Shown: in pieces, positions 1 to 52,706 of the stretch
How positions within the stretch are numbered: the first letter of the stretch is position 1
How the letters are laid out: every line of letters begins with the position of its first letter
Source of the DNA: Pseudomonadota bacterium
Lineage (GTDB): Bacteria; Pseudomonadota; Alphaproteobacteria; UBA828
Length of the DNA stretch: 52,706 bases
Reading direction: 5' to 3'
Assembly (NCBI GenBank): GCA_027624955.1
Contig: JAQBTG010000027.1
Coordinates: 1 to 52,706 of the forward strand
Notes under the pieces: model-generated
What the model saw: the letters and a program-made list of their open reading frames with translations, nothing else
What the model was told of the DNA's origin: nothing
Databases searched by the model: none
Made by a program: the position numbers and the translations under genes

Positions 1-1
1 G

Positions 2-763
2 TCCAAGCCGCATACCGAATGGGTGACCAGCGCGTCGGAATTGCACTGGTTGCCGCATGAGGAAACCTGGGGCAATTTCGAATATATCTTTACCGGTCAT
101 ACCGACGCGGTTTCGATTTCCCATGAGCGCACGGCCGGCAAGCCGATATTAGCCAGCCTTGTCACCGCGTTGTTGGGCACGATAATCGCGGTGGTGGCTG
201 GAACATTCGGCGCGTATGCCGTCTCTCGCTTCAAGGTGGGCGGCAATTTGCCGCTTGGCGTCTTGCAATTACGCTTGTTCCCACCGCTCGCGGTGATGAT
301 TCCGGTGATGATCATGTGGGCCTTCTTGGGTGCCATGGACACCTGGTGGGGCCTCTCGCTGATCTATGGCATCGTCACGTTGCCGTTCGCCTTTTGGCTG
401 ATGAAAACATTCTTCGACGAAGTACCGCGTGAGATCGAAGAGGCCGCGCTGGTCGAAGGCTGTAGCTGGTTCCGGGTGTTTTGGAAGGTGACGTTGCCGA
501 TGGTCAAGGCGGCGCTGGCCAGTACGGCGCTGTTCGTCTTTATCCTAAATTGGAGCGACTATGTCATAGCGCTGCTGTTGACGCGCAAGGATTGGGTGAC
601 GATTCCGGTCTATATGAATTCGCTGTCTTCGGCGATGTCGGGGCAGATGTACGGCGCCAAGGCGGCGCTCGGCCTGATCGCGGCCTTGCCGCCGGTGATA
701 TTCGGCATCGCCATTCAGAAATACCTGGTGCGCGGCCTCACCTTCGGGGCGCTCAAGCAATGA
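2..763 (+). CDS. ABC sugar/polyol importer permease, MalG type (5' partial)
   Basis: This is an inner-membrane permease of a CUT1-type (sugar/polyol/glycerol-3-phosphate) ABC importer. The reading frame is open to the left edge, so the true start lies outside the window. The first visible residues form a periplasmic loop, followed by about five membrane helices. The cytoplasmic EAA loop that docks on the ATPase is clear (EEAALVEGCSW...LPMVKAA, around 456-520 nt). The C-terminus ends in TFGALKQ, the usual end of MalG-type subunits (GLTFGAVKG-like). The stop overlaps the next start (ATGA), so the two permeases are translationally coupled. The substrate cannot be read from the sequence. The layout of two permeases plus two ATPases resembles glycerol GlpSTPQV-like systems, but gene order differs and no glycerol catabolic gene is in view. 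Confidence 0.9.
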   Translation, partial: SKPHTEWVTSASELHWLPHEETWGNFEYIFTGHTDAVSISHERTAGKPILASLVTALLGTIIAVVAGTFGAYAVSRFKVGGNLPLGVLQLRLFPPLAVMIPVMIMWAFLGAMDTWWGLSLIYGIVTLPFAFWLMKTFFDEVPREIEEAALVEGCSWFRVFWKVTLPMVKAALASTALFVFILNWSDYVIALLLTRKDWVTIPVYMNSLSSAMSGQMYGAKAALGLIAALPPVIFGIAIQKYLVRGLTFGALKQ

Positions 764-1746
764 CGGATACTGCCGTCATCGCCCCGCCCGGATTATCGCC
801 GCGGCCCGCCAAGTCTGGCCGCAAGAACAAGCCGGCGCTCACACCGCTCGAGCGTGAAGGCAAACGGCTCGGTCTTTTCATGACCTTGCCTGCCCAGCTT
901 CTGCTGTTGTTTATCGTCGCCTTTCCGCTCTGTATGCAGCTCTATGTCAGCTTCAGCTGGTGGGGGCCGCTCGATGGCGTGCCTTGGTACTACGCCTATG
1001 AATCAATGAACTGGTTCGGCAATTACATTGAGATTTTCGATGATTCGAAATTTTGGGAATCGCTTGGCCGCACCTTTCTAATTGTTGTTGTCGTGGTGCC
1101 GGTTGAATTTCTGCTCGGTCTCGGTCTGGCCATGTTGTTCGCCGAAAAATTCCCCGGCAAACGCATCTTCTATTCGATCATGCTGATGCCGATGATGATC
1201 GTGCCCGCCGTCGCCGGCTACATGTTCTTCATGCTGTTTCAGAGTACGGGGCCGATCAACGGCATCCTCAGCAGTATTTCTGGAACCAAGGTGGAGACGC
1301 TGTGGCTCGCCGACCCCGATCTGGCAATGCTGTCAGTGATGGTTGCCGACATCTGGCAATGGACGCCACTGATGTTCCTGATTCTGCTCGCCGGCATGGT
1401 CGGTGTGCCGGAGGATCAAATGAAAGCGGCGACGCTGCTCGGCGCTAATTCATGGCATCGCTTTTGGCGTATTGTGCTGCCGCGCATGAAAACGGTCATG
1501 ATCATTGCCCTAGTGATTCGCACCGTAGAATGCTTCAAGATTTTTGACATTCTTTACGTCATGACAGGCGGCGGTCCTGGCGTCGCCACTAAGTCGATCT
1601 CCGTCTACATTCTCGATCTCACTTTTAAGGATCTCGAATGGTCCTACGTGGCGTCGATTGGACTCTTTATCCTGATTTGCCTCAGTTTGATCGCCGTGGT
1701 CGGTATCAATCGCATGCAGGCGGCGCAGAAGAAAGCGGAGGCCTGA
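760..1746 (+). CDS. ABC sugar/polyol importer permease, MalF type
   Basis: This 328-residue permease pairs with the preceding MalG-type subunit. I chose the ATG at 760 because it overlaps the upstream stop as ATGA, and the open frame further upstream only reads through the previous gene. A Pro/Lys-rich cytoplasmic N-terminus of about 40 residues precedes the first helix (around LFMTLPAQLLLLFIVAFPL), and roughly six helices follow. The EAA loop is MKAATLLGANSWHRFWRIV (around 1420-1475 nt). The segment after it, with TGGGPGVAT, is the typical MalF/UgpA-family motif. The next gene starts 3 nt after the stop. Substrate unknown. Confidence 0.9.
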   Translation: MTDTAVIAPPGLSPRPAKSGRKNKPALTPLEREGKRLGLFMTLPAQLLLLFIVAFPLCMQLYVSFSWWGPLDGVPWYYAYESMNWFGNYIEIFDDSKFWESLGRTFLIVVVVVPVEFLLGLGLAMLFAEKFPGKRIFYSIMLMPMMIVPAVAGYMFFMLFQSTGPINGILSSISGTKVETLWLADPDLAMLSVMVADIWQWTPLMFLILLAGMVGVPEDQMKAATLLGANSWHRFWRIVLPRMKTVMIIALVIRTVECFKIFDILYVMTGGGPGVATKSISVYILDLTFKDLEWSYVASIGLFILICLSLIAVVGINRMQAAQKKAEA

Positions 1747-1749
1747 GAC

Positions 1750-2853
1750 ATGGCCTCTATCGAGATTACCGGCCTGACCAAGAAATTCGGCGAATTGCTG
1801 GCCGTGAATGAACTTAATCTCGAGATCCGCGACAAGGAATTTGTCGCCCTTCTGGGGCCTTCCGGCTGCGGCAAAACGACGACCATGAACATGATCGCCG
1901 GAATTGAAATGCCGACTAGCGGTTCGATTCTGTTCGGTGGCAAGGACATGCGGATGATTCCCGCCAACAAGCGGGATGTCGGATTTGTTTTTCAAAATTA
2001 CGCCATCTTCACCCATATGACAGTGCGGAAGAATTTGGAATTCGGTCTCAAAGTACGCGGCGTCGAGAAGAGCGAAATCGAACGCCGGGTGCAAAACATG
2101 GCCGATTTGATGCGCCTCAACGACCGCCTCGATTGGCGTACCAGTAAGCTCAGCGTCAACGAATTACAAAAAGTGGCGATCGGCCGCTCGGCCGTGACGG
2201 AGCCAGAGATTTTCTTGTTGGATGAACCGTTGAGCAATCTCGATGCGGCGTTTCGCGCCTTCATGCGCACCGAGTTGAAGCATCTCCAGCATGAGTTCCA
2301 GCAAACCATGGTCTATGTCACCCATGACCAGATCGAGGCGATGAGCCTGGCAGATCGGATCGCAGTGATGGATCTCGGCCTGCTGCAACAGTATGGCACG
2401 CCGAACGAGGTCTATAACAAGCCGCGCAACACGTTTGTCGCCAACTTCATGGGCAGCCCGAGCATGAATCTGCTGTCGTGCAAATTAACCGGCGCGGATG
2501 GCACCTATGGCCTAGATTTTGGCGCCGCTAGGTCCTCGACCATCGAGGACGGCGAACTCCTCCGGCGCTGCAAAAGCGCGTCCAAAGCCGAAATTATCTT
2601 TGGCATGCGACCCGAGGACATCGACATTCAGCCGCGCGAAGTCGGGCGCCCCGGCCTCGACATGGAAGTGACTTTCGTCGAGCCCATTGGGCCGCGCACG
2701 GTGGTTCATCTTTCCGCCGGCGATCACCACATCAAGGTGGCCAAGGATAAGCAATATCCGATCGAACTCGGCGCCATCGTCAAGGCGATCTTTCCCAAGG
2801 GACGTTGCCATATTTTTGATGCCGAATCGCGCGTCGCGATAGGTTTGGAATAG
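1750..2853 (+). CDS. ABC importer ATPase with degenerate signature motif
   Basis: This 367-residue ATPase belongs to the MalK/UgpC/GlpS group. Walker A is intact (GPSGCGKTT, residues 36-44), as are the Q-loop (FQNYAIF), Walker B (FLLDEP, 155-160), the D-loop (SNLDA) and the switch His (H192 in VTHDQ). The C-loop, normally LSGGQ, reads LSVNE (134-138), so the composite ATP site built from this C-loop and the partner P-loop is probably weak or inactive. The C-terminal third (about 240-367) is a MalK-type TOBE/OB regulatory region. The neighbour 2858-3925 is the obvious heterodimer partner. Asymmetric ATPase pairs are known in other ABC families, so applying that model here is inference. Confidence 0.9.
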   Translation: MASIEITGLTKKFGELLAVNELNLEIRDKEFVALLGPSGCGKTTTMNMIAGIEMPTSGSILFGGKDMRMIPANKRDVGFVFQNYAIFTHMTVRKNLEFGLKVRGVEKSEIERRVQNMADLMRLNDRLDWRTSKLSVNELQKVAIGRSAVTEPEIFLLDEPLSNLDAAFRAFMRTELKHLQHEFQQTMVYVTHDQIEAMSLADRIAVMDLGLLQQYGTPNEVYNKPRNTFVANFMGSPSMNLLSCKLTGADGTYGLDFGAARSSTIEDGELLRRCKSASKAEIIFGMRPEDIDIQPREVGRPGLDMEVTFVEPIGPRTVVHLSAGDHHIKVAKDKQYPIELGAIVKAIFPKGRCHIFDAESRVAIGLE

Positions 2854-2857
2854 CGCT

Positions 2858-3925
2858 ATGGCAAGCCTAGAACTTTGTGGCGTCAGCAAGTCCTACGGCA
2901 ACACTGTGGCCGTCGCCGACATCGACCTCAAGATTGCCGACAATGAATTTTTCTGCATTTTCGGCCCGCCAAGCTGCGGCAAAACCACCATTTTAAGGCT
3001 GCTGCTCGGCCTCGTTGCGCCGGATTCGGGCCAGGTGCGTATCGGCGGCGTAGACGTCACCGATCAGCCGCCCAAGGACCGAAATCTGGCCATGGTATTT
3101 CAGAATCTGGCGCTTTTCCCACATATGACGACGCGGAAGAATCTCGCTTTTCCCTTAACCGAACGCAAAATGGAAAAATCGCTGATTGAGGCGCGCATCA
3201 AACAGGTGGCGGAGACCCTGCACATCACGCCGCTCCTGAACAAGCTACCGGCGCATTTGAGCGGCGGCGAGCGCCAGCGCGTGGCGATCGGCCGCGCCTT
3301 GGTTCGCGATCCGGGTGCCTTTCTTATGGACGAGCCCATTGCGGCACTGGATGCGCGTTTGCGCGAGGAAATGCGGGTCGAACTGAAGCGCCTGCAACGT
3401 GAGCAAAACCATACCCTTGTCTATGTAACTCATGATCAGGAAGAGGCCATGTCGGTCGCCGACAGGATGGCAATTTTCGAAGGCGGGCGGGTTCGTCAGG
3501 TCGGCGCGCCAGCGGAAATCTACAATTTGCCAAATAGCCGCTACGTCGCCGAGCTAATCGGCTCGCCGCCGATGAACTTTGTTGAAGGTCAAGTCGAGGG
3601 CGGCGCTTTTCGGGCGGTAGAGCAAAACATCATGCTGCCGTTTGCGGGCGTGAGCTATCGCGGCCCGGCCAGCCTTGCCGTGCGTCCCGAGGATATCGAA
3701 ATCCGTGGCGCCGATCAGGACGGCATCGAGGCCAAGGTGTACGAGGTCGAACCTCTCGGCGCGTTCACCATCGTCGACATCATCATCGGCGATAAAATCC
3801 TCAAGGTGCAAGTCGCAGGACAGCCGGAATTTGAACTCGGCAAACCGGTCCGCCTGTGGGTCGAACCGATGAATTGCCATTTGTTCGACGGCAACAGCGG
3901 CGACAGAATCGCCGACGCCGGTTGA
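2858..3925 (+). CDS. ABC importer ATPase, partner subunit with intact signature
   Basis: This 355-residue MalK-like ATPase lies 4 nt downstream of its paralogue. The P-loop is GPPSCGKT (36-43); it still matches GxxxxGKT, but Ser replaces the usual fourth-position Gly. The Q-loop (FQNLALFPHM), signature LSGGERQR (134-141), Walker B (FLMDEP), D-loop and H-loop (VTHDQEEAM) are all canonical. A TOBE-like C-terminal domain follows from about residue 235. Together with the previous gene it should make an asymmetric dimer: one site uses Walker A of the first subunit with LSGGE of this one, and the other uses this P-loop with the degenerate LSVNE. No solute-binding protein gene follows, so it is probably upstream of the window. 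Confidence 0.9.
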   Translation: MASLELCGVSKSYGNTVAVADIDLKIADNEFFCIFGPPSCGKTTILRLLLGLVAPDSGQVRIGGVDVTDQPPKDRNLAMVFQNLALFPHMTTRKNLAFPLTERKMEKSLIEARIKQVAETLHITPLLNKLPAHLSGGERQRVAIGRALVRDPGAFLMDEPIAALDARLREEMRVELKRLQREQNHTLVYVTHDQEEAMSVADRMAIFEGGRVRQVGAPAEIYNLPNSRYVAELIGSPPMNFVEGQVEGGAFRAVEQNIMLPFAGVSYRGPASLAVRPEDIEIRGADQDGIEAKVYEVEPLGAFTIVDIIIGDKILKVQVAGQPEFELGKPVRLWVEPMNCHLFDGNSGDRIADAG

Positions 3926-4147
3926 CGCGTATTCGCGGTCTCTGCCGCGCGCGCTGCGAGGCGGGTGAGGCTTCACGCATCATGACAGCGACGCGGTGAC
4001 GACCTCAAGCGCCAAGCTCGGCGCGTTGGTCAAGACCGTCACGCGTTGCGATCAGGTGCCGCCCTGGGAATTCGATCTCACCGTATTGATGCGTAATCTG
4101 GCGCGGCGCAGTTTGTTAAATTCGTAGGGGTCCGTCAGCCGCGCGCG
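3926..4147. other. Short region between convergent genes, possible gene remnant
   Basis: This 222-bp stretch separates the ABC operon from a convergent dehydrogenase gene. It contains one frame that looks coding in composition, from GTG 3996 to TAG 4127 (43 residues, including the segment PPWEFDLTVLM). It has no good ribosome binding site and I do not recognise it. It may be the C-terminal relic of a lost gene or chance. I see no clear terminator hairpin with a T-run. Confidence 0.35.
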
Positions 4148-5038
4148 TTACATATTCTGAAGCAGATGAATCAGGCTGGAGGTGTCCCAGCGGCCGCCGC
4201 CGCGTTGCTGGACATGGGCGTAAAACTGATCGACCAGCATGGCCATCGGCAGGAGTGCGCCGTTCTTTTTTGCTTCTTCGAAACAAAGACCCAAATCCTT
4301 GCGCATCCAATCGGCGGCGAAGCCGAATTCAAATTCGCCCTTGAGCATGGTCGAGCCGCGATTTTCCATTTGCCAAGATTGCGCCGCGCCCTTGGAGATG
4401 ACTTCGAGCACGCGCTCGCCATCGAGCCCCGCACGCTGGGCGAAGTTGATCCCTTCGGCCAGGCCCTGAACCACGCCGGCGATGCACAGCTGGTTCACCA
4501 TTTTGGTGAGCTGGCCGTTGCCCGCTGCACCCATATGGGTGACGTTGCGCGAATAGCACTGCATCACCGGTTCCGCAGCGGCGAAGCTTTGTTCCGAACC
4601 GCCCACCATCACGGTGAGCGCGCCGTTCACGGCGCCGGCCTGACCACCTGAAACCGGTGCGTCGAGAAAGCCGAAGCCTTGTGCGCGCGCCGCTTCATCG
4701 GCCTCGCGCGCGACGACGGCGGAATCGGTAGTGTGGTCGATAAAGATGGCGCCGTCCGACATGCCGGCCAATACGCCATCGTCGCCATAGAGGATTTCTC
4801 TGAGATCGTCATCCGCACCAACGCATGCAAACACCAACTCGGCGCCCTTTGCCGCCGCCGCAGGCGTGTCGGCAATGCGTCCGCTATATTCGCCGGCCCA
4901 TTTATCGGCGCGCGCCCGAGTACGGTTGTAAACGGCGACGCTGTGGCCGGCATTCGCTAGATGTCCCGCCATCGGGTATCCCATGACTCCGAGACCCACA
5001 AAGGCGACGTTCTTGCTCGCGTCCGTTTTGTTGTTCAT
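4148..5038 (-). CDS. NAD(P)-dependent beta-hydroxyacid dehydrogenase (3-hydroxyisobutyrate dehydrogenase family)
   Basis: This 296-residue oxidoreductase oxidises a 3-hydroxyacid or reduces a tartronate-semialdehyde-like substrate using NAD(P). The N-terminal Rossmann fingerprint is GLGVMG (15-20), followed by PMAGHL. The substrate-binding motif DAPVSGG is at 126-132 and the catalytic Lys is K179 in NGQLTKMVNQ. I chose the start at 5038 rather than an ATG nine codons upstream because a strong GAGGAAGAGGG ribosome binding site precedes it. Length fits the family (about 290-300 aa). It is divergent from the hydrolase gene at 5192. The exact substrate is not determinable. Confidence 0.9.
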   Translation of the reverse strand: MNNKTDASKNVAFVGLGVMGYPMAGHLANAGHSVAVYNRTRARADKWAGEYSGRIADTPAAAAKGAELVFACVGADDDLREILYGDDGVLAGMSDGAIFIDHTTDSAVVAREADEAARAQGFGFLDAPVSGGQAGAVNGALTVMVGGSEQSFAAAEPVMQCYSRNVTHMGAAGNGQLTKMVNQLCIAGVVQGLAEGINFAQRAGLDGERVLEVISKGAAQSWQMENRGSTMLKGEFEFGFAADWMRKDLGLCFEEAKKNGALLPMAMLVDQFYAHVQQRGGGRWDTSSLIHLLQNM

Positions 5039-5191
5039 ATCCCTCTTCCTCTGTTGGCTTGGCATTGGCGCGCATCATAGCTTCCACCCGGAGAGCGGAC
5101 AATCGACAGGGCGACTTGCCGTCGCAGGGCGCCAAACGATAATCTCCCTCGGCACATGAATTTGTGCACCTACCATCCGGGAGAAACGCGA

Positions 5192-6040
5192 ATGTCTCAG
5201 CAACTCATCGACCGCACCGTTGAAATCGAAGGCGGCATTTCGCTGCATTATGTCGAAGCGGGCGAGGGCAAACCGCTAATCATCATTCCCTCCTGGTCAC
5301 TGACCGGCGGGTGGTATCAGCATCAATTGCACGGCCTTTCGCATAATCGGCGGGTGATCTCGCTCGACATGCGTGGCCATGGAGAATCGAGCACGCCAGA
5401 CAATGGCTACCGGGTAAGCCGTCTGGCCGCCGATCTCCGCGCCGTGATCGAAGCGCTTGATTTGTCGGACGTCGACCTGATGGGGCATTCCATCGGCTCC
5501 TCGATCATCTGGAGCTATCATGACCTCTTCGGCGATTACCGCCTCGGACGTATGGTATTCGTCGATCAGGCGCCCTCGGTCACCGCCAAACCCGATTGGT
5601 CGCCAGAGGACATCGTTACCTATGGTTGCCTGTTGCCAGATCTGCCGGCGCTGGCCGAATTCTATCTCGATGTGCTCGGCGCCGAGACGGCAGAGCAAAC
5701 GGCGCCGCTGGTTGCGCGGCTGTTCTCTCCCAAGATTCCCGCCGACGAGCTGTTGTACTTCGCGAGCGAGATTATCAAGCTGCCGCGCCGCCATGCGGCG
5801 GACCTGCTGTACAATCACTGTTCGCTCGATTGGCGCGATGTAATCAAAACGATCCGCCTGCCGACGCTCGTTGTCGGCGCAGAAGAGAGTATCTTTTCCG
5901 CAGAATCGCAAATCTGGATCGCCGACCAGATTCCCGGTGCACAGGTCGAAATTTTCCCGGCAGACGAAGGCGGCTCACATTTCATGTGCTACGAGAATCC
6001 GACCAAGTTCAACGCGCTAGTCGACGCGTTCTTGACCTAG
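5192..6040 (+). CDS. Alpha/beta hydrolase
   Basis: This 282-residue single-domain alpha/beta hydrolase is probably an esterase, lactonase or carboxylic ester/C-C bond hydrolase in a catabolic set. The nucleophile elbow is MGHSIGSS (Ser100), the acid is probably the Asp/Glu region in LVVGAEESIF, and the His lies in EGGSHFMCYENP near the C-terminus. The start at ATG 5192 is preceded by GGGAGAA at good spacing; the longer frame from 5156 would place that site inside the gene. Ten nucleotides separate it from the AtuA gene, so they are probably co-transcribed. The substrate is unknown. Confidence 0.88.
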   Translation: MSQQLIDRTVEIEGGISLHYVEAGEGKPLIIIPSWSLTGGWYQHQLHGLSHNRRVISLDMRGHGESSTPDNGYRVSRLAADLRAVIEALDLSDVDLMGHSIGSSIIWSYHDLFGDYRLGRMVFVDQAPSVTAKPDWSPEDIVTYGCLLPDLPALAEFYLDVLGAETAEQTAPLVARLFSPKIPADELLYFASEIIKLPRRHAADLLYNHCSLDWRDVIKTIRLPTLVVGAEESIFSAESQIWIADQIPGAQVEIFPADEGGSHFMCYENPTKFNALVDAFLT

Positions 6041-6050
6041 GCTACAACGG

Positions 6051-7397
6051 ATGGCTCGGGAAAAACTTCGTATTGGTTCCGGCGCGGGTTTCGCCGGCGA
6101 TCGTTGGGAGCCTGCTGTCGAATTGGTCGAGCGCGGCGATATCGACGTGCTTGCCTTCGAATGCCTGGCTGAACGTACCATCGCGCGCGAAACCCTGGCG
6201 CTCCGCCGCGGCGATGGTCCGGGATACAGCCCCAAGCTGGAGGCGCGCTTTCGCGCTGTGTTGCCGGGCTGCGCGGCGAAAGCCATTCGGGTTGTAACCA
6301 ATATGGGCGCGGCTGCCCCTATGGCCGCAGCGCGCGCTGCCTGCGGCATCGCAGCGGAGCTCGATCTCGCTGATTTCTCCTGTGCGGTGCTGCTCGGCGA
6401 CGACGTCCAGGCTGTGCTGTCAAATCGTCCAGAATTGATCTTGCTGGAGACCGGTGAGCCGCTTGAGAGCATCCTGCCGCGCATGGCCTCGGCCAATGCC
6501 TATCTCGGCGCCGATGCGATTGTCGAGGCACTGGCGAGCGATGCACTTGTTGTCATCACCGGCCGGGTTGCCGATCCATCCTTATTTGTTGCCCCGCTGA
6601 TGCACGCTTTTGGTTGGTCTTACGACGATTATGCCAAGCTCGCGCAAGCCACCGCAGCCGGACATCTCCTTGAATGCGCAGGACAGGTGACCGGCGGTTA
6701 TTTTGCCGATCCGGGCGTGAAAGACGTGCCGGCGCTGGCTCGGCTCGGCTTCCCCTTCGCCGACGTCAGCGCCGATGGTGACGTCGTGATCAGCAAGGTG
6801 GCGGAGGCCGGTGGTCGAGTGGACTGCCAAACCTGTACCGAGCAACTGCTCTACGAGGTCAATGATCCATCGGCCTATATTACGCCTGACTGCGTGCTCA
6901 ACATGAGCGGCATCAGCCTCACCGAAATTGCCCGTGATCGGGTCCGGGTCGCTGGTGCGCGCGCCCGGCCGCGCACACCGACCTACAAGGTGAGCGTCGG
7001 CTATTTCGACGGCTTTCTCGGCGAGGGCGAGCTGTCCTACGGTGGACCGAACGCCGTGGCTCGCGCGCGTCTCGCCGGCGAAATCGTGAAAGAGAGGCTC
7101 GCGTTGCGCGGTTTCACATTTGACGATCTGCGCATCGATTTGATTGGGCTTGATAGTCTTCACGGGCCCGCTGACGGCCGGCCGGAGCCTTACGAGGTGC
7201 GCCTGCGGGTAGCGGGCAGAACAGTGCTCCGCGAAGCCGCAGAGGCGGTGGGTTGGGAGGTTTCAGCACTCTATACCAATGGCCCGGCGGGCGGCGCCGG
7301 GGATTTCGCCAATGTGCGCGAGATTCTTGCCGTTCAATCCGTGCTGCTGCCGCGCGAATTGGTGCCTACCCGGGTCGAGTTGGTCACTGCACCATGA
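6051..7397 (+). CDS. AtuA family protein (acyclic terpene utilisation, DUF1446)
   Basis: This 448-residue protein has the AtuA/DUF1446 fold family signature: an early GSGAGFAGDRW segment, then EVLAFECLAERTIA-like and ITGRVADPSLFVAP segments, and a central AGQVTGGYFADPG motif. AtuA is part of the citronellol/geraniol and isovalerate-type utilisation clusters of Pseudomonas; its biochemical activity is not firmly established. Many homologues carry a C-terminal ferredoxin-fold domain. Here that domain is a separate gene starting in the ATGA overlap at 7394. The usual Atu carboxylase genes are not in view, so the pathway assignment is open. Confidence 0.85.
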   Translation: MAREKLRIGSGAGFAGDRWEPAVELVERGDIDVLAFECLAERTIARETLALRRGDGPGYSPKLEARFRAVLPGCAAKAIRVVTNMGAAAPMAAARAACGIAAELDLADFSCAVLLGDDVQAVLSNRPELILLETGEPLESILPRMASANAYLGADAIVEALASDALVVITGRVADPSLFVAPLMHAFGWSYDDYAKLAQATAAGHLLECAGQVTGGYFADPGVKDVPALARLGFPFADVSADGDVVISKVAEAGGRVDCQTCTEQLLYEVNDPSAYITPDCVLNMSGISLTEIARDRVRVAGARARPRTPTYKVSVGYFDGFLGEGELSYGGPNAVARARLAGEIVKERLALRGFTFDDLRIDLIGLDSLHGPADGRPEPYEVRLRVAGRTVLREAAEAVGWEVSALYTNGPAGGAGDFANVREILAVQSVLLPRELVPTRVELVTAP

Positions 7398-7723
7398 GTG
7401 TGACGGTGCGCGATCTCGCCCATGCCCGCGCCGGCGATAAGGGCAGCTGGGTCAACATTTCGGTGACCGCGCATGATGACGCGGGCTATGAGCGGCTGCT
7501 CCGTGAGCTGACCGAAGCGCGCGTTTTAGCGGCATTTGCCCCGGTCGCGAAAGGCCCGGTGCGGCGCTTTGAACTGGCCCAGCTGCGAGCGATGAATTTT
7601 GTTGTCGAGAATATTCGCGGCGGCAGCGTCACCCAAACCTCGGCGCTCGATATTCACGGCAAAAGCCTGAGCGGGCTTATGCTCGGCATATGCTTGTTTG
7701 GCAATGAGCCACACGCGTCGTGA
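7394..7723 (+). CDS. AtuA-like ferredoxin-fold domain protein
   Basis: This 109-residue protein corresponds to the C-terminal domain of longer AtuA proteins. Hallmarks are DLAHARAGDKGSWVNI near the start and the later segments FELAQLRAMNFVVENIRGG and LDIHGKSL. It overlaps the AtuA stop as ATGA, which supports stoichiometric coupled translation and a physical complex with AtuA. There is no cysteine cluster, so the fold name does not imply an iron-sulphur cluster. Its function alone is unknown. Confidence 0.82.
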   Translation: MSVTVRDLAHARAGDKGSWVNISVTAHDDAGYERLLRELTEARVLAAFAPVAKGPVRRFELAQLRAMNFVVENIRGGSVTQTSALDIHGKSLSGLMLGICLFGNEPHAS

Positions 7724-7785
7724 CGGATTCCGCTCGATAGATTGCGCATAGCGGTGGCGCAAGTGAGACGCTAAGCTGGTGACTT

Positions 7786-8988
7786 ATGAACGTACCAACA
7801 ACCCCGTCCGCAACGATACCGAGCCGTGCCACGCTTCTGTCACGGGCGCAGGATTTGTTCGACACAGTCCGTGCGCGCTCGCAGGAAACCGAGGAGGCCC
7901 GCCGTCTCTCCGATGAGACAATTGCGGCCATGCGAGCGGCTGGACTTCACCGTATTTTGCAGCCAGGCCGCCACGGCGGGACCGCGGGGCATTTTTCCGG
8001 CATGGTCGATATCATCGATACCATTTCTCAAGCTTGCTGTGCCGCCGGTTGGTGCCTGACACAATATTGCTCGCATAATTGCTTACTCGGCTATTGGCCG
8101 CCTGAAGGACAGGACGAAATTTGGGGCCCGATGCCTGACGCCCTGGTCGCCGGTGTGTTGATTCCGGGCTGCGGCAAAGCGCGCAAAGTCGATGGTGGCT
8201 GGCGCCTGAGCGGACAATGGCCGTTCGCCAGTGGCATTTACGGCGCGGATTGGTTTATTGCCGCGGCCCTTGCCGAGAACGGCGACGGCCCGCCGATCGC
8301 TCAGATGCATGCCGTGCCGTTTGCCGACTATACAATCCTTGATACTTGGCAATCGGCGGGATTGCGCGGCACCGGCAGCACCGACGTTGCCATCGACGAT
8401 ATATTTGTGCCGGCGGCGCGCACCTTGCCGATCAACGAAACCAAAGGCGGCGGCAACGCGCCGGGCTGTGCGATCAACCCCGAGGCGACCTACAAGCTGC
8501 CGGCATTCGCGATGTTTTCGATTAATCAGAGCGCAGCGGCGCTCGGTTTAGCGCAGGCGACCCTTGATAGATATATCGAAGAGGGCCGCACTCGGGTGAC
8601 CCGCATGTCGGGCAAGAGCATCGCCGATTATTCCACAGTACAAGCCAAAGTTGGGGAGGCGCATACCGCGGTCGAGACGGCACGGTTGCTGCTGCATAAT
8701 TGCTGCGATCTTGGCATGGCGGTGGCCGAAAAATGCGAAGTGGCGCCGATGGAATTGAAGACCGAACTTCGCGCCAAGGCGTGTATGGGGGGCGTGCTCT
8801 CGGCCCAAGCGGTTGATCTCTTATATCAGGTTTCGGGCGGCGCCGGCCTGTATGACCGCAATCCGATTTCGCGCGCCATGCGGGACGCCAACTGCATGCG
8901 CGGCCACATCACCCAGAATTTAGATGTGAATGCATCCAATCATGGGCGGGTGCTGCTCGGCCTGCCGTCAGCGGACCTAGCGATCTAG
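7786..8988 (+). CDS. Flavin-dependent monooxygenase, acyl-CoA dehydrogenase fold (group D)
   Basis: This 400-residue protein has the acyl-CoA dehydrogenase fold, with an N-terminal helical domain, a beta domain including GWRLSGQWPFASG, and a C-terminal four-helix bundle. The WPFASG motif and the absence of the catalytic Glu region of true acyl-CoA dehydrogenases point to the oxygenase branch (HpaB-like, HsaA, p-hydroxyphenylacetate 3-hydroxylase C2), which uses reduced flavin supplied by a reductase. No reductase gene is nearby. It follows the AtuA pair after 62 nt and may belong to the same catabolic unit. The substrate is unknown, and a desaturase role is an alternative. Confidence 0.82.
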   Translation: MNVPTTPSATIPSRATLLSRAQDLFDTVRARSQETEEARRLSDETIAAMRAAGLHRILQPGRHGGTAGHFSGMVDIIDTISQACCAAGWCLTQYCSHNCLLGYWPPEGQDEIWGPMPDALVAGVLIPGCGKARKVDGGWRLSGQWPFASGIYGADWFIAAALAENGDGPPIAQMHAVPFADYTILDTWQSAGLRGTGSTDVAIDDIFVPAARTLPINETKGGGNAPGCAINPEATYKLPAFAMFSINQSAAALGLAQATLDRYIEEGRTRVTRMSGKSIADYSTVQAKVGEAHTAVETARLLLHNCCDLGMAVAEKCEVAPMELKTELRAKACMGGVLSAQAVDLLYQVSGGAGLYDRNPISRAMRDANCMRGHITQNLDVNASNHGRVLLGLPSADLAI

Positions 8989-9026
8989 GCACCTGATATA
9001 CTGGCCATTCGCGCAGGGGCACTCCG

Positions 9027-9045
9027 CCTCCCTCAAGTAGGGAGG
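9027..9045 (+). terminator. Hairpin after the monooxygenase gene
   Basis: A perfect 7-bp stem (CCTCCCT / AGGGAGG) with loop CAAGT lies 38 nt after the stop at 8988. There is no T-run after it, so it may be a weak terminator or processing stem, or the 5' part of the following cold-shock leader. Confidence 0.4.
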
Positions 9046-9067
9046 TGCTGATTTCGTAGAATTAATC

Positions 9068-9095
9068 TTGAATATTACTCGTCTGTGCGTATTGT
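9068..9095 (+). promoter_or_regulatory. Candidate sigma-70 promoter of the cold-shock gene
   Basis: TTGAAT (9068-9073) and TATTGT (9090-9095) are separated by 16 bp. Transcription from here would give a leader of about 135 nt before the cold-shock start codon, as is usual for cspA-type genes. This is a motif match only. Confidence 0.4.
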
Positions 9096-9184
9096 CACTC
9101 GACGTTGCACTGTCGTTGTTGCACTTGTGATCACCGTTAAGGCGGTTAACTAAGTTACTTCCCCGACATTGTGGTTGTTGACAC

Positions 9185-9210
9185 GGGAACCTCCATGAGG
9201 TGGAGTTCCC
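9185..9210 (+). promoter_or_regulatory. Leader hairpin just before the cspA ribosome binding site
   Basis: GGGAAC (9185-9190) pairs with GTTCCC (9205-9210) and TCCA (9192-9195) pairs with TGGA (9201-9204). One C is bulged and the loop is TGAGG, giving a 10-bp stem. It ends 18 nt upstream of the AAAAGGAAAA ribosome binding site. The position suggests temperature- or growth-dependent control of translation or mRNA stability, as in known csp leaders. The role is inferred. Confidence 0.5.
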
Positions 9211-9237
9211 ATTCTCTCGTCCTAAAAGGAAAATGTT

Positions 9238-9447
9238 ATGGCTAATGGTACTGTTAAATGGTTCAACCCGACAAAAGGGTTTGGCTTCATCGAGCCGGAA
9301 GATGGTTCGAAAGATGCGTTCGTGCATATCAGCGCTGTCGAACGTTCTGGTTTGCCCGGTCTGTCGGAAGGCCAGCGCGTGTCGTTCGAGCTGGTTTCGG
9401 GTCGCGATGGAAAAATGGCTGCTGAAAACCTGTCGCTCATAGACTAA
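9238..9447 (+). CDS. cspA: Cold-shock protein (CspA family)
   Basis: This 69-residue single cold-shock domain protein is an RNA/ssDNA-binding RNA chaperone. RNP1 (KGFGFIE, residues 16-22) and RNP2 (DAFVHIS, 29-35) are intact, and the N-terminus [18 protein letters not shown] is typical. ATG 9238 is preceded by AAAAGGAAAA. A long structured leader (about 8989-9237) precedes it, and a short hairpin plus a small basic protein gene follow, so a two-gene mRNA with partial termination is likely. The symbol denotes the family; the specific paralogue is not assigned. Confidence 0.95.
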
Positions 9448-9457
9448 TTCGGGTGAA

Positions 9458-9473
9458 GGGCGGCTTGCCGCTC
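9458..9473 (+). terminator. Small hairpin between cspA and the next small gene
   Basis: GGGCGG (9458-9463) and CCGCTC (9468-9473) form a 6-bp stem with one G-U pair and loop CTTG. No T-run follows, so it may attenuate rather than end transcription before the gene at 9507. Confidence 0.4.
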
Positions 9474-9506
9474 AAAACTTTACTTAGACAATGAGGGGAA
9501 TTTTCG

Positions 9507-9707
9507 TTGCCCCGAAAACCCAACTATCGATTTGAACGAATCGAGCGCGAACGCCAAAAGGCCGAAAAAAAGGCCGCGCGGACGGCGGCTCGAGCTGAGC
9601 GTAAACCTGTGCCAGACGGCGGGGACGAAAATGCCGTCGAGTCTGGTGAGGGAGACGCGGCCCGGGATGACTCCGATACGGGCGATTCAGACTCGGTGCA
9701 AGACTGA
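9507..9707 (+). CDS. Small basic/acidic conserved protein downstream of cspA
   Basis: This 66-residue protein starts with MPRKPNYRFERIERERQKAE, a Lys/Arg-rich helix-prone segment, and ends in a strongly acidic Asp/Glu/Ser tail from about residue 40. The start is TTG at 9507, supported by GAGGGGAA six nt upstream. I recall short proteins with this PRKPNYRFER opening in other alphaproteobacteria but cannot confirm it here. The charge pattern would suit nucleic-acid or ribosome contact. The function is unknown, and linkage with cspA suggests a role in cold or growth adaptation. Confidence 0.7.
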   Translation: MPRKPNYRFERIERERQKAEKKAARTAARAERKPVPDGGDENAVESGEGDAARDDSDTGDSDSVQD

Positions 9708-10090
9708 CCCCACCCAGCACTGACGACAACCGGACGGTGTGACGGCGTCTTCGCCCGTTGCCATGTCCGGCGTACGCCATTTGCAGCGGCCAGTAGGCGC
9801 TCGCTTACTGTTGCGTCGCCGTAGGTCCGGTCGACAGCGTTTGCTTGGAGTGGCCGCTTGGCCTTCGACGCCCGCAAAAGGGGTGTTGTGGGCGGCGCCC
9901 GGGAAGGGGTTCGGGTCGCGAAGGAGGAGTGATGGTTCAGCGCAGGGAAGGAACCAGTCGCGATGGATCCCGAATCGATCTGCTTAAAATCACACCGTCC
10001 ACAACGCTGTCCATCCTATAGAACCGTGTCACCAGCGCTTTGATCTAGATCAATAGATTCAAACATTCTGCCGTCCAATCGTGCTGCCGG
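9708..10090. other. 383-bp gap between convergent genes
   Basis: I see no convincing gene here. The frames that stay open on the minus strand continue antisense to the small gene at 9507 and look like shadows. The only strong element is the FNR/FixK-like palindrome at 10040-10053, with a TATAGG on the minus strand at 10020-10015. Confidence 0.5.
10040..10053. promoter_or_regulatory. Perfect FNR/FixK-type anaerobox
   Basis: TTGATCTAGATCAA matches the consensus TTGAT-N4-ATCAA exactly and is fully palindromic. FNR/FixK/Anr proteins bind such sites, usually centred near -41.5. No annotated gene starts just downstream on either strand. On the minus strand TATAGG at 10020-10015 sits about where a -10 box is expected for a class II site, so a minus-strand transcript starting near 10005-10008 is the best candidate. 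Confidence 0.65.
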
Positions 10091-10318
10091 CTATCTTTTG
10101 TGGCTGAGCGGCGTGAGGCGCAGGATTTCGAACTTGTTGAGCAGATGCGTGCTGCCGTCTTCGGATTCAAAGGGCATGAATGTCACCGAGGAATCGTTCA
10201 AAAGATCAGAAACGCGCACATCGATATTTATAAATACATTGCCTTGCATCGAGATGCCGTCCGACATCTGCAATTGCACTTTGACGCGCGCTTTTCTGAC
10301 AAAAAATTTATTGGGCAT
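10091..10318 (-). CDS. Small conserved-looking protein of unknown function
   Basis: This 75-residue protein begins MPNKFFVRKARVKVQLQMSD and is rich in predicted beta strands: alternating hydrophobics in VKVQLQM, GNVFINIDV and VTFMPFE, then a C-terminal LNKFEILRLTPL. There is no signal peptide, membrane helix or cysteine pair. It is the last gene of the minus-strand run, 24 nt after phnW, and probably shares that transcript. The compact strand pattern suggests a small barrel, but I do not recognise the family with certainty. Confidence 0.7.
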   Translation of the reverse strand: MPNKFFVRKARVKVQLQMSDGISMQGNVFINIDVRVSDLLNDSSVTFMPFESEDGSTHLLNKFEILRLTPLSHKR

Positions 10319-10342
10319 TTGCGCTGATTCTCTGCTGCCAAA

Positions 10343-11455
10343 TTAACCGGCGATCGGGCCGACGCCCAATTCGTCGAGAACTGACGTTATCGCCGCAAGC
10401 AAGTTTTGTATGTCCTCGGCCCGGACGTCACCGATGCATCCGATGCGAAAACTGGGTTCATTGGTCAATTTTCCAGGGTATATCAGGAAGCCGTGGCGCG
10501 CCAAGCCTTCGTAAAAAGCGGTGAAAACGAAGGCTGGATTCGGTGGTATGCGGAACGTCACGATGATCGGCGCCTGTATGTCGTCCGGCAGGAAGGTTTC
10601 GAATCCCATCGCGCGCATGCCAGAGACCAGTGTGTGGCAATTTTCCCAATAGCGCGCGAAGCGCCCGCCGATGCCGCCTTCCGCCGCGAGTTGGTCGAGC
10701 GCGCTATCTAGCGCGGCGACGATTTGCGTTGGCGGCGTGAAGCGCCATTGTCCGTTCTGTTCGAAGCCGCGCCATTGCGCTTCTAAGTCGAGACTGATGC
10801 TGTGGCAGGTTCCTGCGCACGCTTCCAAATGGCTGCGTCGCGCCAGCACGAAAGCCGCGCCGGGCACACTTTCCAGGCATTTGTTGGCCGACGCGGCGAG
10901 ACCATCAAACGGTATTTGTTTGGCATTGATGGGAATAGCGCCGAAAGAGCTCATCGCATCCACCAGCAAGCGCCTACCGCGCCGGGATACGGCTTCAGCG
11001 ATCTCTGACAGTGGATTGAGGACGCCGCTGGTGGTTTCGCAATGGACCATGACGACATCGCTGATCGCGCTATCTGCGTCCAAATAGGCAGCGGCCGCGG
11101 CGGCATCCAACGGCTGGTCTTCAGCACCTGAGAGGATTTCGCAGTGGCGCCCGGCATGGGTCAGTATATTCGCGATTCGCCGGCCATACGCGCCGTTTAC
11201 CAGCACCAACGCCCGTCCGTCGCGCGGAACCAAGGTGCCGAGCATGGCTTCGACAGCGAAAGTTCCACTGCCGGCAATCGGCACGCAGACATGCTCGGAT
11301 TCGGCCTCGGCCAAGGCAGTCAAGCGGCGACGGAGGCGTGCCGTCAATTCGATAAAGCTCTGGTCCCTGGAGCCCCAATCGCGCAGCATCGCCTGCTTGG
11401 TGCGCGCGCTCGTGGTGAGCGGGCCCGGTGTCAGGAGGATAGGATCGCGCGGCAT
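10343..11455 (-). CDS. phnW: 2-aminoethylphosphonate:pyruvate transaminase
   Basis: PhnW is a PLP enzyme (class V fold) that converts 2-aminoethylphosphonate plus pyruvate into phosphonoacetaldehyde and alanine. Family landmarks are LLTPGPLTTS (7-16), DWGSRD (26-31), HCETTSGVLNP (138-148), DAMSSFGAIP (166-175), the PLP lysine K192 in SANKCLES, RFTPPTQIV, and the C-terminal FLIYPGKL and FRIGCIGDV. At 370 aa it is full length. GGAGG precedes the ATG. The usual partners phnX, phnY or phnA are not adjacent; the gene instead ends the molybdenum-enzyme maturation operon, 12 nt after mocA. Specificity for another aminophosphonate or amino acid is possible. Confidence 0.9.
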   Translation of the reverse strand: MPRDPILLTPGPLTTSARTKQAMLRDWGSRDQSFIELTARLRRRLTALAEAESEHVCVPIAGSGTFAVEAMLGTLVPRDGRALVLVNGAYGRRIANILTHAGRHCEILSGAEDQPLDAAAAAAYLDADSAISDVVMVHCETTSGVLNPLSEIAEAVSRRGRRLLVDAMSSFGAIPINAKQIPFDGLAASANKCLESVPGAAFVLARRSHLEACAGTCHSISLDLEAQWRGFEQNGQWRFTPPTQIVAALDSALDQLAAEGGIGGRFARYWENCHTLVSGMRAMGFETFLPDDIQAPIIVTFRIPPNPAFVFTAFYEGLARHGFLIYPGKLTNEPSFRIGCIGDVRAEDIQNLLAAITSVLDELGVGPIAG

Positions 11456-11467
11456 CCGCAGCCTCCG

Positions 11468-13120
11468 CTAGCTTCGTACCATGAGAGATGCAAGCGCTTC
11501 GGGCGTGTCCACGTCGAATGTGACCGAGGCATCGCCGCATTCGATCTCCTGAACGTCGTCGCTATGTTCACCAATAAGATGACGCGCGCCGACATCGCCT
11601 GCAAGGCGCTGCATTTGGCCGAAATAGCGGGACGACCAGAGCACCGGATTGCCGCGCTTGCCTTTATAAGTTGGAACGCAGATTCCTTGGCCGTGTGCCG
11701 GGTCGAAGCCGGCGATGAGGCGCGAGATGAGACCTGAATCGACATGCGGCATGTCGCCGAGGCAAATCACCGCAGCGCCGGTATCCGCCGGAAGCGCGGC
11801 AAGACCGGCGCGCACGGAGGTGCTCATGCCCTCGGCATAGTCAGGATTGTGCAGAATTTGGACGGCCCGGCCGGCCAACGCGGCTTCCACTTTTTCATGT
11901 TGATGGCCGGTGACGACGATCACCGGATCGGCGCCGCTTTGCAGCGCCGCATCGGCCGCGCGCGCCACCATCGCCAAGCCATCGACCTCGACCAGTAGCT
12001 TGTTGATTGCCCCCATGCGGCGCGATTCGCCGGCCGCCAGGACAAGTGCCGCCACCTTGGTGGGGCCGGATTCATGCGTCTCCTGGTCCCCCCGAGCGTT
12101 CGGGTCCTTGGGTGAGGCGAAGGCGCGTGGCAGTGGGCGGCTCGGAATTTCCATCAACAATCCGCCGGCGCCCATGGTCATGATATCGCGCCGGCTGACT
12201 TCTATGTCAGCGAAACGGCGGCGCAATACCCAGTCGAAGCCGTTCAATTTAAGGGATCGCGCGCAGCCCGGCAGGCCGAGCACATCTATATCGCCGAGAT
12301 GCGCGATGAGGAGAAGATTGCCGGGATCGACGGGCATGCCGAAATGATCGATTTCACCGCCTGCTGCAACGATCCCGCTCGGTATGATATCGCGCCGATC
12401 AACGATCGCCGAGGCGCCGGCGATCAGGATCATATCGCAGCCGAGGGTGCGGAGGCGGCCCACCGCCTCGGCGATTTCGGCGCTGGAATGGGCACAGCGA
12501 ATCTCGCTCGCAAGCTCACCGCCCAATATGATGAGCCTGCCGAGGAGGGTGCCAGTGGTAGAATCGAGCACACTTTCCTTTGTGCCCGGCAGGCGGGTTT
12601 GAATAAATCCGACGCGCCGGCCGCGAAATGGTGCAAAGCGCATGACCGGGCTTTCCTGGCGCGCGATAGACAGGCAAGTCTCGACAATGCTGCGCGATAG
12701 CGCGAAAGGGATCACTTTTACCGTGGCCACCATCTGGCCCGATTCAACCTGGCTATAGGGCGCCAGCGTGCCGATCGTCATGCCCTCGTCGACCAGGTTG
12801 ATGCGATCGATGCGTTCTTGATCCGGAACGATAAGCCCGCGCGCGGTGGCGAACAGGTTGCAGCGCCCGGTGAATGCGGTGCCGAGCGCCAGTTCCGGCC
12901 CGGCGATCGCTTTTGCGAGCGCCAAGGCGGCCGCGTCTTCACTCACATCATCCGCTTCAAGCCGGGCGCCCGAGACCGCAGCCACACCGCCTGCCTGCAG
13001 CACCGTAATATCCTCAGTGGAGAGCACACGGCCTTTCTTGAACGCGCCGCCAGCCAAGCGGACGCTGTGGGCGAGAATCAATCCCTCCGCGTCGGCGATT
13101 GGAATTTCACCGAATATCAC
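11468..13120 (-). CDS. mocA: Molybdopterin-binding domain fused to MocA-like cytidylyltransferase
   Basis: This 550-residue two-domain protein matures molybdenum cofactor. Residues 1 to about 335 resemble a molybdopterin-binding (MoeA/MogA-like) unit, with an early IPIADAEGLILAHSV segment and a GCDMILIAGASAIVDRRD motif. From about 355 the nucleotidyltransferase domain begins (LAAGESRRMG, 361-370, then NKLL), with CLGDMPHVD and RGNPVLW later. MocA adds CMP to Mo-molybdopterin, giving the cytosine dinucleotide cofactor of xanthine dehydrogenase/CO dehydrogenase-type enzymes. The GTG start overlaps the upstream stop (GTGA). This fused form is known in alphaproteobacteria. CTP preference is inferred from context. 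Confidence 0.88.
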   Translation of the reverse strand: MIFGEIPIADAEGLILAHSVRLAGGAFKKGRVLSTEDITVLQAGGVAAVSGARLEADDVSEDAAALALAKAIAGPELALGTAFTGRCNLFATARGLIVPDQERIDRINLVDEGMTIGTLAPYSQVESGQMVATVKVIPFALSRSIVETCLSIARQESPVMRFAPFRGRRVGFIQTRLPGTKESVLDSTTGTLLGRLIILGGELASEIRCAHSSAEIAEAVGRLRTLGCDMILIAGASAIVDRRDIIPSGIVAAGGEIDHFGMPVDPGNLLLIAHLGDIDVLGLPGCARSLKLNGFDWVLRRRFADIEVSRRDIMTMGAGGLLMEIPSRPLPRAFASPKDPNARGDQETHESGPTKVAALVLAAGESRRMGAINKLLVEVDGLAMVARAADAALQSGADPVIVVTGHQHEKVEAALAGRAVQILHNPDYAEGMSTSVRAGLAALPADTGAAVICLGDMPHVDSGLISRLIAGFDPAHGQGICVPTYKGKRGNPVLWSSRYFGQMQRLAGDVGARHLIGEHSDDVQEIECGDASVTFDVDTPEALASLMVRS

Positions 13121-13869
13121 GCTGCACCTCGGCCCGTTGCCGGCGCGCTCTCGCGAGATGCGCGTCGCGCCTGGGTGATCTCGGCCATAATCGAAATAGC
13201 GATCTCCGCCGGTGATTTGGCACCGATATCGAGGCCAACCGGCCCGTGAATGCGCCCCGTTTCGGCGGCACTGAAGCCTTTCTCATCGAGCCGCGCCAGG
13301 CGCTTTCCGTGCGTGCGCTTGCTGCCGAGAGAGCCGATATAGAACACGTCCGATCTCAGCACCGTTTCCAAGGCAGGATCATCGATCTTGGGGTCGTGTG
13401 ACAGGGTGACGATGGCCGTGCGCCGGTCCGGCATGACAGCGGCAAGAACATCGTCCGGCCACCCATTGGAGACCGCGATGCCGGGAAACCTCTCGGGCTC
13501 GGCAAATGCGCGGCGCGGGTCGATCACCGTTACGGCATAACCGGCGATGCTCGCCATCTGCGCGAGCGCTTGAGTGATATGTACGGCGCCGACGATATAG
13601 AGACGAAGTGGCGGATTGTGAGCCTGGATGAAATAGGATTTGCCGTCCACGTCGCAGGTGGCGCTGCGGTCGTTGGCCAACGCCGCGCGCGCTTCGCTCA
13701 CCAATTTTTGTGCTAGGTCCGTGCCAGGGTCTTGCGGCAGGTCCGCTCCGGGCGACACGGCATCGCCATATACTAGCCATTGCGCGCCGGATGCGGTTTC
13801 TGTGACCAGCGCAACAGGCCGGTTTTCTGCCCGGTCGGCATTCAACTGTTTGAGCGTGTCACGCTTCAC
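13117..13869 (-). CDS. XdhC family protein, C-terminal Rossmann half
   Basis: This 250-residue protein corresponds to the C-terminal XdhC_C domain: LYIVGAVHITQALAQMA as a nucleotide-binding turn (the usual GAGH is GAVH here), VTVIDPRRAFAEPERFP, VTLSHDPKIDDPAL and YIGSLGSKRTHGKRLARL, ending in HGPVGLDIGAKSPAEIAISIMAEI. XdhC proteins bind sulphurated molybdenum cofactor and deliver it to apo-hydroxylases. In most genomes this domain is fused to the N-terminal half; here the halves are neighbouring genes 3 nt apart. The GTG start has only a weak ribosome binding site. Confidence 0.88.
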   Translation of the reverse strand: MKRDTLKQLNADRAENRPVALVTETASGAQWLVYGDAVSPGADLPQDPGTDLAQKLVSEARAALANDRSATCDVDGKSYFIQAHNPPLRLYIVGAVHITQALAQMASIAGYAVTVIDPRRAFAEPERFPGIAVSNGWPDDVLAAVMPDRRTAIVTLSHDPKIDDPALETVLRSDVFYIGSLGSKRTHGKRLARLDEKGFSAAETGRIHGPVGLDIGAKSPAEIAISIMAEITQARRASRESAPATGRGAA

Positions 13870-13872
13870 TTG

Positions 13873-14205
13873 CTAGTCAATCTTTTCAACATACACCCGG
13901 ACCGTGCCGCCACAAGCGAGGCCAACTTCCCAGGCCTGCTCGTCGGAAACGCCGAATTCGAGCAATTCTGGCTGGCCGCTTTGCATGACCGACTGGGCGG
14001 TTTGAATCACCGCGCCTTCGATACATCCGCCCGAAACCGAGCCTTCGAAGCGGCCGTCGCCGTCGACCACCAATTGGCTGCCGACCGGGCGCGGCGACGA
14101 GCCCCAGGTGGCAATCACGGTTGCCAGTCCAACCTCGCGGCCAGAATCGCGCCATGCCGCCGCGGTCGCAAGAATGTCTTCATGTTGGGTTTGTGCAGTT
14201 GTCAT
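13873..14205 (-). CDS. XdhC family protein, N-terminal half
   Basis: This 110-residue protein matches the XdhC/CoxI N-terminal domain: GLATVIATWGSSPRPVGSQL and the signature GSVSGGCIEGAV. The CGGTVRVYVE segment near the end carries the other conserved Cys-Gly-Gly. I chose ATG 14205 because GGAGGGG lies 7 nt upstream, whereas the longer frame to 14295 has no such site. It should act with the next gene as a split XdhC for cofactor insertion and sulphuration. Confidence 0.88.
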   Translation of the reverse strand: MTTAQTQHEDILATAAAWRDSGREVGLATVIATWGSSPRPVGSQLVVDGDGRFEGSVSGGCIEGAVIQTAQSVMQSGQPELLEFGVSDEQAWEVGLACGGTVRVYVEKID

Positions 14206-14318
14206 CACGCCAGCCCCTCCTGATTCGGCCAATCGACCGGGATGGTTCGGATAATAGCATGGCCAAGATGTAGAGCTTTGCCGGGCGCTCTGCAAGGGCG
14301 CACTGACGTCGTTTTTGG

Positions 14319-15215
14319 TTAGGCAGCGACTTCAAGTAGGCGGTGCAATTCTGCGCCTTCGATTTTCTCAATATCGTCCTGATATTTGAGCAACACACCC
14401 AAAGTTCGGCGCACAATATCCTCGTTCAATGTGGATTCACCGAGGACGGTGAGCGCCGCCAGCCAATCGATACTTTCGGCGACGCCGGGTAGTTTAAACA
14501 GGTCTACCCGGCGCAGCTCCTGCACGAAGGCTACCACCTGGCGGCTGAGGTTTTTGTCTGCCGCCGGCAGGCGCGTGGTGAGAATCGCCTGTTCGCGCTT
14601 GGCGTCGGGATAGTCAATCCAATGATAAAGGCAGCGGCGCTTGAGCGCGTCGTGAATTTCGCGTGTGCGGTTCGAGGTGATGAGAACGATCGGCGGCTCG
14701 GCGGCCTTGACGGTGCCGATTTCCGGAATCGTAATCTGGTAGTCAGCCAGGACTTCCAGGAGAAATGCCTCGAACGGCTCGTCGGCGCGGTCAAGTTCGT
14801 CAATCAAGAGGACCGGTGCGCCGCCGGGCGTCGGCTCCAGAGCCTTCAGAAGCGGCCGCGTGATCAGGAAGCGTTCAGAGAAAATATCCTCCGCGAGTGC
14901 GTCCCGGTCGCGGTCGCCGAGCGCCTCGGACAGCCGAATTTCGATCATTTGCCGGGCGTAATTCCATTCATAGACGGCCGAGGAGACGTCCAGACCTTCA
15001 TAGCATTGCAGGCGCAAAAGTTTGCGACCGAATTGCTCAGCCACCACCTTGGCCAGCTCGGTCTTGCCGACGCCGGCTTCACCCTCGAGGAAAATCGGGC
15101 GCTGCATGCTGAGTGAGAGATAGAGTGTCGTTGCCAGATTGCGATCGGCAACATAGTTGCCGGCGGCAAGAATCTCGACTGTTTCGTCAACGGATTTGGG
15201 CAGCGGAAGTGTCAC
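14319..15215 (-). CDS. MoxR-type AAA+ ATPase, CoxD-like
   Basis: This 298-residue AAA+ ATPase of the MoxR group is closest to CoxD, the chaperone that helps build the Cu-S-Mo site in CO dehydrogenase. Walker A is GEAGVGKT (45-52), Walker B LLIDELD (136-142), sensor-type Asn/Arg in TSNRTRE (180-186), and a DALKRRCLYHWIDYP segment follows, which is hallmark CoxD. The GTG start overlaps the stop of the MobB-like gene (GTGA). The usual CoxE/VWA partner is missing in the window. Confidence 0.88.
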   Translation of the reverse strand: MTLPLPKSVDETVEILAAGNYVADRNLATTLYLSLSMQRPIFLEGEAGVGKTELAKVVAEQFGRKLLRLQCYEGLDVSSAVYEWNYARQMIEIRLSEALGDRDRDALAEDIFSERFLITRPLLKALEPTPGGAPVLLIDELDRADEPFEAFLLEVLADYQITIPEIGTVKAAEPPIVLITSNRTREIHDALKRRCLYHWIDYPDAKREQAILTTRLPAADKNLSRQVVAFVQELRRVDLFKLPGVAESIDWLAALTVLGESTLNEDIVRRTLGVLLKYQDDIEKIEGAELHRLLEVAA

Positions 15216-15685
15216 GGGATGGGGTGCTTTTCGACCGGTGAGTTGACGATGAAATCGGCGATTTGTGCTGTTCTGTCAAGGCGAAAGACCTTGGCCGGGC
15301 CGCCGTCATGCGTCGTTTGCACTGAGCCATTGCCGTCTGCCAGGTCGAGGGTAATGCCGGTGTCTTCCGAGATGCCGAGCGCCAATACGAAATCAACCGG
15401 CACGAGGCGAATTAACAATTCATCCAGGGCCGGGCGGGTGTAGGTATCCGCCTCCGCTGCTTCATGCACCAAAGCCCAGCGCAAGCGCGAGACCGCCAAC
15501 ACTTCACGCGCGCCGGCGCGGCGATGCTCATAACTGTCCTTGCCGGGGATATCGATATCCGCCGAGGCACCCGCATAGGCGAGTACCGAGACGCTTTGGC
15601 CGCGCGCTTTCAATTCGCCCAACAACAGGCGCGCTAAATCCGCCTGCTCGTTGTCGCCACCGCCGCGAATGCCGATCAAAGTCAT
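15212..15685 (-). CDS. MobB-like protein lacking the P-loop
   Basis: This 157-residue protein resembles MobB, the GTP-binding adaptor of molybdopterin dinucleotide synthesis. The IDIPGKDSYEHRRAGA segment (about 45-59) is the conserved MobB Asp-Ser-x-x-His-Arg-x-Ala-Gly-Ala region, and LALGISED matches the late strand. The N-terminal phosphate loop, expected as GxxxxGK(S/T), reads GIRGGGDNEQADL (5-17) with no Lys/Ser pair, so classic GTP binding is unlikely. It sits between coxG (4-nt gap) and the CoxD-like gene (overlap), implying a role in hydroxylase maturation. An alternative is a general P-loop-derived scaffold. Confidence 0.7.
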   Translation of the reverse strand: MTLIGIRGGGDNEQADLARLLLGELKARGQSVSVLAYAGASADIDIPGKDSYEHRRAGAREVLAVSRLRWALVHEAAEADTYTRPALDELLIRLVPVDFVLALGISEDTGITLDLADGNGSVQTTHDGGPAKVFRLDRTAQIADFIVNSPVEKHPIP

Positions 15686-15689
15686 GAAT

Positions 15690-16310
15690 TCAAAAAACGC
15701 CGGCGGCCCACAATATCAGCACCGCTACCAGGCCGATGATGCCGACGACCCAGGCCGGGGTTGGAATGCCGCGCCTAGATGGTGAGGCGGCGGCTGCAGT
15801 TGCCGGCGTGGCGCTGGCGGGCGCGCTCTCGGCGCTCTCAGCACTTTCGGGCGCTGTATCAGTTTTTTCGCCGGGGCTCAGTTTCTCCACCAGGGAGGTG
15901 AAGAATTGTGCGGCCAACTTCTTGGTAACGGAATCAATCAGGCGCGACCCGATTTGTGCCAATTTTCCGCCGACCTTGGCCTCAACCTCATAGCGCAACA
16001 GCGTGCCGCCATCCTGCTCGCTGAGATTGACGCTGGCCGAGCCGGAAGCGAAACCGGCGGTGCCGCCCTGGCCTTCGCCACTTAGCTTATATCCGTTGGG
16101 CGGATCGAGATCGGAAAGTGTCACAGCGCCGGTGAACGTTGCTTTGACCGGGCCAATCTTGGTGGTGATCTTGGCCGTCATTTCAGTGTCGGAGATTTTT
16201 TCCAACGTCTCGCAGCCGGGCAGGCAGGCTCGCAACATGTCCGCATCGTTCAGTGCTTCCCAAACGGTTTGCTGACTGGCCGGGATGAGATGTTCGCCGC
16301 TTAACTTCAT
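15690..16310 (-). CDS. coxG: CoxG-like SRPBCC protein with C-terminal membrane anchor
   Basis: This 206-residue protein has an SRPBCC/START-like domain (about 1-145) of the carbon monoxide dehydrogenase subunit G family: early VWEALNDADMLRACLPGCETLE, then KIGPVKATFTG and GGTLLRYEVEAKVGGKLAQIGSRLID. A low-complexity Ala/Ser/Glu linker (about 150-182) leads to one C-terminal helix (WVVGIIGLVAVLILWAAGVF). CoxG anchors CO dehydrogenase to the membrane in Oligotropha. GGAGG precedes the ATG, and it is the first gene of the operon. No coxMSL genes are present here. Confidence 0.88.
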   Translation of the reverse strand: MKLSGEHLIPASQQTVWEALNDADMLRACLPGCETLEKISDTEMTAKITTKIGPVKATFTGAVTLSDLDPPNGYKLSGEGQGGTAGFASGSASVNLSEQDGGTLLRYEVEAKVGGKLAQIGSRLIDSVTKKLAAQFFTSLVEKLSPGEKTDTAPESAESAESAPASATPATAAAASPSRRGIPTPAWVVGIIGLVAVLILWAAGVF

Positions 16311-16343
16311 GTTGCCTCCGCTAGGCAGGGATAATTTCGATTG

Positions 16344-16361
16344 ATCTTAACAATCTTAACA
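16344..16361. repeat. Tandem 9-bp direct repeat upstream of coxG
   Basis: ATCTTAACA occurs twice in immediate succession (16344-16352 and 16353-16361) in the 128-bp region between the divergent coxG and Panacea genes. It lies about 35-50 bp from the coxG start, where a promoter is expected, so it is a candidate regulator site. Confidence 0.45.
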
Positions 16362-16438
16362 GTTTCTTTACGGCGAATTTCCCACAATGTTGAGCGTATG
16401 CGCCACCTCCCGCGCTTCATAGCATCCAAGCAGAGAAC

Positions 16439-17062
16439 ATGACACCACCGATCGTTTCATCGACATTCGATATCGCCCATTGGTTTTTACAGCGCGGTGA
16501 ATTTGAGGGCATCTTTGTTTCACCGCTCAAGCTGCAACGCCTGCTTTACTTGGCGCAGGCTCGCTATGCCGGCCAGCATGACGGCGCACCTCTGATGCCT
16601 TCAGTTTTCGTGGTCAGTGAAGTCGGGCCGCTTGAGCCCAATTTACATCGCGCCATTGAACATGAGCCGCCCAAGGTCTCTGTCCATGATCTGCCCGAGA
16701 ACATCATGGCGTTCGTCGAATCGATTTGGCGCACCTTTGGTACGCGTGAGATAGAAGCTTTAAACCGCTTGGCGATGCAGGATTTGGCCTTCAAGGAAAC
16801 CGAGAGGGTGAGCGGAGTGGCCGCGATTATCGATCTCGACGTGATGTGCCGGCATCACACGCCAAACAAAAAGGCCCTGCCGCTCGACAAAATCCCCGAC
16901 AGAATGCCCGACGATGTTCCGGATTTTATTGCCGATATCATCTCTGCCGCGCGTGATGAGGCGGACCGCACCGGCGCTCGCGAAGAAGTTGCAGACACCG
17001 GCCGTGACCGGCCTACCGTCCCGTGGATTCCCGGCCTTGCGGCGGGAATTAGCCGATCATAA
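16439..17062 (+). CDS. Panacea/SocA-like (DUF4065) domain protein
   Basis: This 207-residue protein's first 100 residues carry the Panacea/DUF4065 pattern: LKLQRLLYLAQARYAGQHDG with PLMPSVFVVSEVGPLEPNLH, equivalent to the LQKLLYFAQ and A-x-x-x-GPV motifs. The domain is found in SocA, the ClpXP adaptor/antitoxin of Caulobacter, and in many neutralising antitoxins. No toxin gene is adjacent, so a housekeeping or proteolytic-adaptor role is equally likely. The last 50 residues are charged and probably disordered. Its 3' end overlaps the convergent rsmJ by 14 bp. Confidence 0.75.
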   Translation: MTPPIVSSTFDIAHWFLQRGEFEGIFVSPLKLQRLLYLAQARYAGQHDGAPLMPSVFVVSEVGPLEPNLHRAIEHEPPKVSVHDLPENIMAFVESIWRTFGTREIEALNRLAMQDLAFKETERVSGVAAIIDLDVMCRHHTPNKKALPLDKIPDRMPDDVPDFIADIISAARDEADRTGAREEVADTGRDRPTVPWIPGLAAGISRS

Positions 17063-17663
17063 ACACGTCGTAGCGCGTCGTTTTTCCACGAATTTGATGT
17101 GATGGCGGTGCCAATTCCGCCATCCCTTCGGCGCGCAGCGGGTATTTTAGCACCACTCTTTTCGTTGCGACGGTGAGAGCCACCCGCATGAGATCTGCGG
17201 CGTCCGGGTCGCTGCCGACAATGGCGCGCAAGAGGCGCATTTCCTTCTTTACCAGCGCCGTATTGCCGCGCGGCGGGTGCATCGGATCGACCAGCACCAT
17301 TTCGGGCGCCAACTGCGGCAGCAGCGCTTGGGCGTCACCGAATAGAAGGGTCATGCGGGCCACGGTTTCCGCGACCTTTCCGCCGGCCGCCTCGGCGCGC
17401 GCCAGGCCGTCCTGCAACAGGGCGTAAATTTCTGGCGAGCGTTCTATCAGCGTCACCTCTGCACCGAGCGAGGCGAGCAGATATGCATCGCGCCCAAGCC
17501 CAGCCGTGGCGTCCACAACCGACGGCGTGCGGCCCTTGGTAAATCCAGCGGCGCGCGGCAACGCTTGTCCACGACCGCCGCCGGCGCGCTGGCGGTGGCC
17601 AACTGCGCCGCCGGTGAAGTCGCAGATCAGCCCGCTGTCGTTCGTGCTCAAGCTCTCTTCCAT
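17049..17663 (-). CDS. rsmJ: 16S rRNA m2G1516 methyltransferase, RsmJ-like
   Basis: This 204-residue SAM-dependent methyltransferase. DATAGLGRDAYLLASLGAEV is motif I, LIERSPE follows, and LVDPMHPPRGNTALVKKEMR is the RsmJ-specific catalytic region. The opening LICDFTGGAVGHRQRAGGGRGQ aligns with the equivalent part of the enterobacterial enzyme, whose extra N-terminal 45 or so residues are missing here. The start is weakly supported: no clear ribosome binding site, and the gene overlaps the end of the EamA gene by 16 nt, suggesting coupled translation. Confidence 0.85.
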   Translation of the reverse strand: MEESLSTNDSGLICDFTGGAVGHRQRAGGGRGQALPRAAGFTKGRTPSVVDATAGLGRDAYLLASLGAEVTLIERSPEIYALLQDGLARAEAAGGKVAETVARMTLLFGDAQALLPQLAPEMVLVDPMHPPRGNTALVKKEMRLLRAIVGSDPDAADLMRVALTVATKRVVLKYPLRAEGMAELAPPSHQIRGKTTRYDVFMIG

Positions 17664-18580
17664 AATCGTAGTGCCAGTTTGAGAAGTCGTCCGTCGATTG
17701 CGCCGAGGCCAATGCCGATGATCGCCATGCCGATAAAATGATTAACTTGCAGGCGTTCGGCTAAGAATGCCGCGCCGAGAATAATCGCGCTCACCGGTAT
17801 GAGAAAGGTCACAAGCATCAGGTTGGTTGCGCCTGCCGTCGCTAAGATACGGAAATAGAGGATATAGGCGAGCGAAGTGGAGAGCAGCGCCAGACCGGCC
17901 AGGGCGAGCCAAGTGCCGCCGCCCGGCATGTCCACGACCCAGGGCCGGTCGACCACCAGTGCCACCGGCAACAACATCAGGCTGGATGCTGTGATCTGCC
18001 CGGTGGCCGTGACAATCGGCGTCACGTGCATGCGTTGAAAGCGCCGCCCGTACACCCCACCGAAAGAGTAGAAAAGTGCCGCACCGAGCAGTGCGATATG
18101 TGCGAGGAGAGAATACTCAAATCCCTCGCCGGCGTCGCTGCCGATCAAAATGACGATGCCGACAATGCCGACCGCAATTCCCGCTAGCCGACCCCCCGAC
18201 AGGCGCTCGTCTGAAGTCATGAAATGCGCGACAACGACGGTAAACAACGGTGTGGTGGCCAGTAAAATGGAGGCGAGGCCGCTCGCGACGTGACTCTGAC
18301 CCCAAACGATCAGCGAAAACGGCATGATGTTGTTGAGAAACCCCATGGTGAAGAATGCGCGCCAGATTCCGAAGCCGGTTGGCATGCGCTCGCCCATGAC
18401 CCGGACGATCACATGTAGGCCCAGTGCTGCGATACCGACACGAAGAAATACGATCGTGAAGGTCGGCAGCTCGATGACCGCAATTCCGACGAAATAGAAC
18501 GAGCCGCCCCACAGCATAGAGAGGACAATCAACATGCCCCACTCACGCGGCGTCATCGATCTGTTGATTACTTGGCTCAA
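17648..18580 (-). CDS. DMT-superfamily (EamA) transporter
   Basis: This 310-residue inner-membrane protein has ten predicted helices arranged as two EamA repeats; the second begins near LLGAALFYSFGGVYGRRF and includes LLSTSLAYILYFRILATAGA, a typical EamA helix 8-9 region. Such proteins export amino acids or other metabolites, but the substrate is not readable. I prefer the TTG at 18580 because AGGAG lies 9 nt upstream; an internal ATG eight codons later lacks one. It is divergent from the gene at 18713 across a region with a strong palindrome. Confidence 0.85.
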   Translation of the reverse strand: MSQVINRSMTPREWGMLIVLSMLWGGSFYFVGIAVIELPTFTIVFLRVGIAALGLHVIVRVMGERMPTGFGIWRAFFTMGFLNNIMPFSLIVWGQSHVASGLASILLATTPLFTVVVAHFMTSDERLSGGRLAGIAVGIVGIVILIGSDAGEGFEYSLLAHIALLGAALFYSFGGVYGRRFQRMHVTPIVTATGQITASSLMLLPVALVVDRPWVVDMPGGGTWLALAGLALLSTSLAYILYFRILATAGATNLMLVTFLIPVSAIILGAAFLAERLQVNHFIGMAIIGIGLGAIDGRLLKLALRLWKRA

Positions 18581-18676
18581 GATGACCTACTCCTACCAAC
18601 TATCCCGCAAGCTACTTGTCGGCCCGACGGCGGAGCAACCCGCTTCTTGCGGTCGCCGCGCTAGATGCCTTACGGT

Positions 18677-18693
18677 GAATGTTCAGAACATTC
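18677..18693. promoter_or_regulatory. 17-bp palindrome between divergent genes
   Basis: GAATGTTC and GAACATTC form perfect 8-bp arms around a single A. The site ends 19 nt before the ATG at 18713, just ahead of its GGGGAGA ribosome binding site, and lies between divergent genes. It looks like a dimeric repressor operator. It does not match the GTTC-N7-GTTC alphaproteobacterial LexA box. Confidence 0.6.
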
Positions 18694-18712
18694 TAAACAG
18701 GGGAGAAAGCTC

Positions 18713-19288
18713 ATGAGCGATGCGGTCGTGTCACATAAGGTTCATTTTACCGGCGAAAATTCCTTTTTACGGCTGTGCGCCGAGGAGGGCGGGGCAGACA
18801 CCACCACCTGCGCCCATTGGCGCGGCTTGATTTCGCCGGCCGGACCCGGCCATGTGCTGTTCCTGCAAAGCGAAGTAACGGACGGGAAAATCCGCGTCTA
18901 TAGCGACAATGAAGGTTTCGCTCGTTTTATCCAGATCATCGAGGAAACCCTGCATCCGGAGACCTTTGCCAACAAAGATCTGCCGATCATTGCCGCCAAA
19001 TTTTCCAATTCGGGTGATATTGGCACCAGCTTCACCGAGACTGTCTCTTCAGCCGAGGGTGAAATCGTCATGCGCTGGAGCGATATGGGCGAGCCCTTCA
19101 TGCTGGCCATATCGCCGGGCAGCGAGAGCCTTGGCGAGTGGGGCGTTTATAGCTGCCTGACGCCGGCGGCAACGGCTTCGCTGACTGTGGCGGGCCGCGC
19201 CGCTGCCGGAAAGACCTACCCCGACATGATGGCCGGGCATCCAAGCGGCATGTCGTGCCTCGCCTGGTCCGAAACCTGGGTGCGCTGA
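18713..19288 (+). CDS. Hypothetical protein, about 190 residues
   Basis: I do not recognise this family. The 191-residue soluble protein lacks a signal peptide and membrane helix. It has a mixed alpha/beta pattern, with HKVHFTGENSFLRLCAEEGG early and FMLAISPGSESLGEWGVYSCLTPAATASLTVAG later. The last part (PDMMAGHPSGMSCLAWSETWVR) has several Trp/Met/His. The start at 18713 is supported by GGGGAGAAAGC. A strong palindrome lies immediately upstream and a TfoX-N gene follows 25 nt later. Confidence 0.75.
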   Translation: MSDAVVSHKVHFTGENSFLRLCAEEGGADTTTCAHWRGLISPAGPGHVLFLQSEVTDGKIRVYSDNEGFARFIQIIEETLHPETFANKDLPIIAAKFSNSGDIGTSFTETVSSAEGEIVMRWSDMGEPFMLAISPGSESLGEWGVYSCLTPAATASLTVAGRAAAGKTYPDMMAGHPSGMSCLAWSETWVR

Positions 19289-19313
19289 CCTGATTGCGCA
19301 GAGGATCAGACGG

Positions 19314-19631
19314 GTGACGGACAAAAAAGCGGTGATGGAGAAATTCTTGGCGACCATAGCGCCGCTCGGCCCGGCACGGGCAAAAGCGATGTTCGGCGGT
19401 TATGGCATCTTTCTCGATGATGACATGTTCGCCAAGATTTCGTCCAAGGGCATCGTCGCGCTAAAAGGAGACACTGAAAATCTGCCGGCCTTCGAAGCTG
19501 CGGGCATGCCCAAGGCGGGCAAAATGCCATATTACGAAGTGCAGGCGGTAGATCTCGAGGACAGCAAGAAAATACTGACTTGGGCGCGTTCTTCCGTGGC
19601 CGCGGCATCGCGCCAGGCCAAGAAAAAATAG
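19314..19631 (+). CDS. TfoX/Sxy N-terminal domain protein
   Basis: This 105-residue protein consists only of the TfoX_N domain: ARAKAMFGGYGIFLDDDMFAKIS and later MPYYEVQAVDLEDSKKILTWARSSVAAASR. In gammaproteobacteria the full Sxy/TfoX activates competence genes with CRP, but single-domain versions are common in alphaproteobacteria and their role is unknown. The GTG start at 19314 is preceded by GAGGA. The Lys-rich C-terminus ends in AKKK. Confidence 0.85.
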   Translation: MTDKKAVMEKFLATIAPLGPARAKAMFGGYGIFLDDDMFAKISSKGIVALKGDTENLPAFEAAGMPKAGKMPYYEVQAVDLEDSKKILTWARSSVAAASRQAKKK

Positions 19632-19692
19632 CTTCAGGCGACGCTTTTCACGTACTCGCCAGCGGCTGAGATCGCCACGTCGCGACACAATG

Positions 19693-19707
19693 GGCGAAGC
19701 ATTCGCC
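19693..19707 (+). terminator. Short hairpin before the urease genes
   Basis: GGCGAA (19693-19698) and TTCGCC (19702-19707) form a 6-bp stem with loop GCA, followed by TTT. It may end the tfoX-like transcript. The T-run is short, so support is modest. Confidence 0.35.
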
Positions 19708-19753
19708 TTTCCCTGAACGAACGAAACGGGACAATCTTTTTTGGGAGGACACA

Positions 19754-20449
19754 ATGAATTTAACACCGACCGAACTCGAACGGCTGACGATCTTCGCGGC
19801 GGCCCAACTGGCGCGCGAGCATATAAAGCGCGACATCAAGCTGAGTCACCCGGAGGCCGTCGCCTATGTGTGTGACGAGCTGCTGTATGCCGCACGGCAG
19901 GGTAAATCGCTCAAAGATGCGATGGGCATGGGCTCTCAATTGCTCACCACGGACGATGTGCTCCCAGGAGTTGATGATCTCATGCCGGTGCTTCATATCG
20001 AAGCGATGTTCCCGGACGGCACCAAGCTGATCACCGTGCATCAGCCGATCCGGCCCGGTAAGATTGCGCAACCGAAGCGCAGACCGCCCGGCGAGATCGT
20101 AACTCCCGACGAGGAAATAGAGCTCAACGCGGGACGGCGGAGTGCCACGCTCAAGGCAACAAACACCGGTGACCGGCCGATCCAGATCGGTAGCCATTTT
20201 CATTTCTTCGAGGTCAACAAGATGCTCGAATTTGATCGCGAGACAGCGTTCGGCATGCGCCTCGATATTCCGTCGGGCACGGCGGCGCGCTTCGAACCGG
20301 GCCAGCAGAAGGAAGTCGCGCTGGTCGAGATTGCCGGTGCGCGCAATGTAACGGGGTTCAACAATCTGACCAACGGCTCCATCCGCTCCGAAGAGGTCAA
20401 ACAACAAGCGCTGGAGCGCGCTCGTCAACAAGGCTTTAGAGGAGCATAG
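19754..20449 (+). CDS. ureAB: Urease gamma-beta fusion subunit
   Basis: This 231-residue fusion has the gamma subunit first ([20 protein letters not shown], about 1-100, with [18 protein letters not shown]) and the beta subunit next (from about 110: [43 protein letters not shown]). Gamma-beta fusions occur in several bacterial lineages. With UreC it forms the cytoplasmic trimer core. GGGAGGA precedes the ATG. Nickel insertion normally needs UreD, E, F and G, none of which is in this window. Confidence 0.93.
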
Positions 20450-20453
20450 GACA

Positions 20454-22163
20454 ATGGTAAAAATCACACGCGAGCAATATGCCTCTTTCTATGGGCCGAC
20501 CAAGGGCGACAAAGTCCGCTTGGGGGATTCTTCTCTCTATGCGGAGATCGAGCACGACCACACGAGCTATGGCGATGAATGTTGGGTCGGCGCGGGGCGC
20601 ACCATGCGCGACGGCATGGCCTATGACGCGCATACCTCGCGCGCTGACGGTGCGCTCGACATGCTGATGGAAAACGCCACGATCATCGACCCGGTGCTGG
20701 GTATCATCAAGGCCGACATCGGCATCCGCGACGGCAAAATCGCCGGCATCGGCAAGGCCGGCAATCCTAATATCCAAGACGGTGTTGACCCCAACATGGT
20801 GTGCGGGCCAAACACAACCTATTACCCAACTGGTGGACTGATCGTGACGCCGGGCGGCATTGACGTCCACACCCACTTTTTTTCGGCCGAGCAATGCGAC
20901 CATGCGATTGCTACGGGGCTGACGACGATGATTGGCGGCGCGTTGGGACCGCTCTTTTCTATCGACTGCGGCGGCCCCTGGAACACCCATCGCATGATCG
21001 AGGCGGCGGAAAGTTTTCCGATGAATTTCGGCTTCCTAGGGCGCGGCTCATCGCACGACCCGAATACCATCATCGAGCATCTGGACGGCGGCATCATCGG
21101 CGTCAAAATCCACGAGGATTATGGCGCCATGCCGGCGACCATCGACGCCTGTCTCACGGCCTCTCAGGATTATGATTTCCCGGTACAAATCCATACCGAT
21201 ACGATGAACGAAGCGGGCTTTTATGAAAGCACCGTCGCGGCGATCGCGGGACGGACGATCCATATGTATCACGTTGAGGGCGGTGGCGGTGGCCATGCGC
21301 CCGACATCATCCGCTGCAATGGCGAGTTGAACTGCCTGACTTCATCGACCAATCCGACCAACCCCTATACCAAAAACGCTTTCGACGAAGGCCTCGACAT
21401 GACGATGTCGTGTCATCTCCTGCGCTACGACCTTCCGGAGGATGTGGCGTTTGCCGAAAGCCGCGTGCGTCCCGGCACCATGGCGGCGGAAGATGTGCTG
21501 CACGACATGGGCGCGATCGCCATGTTCGGTTCCGACAGTCAAGGCATGGGGCGTATCAACGAAGTGATCTCGCGCTGCTGGCAACTTGCGAGCAAGATGC
21601 GAGATCAACGCGGTCGTCTGCCTGAAGAAAAATCCAGAGACGCCGACAACGAGCGCATCAAGCGCTACATCGCGAAATACACGATCAACCCAGCGCGCGC
21701 TTTCGGCATCGACAAATATGTCGGCTCGCTTGAGCCCGGCAAGATGGCCGATCTGGTGACGTGGAAGCCATCGTTCTTCGGCATCAAGCCTGTTGCGACC
21801 ATCAAGGGTGGCTTCGTTGCCCATGGCGCGACCGGCGACAGCGCGGGCAGCTATTGGGCGACAGAGCCGGTGAAGCAGCGCGCGCAGTTCGGCGGAAGCG
21901 GCCGGGCGCCGGCCTCGCTGAGTGCGGTATTCGTGCATCAGCGGGCGCTCGACATCGACGTGCCGGGCAAGCTCGGGACCAGCAAGCCGTTGCTGCCCAT
22001 CGGTAGCTTCACCAAATTGAGCAAGAAGGACATGCTACACAACGACATCTGTCCGGAGATCAGAGTCGACCCGAATTCCTGGGACGTGTTCGTTGATGGC
22101 GAACTCGCGACCTGCGAACCGGCAGACGAAGTTTGCCTCGGGCAGAACTACATGTTGCGATGA
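20454..22163 (+). CDS. ureC: Urease alpha subunit
   Basis: This 569-residue catalytic subunit hydrolyses urea to ammonia and carbamate. The metal centre residues are in place: H139 and H141 (VHTHF), K218 to be carbamylated and H220 (VKIHEDY), H247 (QIHTD), H273 ([13 protein letters not shown]), D361 (GSDSQ). The mobile flap reads SCHLL (C320, H321): the catalytic Cys and His are kept, but the second His of the usual CHHL is Leu. Several segments differ from enterobacterial and plant ureases ([16 protein letters not shown]). It starts 4 nt after ureAB. The divergent sequence and lack of accessory genes raise the question of metal and true substrate. Confidence 0.93.
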
Positions 22164-22215
22164 GCCGCGCAGACGGGACAGACGGCGACGCGGCGCTGCT
22201 TAGCGACTAGCTCCG

Positions 22216-22263
22216 GCAAGTCGCGACTTAATCGGCACGAAGCACTGGGCTATCGCGACTTGC
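22216..22263. repeat. Inverted repeat between ureC and the dioxygenase gene
   Basis: GCAAGTCGCGA (22216-22226) is perfectly mirrored by TCGCGACTTGC (22253-22263) across 26 nt. The left arm also overlaps a 12-bp palindrome, AAGTCGCGACTT (22218-22229). It could be a long-loop terminator of the urease mRNA or, more likely given the nested palindrome, a multi-site operator for the gene at 22296. Confidence 0.55.
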
Positions 22264-22295
22264 GTGATGTGGGGGATAGAGTGGAGTCTATGGCT

Positions 22296-23126
22296 ATGAA
22301 CCGCCTGATTGGCGAGAGCGAGATCGAGGCTTACCGGCGCGATGGTGTGGTCGTACTACGCGGCGCCGTCGACGCTAAGTGGATCGATACGCTGCGCGTC
22401 GCCGTGGAAAAGGACCTCGTCTTTCCAGGCCCGCACGTCGAGGTCTACACAAAACTGGAAGATCCCGGACTGTTTTTCAATGATTTCTACATGTTCAAAC
22501 GGATTCCGGAATTCCGGGAATTCGCCCTCAACGGGCCGGGCCCGGAGATCGCAGCGCAGCTTATGGGCGCGGCACAGATCAACCTGTTTTTTGATCATCT
22601 GTTCGTGAAAGAGCCGGGCACGCGCGAGAGCCGTGTGCCATGGCATCAAGACCAACCGTATATGGCAGTCAATGGCGAGCAGTTTTGTTCAATGTGGGTT
22701 CCGTTGGACCCAATTTCCGAAGATACAATGCTCGAATTCGTTCGCGGCTCACATCGCTGGGGCAAGTGGTATGCGCCGTTTGACAAGATGCGTGATGGCA
22801 GTTCTTTTGAGGGCGAGAAATTCGAGAAGGCGCCGGATATCGATAAGGAACGTGACGCTTACGACATCGTATCGTGGACCCTCGAGCCTGGGGATTGTCT
22901 TGTTTTTCAAGCGCTCTTGTTGCACCAAGGCAAAGCGAATCTCACGGCGACGACCAGGCGCAGGGCAATCGTCGGCCGCTACCTGGGCGATGATGCAACC
23001 TATTCTGTTCGTGTGCCGCCATCGGAATTTCCGCACCAGGACCCGGCAATAGCGGACGGCGAATTGATGCGAAATTCTCCGGACTTTCCAAAAGTTTGGC
23101 CGCGCTCCGAAGCCGGTTCCGACTAG
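22296..23126 (+). CDS. Phytanoyl-CoA dioxygenase (PhyH) family protein
   Basis: This 276-residue Fe(II)/2-oxoglutarate-dependent oxygenase. The facial triad is visible: H117 and D119 in WHQDQPY and H210 in LLLHQGKAN, with a 2-oxoglutarate-binding Arg shortly after (TTRRRAIVGRY). The family includes phytanoyl-CoA and ectoine hydroxylases and halogenase-like enzymes, so the substrate is open. I chose the ATG at 22296 because GGAG lies 9 nt upstream; an ATG two codons earlier is too close. The gene follows urease after an inverted repeat and may be separately regulated. Confidence 0.87.
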   Translation: MNRLIGESEIEAYRRDGVVVLRGAVDAKWIDTLRVAVEKDLVFPGPHVEVYTKLEDPGLFFNDFYMFKRIPEFREFALNGPGPEIAAQLMGAAQINLFFDHLFVKEPGTRESRVPWHQDQPYMAVNGEQFCSMWVPLDPISEDTMLEFVRGSHRWGKWYAPFDKMRDGSSFEGEKFEKAPDIDKERDAYDIVSWTLEPGDCLVFQALLLHQGKANLTATTRRRAIVGRYLGDDATYSVRVPPSEFPHQDPAIADGELMRNSPDFPKVWPRSEAGSD

Positions 23127-23152
23127 TTCGTCATCCGGCCATAGACCGGCAT

Positions 23153-23713
23153 TTAACTCTCGCGGTCGTGGCCGGGATCGAGATGCGGCAGCCAGTCGTC
23201 CATGCGCTGCTTGAGCGTGTAGGATTTGGCTTTGAACACGCGCCAGCCGATACCGGAATGTACCGCCGCGAACATCAAGTTGCGCTTGAGTAAGCCGACT
23301 CCTGACTCCTTAAGACCAGTGAGAAACATCTTGTCGGCAAATCTCCAGTCCTGGCGCGCGGCAGCCGCACGGTGATCGGTCCAGGCCATGTAGAGATAAT
23401 CGTGCAGTATACTGATTTCTAAATGCTTGCCGATCGGCCCGACAACGAACCATAGCGCCTGCGGCACCGAGGCAAGGTCGGTATAGAGTCCGCGCGGTGC
23501 GGTGACGGTGACGGAATAGGACGTGCCATTCTCGAGATGAACGGTCATGGTTGCGCTGATATCCCCGGCCAGCTGCCATAGCGAATTGGGCGGCCTGTCG
23601 AGATGCACCTTGGCGTGGCGCACGAAACTCAACTCACCGGCATAGGTGAGGTCTGTGATTTTCTCGACTTTGTCTTGCGGAAACGGATCGGCGCCGGGTT
23701 CCCATTCGGACAT
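23153..23713 (-). CDS. DUF1353 domain protein
   Basis: This 186-residue protein carries the DUF1353 pattern: APRGLYTDLASVPQALWFVVGPIGKH followed by HDYLYMAWTDH and FADKMFLTGLKESGVGLLKRNLMFAAVHSG. The family occurs in phages and bacterial chromosomes and has no assigned biochemistry. The conserved TDxASVP and HDYLY residues could suggest a hydrolase-like site, but that is speculation. It converges with the dioxygenase gene (26 nt apart). There are no other phage genes nearby. Confidence 0.8.
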   Translation of the reverse strand: MSEWEPGADPFPQDKVEKITDLTYAGELSFVRHAKVHLDRPPNSLWQLAGDISATMTVHLENGTSYSVTVTAPRGLYTDLASVPQALWFVVGPIGKHLEISILHDYLYMAWTDHRAAAARQDWRFADKMFLTGLKESGVGLLKRNLMFAAVHSGIGWRVFKAKSYTLKQRMDDWLPHLDPGHDRES

Positions 23714-23766
23714 CGCTTGCTTCCTCGCACGTTGCGTACCAGCCTTCGAGTATAGTGCGGCCCGGT

Positions 23767-24747
23767 CTATTCCCCGCGCATTTTCTTGAGCTGCTCTTCG
23801 AAGCGCTCGCAGGCATCGCGGATATCGACGCGCGGCGTGAACCAGACATAGTCGAACGGCAGAGCCTCGCCGCCGAACGGCGTGGCGTAGGCGGCTGCGG
23901 CGTCCTCGCCCGCGCTCACTTCCAGAAAGGCGAGGCTGATGATGGCGCGGCCGGGCGCCATTCGGCGGAGATGGAAGGGGACGGCGCGGTCGCTGCGCGC
24001 ATGGCCGGCGCCGGCGATTAAGACAGCCCCATCGATCTCGCCGGCAGCGCTCATTTCGCGCGCCAAATGCGCATCGCGGGCGAATTGCGCGTAGGCCATG
24101 GCCTCGATCATCTCTTTATTGGCGTAGCCACAATGCGCGGCATCGATCTCCTGATTCAAATTATCTTCATCCACCGCCGGCATCGGGCGATCCAGTTGCA
24201 GGCGTTGGACAAGCTCCGGCGCCGTACCGGCCAAGCCCGATTGTGCCAGAACGCGGACTTCGGCTCGGGTCATATTGGCAGCGCGCAATTCTAGGCCGGC
24301 GTGCAAACCCGCTTCGGCGATGGGCAGGTAGAGTGCCCAGTCGGGCCAGCCGGCTTTTTCCCAACCGACCGCCGCGCCGATCCCCGCGGCATCGCCGGGC
24401 GAATTTGCTAAATGCGCGCTAAGAGCCGCAGCTTGCGACATGTCGAACATCTCGAAGGCCAGCACCGGGCGGCGGCCCGCATCCGCTAGAGCGGTGACGA
24501 TATCGGCTTGCAGCAGATGGTGATCCGGATTGTCGTGCGTTTCACCAAGCAGGATGAAGCGAGCCGGTGCGAGGGCGGCAAACAATTCCGCGCGTTCGAT
24601 GAAGCGGGCTTCGGCGACATTCCAAATGCGGCCGGTTAGTGCGTGGTCGCGGTAGTGTTCGGCGCGCCATAGGGAAGGCGCGGCGCAACCGCCAAGCAGC
24701 GTCAGCACGACCAGGAGACAAGCGAATAGACGTCTGTTCGGCATCAT
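23767..24747 (-). CDS. ChaN family lipoprotein (haem-binding/iron-regulated)
   Basis: This 326-residue predicted lipoprotein has an N-terminal signal with lipobox LLGGC (Cys21). ILLGETHDNPDHHLLQADI and VLAFEMFDMSQA are the ChaN/PhuW (DUF399) signature, and LIAGAGHARSDRAVPFHLRRM lies near the end. In Campylobacter ChaN binds two haems and is tied to iron uptake, while related proteins have other roles. The gene is the last of the minus-strand Mrp cluster: its start at 24747 directly abuts the stop of the preceding antiporter subunit. Confidence 0.85.
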   Translation of the reverse strand: MMPNRRLFACLLVVLTLLGGCAAPSLWRAEHYRDHALTGRIWNVAEARFIERAELFAALAPARFILLGETHDNPDHHLLQADIVTALADAGRRPVLAFEMFDMSQAAALSAHLANSPGDAAGIGAAVGWEKAGWPDWALYLPIAEAGLHAGLELRAANMTRAEVRVLAQSGLAGTAPELVQRLQLDRPMPAVDEDNLNQEIDAAHCGYANKEMIEAMAYAQFARDAHLAREMSAAGEIDGAVLIAGAGHARSDRAVPFHLRRMAPGRAIISLAFLEVSAGEDAAAAYATPFGGEALPFDYVWFTPRVDIRDACERFEEQLKKMRGE

Positions 24748-26442
24748 CTAGAGATAATAGAGGATCAGGCAGATACCAAGCAGCACAACAATCCAGAGCG
24801 CGGCAAATCCGGTGCTCCAGGTGCGGGCGAGGACGCTGGCCGGGCCGTAATGACGCGCCGCCGCGCGCTGCAACAAGCCACTGCCATGCGCTGCCAGGCG
24901 CGCGCTGCCTTGCTCGGCTTTTATCCAAAGGCGTTCGCCGCGCCGCGCCGCGCCGAGGCCGAGGCGGCGGTAGAGCCAATCGGCATCGAGATTGACGGAT
25001 GGCAGTTCCGGCGGATAGAGCTTAGCCAGGTTGAGCCAGGCGAAGGCCAGCGCCGAGAAAAACAGCAACTGCAGTTGGGTGAGCACATGGTCCGCCGTGT
25101 ACGGTGCGTAATCCACATCCCACGGCAAAAGACCATACAGCACACTCGGGAAGACGCCGATGCCGATGCACAGCAGCGCGCTCAACCCCATTGCGAGCAG
25201 CATATTGAGCGGCGGCTCGCGGGTGCGAATGCCGGAATCATGGGCGAAAAACGCGAAATAGGGAATTTTGATGCCGGCATGATGAAACACGCCGGCGGAA
25301 GCAAACAACAACAGCAGCCAGACGACCCAATGCCCTTCGTCCGCCACCGCCACCATGACCATCGATTTGCTGACGAATCCCGAGAATAGCGGGAACGCCG
25401 AAATCGACGCCGCGCCGACAATACAGAGACCGGTGGTAATCGGCATGCTCTTATAGAGGCCGCCCAGTTCCGAGCCGTTGATCTTGCCGGTTTGATGCAG
25501 CACCGCGCCCATCGACATCAGCAATAGCCCCTTGAACAGCACGTCGTTGAAGGCATGGCTGATGGCGCCGTTCATCGCCAATTGGCTGCCGATGCCGATG
25601 CCGACCACCATGAAGCCGACCTGGTTGATCAGGCTGAAGGCGAGCACGCGGCGCAGATCATTTTCGATCACGGCGAAGAAAATTGGGAACATGGCCATGG
25701 CGGTGCCGATATAGATCAGTACCTCGGTGCCGGCGTATCCGCGCGCCAGCCCGTAGACCGCGACTTTGGTGGTAAAGGCGCTCAAGAAAACCATGCCGGT
25801 GGGCGTCGCCTCCGGATAGGCGTCGGTGAGCCAGCTATGCACCAAGGGAAAGGCGCATTTGATGCCGAAGGCGGTGAAGATGAGAATACCGGCGAGTGAG
25901 CTCAAGCCCATTGGACCGAAAGCTGGCGAACCGGTCTCAGATATATGTAGGAGCGCACCGGCGAGCAGCAGCAGGCCGGAGGATATTTGCATCGTCAGAT
26001 AGCGCAGGCCCGCCGCACTGGCGCGCGGTGTGCGCCGCGCCCAAATCAAATATACCGATGACACCGCCATGATTTCCCAGGCGACGAAGAGCGTAATCAA
26101 ATCACCGGCAAACACCGCGCCGAGCGCACCGCCGGCATAGATCAACGCCGCGACCTGCTGCATCCGGTCTTTGAGGTGGAAGGCATAGAGACAGGCGAGG
26201 AATGTTGCGAGGTGAAACAGAATGCCGAACAGCAGCGACAGTTTGTCGGAGCGCACCAACTCAAGTTGGGTATCGAACAACGCCACTTGCAGGCCGCCGC
26301 CGCCGTCGGCGATATACCACAGGTTCCAGCCGCCGAAGATCGGCACCATCAGCGTCAGGATCGGGCGCAGACGGCCCGGCGCCAACGCCACCAGCAGCGC
26401 CCCGGCGAAGAAGATCAGGAAGGGCGGCAGGCTATCGATCAT
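24748..26442 (-). CDS. Additional MrpD/NuoN-like proton-translocating subunit
   Basis: This 564-residue polytopic protein of the proton-conducting transporter family (NuoL/M/N, MrpA/D). The key Glu sits in FVAWEIMAVSSVYL, the central Lys in FGIKCAFPLVHSWLTDAYPEA, followed by KVAVYGLARG and NDLRRVLAFSLINQVGF. About fourteen helices precede a charged C-terminal extension (about 490-540) and a last helix (LWIVVLLGICLILYYL). Extra D-like genes occur next to some alphaproteobacterial Mrp clusters. It probably adds a third channel-like subunit to the complex. It overlaps the small gene upstream by 11 nt. Confidence 0.88.
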   Translation of the reverse strand: MIDSLPPFLIFFAGALLVALAPGRLRPILTLMVPIFGGWNLWYIADGGGGLQVALFDTQLELVRSDKLSLLFGILFHLATFLACLYAFHLKDRMQQVAALIYAGGALGAVFAGDLITLFVAWEIMAVSSVYLIWARRTPRASAAGLRYLTMQISSGLLLLAGALLHISETGSPAFGPMGLSSLAGILIFTAFGIKCAFPLVHSWLTDAYPEATPTGMVFLSAFTTKVAVYGLARGYAGTEVLIYIGTAMAMFPIFFAVIENDLRRVLAFSLINQVGFMVVGIGIGSQLAMNGAISHAFNDVLFKGLLLMSMGAVLHQTGKINGSELGGLYKSMPITTGLCIVGAASISAFPLFSGFVSKSMVMVAVADEGHWVVWLLLLFASAGVFHHAGIKIPYFAFFAHDSGIRTREPPLNMLLAMGLSALLCIGIGVFPSVLYGLLPWDVDYAPYTADHVLTQLQLLFFSALAFAWLNLAKLYPPELPSVNLDADWLYRRLGLGAARRGERLWIKAEQGSARLAAHGSGLLQRAAARHYGPASVLARTWSTGFAALWIVVLLGICLILYYL

Positions 26443-26674
26443 AATAATCTTCCGGGCGCATCACCAATTTGCGCAGGACCTTGGCCGCAAACACCAGCGC
26501 GACGCAGGCGACGAAGCCGTAGAAGCCGTAAAAACCGAACCAACCCTCCCAACTGAACAAATCATGGCGGTGGATCACCAGGTCGAGCAGCAGCAAGACG
26601 ATGCTGACGGCGAGGAGGATGCGCACCATCAGCACCACGTTCTTGCGTTTCTCGATCCAGGCTTTATCGCTCAT
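26432..26674 (-). CDS. Small two-helix membrane protein in the Mrp operon
   Basis: This 80-residue protein has a basic N-terminus (MSDKAWIEKRKN), a first helix (VLMVRILLAVSIVLLLLDLVI), the motif HRHDLFSWEGWFGFYGFYGF, a second helix (VACVALVFAAKVL) and an RPEDYYDR tail. It lies between two large antiporter subunits, 10 nt after one and overlapping the other, so it is probably a small structural or assembly subunit. I do not recognise a named family, though similar short genes may occur in related clusters. Confidence 0.78.
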   Translation of the reverse strand: MSDKAWIEKRKNVVLMVRILLAVSIVLLLLDLVIHRHDLFSWEGWFGFYGFYGFVACVALVFAAKVLRKLVMRPEDYYDR

Positions 26675-26684
26675 GCCGCTATCC

Positions 26685-28151
26685 TCACATCCCGACCAGC
26701 GGCCGCAGCAGGTTGAATAAGAACTGCGGATAGGCAAATAGCGCCACCGAACCGAGCGCGGTGATCGAGATCGCAACCAATTGTAACTTCGGCGCTTCGG
26801 TGATGCCGCCGGCGACCGGGAGCGGCTGCCCACCGATTGGGAAATAGGCACGCGCAATAATGGGCAGAAAATAAAGCGCGTTGAGGAGCGAACTGATGAG
26901 CAGCACGGCAAGCACCCCATATTCGCGGTCGTCGAGCGACCCGAGCACGAGGTAATATTTGCTCCAGGCGCCGGAGAAAGGCGGCAGGCCGATTAGCGCC
27001 AGCGCGCCTATCGTGAACGCGCCCATGGTTACCGGCATGCGCCGGCCGATGCCGTCCAATTGGCTGATATGCGTTTTTCTCGTCGCCGTGTAGATCGCGC
27101 CGGCGCAGAAAAAAAGCGTGATCTTGGCGAAACCGTGCATGGCGATGTGCAAAGAGGCGCCCATCACCGCATGGGCATTGGCCATGGCGACACCGAGCAC
27201 AACGTATGAAAGCTGGCTTACGGTCGAATAAGCGAGGCGGTGTTTCAAATTGTCCTGGCGGAGTGCCAGGAGCGAGGCGATCAAGATGGTCGCGCCGGCA
27301 ACATAGAGCAGCCATTCGCCGCTGGCGAAATCGCGTATCGCATCGAGGCCGAAGATATAGAGCGCAATTTTGACGATGGTAAACACCCCGGCCTTGACCA
27401 CCGCGACGGCATGCAGAAGGGCGCTAACTGGCGCCGGTGCCACCATTGCCGCTGGCAGCCAGCCATGAAACGGCATCAACGCCGCTTTGCCGACGCCAAA
27501 GACGTAAAGCACCAACAGGACCGCCATGACGGGCTCGGATACGGCGCCCATGAGAATGCCGCCAGCGCGGAAATCAAGCGTCCCAACCGCCACCCACGTC
27601 CAGAGGATTGCCAACAACAACAGCATGATCGAGGTCGAAAGGAGAATTGCCAGATAGCGCCGCGCGCCTCGGCGCGCCGCCTCGGTGCCGCTATGGGCGA
27701 CAAGCGGATAGGTGCAAAGAGTGAGCGCCTCGTAGAAAAAAAACAGGGTCAGCATGTTGCCGGCAAAGGCGATGCCGATGACGCTCGCTAGGGCGAGCGA
27801 AAAGCAGACGTGAAACCGCGTCCGATGCGCCTCGCCGTTGGCGGCGAGATAACTGATCGAATAGATCGTGGTGATAATCCAGAGGAATGACGCGAGCAGC
27901 GCGAACAGCATGCCGAGCGGTTCGACCTCGAATGCGAATTCGAGGCCGGGGGCGAACTCGAACAGGCTAATGGACGGCCGGGCTCCGGCCATGACCGCGG
28001 GCACGAGCGCCGCCACCGCGGCCAACAGCCCGCACGACGTTATCAATGACGTTTCGTTACGCAAGTGGGCAAAGCGTCCGACAACCGAAAGCAAAACCGC
28101 GCCACCGATGGGGATCGCCAGGGCCAGCAGAATGAGCGCGCCGCCGCTCAT
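26685..28151 (-). CDS. MrpA N-terminal/NuoL-like antiporter subunit
   Basis: This 488-residue membrane subunit has FFFYEALTLCTYPLVAHSG (key Glu) and VGKAALMPFHGWLPAAMVAPAPVSALLHAVAVVKAGVF, the MrpA/NuoL-type segment with Lys, His and a second Lys. About fourteen helices fill the length, without the MbhD/E-like tail found in standard MrpA. That tail is encoded separately at 30427-30993, so the MrpA function looks split in two. The start overlaps the stop of mrpD by 4 nt. Confidence 0.85.
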   Translation of the reverse strand: MSGGALILLALAIPIGGAVLLSVVGRFAHLRNETSLITSCGLLAAVAALVPAVMAGARPSISLFEFAPGLEFAFEVEPLGMLFALLASFLWIITTIYSISYLAANGEAHRTRFHVCFSLALASVIGIAFAGNMLTLFFFYEALTLCTYPLVAHSGTEAARRGARRYLAILLSTSIMLLLLAILWTWVAVGTLDFRAGGILMGAVSEPVMAVLLVLYVFGVGKAALMPFHGWLPAAMVAPAPVSALLHAVAVVKAGVFTIVKIALYIFGLDAIRDFASGEWLLYVAGATILIASLLALRQDNLKHRLAYSTVSQLSYVVLGVAMANAHAVMGASLHIAMHGFAKITLFFCAGAIYTATRKTHISQLDGIGRRMPVTMGAFTIGALALIGLPPFSGAWSKYYLVLGSLDDREYGVLAVLLISSLLNALYFLPIIARAYFPIGGQPLPVAGGITEAPKLQLVAISITALGSVALFAYPQFLFNLLRPLVGM

Positions 28152-29629
28152 TGCGCTTGCCCCAACAGCATCTCTGCCCCGCGTTCAGCAATACTGACGG
28201 TAATATCGGTATGAACGCCAAAATAGATCGAGGCGGCGAGCAGAATCCAGGTTGGGATCAACATCTGCAATGGCGCTTCTCGGATCGCCGGCGCACCTGG
28301 CGGGGGCGGATGGAAATAGGCGGCTTCAATCACCCGCCCGACATAAACCAGAGCCACCAGCGAGCCCATCAGGATTAAGACAGCGACCGGCCAGAGGTCG
28401 GCTTCAAGTGCGGCTTGTACGAGATACCATTTGCTGACAAATCCGGAGGTGAGCGGCACGCCGACCAAGCCCAACCCGCCGATAATTAACGCCGCCATGG
28501 TGAACGGCATGCGCCGGCCGAGGCCATGAAGGGCGCTGATTTCGACTGAGCCGGTGCGGTACATCATGCAGCCGAGCGCTAGGAAGATTCCGCCCTTCAT
28601 CATCGCGTGATTGAAGATATGCACGATCGCGCCGGTCAGCCCGCTGGTCGAGGCGAAGCTGATGCCGAGCCCCAGATAGCCGATCTGGCCAATGCTGGAA
28701 TAGGCGAAGAGGCGCTTCAGGTCATGCTGGAATATCGCCACGCCCGAGCCGACCAGAATGGCGATCAGCGACAGCGGCATGAGGATTTCCATCAGCGGCA
28801 TGCGCTCGAAGGAAAACTCCAGGCCAAATAGGGTAAAGACGAAGCGCAGCAGCACATAGGCGCCAACCTTGGTCGCCGATGCAGCGAGAAAGGCAGAAAC
28901 GGCGGAGGGCGCCTCGGTATAGGCGTTGGGCAGCCACATATGCAGCGGAAAGAGTGCGAGCTTGATCAGCACGCCGACGGTAATGAACGCGAAGGCGGCA
29001 TATATGGGCCGCATATCGGGCACCTCGGCCACACGCACCGACAGATCGGCCAGATTGAGCGTCCCGGTCATCATGTAGAGGAGGCCGATACCGATCAGCA
29101 GGAACGTCGCGCCGATGGTTCCCATGATCAGATATTGAAAGGCGGCGGCGCGGGCGCGGCGTGAGGACCCCAGGCCGATCAGCACATAAGAGGCGAGCGA
29201 CGAAATTTCCATGAAGACGTAAATGTTGAACGCATCGCCGGTTGCCGCGATGCCGAGCAAGCCGGTTAATGCCAGCAGATAAACGCCGTAGAACAGATTG
29301 TGCCGAGGTGCTGCGATCTCGCTGGCGACACTTTGGCGCATATAGGGCGTGACTACGGCGGCGACGGCAGAGATCACCAACAGCACGAAGCAGTTGAGCG
29401 CATCGAGGCGGTATTCGATGCCGAACGGCGGCGCCCAACCGCCGAGATGGTAGGAAATAACACCATCCGCCATGACCCGGATCAGCAACGAGATCGACAT
29501 CGCCAACAGCGCCCAGCTCACCAGGGTGGCGAAGGCCCAGGCCAGGGTGGGCCGGCGCAGAAGTACACAGAGCGGTGCCGCGATCAGCGGTAGCGCGACC
29601 TGCAACACAGGAAGATGGCTGGCGATCAT
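28148..29629 (-). CDS. mrpD: Mrp antiporter subunit D
   Basis: This 493-residue subunit of the multisubunit Na+(K+)/H+ antiporter. The conserved Glu is in YVFMEISSLASYVLIGLG and the Lys in IKLALFPLHMWLPNAYTEAPSAVSAFLAASATKVGAYVLLRF, which is MrpD-specific, followed by HDLKRLFAYSSIGQIGYLGLGI. It lies between mrpC (4-nt overlap) and the NuoL-like gene (4-nt overlap). The order B-C-D is canonical. Confidence 0.92.
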   Translation of the reverse strand: MIASHLPVLQVALPLIAAPLCVLLRRPTLAWAFATLVSWALLAMSISLLIRVMADGVISYHLGGWAPPFGIEYRLDALNCFVLLVISAVAAVVTPYMRQSVASEIAAPRHNLFYGVYLLALTGLLGIAATGDAFNIYVFMEISSLASYVLIGLGSSRRARAAAFQYLIMGTIGATFLLIGIGLLYMMTGTLNLADLSVRVAEVPDMRPIYAAFAFITVGVLIKLALFPLHMWLPNAYTEAPSAVSAFLAASATKVGAYVLLRFVFTLFGLEFSFERMPLMEILMPLSLIAILVGSGVAIFQHDLKRLFAYSSIGQIGYLGLGISFASTSGLTGAIVHIFNHAMMKGGIFLALGCMMYRTGSVEISALHGLGRRMPFTMAALIIGGLGLVGVPLTSGFVSKWYLVQAALEADLWPVAVLILMGSLVALVYVGRVIEAAYFHPPPPGAPAIREAPLQMLIPTWILLAASIYFGVHTDITVSIAERGAEMLLGQAQ

Positions 29630-29994
29630 GCGCTGCCCGGCCCCGGATCGCTATCCGCATCGTGAATCTCGTCTTCCTCGACCGTGCCATATTCGCGCTT
29701 GATGGCAATGGCGAGGGCCAGCCCGACCGCCAGAGTCGAGACCGAAACCACGATGGCGGTGAGAATCAAAACATGCGGTAGCGGGTTGGAATAAACGCTA
29801 TAGGCGTCATCCAGGATCGGCGCTGTGCCGCCGGTCACCTTGCCGATGGTGATGAACAGCAGAAACACCGCCGTCTGAAACAGGCTGAGGCCGATCAGCT
29901 TTTTGATCAAATTGTGGCGCGCCACCACGGCATAAATACCGATTGTTGCGAGCGCAATCGCGGCCCAATAATTGACGTGGCTGAGGATATCCAT
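29626..29994 (-). CDS. mrpC: Mrp antiporter subunit C
   Basis: This 122-residue NuoK-like subunit has three helices, with the conserved YAVVARHNLIKKLIGLSLFQTAVFLLFI segment. The residues APILDDAYSVYSNPLPHVLILTAIVVSVSTLAVGLAL are typical of MrpC. The C-terminus is acidic and soluble (TVEEDEIHDADSDPGPG). It overlaps mrpD as ATGA. Confidence 0.92.
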   Translation of the reverse strand: MDILSHVNYWAAIALATIGIYAVVARHNLIKKLIGLSLFQTAVFLLFITIGKVTGGTAPILDDAYSVYSNPLPHVLILTAIVVSVSTLAVGLALAIAIKREYGTVEEDEIHDADSDPGPGSA

Positions 29995-30016
29995 TGTAGC
30001 GGTCCGCCCGTCCGTT

Positions 30017-30430
30017 TCAGCGCCGCCGGGCGAAGCTAAAGAAGATAATCATCATCACCGCGGCAACCGCCATGCCGACGCCGATTTCGACGATCAAAAT
30101 GCCGATATGATTGCCATGCGCCGCGTCATGCGCGAGCACGCCATATTCGAGAAAGCGCCCGCCATAGATGAGATTGGCAACACCCACGCCGGCATAGAGC
30201 AGCACGCCCAAGCAGGCAATGGAGACCAATACCGTCATCGGCGCGACGCGGCGCGCCGTCCCGATCTCGAAAACAATGGCGTAGAGGATGAACGCGGTCG
30301 CAACGATGACGCCTGCTTGAAAGCCGCCGCCGGGGCCGTAATCGCCATGCATCTGGACGTAAAAACCGAACAGCAGAATGAATGGGATGAGCAGCTTGGC
30401 CGTCACCTTAAGGACGAGGAAATCGCTCAC
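30017..30430 (-). CDS. mrpB: Mrp antiporter subunit B
   Basis: This 137-residue MnhB/MbhF-like subunit has four helices; the motif HGDYGPGGGFQAGVIVATAFILY matches the family's GHxxPGGGFxGG signature. I chose the GTG at 30430 because AAGGAGG lies six nt upstream. It overlaps the stop of the MbhDE gene and ends in FFSFARRR. Confidence 0.9.
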   Translation of the reverse strand: MSDFLVLKVTAKLLIPFILLFGFYVQMHGDYGPGGGFQAGVIVATAFILYAIVFEIGTARRVAPMTVLVSIACLGVLLYAGVGVANLIYGGRFLEYGVLAHDAAHGNHIGILIVEIGVGMAVAAVMMIIFFSFARRR

Positions 30431-30993
30431 GCTGAATCCTCCTTGGCCGGCGCTGCGGCGCTTCGCCGGCGCCGTGTCGCGCTGCTCAACAGCACCAGCA
30501 CGCCCATGCCAGCCGTGAAGACCACCGTCACCTCGCCTAAGGTGTCGAAGCCGCGGTAGCTGGCCAGCACGGCGGTCACAATATTTGGCACGCCGGTTTC
30601 GGCTTCGCCGCGCTGCAAATAATAAGGCGCGACATGAAGCTGCGCCGGGGCATCGGCAATGCCGAACGCCGGCATGCCGAGGGTGGCATAAATCAGCAAT
30701 CCGGCGGTGGCGAGTGAGATGGCAAGCGGAAACCACGGCCGCGTGCGGGCGCGCTTTTCCTCGCGCCCGGTAAGCGCGATGGCGAGCAGCATCAGTACCG
30801 TGGTGACGCCAGCGCCGACGGCGGCTTCGGTGAACGCGACGTCGACGGCATCCAGCACCACCCACAGCGCCGCCATCAGCAGGCTGTAAATACCGAGCAC
30901 CATGGCCGAGGCGAGCAGATTGCGCAGCCACACCGCGGCGATGCCGGTGGCAGTGACAAAGATCAGCAGGATTATGTTGAGGATAAGGTCTAT
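30427..30993 (-). CDS. MbhD-MbhE-like subunit (C-terminal part of MrpA) with an apparent ATA start
   Basis: This protein of about 188 residues equals the C-terminal portion of MrpA: a DUF4040/MbhD domain (DLLASAMVLGIYSLLMAALWV-like helix and DVAFTEAAVGAGVTTVLML) and an MbhE domain (PNIVTAVLASYRGFDTLGEVTVVFTAGMGV). No ATG, GTG or TTG lies at the expected position; an ATA at 30993-30991 overlaps the mrpG stop as ATAG and has AAGGA nine nt upstream. The alternatives are an in-frame GTG about 18 codons downstream, which would remove most of the first helix, or translation coupled at another codon. Confidence 0.8.
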   Translation of the reverse strand: MDLILNIILLIFVTATGIAAVWLRNLLASAMVLGIYSLLMAALWVVLDAVDVAFTEAAVGAGVTTVLMLLAIALTGREEKRARTRPWFPLAISLATAGLLIYATLGMPAFGIADAPAQLHVAPYYLQRGEAETGVPNIVTAVLASYRGFDTLGEVTVVFTAGMGVLVLLSSATRRRRSAAAPAKEDSA

Positions 30994-31322
30994 GGCTCGC
31001 CGTCCTTGTCGCGCGTCTTGTCGCGCGGCCGTGTCCACGGCTTGAGCCCGTCGAGCAGCGCCGCATGGGCCAGGGCGTGCGTGGCGACCGGGCTGGTGAA
31101 CAGCAAGAATGCGAAAATCAGCGCCAGCTTGACCGATACCAGCCAATCGCCCGATTGCAGCAGCAGGCCCAACAGGAGAAATCCGGCGCCGGCCGTATCG
31201 GTGATTCCGGCGGGATGCATGCGGGTGAACAAGTCCGGCATGCGCCAAATGCCGATGCCGCCGACGAGCACGAAAAATGCGCCGATAGAGATCGAGATCC
31301 AACTGAGAATGTCGAGAATCAC
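30990..31322 (-). CDS. mrpG: Mrp antiporter subunit G
   Basis: This 110-residue subunit has three helices: WISISIGAFFVLVGGIGIWRMPDLFTRMHPAGITDTAGAGFLLLG carries the invariant GxxRMPDxxxRMHxxGxxDT motif. Its charged C-terminus (PWTRPRDKTRDKDGEP) runs into the next gene. The GTG start overlaps the mrpF stop (GTGA). Confidence 0.92.
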   Translation of the reverse strand: MILDILSWISISIGAFFVLVGGIGIWRMPDLFTRMHPAGITDTAGAGFLLLGLLLQSGDWLVSVKLALIFAFLLFTSPVATHALAHAALLDGLKPWTRPRDKTRDKDGEP

Positions 31323-31591
31323 GATTGTTTGTCCACCTGCGCGCGCCCGCGTTTGACGTAGCGCAACACAGCAATCGTGGCGACGAAATTGATCAACGCG
31401 TAGAGCAACGAAATATCAAGGAAATCCGGCCGCCCGCTGATGAAGCCCATCACCGCGATGAGCAGCACCGTCTGGCTACCGATATGATTCACCGCCAGGA
31501 TACGGTCATACACCGTCGGCCCGGCAAAGGCCCGGGCAAGCGCCAGGAACATCGCGGCGATTAGAGCGGCGGCGGCGGCGATGAACATCAC
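31319..31591 (-). CDS. mrpF: Mrp antiporter subunit F
   Basis: This 90-residue three-helix subunit carries the family motif RAFAGPTVYDRILAVNHIGSQTVLLI and a final helix FLDISLLYALINFVATIAVLRY. It overlaps mrpE by 4 nt and mrpG by 4 nt. The second Met is an alternative start. Confidence 0.92.
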   Translation of the reverse strand: MMFIAAAAALIAAMFLALARAFAGPTVYDRILAVNHIGSQTVLLIAVMGFISGRPDFLDISLLYALINFVATIAVLRYVKRGRAQVDKQS

Positions 31592-32097
31592 GGCCCGCCA
31601 CCCGCCGGCCCGGCCGCTTTGGTTGGCGCGGCCTCGGTGGCGCTGACACGGCGGTCCATATCGTCCGTTTTCAGGTCTGCCATCGCCGCGCGGGTGAGCG
31701 CGTGCACTTCAATTTCGCCTTCGCCGACATCGGTTGAGACGGTGCCGGGGGTGAGCGTAATCGAGTTGGCGTACATGACCCTGCCGAGGTCACTGCGTTG
31801 GCTGCTCGAAATACGCTCCAGCACCGGATCTATATCGAGACGCGGTGCCAGCACTTTGCGCGAGACGATCAGCGACCAAAGGATGATCTGCCCGGCCAGC
31901 CACAGCCAATAGAGCGGCAGGCGCCACACAGGGCCGATGAAATCGCGCCGCCGGTCCAGTAGGTCCATGCGCAACGTAATGGCGACGGTTATCGCGGAAC
32001 AAATAGCCCCAGCGATGAGGAGAAAGGGAGTGAAATGGCCGGAAAGGATCACCCAGGTGCCGAATAGCACCGCGAACAGGCCGACCACGTGCAACAA
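31588..32097 (-). CDS. mrpE: Mrp antiporter subunit E
   Basis: This 169-residue first subunit of the operon has two or three N-terminal helices and a cytosolic domain with SLGRVMYANSITLTPGTVSTDV-like sequence (SDLGRVMYANSITLTPGT), the MrpE hallmark. A Pro/Ala/Thr-rich tail follows. The start is TTG at 32097, supported by GGAGG six nt upstream. E is the first gene here, unlike the A-first order in Bacillus, and the order E-F-G-(A C-part)-B-C-D-(A N-part) resembles archaeal and some alphaproteobacterial clusters. Confidence 0.9.
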   Translation of the reverse strand: MLHVVGLFAVLFGTWVILSGHFTPFLLIAGAICSAITVAITLRMDLLDRRRDFIGPVWRLPLYWLWLAGQIILWSLIVSRKVLAPRLDIDPVLERISSSQRSDLGRVMYANSITLTPGTVSTDVGEGEIEVHALTRAAMADLKTDDMDRRVSATEAAPTKAAGPAGGGP

Positions 32098-32172
32098 TAT
32101 TCCCTCCGCTAAGATAGAACCCGCGAAACGCCCAAAGCCAAAGGGAATCGGTACGATTCGCCGTTCAATTAT

Positions 32173-32218
32173 GCCTCATGGGCGAGGGGGCGCAAAGCCC
32201 CCTGGACCAGTATGAGGC
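32173..32218 (-). terminator. Nested stem after thiY
   Basis: The inner 7-bp stem AGGGGGC/GCCCCCT (32185-32191 and 32197-32203, loop GCAAA) lies inside an outer 7-bp stem GCCTCAT/ATGAGGC (32173-32179 and 32212-32218). It follows the thiY stop at 32230 on the minus strand and probably ends the thi transcript. No T-run is present, so efficiency is uncertain. Confidence 0.55.
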
Positions 32219-32229
32219 GCGCGCCCGGA

Positions 32230-33183
32230 TCATTCTAATATGGTGGCGTAGTCGTCGACGGAAAGAGCTTCCGGGATCAGGCCCTGTTCGTACATGAAGT
32301 GGGCGAAGCGGGCATAGCGCGCGCGGTCAAGCGCTGCGGGGCGGAGTGCGAAGCGCGCCAGCGTATCGCGCCAGGCGCGCCGGTTGAGTTCATCGTCCAA
32401 TTCGCTGCGGCCGCGAATGAACAGCGCCCAGCTTTCGTTAGGATGGTTCACCAGATATTGCACGCCGTCTTCGAGGGCGTCGAGAAAGCGGCGCAGGACG
32501 GCGCGGTTCATGCGCTCCGTATTGGCCACCAAAATCAATTCGTCATAACTCGGCACGCCTTCTTCCTCGACATAGAAGGCGCGGCCCGTATGGCCTTCGA
32601 TGTCCATTTGGTTGAGCTCGAAGTTGCGGTAGGCGCCGATCACCGCATCGACCTGGCCTGAGAGCAATGCCGGCGAGAGCGAGAAATTGACGTTCACCAG
32701 GGTGATGTCGTCGAGGCTAAGGCCGTGGCGCGCCAACATGGCGCTCAACAACGCATCCTCGAAACCGCCGATGGAATAGCCGACCTTGCGCCCTTTGAGA
32801 TCGGCGATCGATTTTACCGGGCCATCTTCGAGCACGAGTAAGGTGTTGAGCGGCGTCGCGATCAACGTGCCGAAGCGCGTGAGCGGCAGGCCCGCCGCAA
32901 CCTGGACATAAAGTTGCGGCTGATACGAGAGTGCGATATCGGCCTTGCCGGCGGCGACCAGCTTCGGCGGATCGTTGGGATCGGCGGGCGCAATGATCTC
33001 CACGTCGAGCCCATGCGCGGCGAAATAGCCGCGTTCCTGGGCGACCAACAGCGGTGCATGATCGGGATTAATGAACCAGTCAAGCAGCAGAGTTAGTTTG
33101 TCGTTCGCCTGAGCGCCTGTCGATGCCAGCAGCAACACGAGTGTCACCGGCAACAGAAAAGAGCGTCGGAACATGTAAAACAT
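32230..33183 (-). CDS. thiY: Thiamine-precursor ABC transporter, substrate-binding protein
   Basis: This 317-residue periplasmic protein of the NMT1/THI5-like group has an N-terminal signal (FLLPVTLVLLLASTGAQA). The mature start KLTLLLDWFINPDHAPLLVAQERGYFAAHGLDV is typical of ThiY, which binds formyl-aminopyrimidine, a thiamine breakdown product salvaged to HMP. The TPP riboswitch at the head of the operon strongly supports this role. The gene is 7 nt after thiX. A nearby second Met (MFRRSFLL) is an alternative start. Confidence 0.9.
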   Translation of the reverse strand: MFYMFRRSFLLPVTLVLLLASTGAQANDKLTLLLDWFINPDHAPLLVAQERGYFAAHGLDVEIIAPADPNDPPKLVAAGKADIALSYQPQLYVQVAAGLPLTRFGTLIATPLNTLLVLEDGPVKSIADLKGRKVGYSIGGFEDALLSAMLARHGLSLDDITLVNVNFSLSPALLSGQVDAVIGAYRNFELNQMDIEGHTGRAFYVEEEGVPSYDELILVANTERMNRAVLRRFLDALEDGVQYLVNHPNESWALFIRGRSELDDELNRRAWRDTLARFALRPAALDRARYARFAHFMYEQGLIPEALSVDDYATILE

Positions 33184-33190
33184 GGCGGGA

Positions 33191-33955
33191 TTACTCCTGT
33201 TGGTGGGCCGGCAATTTGTCGGGCTGCCAGGGCAAGGCGTGACGCAGTCCGTTGTCGACGATGAAATAGATAATCACGGCGAAGAACGCCAAAGTGAGCA
33301 GCGCGGCGAACATCAAATCGGTTTGTACACGCCCGTTGGCATGCAGCATGAGATAGCCGAGGCCAGCGCTGGCGCCGACCCATTCGCCGACTACCGCGCC
33401 GATAGGCGCGACAGCAGTGGCGACGCGCAATCCCGAAGCAAGGGCGGGCAGGGCGGCCGGCATACGGATGCGGGTGAGCATCTTCCAACGGCTGGCGCCC
33501 ATGGTGCGGGCGAGATCGGTCCAGCCTGGCTCGGTGCGGCGCAGGCCGTCGAAGAAACTGACGGTTACCGGGAAATAGATAATCAGAGTCGCCATCGCCA
33601 CCTTGGAGGTGATGCCATAGCCCAGCCACAGCACCAGGATGGGCGCGAGCGCGAAGACCGGCACCGCCTGAGACGCGACCAAAACCGGCAACAGCCAGCG
33701 CCTGGCAGGGCGGAAATAAGCCAGCGCCAGGGCGCTTGATACGCCGAGCGCCACGCCGCACAAAAGGCCGAGGGCGATTTCCAACAACGTGACCCCGGCA
33801 TGCCCGAGGATCGTCAGGTGATGCGTCCACCAGGCTTCGGCAACGCGCGCCGGCGCCGGCAAAATGAAATGCGGCGCGTCTGTCAGCCAGACGATGATCT
33901 GCCACAGCAGCACCAAGCCGGCGATGATTATGAGCGGGCGGATGAAGCGCATCAT
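33191..33955 (-). CDS. thiX: Thiamine-precursor ABC transporter permease
   Basis: This 254-residue permease of the TauC/SsuC/ThiX type has about six helices. The EAA-type loop is RTEPGWTDLARTMGASRWKMLTRIRMPAALPALASGLRV. It overlaps thiZ by 4 nt (ATGA) and lies just before thiY. The substrate is inferred from the riboswitch and partner. Confidence 0.9.
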   Translation of the reverse strand: MMRFIRPLIIIAGLVLLWQIIVWLTDAPHFILPAPARVAEAWWTHHLTILGHAGVTLLEIALGLLCGVALGVSSALALAYFRPARRWLLPVLVASQAVPVFALAPILVLWLGYGITSKVAMATLIIYFPVTVSFFDGLRRTEPGWTDLARTMGASRWKMLTRIRMPAALPALASGLRVATAVAPIGAVVGEWVGASAGLGYLMLHANGRVQTDLMFAALLTLAFFAVIIYFIVDNGLRHALPWQPDKLPAHQQE

Positions 33956-34737
33956 ATTTGTGCGTCGGCGGCGCGGAGGCGGCGCAGCAATTCCGCGTGA
34001 TGGCCGAGAAAATCAGCGTCGGCCGGATCGCGTGGCGTGTTGCCGGCGGGCGGCGGCACTTGGCTAAGCTCCGCCGGGCGCCCGGCCATGATAAAGATGC
34101 GCTCGCCGATACGCAGTGCCTCCATCGGGTCGTGGGTGACGAGCAGGATCGTGCGCCCGCGCAACAACTCGGCAGCAAGCTCTTGGAGGCGCAGGCGGGT
34201 TATGGCGTCGAGCGCGGAAAACGGCTCATCCATCAGCACCACTGGGCGGTCTTCCATCAGGGTGCGGGCGAGGGCGACGCGCTGACGCATACCGCCCGAC
34301 AATGTCGCCGGCAAGGCTTTCTCGCGGTCCGCCAGGCCGACGCGGGCTAGCAAATCGCGGGCGCGGGCGCGGTCCGGCAGTTCACCGCGCAGGCGCCCTC
34401 CCAACATGACGTTGCTGAGCACATCCAGCCACGGCAACAGCAAATCCTGTTGCGCCATATAGGCGATGGAGGTCGATAATTTGGCCGGCGCACCGGCACC
34501 GTTTGCAGTGATGTCGATCTTGCCGCCAGTCTCAAATTCTTCAAGGCCAGCGATCAATCGCAGCAGGCTGCTTTTGCCCACACCGCTCGGCCCGAGAAGA
34601 GCGCTGCACAGGCCAGCTGGCAAGTCCAGATCCAGGCCTTCAAAGAGATACGCACCGGCGTAGCTGAGGCTTACGCCTGAAATCGATATGGCAGGGGACG
34701 GCGATATCGCAGAGGGGGGAGTGGGGGTGTGCGGCAA
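33952..34737 (-). CDS. thiZ: Thiamine-precursor ABC transporter ATPase
   Basis: This ATPase is about 261 residues from the TTG at 34737. Walker A is GPSGVGKSS, the Q-loop YMAQQDLLLPWLDV, the signature LSGGMRQRVALARTL, Walker B VVLMDEP, H-loop VTHDPMEAL. The frame stays open further upstream through the riboswitch, but that part is an RNA element and cannot be coding in practice. TTG 34737 is the only ordinary start codon between the aptamer and the first ABC strand, and it lies at the aptamer's 3' edge, where ligand binding could block the ribosome. Confidence 0.88.
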   Translation of the reverse strand: MPHTPTPPSAISPSPAISISGVSLSYAGAYLFEGLDLDLPAGLCSALLGPSGVGKSSLLRLIAGLEEFETGGKIDITANGAGAPAKLSTSIAYMAQQDLLLPWLDVLSNVMLGGRLRGELPDRARARDLLARVGLADREKALPATLSGGMRQRVALARTLMEDRPVVLMDEPFSALDAITRLRLQELAAELLRGRTILLVTHDPMEALRIGERIFIMAGRPAELSQVPPPAGNTPRDPADADFLGHHAELLRRLRAADAQI

Positions 34738-34832
34738 ATTCCCAGTTCCTACGCCGGCATTAACCGGATCAGGTTTCGGGGTCGTTGGCGGCGCCAACCT
34801 CTCAGCCGAAATGGCTCCCCCCGAGAAGAATA
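34738..34832 (-). promoter_or_regulatory. TPP riboswitch (THI element)
   Basis: Read on the minus strand the region has, in order: the GGGGGGAGCC start, CTGAGA (34805-34800) in GGCTGAGAGG, a hairpin GTTGGCG/CGCCAAC, ACCTGAT (34774-34768), and GGTTAATGCCGGCGTAGG (34765-34748). These are the near-invariant bases of the thi-box aptamer. With TPP bound, expression of thiZXY should fall. The TTG start directly after the aptamer suggests control at translation initiation; no terminator stem is visible. Confidence 0.95.
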
Positions 34833-34920
34833 TGACTATGTCCGACTGGTGCGGCAGGCGCAAGGCCAATCCAGCGGATTCTCTCGGTTTTCGGGGCGGT
34901 GCCGCGAGTAATTATTACAT

Positions 34921-34952
34921 ATACGCATAATCATACTTGACATATATTCGTA
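34921..34952. promoter_or_regulatory. Bipartite operator upstream of the MarR gene
   Basis: ATACGCATA (34921-34929) and TATTCGTA (34945-34952) form an imperfect inverted pair starting 24 bp apart. The same pair with the same spacing recurs at 35703-35734. The site brackets the -35 box of the MarR promoter, so a bound protein would repress it. Autoregulation by the MarR protein is the simplest model. Confidence 0.65.
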
Positions 34953-34965
34953 TCATGCATAAATA
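34937..34965 (+). promoter_or_regulatory. Strong sigma-70-type promoter of the MarR gene
   Basis: TTGACA (34937-34942), 17-bp spacer, TAAATA (34960-34965). The -35 box is a consensus match. Transcription would start near 34972, giving a leader of about 27 nt with GGAGAG before the ATG at 34999. Confidence 0.75.
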
Positions 34966-34998
34966 GGGGGGAGACGAAACGAATCTAGGAGAGTGGAC

Positions 34999-35565
34999 AT
35001 GGCAACCAATTCGGCGAAAGTTTATCAGGAACTCAGTATCCCGCCGCTGCGCGCTGAAAGCCGCATCGCGCTCGAAAGCTTCCTGCCCTATCAGCTCTCC
35101 GTCATCGCCAGCCGTGTAAGCCGCGGTTTGGCCCGGCTTTATGCCGTGCGCTTCGATTTGACCGTTCAGGAATGGCGTATCATGACCGTATTGGGACGCT
35201 TTCCCGGGGTTTGCGCCAATGAGGTCGGCGAACTGACGGCGATGGACAAGGTGCGGGTCAGTCGCGGTGTGGCGCGGTTGTTACAGTTTGAGCGCGTCCG
35301 CCGTGATTCAGACCCCAGCGACCGGCGCCGCTCCAAGCTCTATCTCAGCGATAGCGGGCGCGAGGTCTATGACCAGATCGTGCCGGTGGCACGTGCCTAT
35401 CAGGACAAGCTGGTAGCCGATCTCGACAGCGCCGAGATGCGCTTACTGGAGACACTGCTGGCCAAGATCGAGAGCGGTGTTGCCGCAATTGGCAAGGAGG
35501 GCTTCGGCCTGGCCTCCGGCCTCGATACCGCGGCGCACACACGCGGGCGCTTTAACGGTCATTAG
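34999..35565 (+). CDS. MarR family transcriptional regulator
   Basis: This 188-residue winged-helix regulator has MarR features: helices around PYQLSVIASRVSRGLARLYAVRFDLTVQEWRIMTVLG, a recognition helix region MDKVRVSRGVARLLQFERV and the wing DRRRSKLYLSDSGREVYD. The start is ATG 34999 (AGGAGAG upstream) rather than the GTG two codons earlier. The ligand is unknown. It has its own strong promoter with overlapping operator halves, and a related site precedes the XRE gene at 35809, so it may control both. Confidence 0.88.
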   Translation: MATNSAKVYQELSIPPLRAESRIALESFLPYQLSVIASRVSRGLARLYAVRFDLTVQEWRIMTVLGRFPGVCANEVGELTAMDKVRVSRGVARLLQFERVRRDSDPSDRRRSKLYLSDSGREVYDQIVPVARAYQDKLVADLDSAEMRLLETLLAKIESGVAAIGKEGFGLASGLDTAAHTRGRFNGH

Positions 35566-35702
35566 GTAGGCGTCCCTGTAGGCGCCGGATATATCGCCAA
35601 GAGACTAAAGTAACACGGAAACAGCCGCTCTTCCGTCCCCCGGCTCCTAGCCGTCTATAGGGAAGCACCGGTTCCTTGGCGTGAGAGGACAATAAATTCG
35701 CT

Positions 35703-35734
35703 ATACGCATATTAACCAAGTTATGTTATTCGTG
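35703..35734. promoter_or_regulatory. Second copy of the bipartite operator, upstream of the XRE gene
   Basis: ATACGCATA (35703-35711) and TATTCGTG (35727-35734) repeat the MarR-promoter element with the same 24-bp offset; 16 of the 17 half-site positions agree. The bases between differ, which argues for a conserved binding site and not a recent duplication. Confidence 0.65.
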
Positions 35735-35806
35735 TACGGCAAGGTGATTCGCGAGACCACGCGTGAGACCAGGCGTCAAATTAGGCGCGAGACCAGGAGT
35801 GTATAG
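35723..35806 (+). CDS. Possible 27-residue leader peptide built on a 12-bp repeat
   Basis: An ATG at 35723 opens a 27-codon frame ending in TAG 35804-35806, two nt before the XRE start codon. The peptide begins MLFVYGKVIRETTRETRR and is Arg-rich because the 12-bp repeat unit encodes RET-R blocks. Later in-frame GTG codons (35732, 35744) could also start it. There is no strong ribosome binding site, so translation is unproven. Termination so close to the next start would suit translational coupling. Confidence 0.35.
   Translation: MLFVYGKVIRETTRETRRQIRRETRSV
35749..35796 (+). repeat. Tandem 12-bp repeat, four units
   Basis: The units are TCGCGAGACCAC, GCGTGAGACCAG, GCGTCAAATTAG (diverged) and GCGCGAGACCAG, in perfect 12-nt register. 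The final AG merges with GAG to give the AGGAG ribosome binding site of the XRE gene. The period of 12 equals four codons. Confidence 0.75.
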
Positions 35807-35808
35807 CG

Positions 35809-36306
35809 ATGGAAATGGCGTTTGCCGCGAGAATACAGGCGTTGCGCGAGGGCCTCGGGATGACCCAGGCCAAGTTCGCCAAAGCCCTGGTTGTGAGCCA
35901 GGGCGCGGTGTCGCGCTGGGAACAGGGCAAACATGCGCCGAGCGAGCATATGCTGGCCAAAATAGCCGCGCTCGCCGGGATGACATCTGCCGAACTCAGA
36001 TATGGCGCCAGCTATGCGCCGCCCAGCTATGCGCCGGCGAGTGATGAAATGCCGGGCGCAGCCCCCGGCGGCACAGCAGACGGCACAGCAGACGGAAACA
36101 GCCGCCCGCTCGCCATCCGCTCCAAACGCGTGCGCCGCCGCGTTACCGACCTGCTTGAGGATTGCGTCATCAAGGCGCGCTCATCGGGTAAAGCCGATGT
36201 CGCCACAGCCCTCGAAGTGATCCTCGATAAATGCTGGGCCGACGCAGCACACTACCGAAAACATCTGCGCGAAAAAGATAAAACCAATAAACAAATAGCT
36301 AGCTAA
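35809..36306 (+). CDS. XRE-family helix-turn-helix regulator
   Basis: This 165-residue DNA-binding protein has an N-terminal HTH (about 5-60: RIQALREGLGMTQAKFAKALVVSQGAVSRWEQGKHAPS), a linker with Tyr-Ala-Pro and Gly-Thr-Ala-Asp repeats (about 65-100), and a basic helical C-terminal region (SKRVRRRVTDLLEDCVIKARS...). The linker DNA itself carries small repeats. The start ATG 35809 follows AGGAG. It is close to the MarR gene and probably in the same circuit. No toxin or phage gene is adjacent. Confidence 0.85.
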   Translation: MEMAFAARIQALREGLGMTQAKFAKALVVSQGAVSRWEQGKHAPSEHMLAKIAALAGMTSAELRYGASYAPPSYAPASDEMPGAAPGGTADGTADGNSRPLAIRSKRVRRRVTDLLEDCVIKARSSGKADVATALEVILDKCWADAAHYRKHLREKDKTNKQIAS

Positions 36307-36332
36307 ATAATATTGAGCGAAATCCGCCCGAC

Positions 36333-37220
36333 TCAGCCAAACACCTCCCATTGGGCATCAGTCATGGCATAGCGGGCGTAGCGGAAATCGCGGATAAAGC
36401 CTAGCTCCCGGCCGCGAAACTCCAGCAGGATAAAATAGGCCGGTTTGCTGCCGGCGTGCTCCAGGTCAAAGGCCAGGATTGCGCCGCGACCCTCCACCAG
36501 CCCCGGCATCATCCGCCAATCGCGCCGCTTCGAATAATTGCCAAAATAATTTCCGATCTGCTGGCGCCCGGTTTCCCGTACACGGCCTACCAGTTCCAGC
36601 CGCACTTCGGCGGACAGCATGTCTCTTAGCTTATCAAAATTATGATCGTTGAAATGTTGGGCATAGAGGCCGAGCCGCTGCCGTTCTTCTCGTGTGAGCG
36701 GCGATGAATCCGCCGCCGAGGCGGTCTCGCCGCGTTTCAAGTTTTCCCGGCCGCGGTGCAGGGAAGCCTTAACCGACGCGATGCTGCTATCGGTCAGATT
36801 GGCGACCTCACCCGCCGTATAGCCGAGAATGTCACGAAATATTACCGTGCTGCGCTGGCGCGGCGGCAGCGCCAGGAAGGGACGCAACGAATCGGCAACT
36901 TCGCTACGCATGACGGCTTGCGGCACCGTCTCGGCCGCCGGCATTGTCGCGTTGAGCATGGCCTTGTCCCGTTTCTTGCCGCGCAAATAATCAAGCGTGA
37001 CGTTGTGCGCAATGCGGAACAACCAAGCGCGCAAATTGGTCACTTGGTCGCCACGCTTCAACGCTTCGAACGCTTTCATACAGGCGATTTGCAAGACGTC
37101 CTCACCGTCGATCACTGAGCCGGTCATACGGCTGCAATAGCGGTGTATTTCCGGCCTGAGTTCGGGCAGAGCCTGCTCGAACGTCGTCTGCGAGATCGGC
37201 TGGGTATCCGCGTTCGCCAC
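36333..37220 (-). CDS. ECF-type sigma factor with C-terminal SnoaL/NTF2-like domain
   Basis: This 295-residue protein has sigma region 2 (about 20-95: HRYCSRMTGSVIDGEDVLQIACMKAFEAL and LRAWLFRIAHNVTLDYLRG), region 4 (about 110-165: PPRQRSTVIFRDILGYTAGEVANLTDSSIASVKASLHRGRENL) and a roughly 110-residue tail (YAQHFNDHNFDKLRDMLSAEVRLELVG...) of the SnoaL/NTF2-like type seen in ECF families that lack a separate anti-sigma factor. The tail may act as built-in ligand or regulator domain. The gene follows the SDR gene by 31 nt. The start is GTG. Confidence 0.87.
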   Translation of the reverse strand: MANADTQPISQTTFEQALPELRPEIHRYCSRMTGSVIDGEDVLQIACMKAFEALKRGDQVTNLRAWLFRIAHNVTLDYLRGKKRDKAMLNATMPAAETVPQAVMRSEVADSLRPFLALPPRQRSTVIFRDILGYTAGEVANLTDSSIASVKASLHRGRENLKRGETASAADSSPLTREERQRLGLYAQHFNDHNFDKLRDMLSAEVRLELVGRVRETGRQQIGNYFGNYSKRRDWRMMPGLVEGRGAILAFDLEHAGSKPAYFILLEFRGRELGFIRDFRYARYAMTDAQWEVFG

Positions 37221-37251
37221 CTGTTATGCCACCGTCCGTCATACAAGCCGG

Positions 37252-37998
37252 TTACGCCATAGCTTCAGCGCCACTGCCGGTAATCGTGAAAGCGCTGGCG
37301 CCAGCTTCGGGTGCACGGCCCAAAAGATCAATCAGATGCGCACCGGCGAGTTCGGCGGTCAGCGGATGCTCCCACTGGCTCATAAATTTGTCGATCGGCA
37401 TGCCGGCAGATGCGGCATAGGCGGCCGAGGCCATGTTGCCGATTTCCGTGCCAGCAATCAGTTGCTTGGGAATGATCGACATAAACCTCAAGCCGAGTTC
37501 CATGCGATCGGCCTCGCGCTGGCCGTAATTCACCAGAAAATACTGCATCCGCTTGGCCCCGGCATAACCGCCCGAAAGCGGTGAGCCAGCGAGCGATGCG
37601 CCCGACGAGAAGCTGACGAACAAGCCGCCGGCGGCGAGCGGCGCCGTCAGCGCGGCCTTGGTGAATTCGAATGCGATTTTGGTGTCGTTATTCCAGGCGG
37701 CGCTAAATTCATCCCAATCCAGTTCGTGCACCGCCGCCATCTTCGGCCGGTGGCCACCCGCCAGGATCAGCAGGTCCGGACTGAACCGCGTGAGGAGATC
37801 CTGCGCCACGCCATCCGCAGCGGCATCGGCGGCGACGGTTTCGATTTCGGGCGCGGCGGCCTTCAATTCCGCCAGCGCGGTCGCGCCGCGCGCAGCGACG
37901 GCGGTGCGGACGCCAATTTTGGCTAATGCCAACGATACTTCGCGGCCGACGCCGCTCGAGCCACCGATAACTAGGGCGCGCTGAAATTTAATGGACAT
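37252..37998 (-). CDS. Short-chain dehydrogenase/reductase
   Basis: This 248-residue NAD(P)-dependent SDR has the cofactor motif GGSSGVGRE (12-20), the catalytic Ser region SFSSGAS and the YAGAK active-site pair. Start ATG 37998 has GGAGAGG upstream, better than the longer frame starting at 38028. It is the first gene of a two-gene unit with the ECF sigma factor, so it may be that factor's target or signal enzyme. The substrate is unknown. Confidence 0.87.
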   Translation of the reverse strand: MSIKFQRALVIGGSSGVGREVSLALAKIGVRTAVAARGATALAELKAAAPEIETVAADAAADGVAQDLLTRFSPDLLILAGGHRPKMAAVHELDWDEFSAAWNNDTKIAFEFTKAALTAPLAAGGLFVSFSSGASLAGSPLSGGYAGAKRMQYFLVNYGQREADRMELGLRFMSIIPKQLIAGTEIGNMASAAYAASAGMPIDKFMSQWEHPLTAELAGAHLIDLLGRAPEAGASAFTITGSGAEAMA

Positions 37999-38113
37999 GG
38001 CTGAGACCTCTCCAATTTTATGTTTCAATTACCTGTAAGACGATCGTCAGAGGCAAAAGGATTCGTCGCGAGAAAATTATTTGGTGAAAAGTTCGTCACC
38101 GCCAAAATCTGTT

Positions 38114-38147
38114 CCGGCGCTATGCGCTCGTATGAACCGGCGCTATG
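38114..38147. repeat. 11-bp direct repeat upstream of the DUF192 gene
   Basis: CCGGCGCTATG occurs at 38114-38124 and 38137-38147, offset 23 bp, in the region between the divergent SDR and DUF192 genes. A 10-bp palindrome, GACGATCGTC, is at 38039-38048. Either could be a regulator site; no known consensus matches. Confidence 0.4.
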
Positions 38148-38190
38148 ATGCGCCAATGACAATCTGCAGAGAAAAGCGCGGAGAGGCGCG

Positions 38191-38697
38191 ATGAAGGCTT
38201 GGTTCAAGCGAATTTGTCGGCGCGGGGCAGGCCTTCGCTGGGCGGTGGCGTTTGCCGTGATCGTCAGCGCTCTATTAGTCGCCTCGCCGCTGCACGCGCA
38301 ACAGCAGGAATTGCCGCTCGAGGCTTTGGCCATCGAGACTTCGGTGGGCAAACGCCTATTCCAGGTCGAAGTGGCGCGCACCGATGAGCAGCGCGCCGCA
38401 GGCCTGATGTGGCGCAAGACCATGCCACCGGATCGCGGCATGCTGTTCGATTTTGATGTCGAGCGCCATGTGACCATGTGGATGCAAAACACGCCGCTGT
38501 CGCTAGATATGCTATTCATCACCGAGGACGGAACAGTGGCCTCGATCGCCGCCCATACCAACCCATTCTCCACCGATCGCATCTCTTCCGGGGTGCGAGT
38601 CGGCGCCGTTCTCGAGCTTCTCGCCGGCAGCGTCGAGCGCTTGGGTATTGCGTCCGGCGACACGGTGCGGCATTCAATGTTCGGTAACCTGCCTTGA
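38191..38697 (+). CDS. DUF192 secreted protein
   Basis: This 168-residue protein has an N-terminal export signal (about 1-40, ending LLVASPLHAQ). The mature part is the DUF192 domain: VEVARTDEQRAAGLMWRKTMPPDRGMLFDFD, MWMQNTPLSLDMLFI, and a C-terminal GAVLELLAGSVERLGIASGDTV. The family is a small beta barrel of unknown function, probably periplasmic. Its stop is close to the following pentapeptide gene. Confidence 0.85.
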   Translation: MKAWFKRICRRGAGLRWAVAFAVIVSALLVASPLHAQQQELPLEALAIETSVGKRLFQVEVARTDEQRAAGLMWRKTMPPDRGMLFDFDVERHVTMWMQNTPLSLDMLFITEDGTVASIAAHTNPFSTDRISSGVRVGAVLELLAGSVERLGIASGDTVRHSMFGNLP

Positions 38698-38765
38698 ACA
38701 TAGCGAGATGGCCTATCTTTTCTAAACCAGCCGAGCATCGCGATCCCAGCCGGGCATCGCACACT

Positions 38766-39332
38766 ATGTGGATAACCAAAGCCGCCGCCTTTTCACTTGC
38801 CGCCTGCCTGTGCGTGGCGCTCCTCACCGTGCCGCTATCGGCGCCCGTTTGGGCCGACGATGCAGAAGATGCGGCGGAAGAGGCGGCGCGGATCGCCACT
38901 CAATTGGAGCATCTCATCAAGACCGGGCGCTGTGTGAACTGCGATCTCTCAAACGCCAAGCTCGGCGCGCAGAAGCTAAGCGGCGCCAGGCTCACCGGCG
39001 CGGATCTCACTGGCGCCGATTTGGCTGGCGCGGATTTCCGCCAAGCAGAGATGGTAAAAACCAAACTGAGCGGTGCCAACCTCTCCGGCGCCAACTTTGA
39101 GGGCGCCAATCTCACCGGCGCGGACCTCTCCGATGCCAATTTGACCGGCGCCAATTTGCGCGGCGCGGATTTAACCGGCTCCGATATCAGCGGCGCCAAC
39201 TTGACCGGCGCGGATTTCTGGGGCGCAGAAATTCGCCGCGCCGACCTAACCGACCTAAAGGTCGATAAATCTATCGGAATCACTGAGGCGGAAGTCGGCA
39301 GCTCCGGCAAGATTTCCATCTTCGACCGTTAA
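38766..39332 (+). CDS. Exported pentapeptide repeat protein
   Basis: This 188-residue protein has a signal peptide (starting MWITKAAAFSLAACLCVALL), then an acidic stretch (DDAEDAAEEAA), a KTGRCVNCDLS Cys pair, and about 18 tandem A(D/N)LxG pentapeptides that fold as a right-handed beta helix, ending in SGKISIFDR. The DNA shows the matching quasi-repeats of about 15 bp (38950-39250). I start at ATG 38766 because the signal begins there; an upstream TTG at 38694 overlaps the DUF192 stop but adds an unlikely extension. Function unknown. Confidence 0.85.
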   Translation: MWITKAAAFSLAACLCVALLTVPLSAPVWADDAEDAAEEAARIATQLEHLIKTGRCVNCDLSNAKLGAQKLSGARLTGADLTGADLAGADFRQAEMVKTKLSGANLSGANFEGANLTGADLSDANLTGANLRGADLTGSDISGANLTGADFWGAEIRRADLTDLKVDKSIGITEAEVGSSGKISIFDR

Positions 39333-39398
39333 GGCGATCAGCCGGCGGATCATAAGCCGCTGGATTTTAACCGGCGAAAGCATTACCTAGCGATAGTT

Positions 39399-39475
<77 letters not shown>

Positions 39476-39518
39476 AATTTAGAGAACTCGCCGAGGCCGC
39501 GCGGGGTGGCGCCGTGTC

Positions 39519-39743
39519 TTACAAGGTGGCGAGGATATTACGGCGCTTCACCTCTGCCTCCGTCGCCGAGATCAACCCTTGATCGAGCAGCGACCGTAGG
39601 TTGACCGATTGCGCGCGCGCGGGCGGCGCGATCGTTGCGCTGCGATTTGTGCTCCGGTCGGGATCGCTAAGAATCATCGCGGCGAGCAGTGCCAATGCCA
39701 GCGCCGCGCTAAAACTTATCGAAAGCCATTTTGCTGTTTTCAT
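39519..39743 (-). CDS. Small exported or membrane-anchored SHOCT-like protein
   Basis: This 74-residue protein has an N-terminal hydrophobic helix (WLSISFSAALALALLAAMIL), a Ser/Pro/Ala linker and a C-terminal SHOCT-type motif (VNLRSLLDQGLISATEAEVK, about 47-66), the short helical element often found at protein ends. AAGGAGG lies six nt before the ATG, so translation should be efficient. It follows the gene at 39777 by 33 nt on the same strand. Function unknown. Confidence 0.75.
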   Translation of the reverse strand: MKTAKWLSISFSAALALALLAAMILSDPDRSTNRSATIAPPARAQSVNLRSLLDQGLISATEAEVKRRNILATL

Positions 39744-39776
39744 GATTGCCTCCTTAAGGTGTGTGGTCGGGTTTGC

Positions 39777-40223
39777 TTATCCGACCAAAATGTTGCGTAG
39801 CTGGCGCTCGCCGATCGGCATGGTCGCGCCGGATTGAAAGGCCTGCCACAACTGCTCCTTGACGGTGTCTTCGTAATGCGCCGGCATGTCGTCGCTAATG
39901 CGGTCGAAGCGCCACGCCGACGCGCCGTAACGCAGGGCCAAAAGCGCGATTTGTTTGGCCTGGGCGGATTTCGACAGCCCGTTCTCGTAGGTGTCGGCAA
40001 TTTCGCGCAGTGCCGCGTCGCGCACGCGATTGGCTTCCTCGCGCCACCACGGCATGCCGCCCTGGGCAAATCGCAGGCCCAACGCATCGTCCATGGAGGT
40101 GCAGCGGCGATCGAGGAAATGCTCCAAGGCTGAGGCGAGCCATTCCGATTGTTGTGTCTCGAGCGGCTCGCCTGCCATGCAGCGCTGTTTGATCTCTCTC
40201 AGATGGTCGATTGTCTGCAACAT
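39777..40223 (-). CDS. Hypothetical protein, 148 residues
   Basis: I do not recognise this family. It is mostly alpha-helical and soluble: LQTIDHLREIKQRCMAGEPL, then WLASALEHFLDRRCTSMDDALGLRFAQGGMPWWREE, and a YENGLSKSAQAKQIALLALRYGA segment that could be an HTH-like helix pair. The start ATG 40223 is preceded by AGGAGCAGGAAC. It is upstream of the SHOCT gene and divergent from the SARP gene, so the three may share regulation. Confidence 0.72.
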   Translation of the reverse strand: MLQTIDHLREIKQRCMAGEPLETQQSEWLASALEHFLDRRCTSMDDALGLRFAQGGMPWWREEANRVRDAALREIADTYENGLSKSAQAKQIALLALRYGASAWRFDRISDDMPAHYEDTVKEQLWQAFQSGATMPIGERQLRNILVG

Positions 40224-40353
40224 GTTCCTGCTCCTGCGCTTCGTGATGACCCTGTTTTTAAGGAGCGGGCGTGATCTGGATGTTATGAGCCGCGTGAAAA
40301 ATGCGTTAAAAATGCTGGCGGGGCGGATTTAGTCCGCGTCAGAGGGTAGGATT

Positions 40354-42348
40354 TTGCTGCAAATTGAGTTGTTGGGCGGCTTCGAGGCATGGCTTGCGCG
40401 GGATCGCGCGTTGGTGTTCGGCCAACGCAAGGCGCAGGCGATTTTGGCCTATCTTGCCTTGGCGCCGGATCACACCGTGCCGCGCGCCAGGCTCGTTCAT
40501 CTGCTATGGAGCGAACGCGGCGAAGACCAGGCGAAAAGCAGCCTGCGCCAAGCGCTGACGGCTCTTCGCAAAGGCTTGCGCGAAGCCGCGCCGGACGCGA
40601 CTGAACCGCTTGTCAGCGTACGAGAGACCTTGGCGCTGGCGGCAGAGCAGGTAGATGTCGACGCCGTCCGGTTCGCGCGTCTGGCCCAATCCAGCGATAT
40701 CGCCGATTTACAGGCGGCCGATGCGCTTTATCGCGGCGATCTTCTCGATGGCTTCGCGCTTGCCGAGCTGCCGTTTCAGGAATGGCTGGAGCGCGAGCGC
40801 GAACGCCTGCGCGAATTGGCCTTCTGTGTACTGCAATCCTTGGCCGCTCAGCATGAGGAATTGGGCGCCTTCGAAGCGGCGATAGAGGTCGCGCGGCGTG
40901 CTGTCGCCTTTGATCCGCTGCGCGAATCCGCCCACCGCACGCTGATGCGGCTGTTCGATACCAGCGGCCAGAGCGGGCAGGCGCTTCGGCAATATGAATC
41001 CTGTAGCGATATTTTGCTGCGCGATTTAGGCGTGCGGCCGGACGCGGAGACGGAGCGGCTGTACGAGGGAATCCGCGTTAGGCGCGGCCCGGCACCAGCA
41101 GCCAATTTGGTTCCCGCCGCCCCCGCCGATACGGCCCCCGCTGTTATAGCGCTACCCGACAAGCCTTCGATCGCGGTGCTGCCGTTCAAGAATATGGGCG
41201 GCAATCCGGGCGAGGATTTCTTTGCCGATGGCATGGCAGAGGACATCCTGACGGCGCTGTCGAAATTTCGCTGGTTTTTCGTCATTGCTCGCGATTCAAG
41301 CTTTCACTATCGCGGCGTCGATGTCGATGAGCGTCAGGCCGGTGCTGAGCTTGGGGTGCGCTATGTGCTCACCGGCAGCGTCCGGCGCGCCGGTAAACGC
41401 GTGCGCATCTCGGCGCGGCTGATCGACGGACCTGATGGCCACCATATCTGGGCCGAGAATTACGACCGCGATATGGAGGACGTCTTCGAGGTGCAGGACG
41501 AGATCACGCAATGCATCGTCACCGCCGTGGCGCCGCAATTCCTCAATGCCGAGATCAAGCGCGCGCGCCGCCGCGACGTCCAGGATCTCGATGCCTGGGG
41601 CTATGTGGTGCGCGCCCATGCCCATCTGGCGCGCCTCAACAAGGCCGATAACGCCGAGGCGCGTGAACTCCTGACGAAGGCCATCGCACGCGATCCCGAC
41701 AGCGCCTGGGGCTATACCGGGCTCGCCATCAGCCATACCCAAGACGCGCTGTGGGGCTGGAGCGCGTCTCGCGTCCAGTCAATTTTGGCGGCGCAGCAGA
41801 ATGCCGAGCGCGCGATCAGCCTGGATGACGGTGATGCTCAGGCATATGCGGTGATCGGCCTGGTGCGGCTGGTCTCGCGCCGTCACGCGGACGCTATCGA
41901 GACACTTGAGCGCGCAATCGAGCTTAATCCCAATCTCGCCAACGCCCATGCCAGCCTCGGTTTGGCTCTGGCGTTTTGCGGCAATACCGATGCCGCGGTA
42001 GATGAAGTCAATCAGGCGATCCGCCTCAGCCCGCGCGATCCGTTGAGTGTGTTCTGGTTCAATACGCTGTCACTCGCCGCCTTTGTGGCCGGACGCTACG
42101 AAGAAGCCGCGGCATGGGCCGAGAAGACCATTGAGTTGAACGATGAATATGCTGGCGGCTACCGCATCCTGGCGGCGAGCTATGGCCAGTTGGAATACCG
42201 AAAGAAAGCCGCCGCCGCCCTCGCACGCCTGGCGCAATTGTCGCCCGGCATGACGCTAGGTGGCACCAGGGCGCAACTGCCGTTTAAGGCCGATGCAGAT
42301 ATGACGCGTTTCCTCGATGGCCTGCGCGCCGCCGGGCTGAAGGAGTAG
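40354..42348 (+). CDS. SARP/BTAD transcriptional activator with TolB-N-like and TPR regions
   Basis: This 664-residue regulator has an OmpR-type winged helix (about 1-95, opening LQIELLGGFEAWL), a bacterial transcriptional activation domain (about 96-245: YRGDLLDGFALAELPFQEWLERERERL...), a TolB-N/FlgO-like domain from PSIAVLPFKNMGGNPGEDFFADGMAEDIL (about 272) to EVQDEITQ, then TPRs to the end. This architecture is also annotated as adenylate cyclase-associated, but no cyclase domain is present. The start is TTG 40354 after AGGGTAGG. Targets are unknown. Confidence 0.85.
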   Translation: MLQIELLGGFEAWLARDRALVFGQRKAQAILAYLALAPDHTVPRARLVHLLWSERGEDQAKSSLRQALTALRKGLREAAPDATEPLVSVRETLALAAEQVDVDAVRFARLAQSSDIADLQAADALYRGDLLDGFALAELPFQEWLERERERLRELAFCVLQSLAAQHEELGAFEAAIEVARRAVAFDPLRESAHRTLMRLFDTSGQSGQALRQYESCSDILLRDLGVRPDAETERLYEGIRVRRGPAPAANLVPAAPADTAPAVIALPDKPSIAVLPFKNMGGNPGEDFFADGMAEDILTALSKFRWFFVIARDSSFHYRGVDVDERQAGAELGVRYVLTGSVRRAGKRVRISARLIDGPDGHHIWAENYDRDMEDVFEVQDEITQCIVTAVAPQFLNAEIKRARRRDVQDLDAWGYVVRAHAHLARLNKADNAEARELLTKAIARDPDSAWGYTGLAISHTQDALWGWSASRVQSILAAQQNAERAISLDDGDAQAYAVIGLVRLVSRRHADAIETLERAIELNPNLANAHASLGLALAFCGNTDAAVDEVNQAIRLSPRDPLSVFWFNTLSLAAFVAGRYEEAAAWAEKTIELNDEYAGGYRILAASYGQLEYRKKAAAALARLAQLSPGMTLGGTRAQLPFKADADMTRFLDGLRAAGLKE

Positions 42349-42459
42349 GGTGCTGCCGGGTCAGGCCGTGCGCCATGGGGCGACATGGGGCGGGCCGAGT
42401 TTTGCGTCGCCACCGCCGAATGCGGTTATGATCGGACCTATGCGAAATTACCTCCCCAT

Positions 42460-43380
42460 ATGAAGGCGCCCGGCGCCGGCATCGCTTGTATCGGTGCTGC
42501 GCATGTTGACCGCATCGCCCGCTGCCAAGAGGCGTTCGCCTGGCGCGCTTCCAATCCGGTGACGCTAACTGCATCGTCCGGCGGTGTGGCGCGCAATGTG
42601 GCGCTCAACCTTGCGCGCCTGGCGCGCCCAGCGAAGCTGGTGAGCGTTCTCGGCGGTGACCGCGACGGTGAAGCGCTTATAGCCGAACTCCGCAGCCACC
42701 GCGTCGATTGCCAACATGCCGCCCAACTCGAAGGACGCGCCACTGCGTCCTATACCGCGCTGTTGGATTCGGCAGGGGAGCTGCTGTGCGGCCTGGCCGA
42801 CGCCGACATTTATGAGGCGCTAACGCCGGAGTGGCTCGAACGTGTGGCGCCCGATCTTGCCGACTGGCCGCTATGGGCAATCGACGCCAATTTGTCCGAA
42901 AGCGGAATCGGCGCGCTCGCCGCGCAGAAAGCGGATGGCGTCCGCCTCGCCGCACTCGCCGTCTCCCCGGCCAAGGCGCCGCGCCTCAAGCCACACCTCG
43001 CCAGCTTCGATATGCTGTTCGCCAACCGCGCTGAAGCGGCGGCGCTGTTGGGGCAGCAGGTTGAGACGTTGGCCGAGGCCGAGGACGCCGCCGTCGCGTT
43101 GCGGGCGCTCGGACCGGGCTTGGTGTTCGTGACGCTCGGCGATGCGGGCGTGGCGGTTGCCGCCGCGAGGGGATGTGAGCTCTATCCGGCGCCGGTCACA
43201 GACGTGGTGAATGTGAACGGCGCCGGCGACGGATTTGCCGCCGGCGTGCTGGATGCGCTGCTGGCTGCGGCGCCCTTGACCGACGCCGTCCGCCGCGGCC
43301 TCGCCGCCGCCCGCTTGACCGCGCAATCGCCTGATACCTGTAGCGCCGAGATTTCCGCCGCACGTCTCGATCAGTCCTAA
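42460..43380 (+). CDS. PfkB-family carbohydrate kinase, pseudouridine kinase-like
   Basis: This protein of about 306 residues is from the ribokinase family: IACIGAAHVDR near the start, GGVARNVALNLARLA (substrate/Gly-rich motif) and the C-terminal NVNGAGDGFAAGVL with catalytic Asp in GAGD. The spacing and VARNVALNLARL pattern are closest to PsuK/YeiC pseudouridine kinases. No psuG gene is adjacent, so the nucleoside is uncertain. The start at ATG 42460 was chosen for family length; no strong ribosome binding site is visible, and an in-frame ATG at 42385 would add 25 residues. Confidence 0.82.
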   Translation: MKAPGAGIACIGAAHVDRIARCQEAFAWRASNPVTLTASSGGVARNVALNLARLARPAKLVSVLGGDRDGEALIAELRSHRVDCQHAAQLEGRATASYTALLDSAGELLCGLADADIYEALTPEWLERVAPDLADWPLWAIDANLSESGIGALAAQKADGVRLAALAVSPAKAPRLKPHLASFDMLFANRAEAAALLGQQVETLAEAEDAAVALRALGPGLVFVTLGDAGVAVAAARGCELYPAPVTDVVNVNGAGDGFAAGVLDALLAAAPLTDAVRRGLAAARLTAQSPDTCSAEISAARLDQS

Positions 43381-43459
43381 AAGACCCGTTGATTGGGCCG
43401 CCGCCATGGGCCAATCTTCGCCGGTTGACTGGTTTTCACACGAGCGATGGAGACGCAGC

Positions 43460-44779
43460 ATGACGGAAGATCGGCGCGGCGTGGCGCTATCGGGGGGCGA
43501 CAGCGCCAGCCTTGAGATTTATGAGAAGGCGCTCCGGGCATTCAATATTTATCGCGGCGATCCGGTGGCCATCATCGACGAGGCGCTGGCCGGAGCACCG
43601 GATTTTATATGCGGCGAAATCTTCCGCGCCTATATGCATGTCGGTTTGTGGGAAGAGACCGCGCTGGCGGAGGTTCAGGCAGGGCTTGGCCGCCTAAAAG
43701 CGCTGGCCGGCAAGAGCAATGATCGCGAGCGCGCCCATGCGGCGGCGCTCAGCGATTGGGCGGCGGGCGATTGGCAAGGCATGCGGGCGCGGCTGGAGCG
43801 CATTTCGATCGACCACCCGCACGATCTGCTGGCGCTGCAAATGGGCCATCTCGCCGATTTCTTTCACGGCGACCGCGAAAATCTGCGCGGCCGTATCGCC
43901 CGCGCCCTGCCGGCTTGGGTGCCGGGTGAGGACGGCCATAACTTGGTCCTCGGCATGCAGTCCTTTGGGCTGGAAGAGTGCGGCGATTATGGCCGCGCCG
44001 AAGACGCCGGGCGCCGCGCTCTCGAGATCGAGCCGGAAGATAGCTGGGCGCGCCATGCCGTTGTTCATGTGATGGAAATGCAATCACGCCAAGTTGAGGG
44101 CGCCGCGTTTATGGAGGAAACCACCGCCCATTGGGCGCAGGATGACAACGCCTTCGCCTTTCACAATTGGTGGCACACGGCGCTGTTTTATCTTGATCAA
44201 GACCATGTGGCGCGCGCCCTGGAACTTTATGACGCAGCACTTCGCCCCGGGCCAGATAGCGTGCAGCTGACCCTGCTCGACGCAGCGGCGCTGCTATGGC
44301 GGCTCCATCTGCGGGGAGAGGATGTCGGCACACGCTGGGAAAGGCTGGCCGATCACTACGAAAATCTAGCCGGGGCAGGCTTTTATGCCTTCAACGATAT
44401 GCATGCGATGCTGGCCTACACTGCCGCTGGCCGTGGCGCGGCAGCGGAGAAACTGCTCAGCGCGGTCGAACGCGCGGCGCAGGCCGACGGCACCAACGCT
44501 GAAATGGAGCGCCTAGTGGGCTTGCCGGTGGTGCGCGCTATGGCCGCTTTTGGGCGCGGCGATTACGCCGCCTGCGCCGAGTTGCTGCTGCCAATCCGCT
44601 ACCGCGCTCACGCCTTCGGCGGCAGCCACGCCCAGCGCGATATCATTCACCGCACCCTGATCGAGGCCGCGCTGCGCAGCGGCGACAAAGCGTTGGCGGG
44701 CGCCCTTACCCAAGAGCGCCTAGCCCTCAAACCCGATTGTCCGTACAGCCGGGCACTTGGCGCGCGCGCTTTGAATTAG
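43460..44779 (+). CDS. TTC38-like tetratricopeptide protein
   Basis: This 439-residue, nearly all alpha-helical protein matches the TTC38 family of TPR-like proteins shared by bacteria and eukaryotes: DHPHDLLALQMGHLADFFHGD, HNLVLGMQSFGLEECGDYGRAEDAGRRALEI, WARHAVVHVMEMQSR and FHNWWHTALFYLD are landmarks with conserved His and Trp. Start ATG 43460 has GGAGA seven nt before; the longer frame from 43406 lacks that. Function is unknown. It follows the PfkB gene by 79 nt, so co-transcription is possible. Confidence 0.85.
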   Translation: MTEDRRGVALSGGDSASLEIYEKALRAFNIYRGDPVAIIDEALAGAPDFICGEIFRAYMHVGLWEETALAEVQAGLGRLKALAGKSNDRERAHAAALSDWAAGDWQGMRARLERISIDHPHDLLALQMGHLADFFHGDRENLRGRIARALPAWVPGEDGHNLVLGMQSFGLEECGDYGRAEDAGRRALEIEPEDSWARHAVVHVMEMQSRQVEGAAFMEETTAHWAQDDNAFAFHNWWHTALFYLDQDHVARALELYDAALRPGPDSVQLTLLDAAALLWRLHLRGEDVGTRWERLADHYENLAGAGFYAFNDMHAMLAYTAAGRGAAAEKLLSAVERAAQADGTNAEMERLVGLPVVRAMAAFGRGDYAACAELLLPIRYRAHAFGGSHAQRDIIHRTLIEAALRSGDKALAGALTQERLALKPDCPYSRALGARALN

Positions 44780-44861
44780 GGGTGTTTACCATTTATTAAC
44801 AACGACCTGGCACGATTTTCTCACCTGACAATGCAGTTGGGTTTTATGTGGGCGATGGATC

Positions 44862-45680
44862 ATGAGCCAGGGCGTTGTATTGGCCGATGAGCAACATATG
44901 CGGGTGAAGCGCTGCCGCGATGGGTTGATGCTGTACAACCGCAGCGATACCTATATTGGCCGGTCGCTCGATCTCTACGGCGAATATTCCTACGGCGAAG
45001 CGGACCTATTCGCGCGTGTGCTGCGCGCTGGCATGGTGGCCGTTGACGTCGGTGCCAATATCGGCTGCCACACTCTGACGATGGCGCGCCTCGTGGGGCC
45101 GGACGGCGCGGTGATCGCTTTCGAGCCGCAACGTATCGTCTACCAAAACCTGTGCGCTAATATCGCGCTCAATGCGCTCGGTAATGTGCATGCGGTCAAT
45201 ATGGCGGCGGGCTCCGGCGCGGCGACTGCGGCGCTCCCCACCATCGACTATGCCGCCGCCGGCAATTTCGGCGGCATCGCGCTCGCCGGCGCGGCGGGCG
45301 GCGAAGCGGTGCAGATCGTCACCCTCGATTCAGTGCCGCTCACACACTGCCATTTGATCAAGATCGATGTCGAAGGCATGGAATATGACGTGCTGCGGGG
45401 CGGCGAAAAAACCATCGCCCAACACCGCCCAGCGCTCTATATAGAAAACGACCGCGCGGAGAACTCACCGCGCTTGATCGCCCATCTCCTGGCCGCAGAC
45501 TACCGCCTGTTCTGGCACCGTCCCCCGCTCTACAACCCGGATAATTTCTTCGCCAATGACGACAATGAATTCGGCGATTTGCTGTCGCAGAACATGTTCT
45601 GCCTGCCGCGCGAGCGCGCGTTCGAAGTGGCGGGCCTGCAAGAGATCACCTCGCCGGAAGCCGGGCAGGGTAAGGCATAG
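44862..45680 (+). CDS. FkbM family methyltransferase
   Basis: This 272-residue SAM-dependent methyltransferase: motif I is VDVGANIGCHTLTMARLV, followed by VIAFEPQRIVYQNLCANIALN and KIDVEGMEYDVLRGGEKTI, the FkbM-specific stretch. FkbM enzymes O-methylate sugars and other metabolites; the acceptor is unknown. There are no glycosyltransferase neighbours. The start is ATG 44862. Confidence 0.88.
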   Translation: MSQGVVLADEQHMRVKRCRDGLMLYNRSDTYIGRSLDLYGEYSYGEADLFARVLRAGMVAVDVGANIGCHTLTMARLVGPDGAVIAFEPQRIVYQNLCANIALNALGNVHAVNMAAGSGAATAALPTIDYAAAGNFGGIALAGAAGGEAVQIVTLDSVPLTHCHLIKIDVEGMEYDVLRGGEKTIAQHRPALYIENDRAENSPRLIAHLLAADYRLFWHRPPLYNPDNFFANDDNEFGDLLSQNMFCLPRERAFEVAGLQEITSPEAGQGKA

Positions 45681-45710
45681 GCGCTGGCCGCCAGCGAACG
45701 AAGGCTGGGC

Positions 45711-47165
45711 TCAATCCTTCTTCACAATGCCCGTCAGGCCGACCACCGCCAGGGTCGTAAGAATCCAGCCGAAGGCGATGTGGAACCAGAGGTAGATTTT
45801 CACCCAGCCCCATGAACCGGCCCAGCCGTTTTCCCGCGGTAGCCAATAGCTCTCCTGGTGCAAATCGACAATCGGCAAAAAACTGTCCACCGCGTATATC
45901 AGCGGTGAAAATTCCGGGTGGCCGACCGGCAGGCAACCACCTTTTTCTTCCACATAGTCGCATTCCATAAAGACACGCGCTTTGCTCGGCTGCATATAGC
46001 CGCCTTCGTGCGCCCAGCCAAATAGGACCGTCCCAGCGACAAGAAAGCCGACGATCCACGGAAGGACCCGCCATGTCTTGTACCCGTGGCCCAAAAAGAA
46101 TCCCAATAACTAATTCCAAAGCCAGCCCAAGGGTTTCAGGTTGCCGGATTTGCGCAATTCCTCCTGTTTCGCGAAGGCGATGGCGCGCGCCTCGGCGGGG
46201 TGGCCCATCCCGCGATAGACCTTGATGAGTTGTTCGTAAGGCTGAGGGGCGAACCCGTCATCGATGGTACTGTTGGCTGCGAGCCAGTCGGACCTGAACG
46301 TGGAATCAATGGGCGAGAGCGGTGCGAGTGCTCCGTATGTAAACCCGTCCAGACGCCATTCCGGATTCGGGCTATCAAGGAACGGCCACGCTTTGCTGTC
46401 ATCGCTGAGCGATCCGACTTGGGCGTGCATGAGATCCACCACGCCCGAAACTTCTTTCGGCGACCAGAAGAAGGAACCTTCGACGGTGAGCCTCTGTGCG
46501 AGTAGCGCGATGCCGTCAACGGCCTCAAATGTCCCGTTGATACAGTTGAGATCGCCACCAATTTCAGCACCGACCAGCCGCACTGCACCGGTGGCTTTGA
46601 AGTCGAGGCTCAGGAATACGGAGCCCTTGACTGTCGCCCTATTGGCGTCGAGCGCGTTGCCCTGCTTGACCTCGAAAACACCCCCATTACAATCAAAATT
46701 GCCGCCGATCACTGCGCTGAGCAGCCGCACCTCGCCGGTTGCCCGAAATTTGATTCGCAGATGTAGAGCGCCTTCGATTACGGCTCGGTCCGCAGATATG
46801 CCTTGGACAGAAGTTCCGTCGAGGCCAATGGACCGGGTACGGGCGTCACGGAGAATAAGTCGGCCCGCAATGCTGCAATCGTGGAGGAACAATGGATGCG
46901 GAATTATTGCCGCTCCCATGTCCAAGTCGCCGGAAATCGTCGCTCCATTCATATAGACGCCATGCGCACGCACAGGCCATTCCGGCGACGGGTTGGCGCA
47001 CAGGCGTTGGAGTACTTCTGGGCGGATGGTTTTCAGTTCCGCTTCGGGCTCGTCGCCGTCGGCGGGGAAGTTAGCGACCTCGCCCCGCACTGTTTGGGTG
47101 ACGAGGTGCTGTTCCGCCCGGGTTAGCTCGGGGATTTCGGGCAAACTTGGTTCGTAGACGGTCAT
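45711..47165 (-). pseudogene. Membrane-anchored pentapeptide-like protein interrupted by one in-frame amber codon
   Basis: One reading frame spans the region, broken only by TAG at 46112-46110. The N-terminal part (351 codons) is a repeat-rich pentapeptide-like protein (GATISGDLDMGAAI, GGNFDCNGGVFEV, GGDLNCINGTFEA). The break falls in GWLWN-stop-LLGFFLGHGYKTW, where TGG (Trp) would fit the surrounding aromatic run. The C-terminal part (about 130 codons) has two helices and the domain with PLIYAVDSFLPIVDLHQESYWLP found at the end of related single-chain proteins. It is most simply a recent nonsense mutation or a sequence error, with readthrough an alternative. Confidence 0.8.
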
Positions 47166-47462
47166 GCGCAGCGTCCGGGCGAGGGTGAGGGTGCGCCATG
47201 AAGCGCTTCCCTTGTCACAAATTAAACCCCAGGTTGGTTTTGGGCTGAGTTAATAGCTTGCACCAGTCAATCGATGTGCCGCCTTCGGGCGGGCAAGCGT
47301 ACCGGTTGCCCTTCCATGGCGCTGAAGTTGGCGCGCAGCGAGATTCCCCTCTAAGGGCAGAGTGGCCGGATGGTTCGCTCTTTTCGTTTCGCCGGGAAGA
47401 AGTTAAGTGTGGGCGGTTAGGTATTCCTAATTTTTTGCGCGAGGCCGAAGGAGGAGGCGAGG
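47166..47462. other. 297-bp gap before the P1 peptidase gene
   Basis: This is the region between divergent genes. I find no supported gene or RNA; short frames lack ribosome binding sites. The promoters of both neighbours should lie here, but no strong -35/-10 pair stands out. Confidence 0.4.
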
Positions 47463-48587
47463 ATGGATGCGAGACGGAGTTTGCCGGATGGGCGCCCGCG
47501 AGGGCGGGGGCTTGGTCTGCCGTTTGCTGCGAATTGCGGGGTCAATAATGCGATTACCGATGTGCCGGGGGTTGAGGTCGGCTTTACCACGCTGATTGAA
47601 GGTGAGGGCGAGTTGGTGATCGGCGAGGGGCCGGTGCGTACCGGGGTCACGGCGATTCTGCCGCGCGGGCACACTGAGGAATTGCCGCCGGTGTGGGCGG
47701 CGATGTTTTCGCTTAATGGCAATGGCGAGATGACGGGCGCGCATTGGATCAACGAGGCAGGCTATTTCACCGGGCCGATCTGCATCAGCAATACGCATGG
47801 CATCGGCGCGGTGCATGAAGCGAGCACGCGCTGGATGCTCAAGCAATATGGCGCGGCGTTCGGTGAGTATGCCTGGGCGCTGCCGGTGGTGGCGGAAACT
47901 TGTGATGCGCATTTGAACGACATGAACGGTTTTCATGTGCGGCACGAGCATGTCATCGCGGCGCTCGATGGCGCCAAGGGCGGCCCACTCGCGGAAGGCA
48001 GTGTTGGCGGCGGCACCGGCATGATTTGCTATGAGTTCAAAGGCGGCACCGGCACGGCGTCACGTACGGTTGAGCTGGCCGGCGGCGCCTTTACGGTCGG
48101 CGCGTTGGTGCAGGCCAATCATGGCATCCGCGATTGGCTGCAAATATGCGGCGCGCCGGTCGGCAAGCATTTGACGAATAATCTCTTATGGCCGCGCGAG
48201 CAGGGCTCGATCATTGCGGTGATCGGCACCGATGTGCCGCTGCTGCCGATCCAACTGCAACGGTTGGCGAAGCGGATATCCATCGGCGTCGGCCGGGCCG
48301 GCACGCCGTCTGGCAACAATTCGGGTGATATCTTCCTTGCCTTTTCCACCGCCAATGCGAATCCAGAGGGCGGCGGCGACGCGCGGGCGTTGCGCCAGCT
48401 CGATTTTGTGCCGCATGAGGCGCTCGATCCGGTGTTCAATGCGGTGGTGGAAAGCGTCGATGAGGCGGTGATCAACGCCCTGGTCGCGGCACAAGACATG
48501 ACTGGGCGTGACGGGCATTTTGTCGCGTCGATCGATCATGCCGAATTGCAGGAAGTAATGGCGCGCTACGGCCGGGCCGAAGCGTAA
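47463..48587 (+). CDS. P1-family aminopeptidase (DmpA-like)
   Basis: This 374-residue Ntn-hydrolase-like peptidase of family S58 acts like L-aminopeptidase/D-esterase DmpA. The expected self-cleavage site and nucleophile is S287 in PSGNNSGD; after autocleavage it becomes the N-terminus of the small chain. VNNAITDVPGVEVGFTTL and THGIGAVHEA are family landmarks. AAGGAGGAGG lies before ATG 47463. There is no signal peptide, so it is cytoplasmic. It probably releases N-terminal residues, D-amino acid esters or beta-amino acids. Confidence 0.9.
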   Translation: MDARRSLPDGRPRGRGLGLPFAANCGVNNAITDVPGVEVGFTTLIEGEGELVIGEGPVRTGVTAILPRGHTEELPPVWAAMFSLNGNGEMTGAHWINEAGYFTGPICISNTHGIGAVHEASTRWMLKQYGAAFGEYAWALPVVAETCDAHLNDMNGFHVRHEHVIAALDGAKGGPLAEGSVGGGTGMICYEFKGGTGTASRTVELAGGAFTVGALVQANHGIRDWLQICGAPVGKHLTNNLLWPREQGSIIAVIGTDVPLLPIQLQRLAKRISIGVGRAGTPSGNNSGDIFLAFSTANANPEGGGDARALRQLDFVPHEALDPVFNAVVESVDEAVINALVAAQDMTGRDGHFVASIDHAELQEVMARYGRAEA

Positions 48588-48600
48588 CGATTACCGGCGA

Positions 48601-50421
48601 TTAAGGAGCCGAGCGTAAATCGAACACCGCGATTTCGCCGATGCGGCCCTTGACCTTATGGCGACCCACAGGCGCTGGGGCGAACGCGCTGCTCAATTGG
48701 CTGGCGGTATCGCCGCTGATTAGGATCGACACATCCGTGCCATGCGGATGTATTTCCTTGCCCAACTGTTCCAGCCGTTGGCCGATATTCACGGTATCAC
48801 CGATGATGGTGTAGTTGAGCCGGCCCGGTGCACCGATATTGCCGACCGTGGCGCTGCCTGAATGGATGCCGATGCGAATTTGGGTGGGCGCTTCGTCGCG
48901 CGCTTGCCGGCGCTGGTTTTCTTCGCGTATCTGGACGGCGATGGCGAGGGCGGCGCGGCAGGCGCGCTCGGCTGAATCCGGCTGTTCATCTGGTGCGCCC
49001 CAGAACGCCATCACCGCATCGCCGATAAACTTATCGACCGTGCCGCCTTCCGCCTCGATGCATTCGACGATGATGGAAAAATGCGCATTCACGAAGGCGG
49101 CGACCTCGGCTGCCTCCATCCCCTCCGACGCCGAGGAAAAGCCGGCGATATCGGTGAACAGGACGGTGATCTGGCGCGCGTCCGATAAGGATTCCTCCGC
49201 CGAGCCGCGTTTGATCAGGCTTTCGACGACCTTGCGCGGGACATATAGTTCAAACCATCTGAGCGCCCGCAGCATGGCATTGAAGCTATTGGATTGCTCG
49301 TTGAGTTCGCGGAATATGCTGCCGGGCAGTTCTTCGACCTGGGAAATATCGAGGTCGCGGATACGCCCGGTCGCGGTCGAAAACCGCACGATCGGGCGCG
49401 CAATGCGGCGCCCCACGAATATAGCGGCAATCAGCGAGATGAGCAGCGCCGCGACGCCAGCGATCAGCGCCATGATCATGCGCTGTACCTCTTCACCCAC
49501 GTCCGAGGATCGGAAATAGGCGCCAACCGTCAGCGGCAGCGGGCCAAATCCGCTGACGTTCCGGTAAATATAGACATACTCCCCATCGTCAGTTTGGACG
49601 ACATGGCCCTCGGTACCTTCCGGCAGTTCTATTTGCCGCAGCTCGTAATTTCGTTCCTCCTGCCATATGGCGGCGATCACCGGATCGTCGAAGTCGGAGA
49701 CGGCCGGCAACGGCGCCTCGACCGTGCCGTCCGGATAGCCGTCGGTCAGAAGCGAATGGGCGAGCACATGATCTCGTCCGTAAAGAATGAAGCGTGTGCC
49801 CGTATGTCCGGCCGCCACCGTGCTGACGAAGCCCGACAATTGCTCGACCGACACGACGGCGACGACGGCGCCAAATGGTTTGCCCTCGCGCAGCACAGGA
49901 TAGGCCAGGTTCAGGTAGGTTTTCTTGTATTCATCGCGCCAGATCGGCGCGCCCCAATTCCTGCCCGGACCGACTGCCTCCAAGCTGGCACGGACGACCG
50001 GATCAGCGGAATAATCAAAATTATTGAGGTCAATCCGGTTATGCTCCCTGTTCCTCCCGGCGGCCTGGCCATGCAAATCGAGGCCGATCAGCATCACCGC
50101 TTCGATCTGCGGCGCCGCAGCCAGGGCGCCGGTCAACAGCTGGTCAAAGCTCTCTGTGTCGGCCGGGTCCACGTCGCCCTGTTCGATCCGGGCAGCGATG
50201 AATTCGGCCTGATACTCGGCCGGCCGGAGATGTTGTTCGATTTGCTGCACAGCCGCATCGACGGCCTGATCGGCATTGGTGCTGAGCAGCGAAAAGGTAT
50301 TTTTCTGCGCCAGCCAAACGCCGACACCCAAAACGCTGCCAGCGGTGACGAACACCAGCAGCCCGATCGCTGTGGCCAGCGTGATGGTGATCGACACGCG
50401 CCCTTGGATACGCGGGCTCAT
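48601..50421 (-). CDS. Membrane adenylate/guanylate cyclase with periplasmic sensor and HAMP
   Basis: This 606-residue class III cyclase. One N-terminal helix (ITLATAIGLLVFVTAGSVLGVGVWL) leads into a large periplasmic sensor region of dCache type (about 40-300), a second helix (LIAGVAALLISLIAAIFVG), a HAMP linker, then the catalytic domain from ITVLFTDIAGF (metal Asp) through FIGDAVMAFWGAPDEQ (second Asp) to GRLNYTIIGDTVNIGQRLEQL. ATP or GTP use is not settled by eye. The gene follows paiB by 35 nt on the same strand. Confidence 0.9.
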   Translation of the reverse strand: MSPRIQGRVSITITLATAIGLLVFVTAGSVLGVGVWLAQKNTFSLLSTNADQAVDAAVQQIEQHLRPAEYQAEFIAARIEQGDVDPADTESFDQLLTGALAAAPQIEAVMLIGLDLHGQAAGRNREHNRIDLNNFDYSADPVVRASLEAVGPGRNWGAPIWRDEYKKTYLNLAYPVLREGKPFGAVVAVVSVEQLSGFVSTVAAGHTGTRFILYGRDHVLAHSLLTDGYPDGTVEAPLPAVSDFDDPVIAAIWQEERNYELRQIELPEGTEGHVVQTDDGEYVYIYRNVSGFGPLPLTVGAYFRSSDVGEEVQRMIMALIAGVAALLISLIAAIFVGRRIARPIVRFSTATGRIRDLDISQVEELPGSIFRELNEQSNSFNAMLRALRWFELYVPRKVVESLIKRGSAEESLSDARQITVLFTDIAGFSSASEGMEAAEVAAFVNAHFSIIVECIEAEGGTVDKFIGDAVMAFWGAPDEQPDSAERACRAALAIAVQIREENQRRQARDEAPTQIRIGIHSGSATVGNIGAPGRLNYTIIGDTVNIGQRLEQLGKEIHPHGTDVSILISGDTASQLSSAFAPAPVGRHKVKGRIGEIAVFDLRSAP

Positions 50422-50456
50422 GGCGTTTGAAAAACCGGCTTATGCGTCATATGGGG

Positions 50457-51092
50457 TCACCTGGGGGTGATCGCGGCGAGTTCCGCCGCGCTCGCATTCT
50501 CTTCGCCGGTCAAACCGTGGATGACGCCGGTGCGGTCTTCAGCGCTGCGGTTCTGGCCGAGTTTCCATTTGCCTTCGAGGCGGTCGATTTCCATGGTGAA
50601 TCCGGTAATGCCTTTCATCATCGAGGCGAGATAATCTTCCGGCGCATCCGCGGGCGACCAAGGTGGCGATCTCCCTGCTTCTTGTCCGGCCGAGAGCGCA
50701 TCGAGATGAGTGCGGAGGTTTGCCGGGTCTGTCATCGCCCGCAATACGCCATGGGCGTGTACGACGGCATAATTCCAGGTCGGCACCGCCTTGCCGTCAG
50801 CCGCCTTGGAGGGATACCAGCCGGGAGAAATATAATTCTCAGGTCCGTGAAAGATGGCGAGCGCCGGCAGTCCACCGCTCGATCCTTCAAACGCGTGGAG
50901 TAGCGGGTTTCCCTTGGAGAAATGGCCACTCAGGCCTGCCTGACCGGCGTCCGGATCATCCAACAGGAGCGGCAGATGATTGGCTTCAATGCCGGTCGCA
51001 GTAGAGATTACCAAGGTCGCGAACGGGTGCGCACGCATCAGTGCATGCAGGATATCTTCGCGATCTTCCCGAAAGGCCGGCGGTTGATACAT
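50457..51092 (-). CDS. PaiB-like FMN-binding protein
   Basis: This 211-residue protein of the PaiB/FMN-binding split-barrel family: MYQPPAFREDREDILHALMRAHPFATLV, LPLLLD, FHGPENYISPGWYPSK and TWNYAVVHAHGVLRAM are classic. In Bacillus PaiB is linked to negative control of sporulation and protease genes, but in proteobacteria the role is unclear. The GITGFTMEIDRLEGKWKLGQNRS stretch ends the conserved region. It is upstream of the cyclase. Confidence 0.88.
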   Translation of the reverse strand: MYQPPAFREDREDILHALMRAHPFATLVISTATGIEANHLPLLLDDPDAGQAGLSGHFSKGNPLLHAFEGSSGGLPALAIFHGPENYISPGWYPSKAADGKAVPTWNYAVVHAHGVLRAMTDPANLRTHLDALSAGQEAGRSPPWSPADAPEDYLASMMKGITGFTMEIDRLEGKWKLGQNRSAEDRTGVIHGLTGEENASAAELAAITPR

Positions 51093-51197
51093 GCTATAGC
51101 GGTTCCGATAATTGCGCGGTGCCTCTTATCATAACCTAAGTGCGCTCGATCAATGCGCAATAGCAAAGCCAACGGGCGGGGGCGGAAAGAGAGCGGG

Positions 51198-52033
51198 ATG
51201 GACAGTTTGGAAAATGCGGTTGCCCAGCACTACGGCGCCGATGATTTATTGGCACGCATCGACGCCGGTCTAAAATCCAGCGGCGTCGACCCAGCCCGCC
51301 TCACGCTCGAGGATCTGGCGCCGGTCGATGAATTTCATATTGGTGGGCGCAAGGCAACACAGCACGCGGTGTCCAGAATGTCGTTAAGCGCCTCGGATCA
51401 TTTGCTGGACGTCGGCTGCGGCCTCGGTGGAGCGGTGCGGTATATCTCGGCCGCAATCGGCTGTCGTGCGACCGGCATCGATCTAACGCCGGAATTTATC
51501 GACGTGGCGCGGAACCTAACCGCGCGCCTTGGACTCTCCGCGCCCCCGGAGTTTGAAACAGCCAGTGCTCTCGCCATGCCGTTCGAAGACCAGACCTTCG
51601 ACGCCGCAATCACCTTTCATGTGGCGATGAATATACCTGACCGCGCCGGGCTCTACACGGAGATCGCCCGGGTCCTGCGTCCGGGCGCCACGTTCTGCAT
51701 CTACGACGTGATAAAACTGGGCCCGGCGATATCGCCTATCCGGCGCCCTGGGCCGAGTCGGCGGAAACCAGCCATGTCGCCAGCCCGGAGGAGACGCGAG
51801 AATATTTGCGCCAAGCGGGCTTCGAGATTGTCGAAACCGAGAACCGCCGGGATTTCGCCCTGCAATTTTTCCGTCAGCGCGTTGCCGGTAGCGCGAGTGA
51901 TGGCCCGCCGCCTCTCGGCACCCATCTGCTAATGGGCGAGACATGGCGCGAAAAATTCAAAAACATGCTGCAGAACACCGAGGCCGAGCGTATCGCCCCG
52001 GTCCAAATGATCGCCCGCCGCAACTCCGGGTGA
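51198..52033 (+). pseudogene. SAM methyltransferase interrupted by a frameshift
   Basis: The N-terminal part (51198 to about 51720) is a UbiE-type methyltransferase: HLLDVGCGLGGAVRYISAAIGC (motif I), ATGIDLTPEFIDVARNLT, AMPFEDQTFDAAITFHVAMNI and LRPGATFCIYDV. At about 51719-51727 the coding frame switches by one: the continuation GDIAYPAPWAESAETSHVAS to MIARRNSG* (ending 52033) lies in the next frame. One missing G in CTGGGCCCGGCGAT (expected GGGCCCGGGCGAT) would restore it. Start 51198 follows GAGAGCGGG. The defect is either genuine loss or a sequencing error; a programmed shift is less likely. Confidence 0.82.
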
Positions 52034-52172
52034 CGCGACGCGACGTAGCGCCACGCACGCGCGGCGACATATTTAGCGTGAATGAGATTCGCCATCCGCG
52101 CCAATTCGTGGCACCGTTGCCATAAGAAATAGGCGATATAGCCTGGAAAAAAGACAAACTGCGGAGGGAACA

Positions 52173-52643
52173 ATGGATAAAACAGATTTCATGAAATACG
52201 CCATCGATCTCAGTCAGCGCAAGATGAACGCGGGCGAGGGCGGCTATTGCGCCAGCATCGTGGTCAAGAAGGGCGAGATAATCGGCGAGGGTTGGAACGA
52301 TGTGATCAACAACAGCGATCCGACCGGCCACTGTGAAATTCACGCGCTGCGCACTGCCGGCAAGAAAATCGGCACCTGGGACCTCTCAGGCTGTGAGCTG
52401 TATACCACGTGGGAGCCCTGCCAGATGTGCGCCGGCGCGATTTGGTGGGCGCGTATCGATCGCGTCTATTACGCCAATACGCTCAAAGATGCGGAGGGCA
52501 TGGGCATGGATATCGACGGCTTGCACCGCGAGGTCAGCGCGCCGACCGATGGCCGCGCGCGGCCTTACGAAAGGCTTATGGGAGAGGAAGCCTGGGCTGT
52601 GCTTAAGCGCTGGCTCGATGAGACCAAGCCGGAGGGCATCTAG
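52173..52643 (+). CDS. Nucleoside/guanine deaminase-like protein
   Basis: This 156-residue zinc deaminase of the CDA superfamily: the zinc site is HCEIHAL (H53, E55) and PCQMCAGAI (C83, C86). NDVINNSDPTGHCEI is close to guanine deaminase GuaD and tRNA adenosine deaminase relatives; the length and absence of a TadA-type C-terminus favour the former. GGAGGGAACA precedes the ATG. The sequence after 52643 has no feature before the window ends. Confidence 0.87.
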   Translation: MDKTDFMKYAIDLSQRKMNAGEGGYCASIVVKKGEIIGEGWNDVINNSDPTGHCEIHALRTAGKKIGTWDLSGCELYTTWEPCQMCAGAIWWARIDRVYYANTLKDAEGMGMDIDGLHREVSAPTDGRARPYERLMGEEAWAVLKRWLDETKPEGI

Positions 52644-52706
52644 CCCGGATTATTCACGGCGTGTCGTGATAGGGTCGGTGAGCGTAGATTAAGCTGTTGA
52701 AATGCC

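Follow-up and report, generated by a model that had tools for sequence, protein, structure and literature searches.

The window (the whole stretch of 52,706 nucleotides that was analyzed) comes from an assembly of 3.58 Mb in 84 contigs that is 98.25% complete. We refer to the window sequence as W, to the window's own genome as G000, to related genomes as G001–G011, and to loci by L numbers. An intergenic gap at 9708–10090 is flanked by a 66-amino-acid open reading frame (ORF) on the plus strand and a 75-amino-acid ORF on the minus strand, and it holds an exact FNR/FixK palindrome, TTGATCTAGATCAA, at 10040–10053. The sequence readout bore out the original prediction of this box between convergent genes. 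The palindrome reads the same on both strands, and the strand given for it below is that of the promoter.

9507–9707, plus strand: 66-amino-acid ORF from the ORF list, downstream of cspA (9238–9447) and convergent with the RNA; a similar ORF is present in G003 and in G004 (locus L010)
9882–10005, minus strand: conserved structured RNA element, 124 nt, identified by conservation in relatives, covariation, and fold scores
9885–9897, minus strand: closing helix (helix 1), 3' strand, CGCCGCCCACAAC
9916–9921, minus strand: inner helix 3, 3' strand, UCGCGA, invariant in five sequences
9923–9931, minus strand: anti-Shine-Dalgarno-like loop segment CACUCCUCC, present in W, G003, G002, and G008 and shortened in G007
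9934–9952, minus strand: invariant block UCCUUCCCUGCGCUGAACC in the loop, identical in all five sequences
9958–9963, minus strand: inner helix 3, 5' strand, UCGCGA, invariant in five sequences
9993–10005, minus strand: closing helix (helix 1), 5' strand, GUUGUGGACGGUG (alignment columns 1–13 pair with 110–122)
10005, minus strand: predicted transcription start, from the box center at -41.5 and the end of the closing helix
10013–10018, minus strand: -10 hexamer TAGGAT, 21 nt from the box, with the spacing kept in relatives
10040–10053, minus strand: FNR/FixK-type palindrome TTGATCTAGATCAA (exact match, center 10046.5), putative activator site
10091–10318, minus strand: 75-amino-acid DUF6812-like gene, upstream of the RNA on the same strand and in the same position in G002, G003, and G007

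The 75-residue ORF matched DUF6812 with 22.1 bits (the cut-off is 27.1), and the link of this gene to the RNA in W, G002, G003, and G007 may be one of position only. A Pfam search with the 66-residue ORF (9507–9707) gave no match; this protein is charged, with a K/R-rich start and a D/E/S-rich end.

The motif TTGATN4ATCAA occurs once in the window, as compared to 0.04 expected sites, and at least one site was present in 4 of 100 shuffles. Genome-wide, G000 has 11 such sites. Apart from the one in the window there are 10, of which 7 fall within ORFs as predicted by a simple longest-ORF rule, so the palindrome alone is weak evidence.

Conservation of the promoter and the RNA

We searched 60 genomes with the DNA of the gap, and seven of them (including G000) had matches. 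The matches in G002 and G003 (83% identity) correspond to window positions 9879–10053 and stop where the box ends on its outer side. On the minus strand, W, G002, G003, and G007 share one order: DUF6812-like gene, box, -10 hexamer, and RNA. The half-sites of the box are complete in these four (the centers are CTAG, CCAC, CCAA, and CTAA, respectively), and the boxes of G004 and G005 have one half-site mismatch each. Between W and G003, G002, or G007, 12, 12, or 13 of the 14 bases of the box are identical, as are 61, 61, or 53 of the 67 bases of the RNA core (9964–9898), versus 10, 11, or 5 of the 21 bases of the spacer. Behind the RNA, 36, 42, or 37 of 174 bases are identical, a difference to which gaps add because the compared sequences are shorter there. 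Conservation in relatives had been proposed as a check on the box, and its half-sites, the -10 hexamer, and the spacing do recur in three MAGs (G002, G003, and G007). We take the site to be real because the box, the -10 hexamer, and the RNA recur in relatives while the spacers drifted. A fourth relative, G008, also has the RNA; its box is not visible because the contig begins within the RNA.

The -10 had originally been placed at TATAGG. This hexamer is indeed present at 10020–10015 on the minus strand, but TAGGAT, at 10018–10013, is the hexamer whose distance from the box is kept in relatives. The distance is 21 nt in W, G002, and G004 (all TAGGAT) and in G003 (TAGTAT), and 22 nt in G007 (TAGTGT). 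This is the arrangement of a class II FNR/FixK-type promoter, with TTGATN4ATCAA near -41.5 of the predicted start, a -10 hexamer, and no need for a -35; a sigma-70 scan that requires two hexamers did not list the TAGGAT promoter. In the part of PMC3688515 that covers E. coli promoters, of 23 FNR-activated promoters whose start is known, 19 carry the site at -41.5 ± 4.

With the center of the box at -41.5, the predicted +1 falls within one base of the closing helix of the RNA. The base in this position is the first G of GUUGUGG in the closing helix for W, G003, and G002 and the second base of that helix for G007. When the folds included an extra 20 nt of upstream DNA, G003, G002, and G007 kept the closing helix, which then starts one base before the -41.5 start, and the W RNA folded differently. 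Comparison with relatives supports the prediction of a class II FNR-type promoter that would read the minus strand into an unannotated RNA. The box had also been described as having no gene to control; it does have a target, namely this conserved minus-strand RNA.

Across the five-sequence alignment of the RNA, 93.2% of 148 cells pair; the structure (model R1, 33 pairs) was built from the same five sequences as were tested, which favors it, and one of the five is truncated. Six pairs changed on both sides, versus 0–1 in slid controls, and the covariation score was reached in none of 500 shuffles. Further pair types were no more numerous than in shuffles (the count was reached in 113 of 500). 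Helix 3 argues neither for nor against pairing because it never varies. Pairing of helix 4 breaks down in G007, and G007 alone has a different fold in the center. Fold z scores were -2.9, -2.3, -2.6, and -2.5 for the RNA strand versus -1.1, +0.4, -0.9, and -1.0 for the opposite strand; similarly, 138 of the 148 cells pair on the RNA strand, with 7 G-U pairs, versus 132 cells and 1 G-U pair on the opposite strand. In these models, the compensatory changes, the fold scores, and the G-U pairs favor the minus strand as the RNA strand. The CACUCCUCC segment of the loop presumably resembles the 3' end of 16S rRNA, and two changes in the loop are private to W.

Behind the RNA, G007 has a terminator with eight T (L009, 1613–1633; 0.4 in shuffles). 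None was found behind the RNA of G002 (L007), and none close behind that of W, where a minus-strand terminator-like site at 9589–9573 lies inside the 66-residue ORF (shuffles gave a mean of 2.6 sites in the region). The transcript had been predicted to run antisense to the cspA-linked ORF. The comparison does not support this: the conserved stretch stops near 9882, some 175 nt short of the ORF, and the RNA of G002, G007, and G008 has another gene behind it in the same orientation. Read-through from the RNA into the region of the cspA-linked ORF could still occur. Among 4,227 Rfam families, none matched at the element with E up to 1; three weak matches lie outside the element and below the gathering scores.

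Carriers, anaerobic genes, and regulators

When run on the 22 genomes of the order, model R1 detected five carriers of the RNA (G000, G002, G003, G007, and G008). Among 385 genomes of the class, it found two with the RNA (G000 and G002), both from the window's genus; this search used stricter filters and scored nine candidates per genome, and G003, G007, and G008 are not among the genomes listed for it, a list that leaves out 363 genomes with no match. A search of genome contigs with the core pattern gave four matches, which correspond in length to the contigs of G007, G008, G002, and G003, and hence no new carriers. Plasmids gave no match, and neither did viral contigs when searched with a 23-base core. 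Of the relatives without the RNA, G001 has the DUF6812-like gene next to the dehydrogenase gene, G004 (L010) has kept the -10 hexamer along with its one-mismatch box, and G005 has its one-mismatch box but no R1 match. A weak match in G001 (L011) lies in another gene context and was dropped.

We also compared the carriers for UbiU/UbiV-type genes, which are involved in anaerobic ubiquinone synthesis. Peptidase_U32, a family that is wider than UbiU/V, had matches in 4 of the 22 genomes of the order (G002, G003, G007, and G008). The proteins from G002, G007, and G008 pass the cut-offs for UbiU, UbiV, or UbiT, and the G003 protein, which was tested as a cut piece, scored 362 bits against a cut-off of 440. 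UbiU/UbiV-type genes are thus present in four of the five carriers of the RNA versus none of the 17 other genomes of the order (Fisher P = 6.8e-4, uncorrected for kinship or incompleteness). In the fifth carrier, G000, there was no Peptidase_U32 match and UbiUV was not found. FNR sites before ubiT/U are widely reported, according to the portion of PMC11707229 that describes them.

An FNR/FnrL/FixK-type regulator is encoded in the same genome as the RNA in G002 and G003, and none of FNR type was found in the 98.25% complete assembly of G000. Proteins with the CX4CX2CX7C cysteine spacing and the ETVSR helix (ETVCR in L046) are encoded by G002 (two), G003 (three), and G006 (one). G008 has one such protein with its frame broken by TAG, G011 has one FNR-type protein by similarity (60% identity), and G007 has only more distant Crp/Fnr members. 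We found no close FnrL match in G001, G004, or G005. (The helices were read for 20 of the 26 matches to regulator candidates; the other six were assessed by phmmer only, among the matches listed.) The best NCBIfam score of L032 was to FnrL (191.7 bits, below the cut-off of 300). Two G000 proteins are over the cut-off for HTH_Crp_2, L012 (with RETVAR) and L013 (with RETVSR), and both are without CX4CX2CX7C; the reading of cNMP-domain places in G000 covered those outside the long frames (L057, L059, and L060–L062).

The flanks of the fnr gene of G003 and G002 lie on separate contigs in G000, at C13:14657 and C30:46367–46490 (L130 and L131). The C13 flank continues into other genes, and the C30 flank ends 123 bases from the contig end. 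Judging from these sequences, fnr is likely absent from G000, but because one flank ends so close to a contig end, the gene could be unassembled. In G002 and G003, fnr is near genes that resemble, by eye, those for tungsten-containing aldehyde:ferredoxin oxidoreductase and ferredoxin (L097 and L098). The prediction of an oxygen-responsive RNA therefore stands in part: the RNA is supported by comparison, but oxygen control in G000 is doubtful because no FNR-type regulator was found there.

Interpretation and alternatives

Overall, we estimate a probability of about 0.68 that the locus holds an FNR/FnrL-type class II promoter driving a new, probably trans-acting family of small RNAs with a C-rich loop. 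Comparison among genomes provides the box, the -10 hexamer, their spacing, the RNA structure, the favored strand, and the independence from the downstream gene; we infer transcription itself, the binding of FNR, action in trans, and the existence of targets. A conserved noncoding structure with its own promoter that does not depend on its neighbors is what is expected of a small RNA, and this one would act in trans. The evidence from the neighbors is that in W and G003 a convergent ORF lies downstream of the RNA, but in G002, G007, and G008 the downstream neighbor is a 3-hydroxyisobutyrate-dehydrogenase-like gene with the same orientation as the RNA. The downstream gene thus differs between carriers, which speaks for an RNA acting in trans.

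The gene order in the latter three genomes would also fit a cis-acting leader or attenuator of the dehydrogenase-like gene, as would the terminator of G007, which lies between the RNA and this gene. Nevertheless, we consider a leader to be quite improbable and disfavor it because of the changes of context between carriers: the RNA is still conserved in W and G003, where the neighbor is the convergent ORF, and G001 keeps the dehydrogenase gene without the element. The promoter-like site that G002 has between the RNA and the gene argues weakly in the same direction (0.4 such sites were expected). Alternatively, the plus strand might encode a short peptide, whose conservation we would be seeing: there is a frame with a GTG start, behind GGAGG or GGGG, whose first residues (VKVQRREG) are the same in all five sequences. 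In the first 19 codons, though, amino-acid-changing differences outnumber synonymous ones in all 10 pairs of sequences (2–14 versus 0–2), which is why we disfavor this candidate and regard it as very improbable; furthermore, the length of the frame ranges from 19 to 44 amino acids across the four complete cases, the GGAGG is only one base from the GTG, and pairing and folding favor the minus strand. That the palindrome is a chance match without function would be in keeping with the number of exact sites in G000 and their frequent location inside ORFs, but it is scarcely credible given that the place, the half-sites, and the spacing are the same in three relatives in which the adjoining spacers drifted.

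A different kind of alternative concerns G000 only, namely that FNR and anaerobic respiration were lost there, leaving the promoter without regulation or use and the box and the RNA as relics, which would still work in G002, G003, G007, and G008. G000 has neither an FNR-type regulator nor a Peptidase_U32 match that we could find, the sequences that flank fnr in G003 are separated in it, and the loop of W has its two private changes. Also, the RNA is lost or damaged in G001, G004, and G005, none of which has a close match to FnrL or UbiUV. Against this, the box of W (a perfect palindrome), its -10 hexamer, and its closing helix are all intact, and the fnr gene may have gone unassembled at the contig end. 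We view a relic as somewhat unlikely. In G000, the RNA may be newly orphaned or under the control of another Crp-family protein, or else the assembly may lack the regulator gene. A more specific version, in which a lineage-specific, FnrL-activated family of RNAs that silence ribosome-binding sites through an anti-Shine-Dalgarno loop in the absence of oxygen outlived FNR in the window's lineage and was taken over by another Crp-family protein such as the RETVSR paralogue L013, seems rather improbable to us.

For the family as a whole, we return to the preferred reading of an FNR/FnrL-activated small RNA and propose the following mechanism. The palindrome would be the activator site, of FNR/FnrL type, of a class II (-41.5) promoter, and this promoter would drive a minus-strand noncoding RNA of at least about 124 nt that starts near 10005. 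The ends of the RNA would pair, and its center would expose the conserved C-rich loop. In family members that live at low oxygen, the depletion of oxygen would lead an FnrL-type regulator to activate the RNA, whose loop would then reduce the translation of target mRNAs by pairing with their ribosome-binding sites. The loop itself and the analogy to NfeR1 and FnrS (described below) suggest that it probably acts in trans on ribosome-binding sites. In the window, the pattern GGAGGAGTG occurs only as the complement of the RNA itself.

Enterobacteria are known to have FNR-activated small RNAs. FnrS of E. coli, like the candidate RNA, is a small RNA with an FNR site at the class II position (at -42.5 for fnrS, as given in an excerpt of PMC3688515); it is induced without oxygen and represses many mRNAs (PMC8139620, in part). 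Unlike FnrS, the candidate is from a different class of bacteria, and the two have no detectable relation in sequence or structure because no Rfam family matched at the element. Within the alphaproteobacteria, the section of PMC4263372 on small RNAs names two from Rhodobacter sphaeroides, RSs0019 and RSs2461, with FnrL bound in their putative promoters, and leaves them uncharacterized. They resemble the candidate in being alphaproteobacterial small RNAs with putative FnrL-type promoters. We know them by description, and R1 had no match outside of the candidate family among the 385 genomes of the class. NfeR1 (alpha-r14) of rhizobia, as outlined in PMC10746234, has an unpaired C-rich anti-Shine-Dalgarno segment that blocks ribosome-binding sites, and the candidate shares this kind of segment with NfeR1 and with cuckoo-type RNAs. 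However, the alpha-r14/cuckoo RNAs form three hairpins whose loops all contain CCUCCUCCC (PMC10746234 and PMC3927594, both in excerpt), while the candidate has a single CUCCUCC segment (shortened in G007) in one closed domain, and Rfam gave no alpha-r14/cuckoo match at the element. Titles and the beginnings of abstracts in the open-access literature included none about such an RNA in these bacteria. The locus would therefore add a conserved and structurally defined candidate family of small RNAs in uncultured alphaproteobacteria, with a sharp prediction of the start site and the regulator. The related genomes form a natural series that keeps or loses the RNA together with anaerobic ubiquinone synthesis, and G000, which has kept the RNA without a visible sensor, is an informative exception.

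Boxes elsewhere in these genomes

We surveyed all 10 of the other sites in G000, all 11 in G002, and 7 of 8 in G003 (the survey covered all but C52:165, which is near a contig edge); in G007, the survey covered the site before its own Crp/Fnr gene. None of the 10 other boxes in G000 was seen before an anaerobic gene. Intergenic boxes make up 6 of the 11 other sites in G002 and 5 of the 7 that were read in G003. In G002, a UbiT gene (L092) has a box at a distance of about 86 nt, and a NapD-family gene (L101) has one at 100 nt. Boxes are also found before genes of the 2Fe-2S ferredoxin type (L106, and L113 by likeness). Finally, in G007, a box identical to TTGATCTAGATCAA (L042, 2308–2321) lies directly before the frame of one of this genome's own Crp/Fnr-family genes, which suggests that the gene is autoregulated.

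Follow-up and report, generated by a model that had tools for sequence, protein, structure and literature searches.

The P22 c2 repressor and the C proteins of restriction-modification systems are autoregulatory repressors whose operators consist of paired dimer sites, while a typical MarR operator is a palindrome of 16 to 20 bp for one dimer. The whole stretch of alphaproteobacterial DNA analyzed here (52,706 nucleotides; below, the window) carries, next to each other on the plus strand, a MarR-family regulator gene (positions 34999 to 35565; PF12802, E = 4e-8) and an XRE-family (HTH_3) regulator gene (35809 to 36306; PF01381, E = 1.6e-13, 50.9 bits against a cut-off of 23) whose homologues occupy this locus elsewhere in the family. 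In profile searches, the N-terminal domain of the XRE protein matched P22 c2 and the Csp231I C protein, the nearest among solved natural proteins, the top row of the search being a designed protein; a scan of viral contigs returned relatives at the HTH level only. The locus resembles the operators of lambda-repressor-fold HTH_3/XRE repressors (P22 c2, 434 and the C proteins) in having one inverted-repeat operator per promoter and paired, here predicted, dimer sites over the repressor's own promoter. It differs from them in being chromosomal rather than phage-borne, in the C-terminal domain of its XRE protein, in the spacing of the predicted sites (32 bp centre to centre) and in the presence of a MarR gene under the same operator. 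Upstream lies a divergent minus-strand operon (32230 to 34869) for an NMT1/THI5-type ABC transporter, behind a TPP riboswitch (34728 to 34831, minus strand; Rfam RF00059, 65.4 bits), and 3' of the two regulator genes a minus-strand sigma-70-like gene is followed by genes for an SDR protein and a DUF192 protein. Elsewhere in the window, an Rfam match to the Helicobacter 5' ureB sRNA (20609 to 20902, minus strand) probably reflects mere homology of a ureB coding sequence.

A pattern search found the paired element ATACGCATA-N15-TATTCGT(A/G) at only two places in the window, on the plus strand before each regulator gene. Operator 1 (34921 to 34952) consists of the left arm ATACGCATA (34921 to 34929) and the right arm TATTCGTA (34945 to 34952), and operator 2 (35703 to 35734), in the XRE promoter region, of the same left arm (35703 to 35711) and the right arm TATTCGTG (35727 to 35734). 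The original prediction of two copies with identical spacing was exactly right: in both, the half-sites start 24 bp apart with 15 bp between them, so that the whole site measures 31 to 32 bp and the arm centres are 23 bp apart. The right half repeats the left in inverted orientation (ACGCATA and the reverse complement of ACGAATA), the general form being ACGnATA-N15-TATnCGT. When a gap of 10 to 20 bp was allowed between the halves, the window held two matches and 100 shuffled versions none. A literature search with the motif letters gave no relevant match. A perfect -35 hexamer, TTGACA (34937 to 34942, plus strand; TTGACA or TTGGCA in relatives), lies between the arms of operator 1. It is followed after a 17-bp spacer, which includes the right arm, by TAAATA (34960 to 34965, plus strand), a weak putative -10 hexamer with three of six consensus positions. 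The bracketed -35 box had thus been recognized correctly; the description of the promoter as near-consensus was only half right, since a consensus scan called no promoter at this pair of hexamers, and it found no -10 that matches the consensus at the MarR or the XRE promoter. The XRE leader (35750 to 35801) also contains three repeats of 12 to 16 bp (CGCGAGACCACGCGTG and variants), which are present in this genome and absent from the relatives.

Orthologous genes, about 80% identical to those of our genome (G000), were available from two sister species, SI073_bin108 (G002, contig JABIXB010000183.1) and MarineAlpha10_Bin2 (G004, contig PTKB01000027.1). In the aligned intergenic regions, all 12 specified arm positions and the 15-bp gap were kept at each promoter across the three species, against a background column identity of 42% on the MarR side and 23% on the XRE side. 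Conservation thus covers the arms and their spacing and not the flanks, and a conserved inverted repeat stands in the XRE gene's own promoter region in all three species. The original prediction, which a lack of conservation of the halves in orthologous regions would have refuted, withstands this check. The MarR-promoter copy of both sister species has TACGAATA as its left arm and comes closer to a perfect inverted repeat (TACGAATA...TATTCGT). A relaxed pattern (ACGNATA-N14/15-TATNCG) was then counted through the genomes alongside control patterns. In G000 it occurred at the two promoters and in one further copy at the end of contig C29, which is also the third exact copy of the element in that genome, with control counts of 0; in G004 it occurred at the two promoters only, and G002 had one match elsewhere besides those at its two promoters, control counts across the three genomes being 0 to 1. 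The pattern is therefore essentially confined to these promoters, which argues for a real and dedicated operator and for a local circuit, as the phrase "small, self-contained switch" had implied. That the two promoters resemble each other by chance or common ancestry, with no function, is hardly credible: AT-rich promoter words do recur easily, and a lone half-site had no statistical significance in the window search, but arms and spacing are kept across species unlike the flanks, and the pattern is near-exclusive. The paired site is very probably an on/off operator through which one of the two regulators would control both genes.

Which regulator would bind it was approached by comparison with genomes of the same family that retain the locus and in which no MarR orthologue was found (n = 4; G006 and G011 nearly complete, G008 78% and G014 67% complete). 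At these loci, the divergent riboswitch-preceded transporter is followed by a small gene in the place of MarR, an XRE homologue (34 to 45% identity) and the DUF192 gene. The small genes that separate the thi promoter from XRE (L117, 5682 to 5942; L118, 5676 to 5933; L116, about 2500 to 2780) are uncharacterized, and a Pfam scan of two of them gave no match. In G008, which belongs to a different genus, the divergent thi/XRE/DUF192 interval (L116) reads ACGAATAATGCGG-TTGACA-GTTATTCG. The inverted repeat recurs here with a gap of 14 bp (ACGAATA-N14-TATTCG) around a perfect -35 box, at a shuffle frequency of 32 in 200,000. The N14-15 inverted repeat was absent from the XRE loci of genus g2 (L117, L118 and L073), which carry ACGAAT half-sites in the same interval, in the form TTTACGAAT(A/T)ATTCACC with further CGAAT half-sites; one of the four MarR-less loci therefore has the full repeat and the other three half-sites only. 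Conversely, the element is absent upstream of four MarR paralogues that are 51 to 56% identical and share the identical recognition helix AMDKVRVSR, and upstream of other MarR homologues. Those paralogue promoters (L067, about 7690 to 7800; L068; L069; L070) share a conserved CRP-like TGTGA-N6-TCACT motif of their own.

Since an XRE locus that lacks MarR has the element and MarR paralogues do not, XRE autoregulation is the better reading. This swap pattern favours XRE over MarR as the predicted binder, and MarR seems to have been inserted later under the operator of XRE. The claim of an operator shared by two neighbouring regulators thus holds as regards the sharing, by conservation and exclusivity, and is not borne out for the equal part it gives to MarR. 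All seven homologues retain the XRE recognition region VSQGAVSRWE with a single change, A to V; this invariance is weak evidence, because the helix resembles the generic HTH_3 consensus. We consider it unlikely that MarR binds the inverted repeat and represses both its own promoter and that of XRE. MarR proteins commonly autoregulate, the cleanest form of the element is found in the MarR-bearing genus, before MarR itself, and, as at known autoregulated MarR loci, an inverted repeat covers the -35/spacer region of the MarR gene. However, the site is longer than at those loci, with arms 15 bp apart over 31 to 32 bp instead of a palindrome of 16 to 20 bp, and its arm-centre distance of 23 bp is too great for a single winged-helix dimer; moreover, the comparison above separates it from MarR in both directions. 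A two-regulator switch, in which the two proteins would compete for the shared operators or occupy them jointly, is quite unlikely: the genes adjoin, the same site is present at each promoter and the two genes were duplicated together, but the element is older than MarR or independent of it, and no second conserved, MarR-specific motif was recognized.

The MarR-XRE segment (34885 to 36317, plus strand) occurs in two genomic settings. Window positions 34885 to 34953 form the end of contig C29, which encodes an asparaginase and an aldehyde dehydrogenase, and positions 36249 to 36317 the end of contig C79, which encodes an APH-type kinase. Each match is exact over 69 bp, as is characteristic of contigs that overlap in the assembly graph at a near-identical repeat; the second copy is known from its ends. 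The two settings are present in at least three species. In G002, thi, MarR, XRE and DUF192 lie on one contig and the XRE end is joined to the kinase on another, whereas in G004 asparaginase, MarR, XRE and kinase share one contig and the thi-side MarR promoter stands at the end of another. Misassembly alone was rejected as the cause, as these sister genomes hold each setting in unbroken contigs. A transposon was likewise rejected, with no terminal inverted repeats or target-site duplication seen at the segment junctions, and a 75% inverted pair near the segment ends looks like chance. Contig C91 of G003 ends where the empty site of the segment would be sought. Compared with its relatives, the G004 copy (L066, about 3500 to 3520) has 2 bp inserted in the MarR frame, which is thereby split; the insertion may be genuine or an error of sequencing, and in this copy XRE is intact, as are both operators. 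Within genomes, the copies are identical over the 69-bp ends in G000, 98% identical over 99 bp in G002 and about 89 to 92% identical in G004, while the same promoter is only about 69% identical between species. This higher likeness within genomes points to concerted evolution or repeated duplication, and gene conversion or repeated duplication would explain it.

These settings also bear on a regulator encoded elsewhere, one of the divergent TPP-riboswitch transporter region, which would use the site and leave the XRE-promoter copy as a by-product of duplication. Operator 1 does have the riboswitch operon on one side and MarR on the other, and in L116 the related site is in the same divergent interval. 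Such a regulator is nevertheless unlikely, since the element stands before MarR also in the second setting, without thi genes, and at the internal XRE promoter, and since G005, of the same genus, has the riboswitch operon without MarR and XRE and with no recognizable element there. A fuller history can be offered only tentatively: MarR may have been captured between the XRE repressor and its operator, yielding a two-regulator switch, and the resulting 1.4-kb unit may have been duplicated, with gene conversion within genomes and divergence between species.

We then considered how dimers might occupy the element. The proposal of partly palindromic half-sites bound by two dimers had rested on TATaCGcATA, and this palindrome was ruled out as a unit, its 5' TAT varying between relatives. 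A partly conserved ATnCG-N5-CGnAT would instead allow two dimers. When the left arms were oriented outward, AT occupied the position of the symmetric partner in 8 of 8, and the full CGnAT partner was present in 4 of 8, including all three XRE promoters and L116; around the left arm of operator 2, it forms the extended quasi-palindrome ATTCG-N5-CGCAT (35696 to 35710, plus strand), conserved in three species. Of the right arms, only those of the MarR promoter in G000 and G002 have a partner (TGCAT), and those at the XRE promoter lack a good outer one. Thus, a model with two dimer sites, their centres 32 bp apart, is plausible.

Taken as a whole, the comparisons lead us to assign a probability of roughly 0.6 to the reading in which XRE binds both operators and represses its own gene and MarR. 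The inverted repeat ACGnATA/TATnCGT with its fixed 15-bp gap would then be a transcriptional operator, one copy covering the -35 region of the MarR promoter and the other lying in the XRE promoter region. The P22-c2-like XRE protein would occupy both copies and repress its own gene as well as the MarR gene placed under the older operator copy, giving a negative-feedback loop limited to this locus. Each arm would probably be part of one dimer site, the better one being on the left, and, with 32 bp corresponding to three helical turns, two dimers could clamp the -35/spacer region. The sequences themselves show the element, its conservation, its near-exclusivity and its occurrence beside XRE where MarR is missing; binding, repression and the use of two dimers are inferred. 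The element would accordingly be filed as a further case of an autoregulatory XRE operator, in itself ordinary; unusual are its dedication to one locus, the insertion of MarR and the duplicated unit.

For genome reconstruction, the segment deserves a flag, as its two near-identical copies disrupt assemblies in several species. For the biology of this uncultured marine alphaproteobacterial lineage, the analysis provides a well-defined, near genome-exclusive putative operator with a testable regulator candidate, and the case documents the apparent recruitment of a second regulator under the operator of an existing repressor, followed by duplication of the unit.
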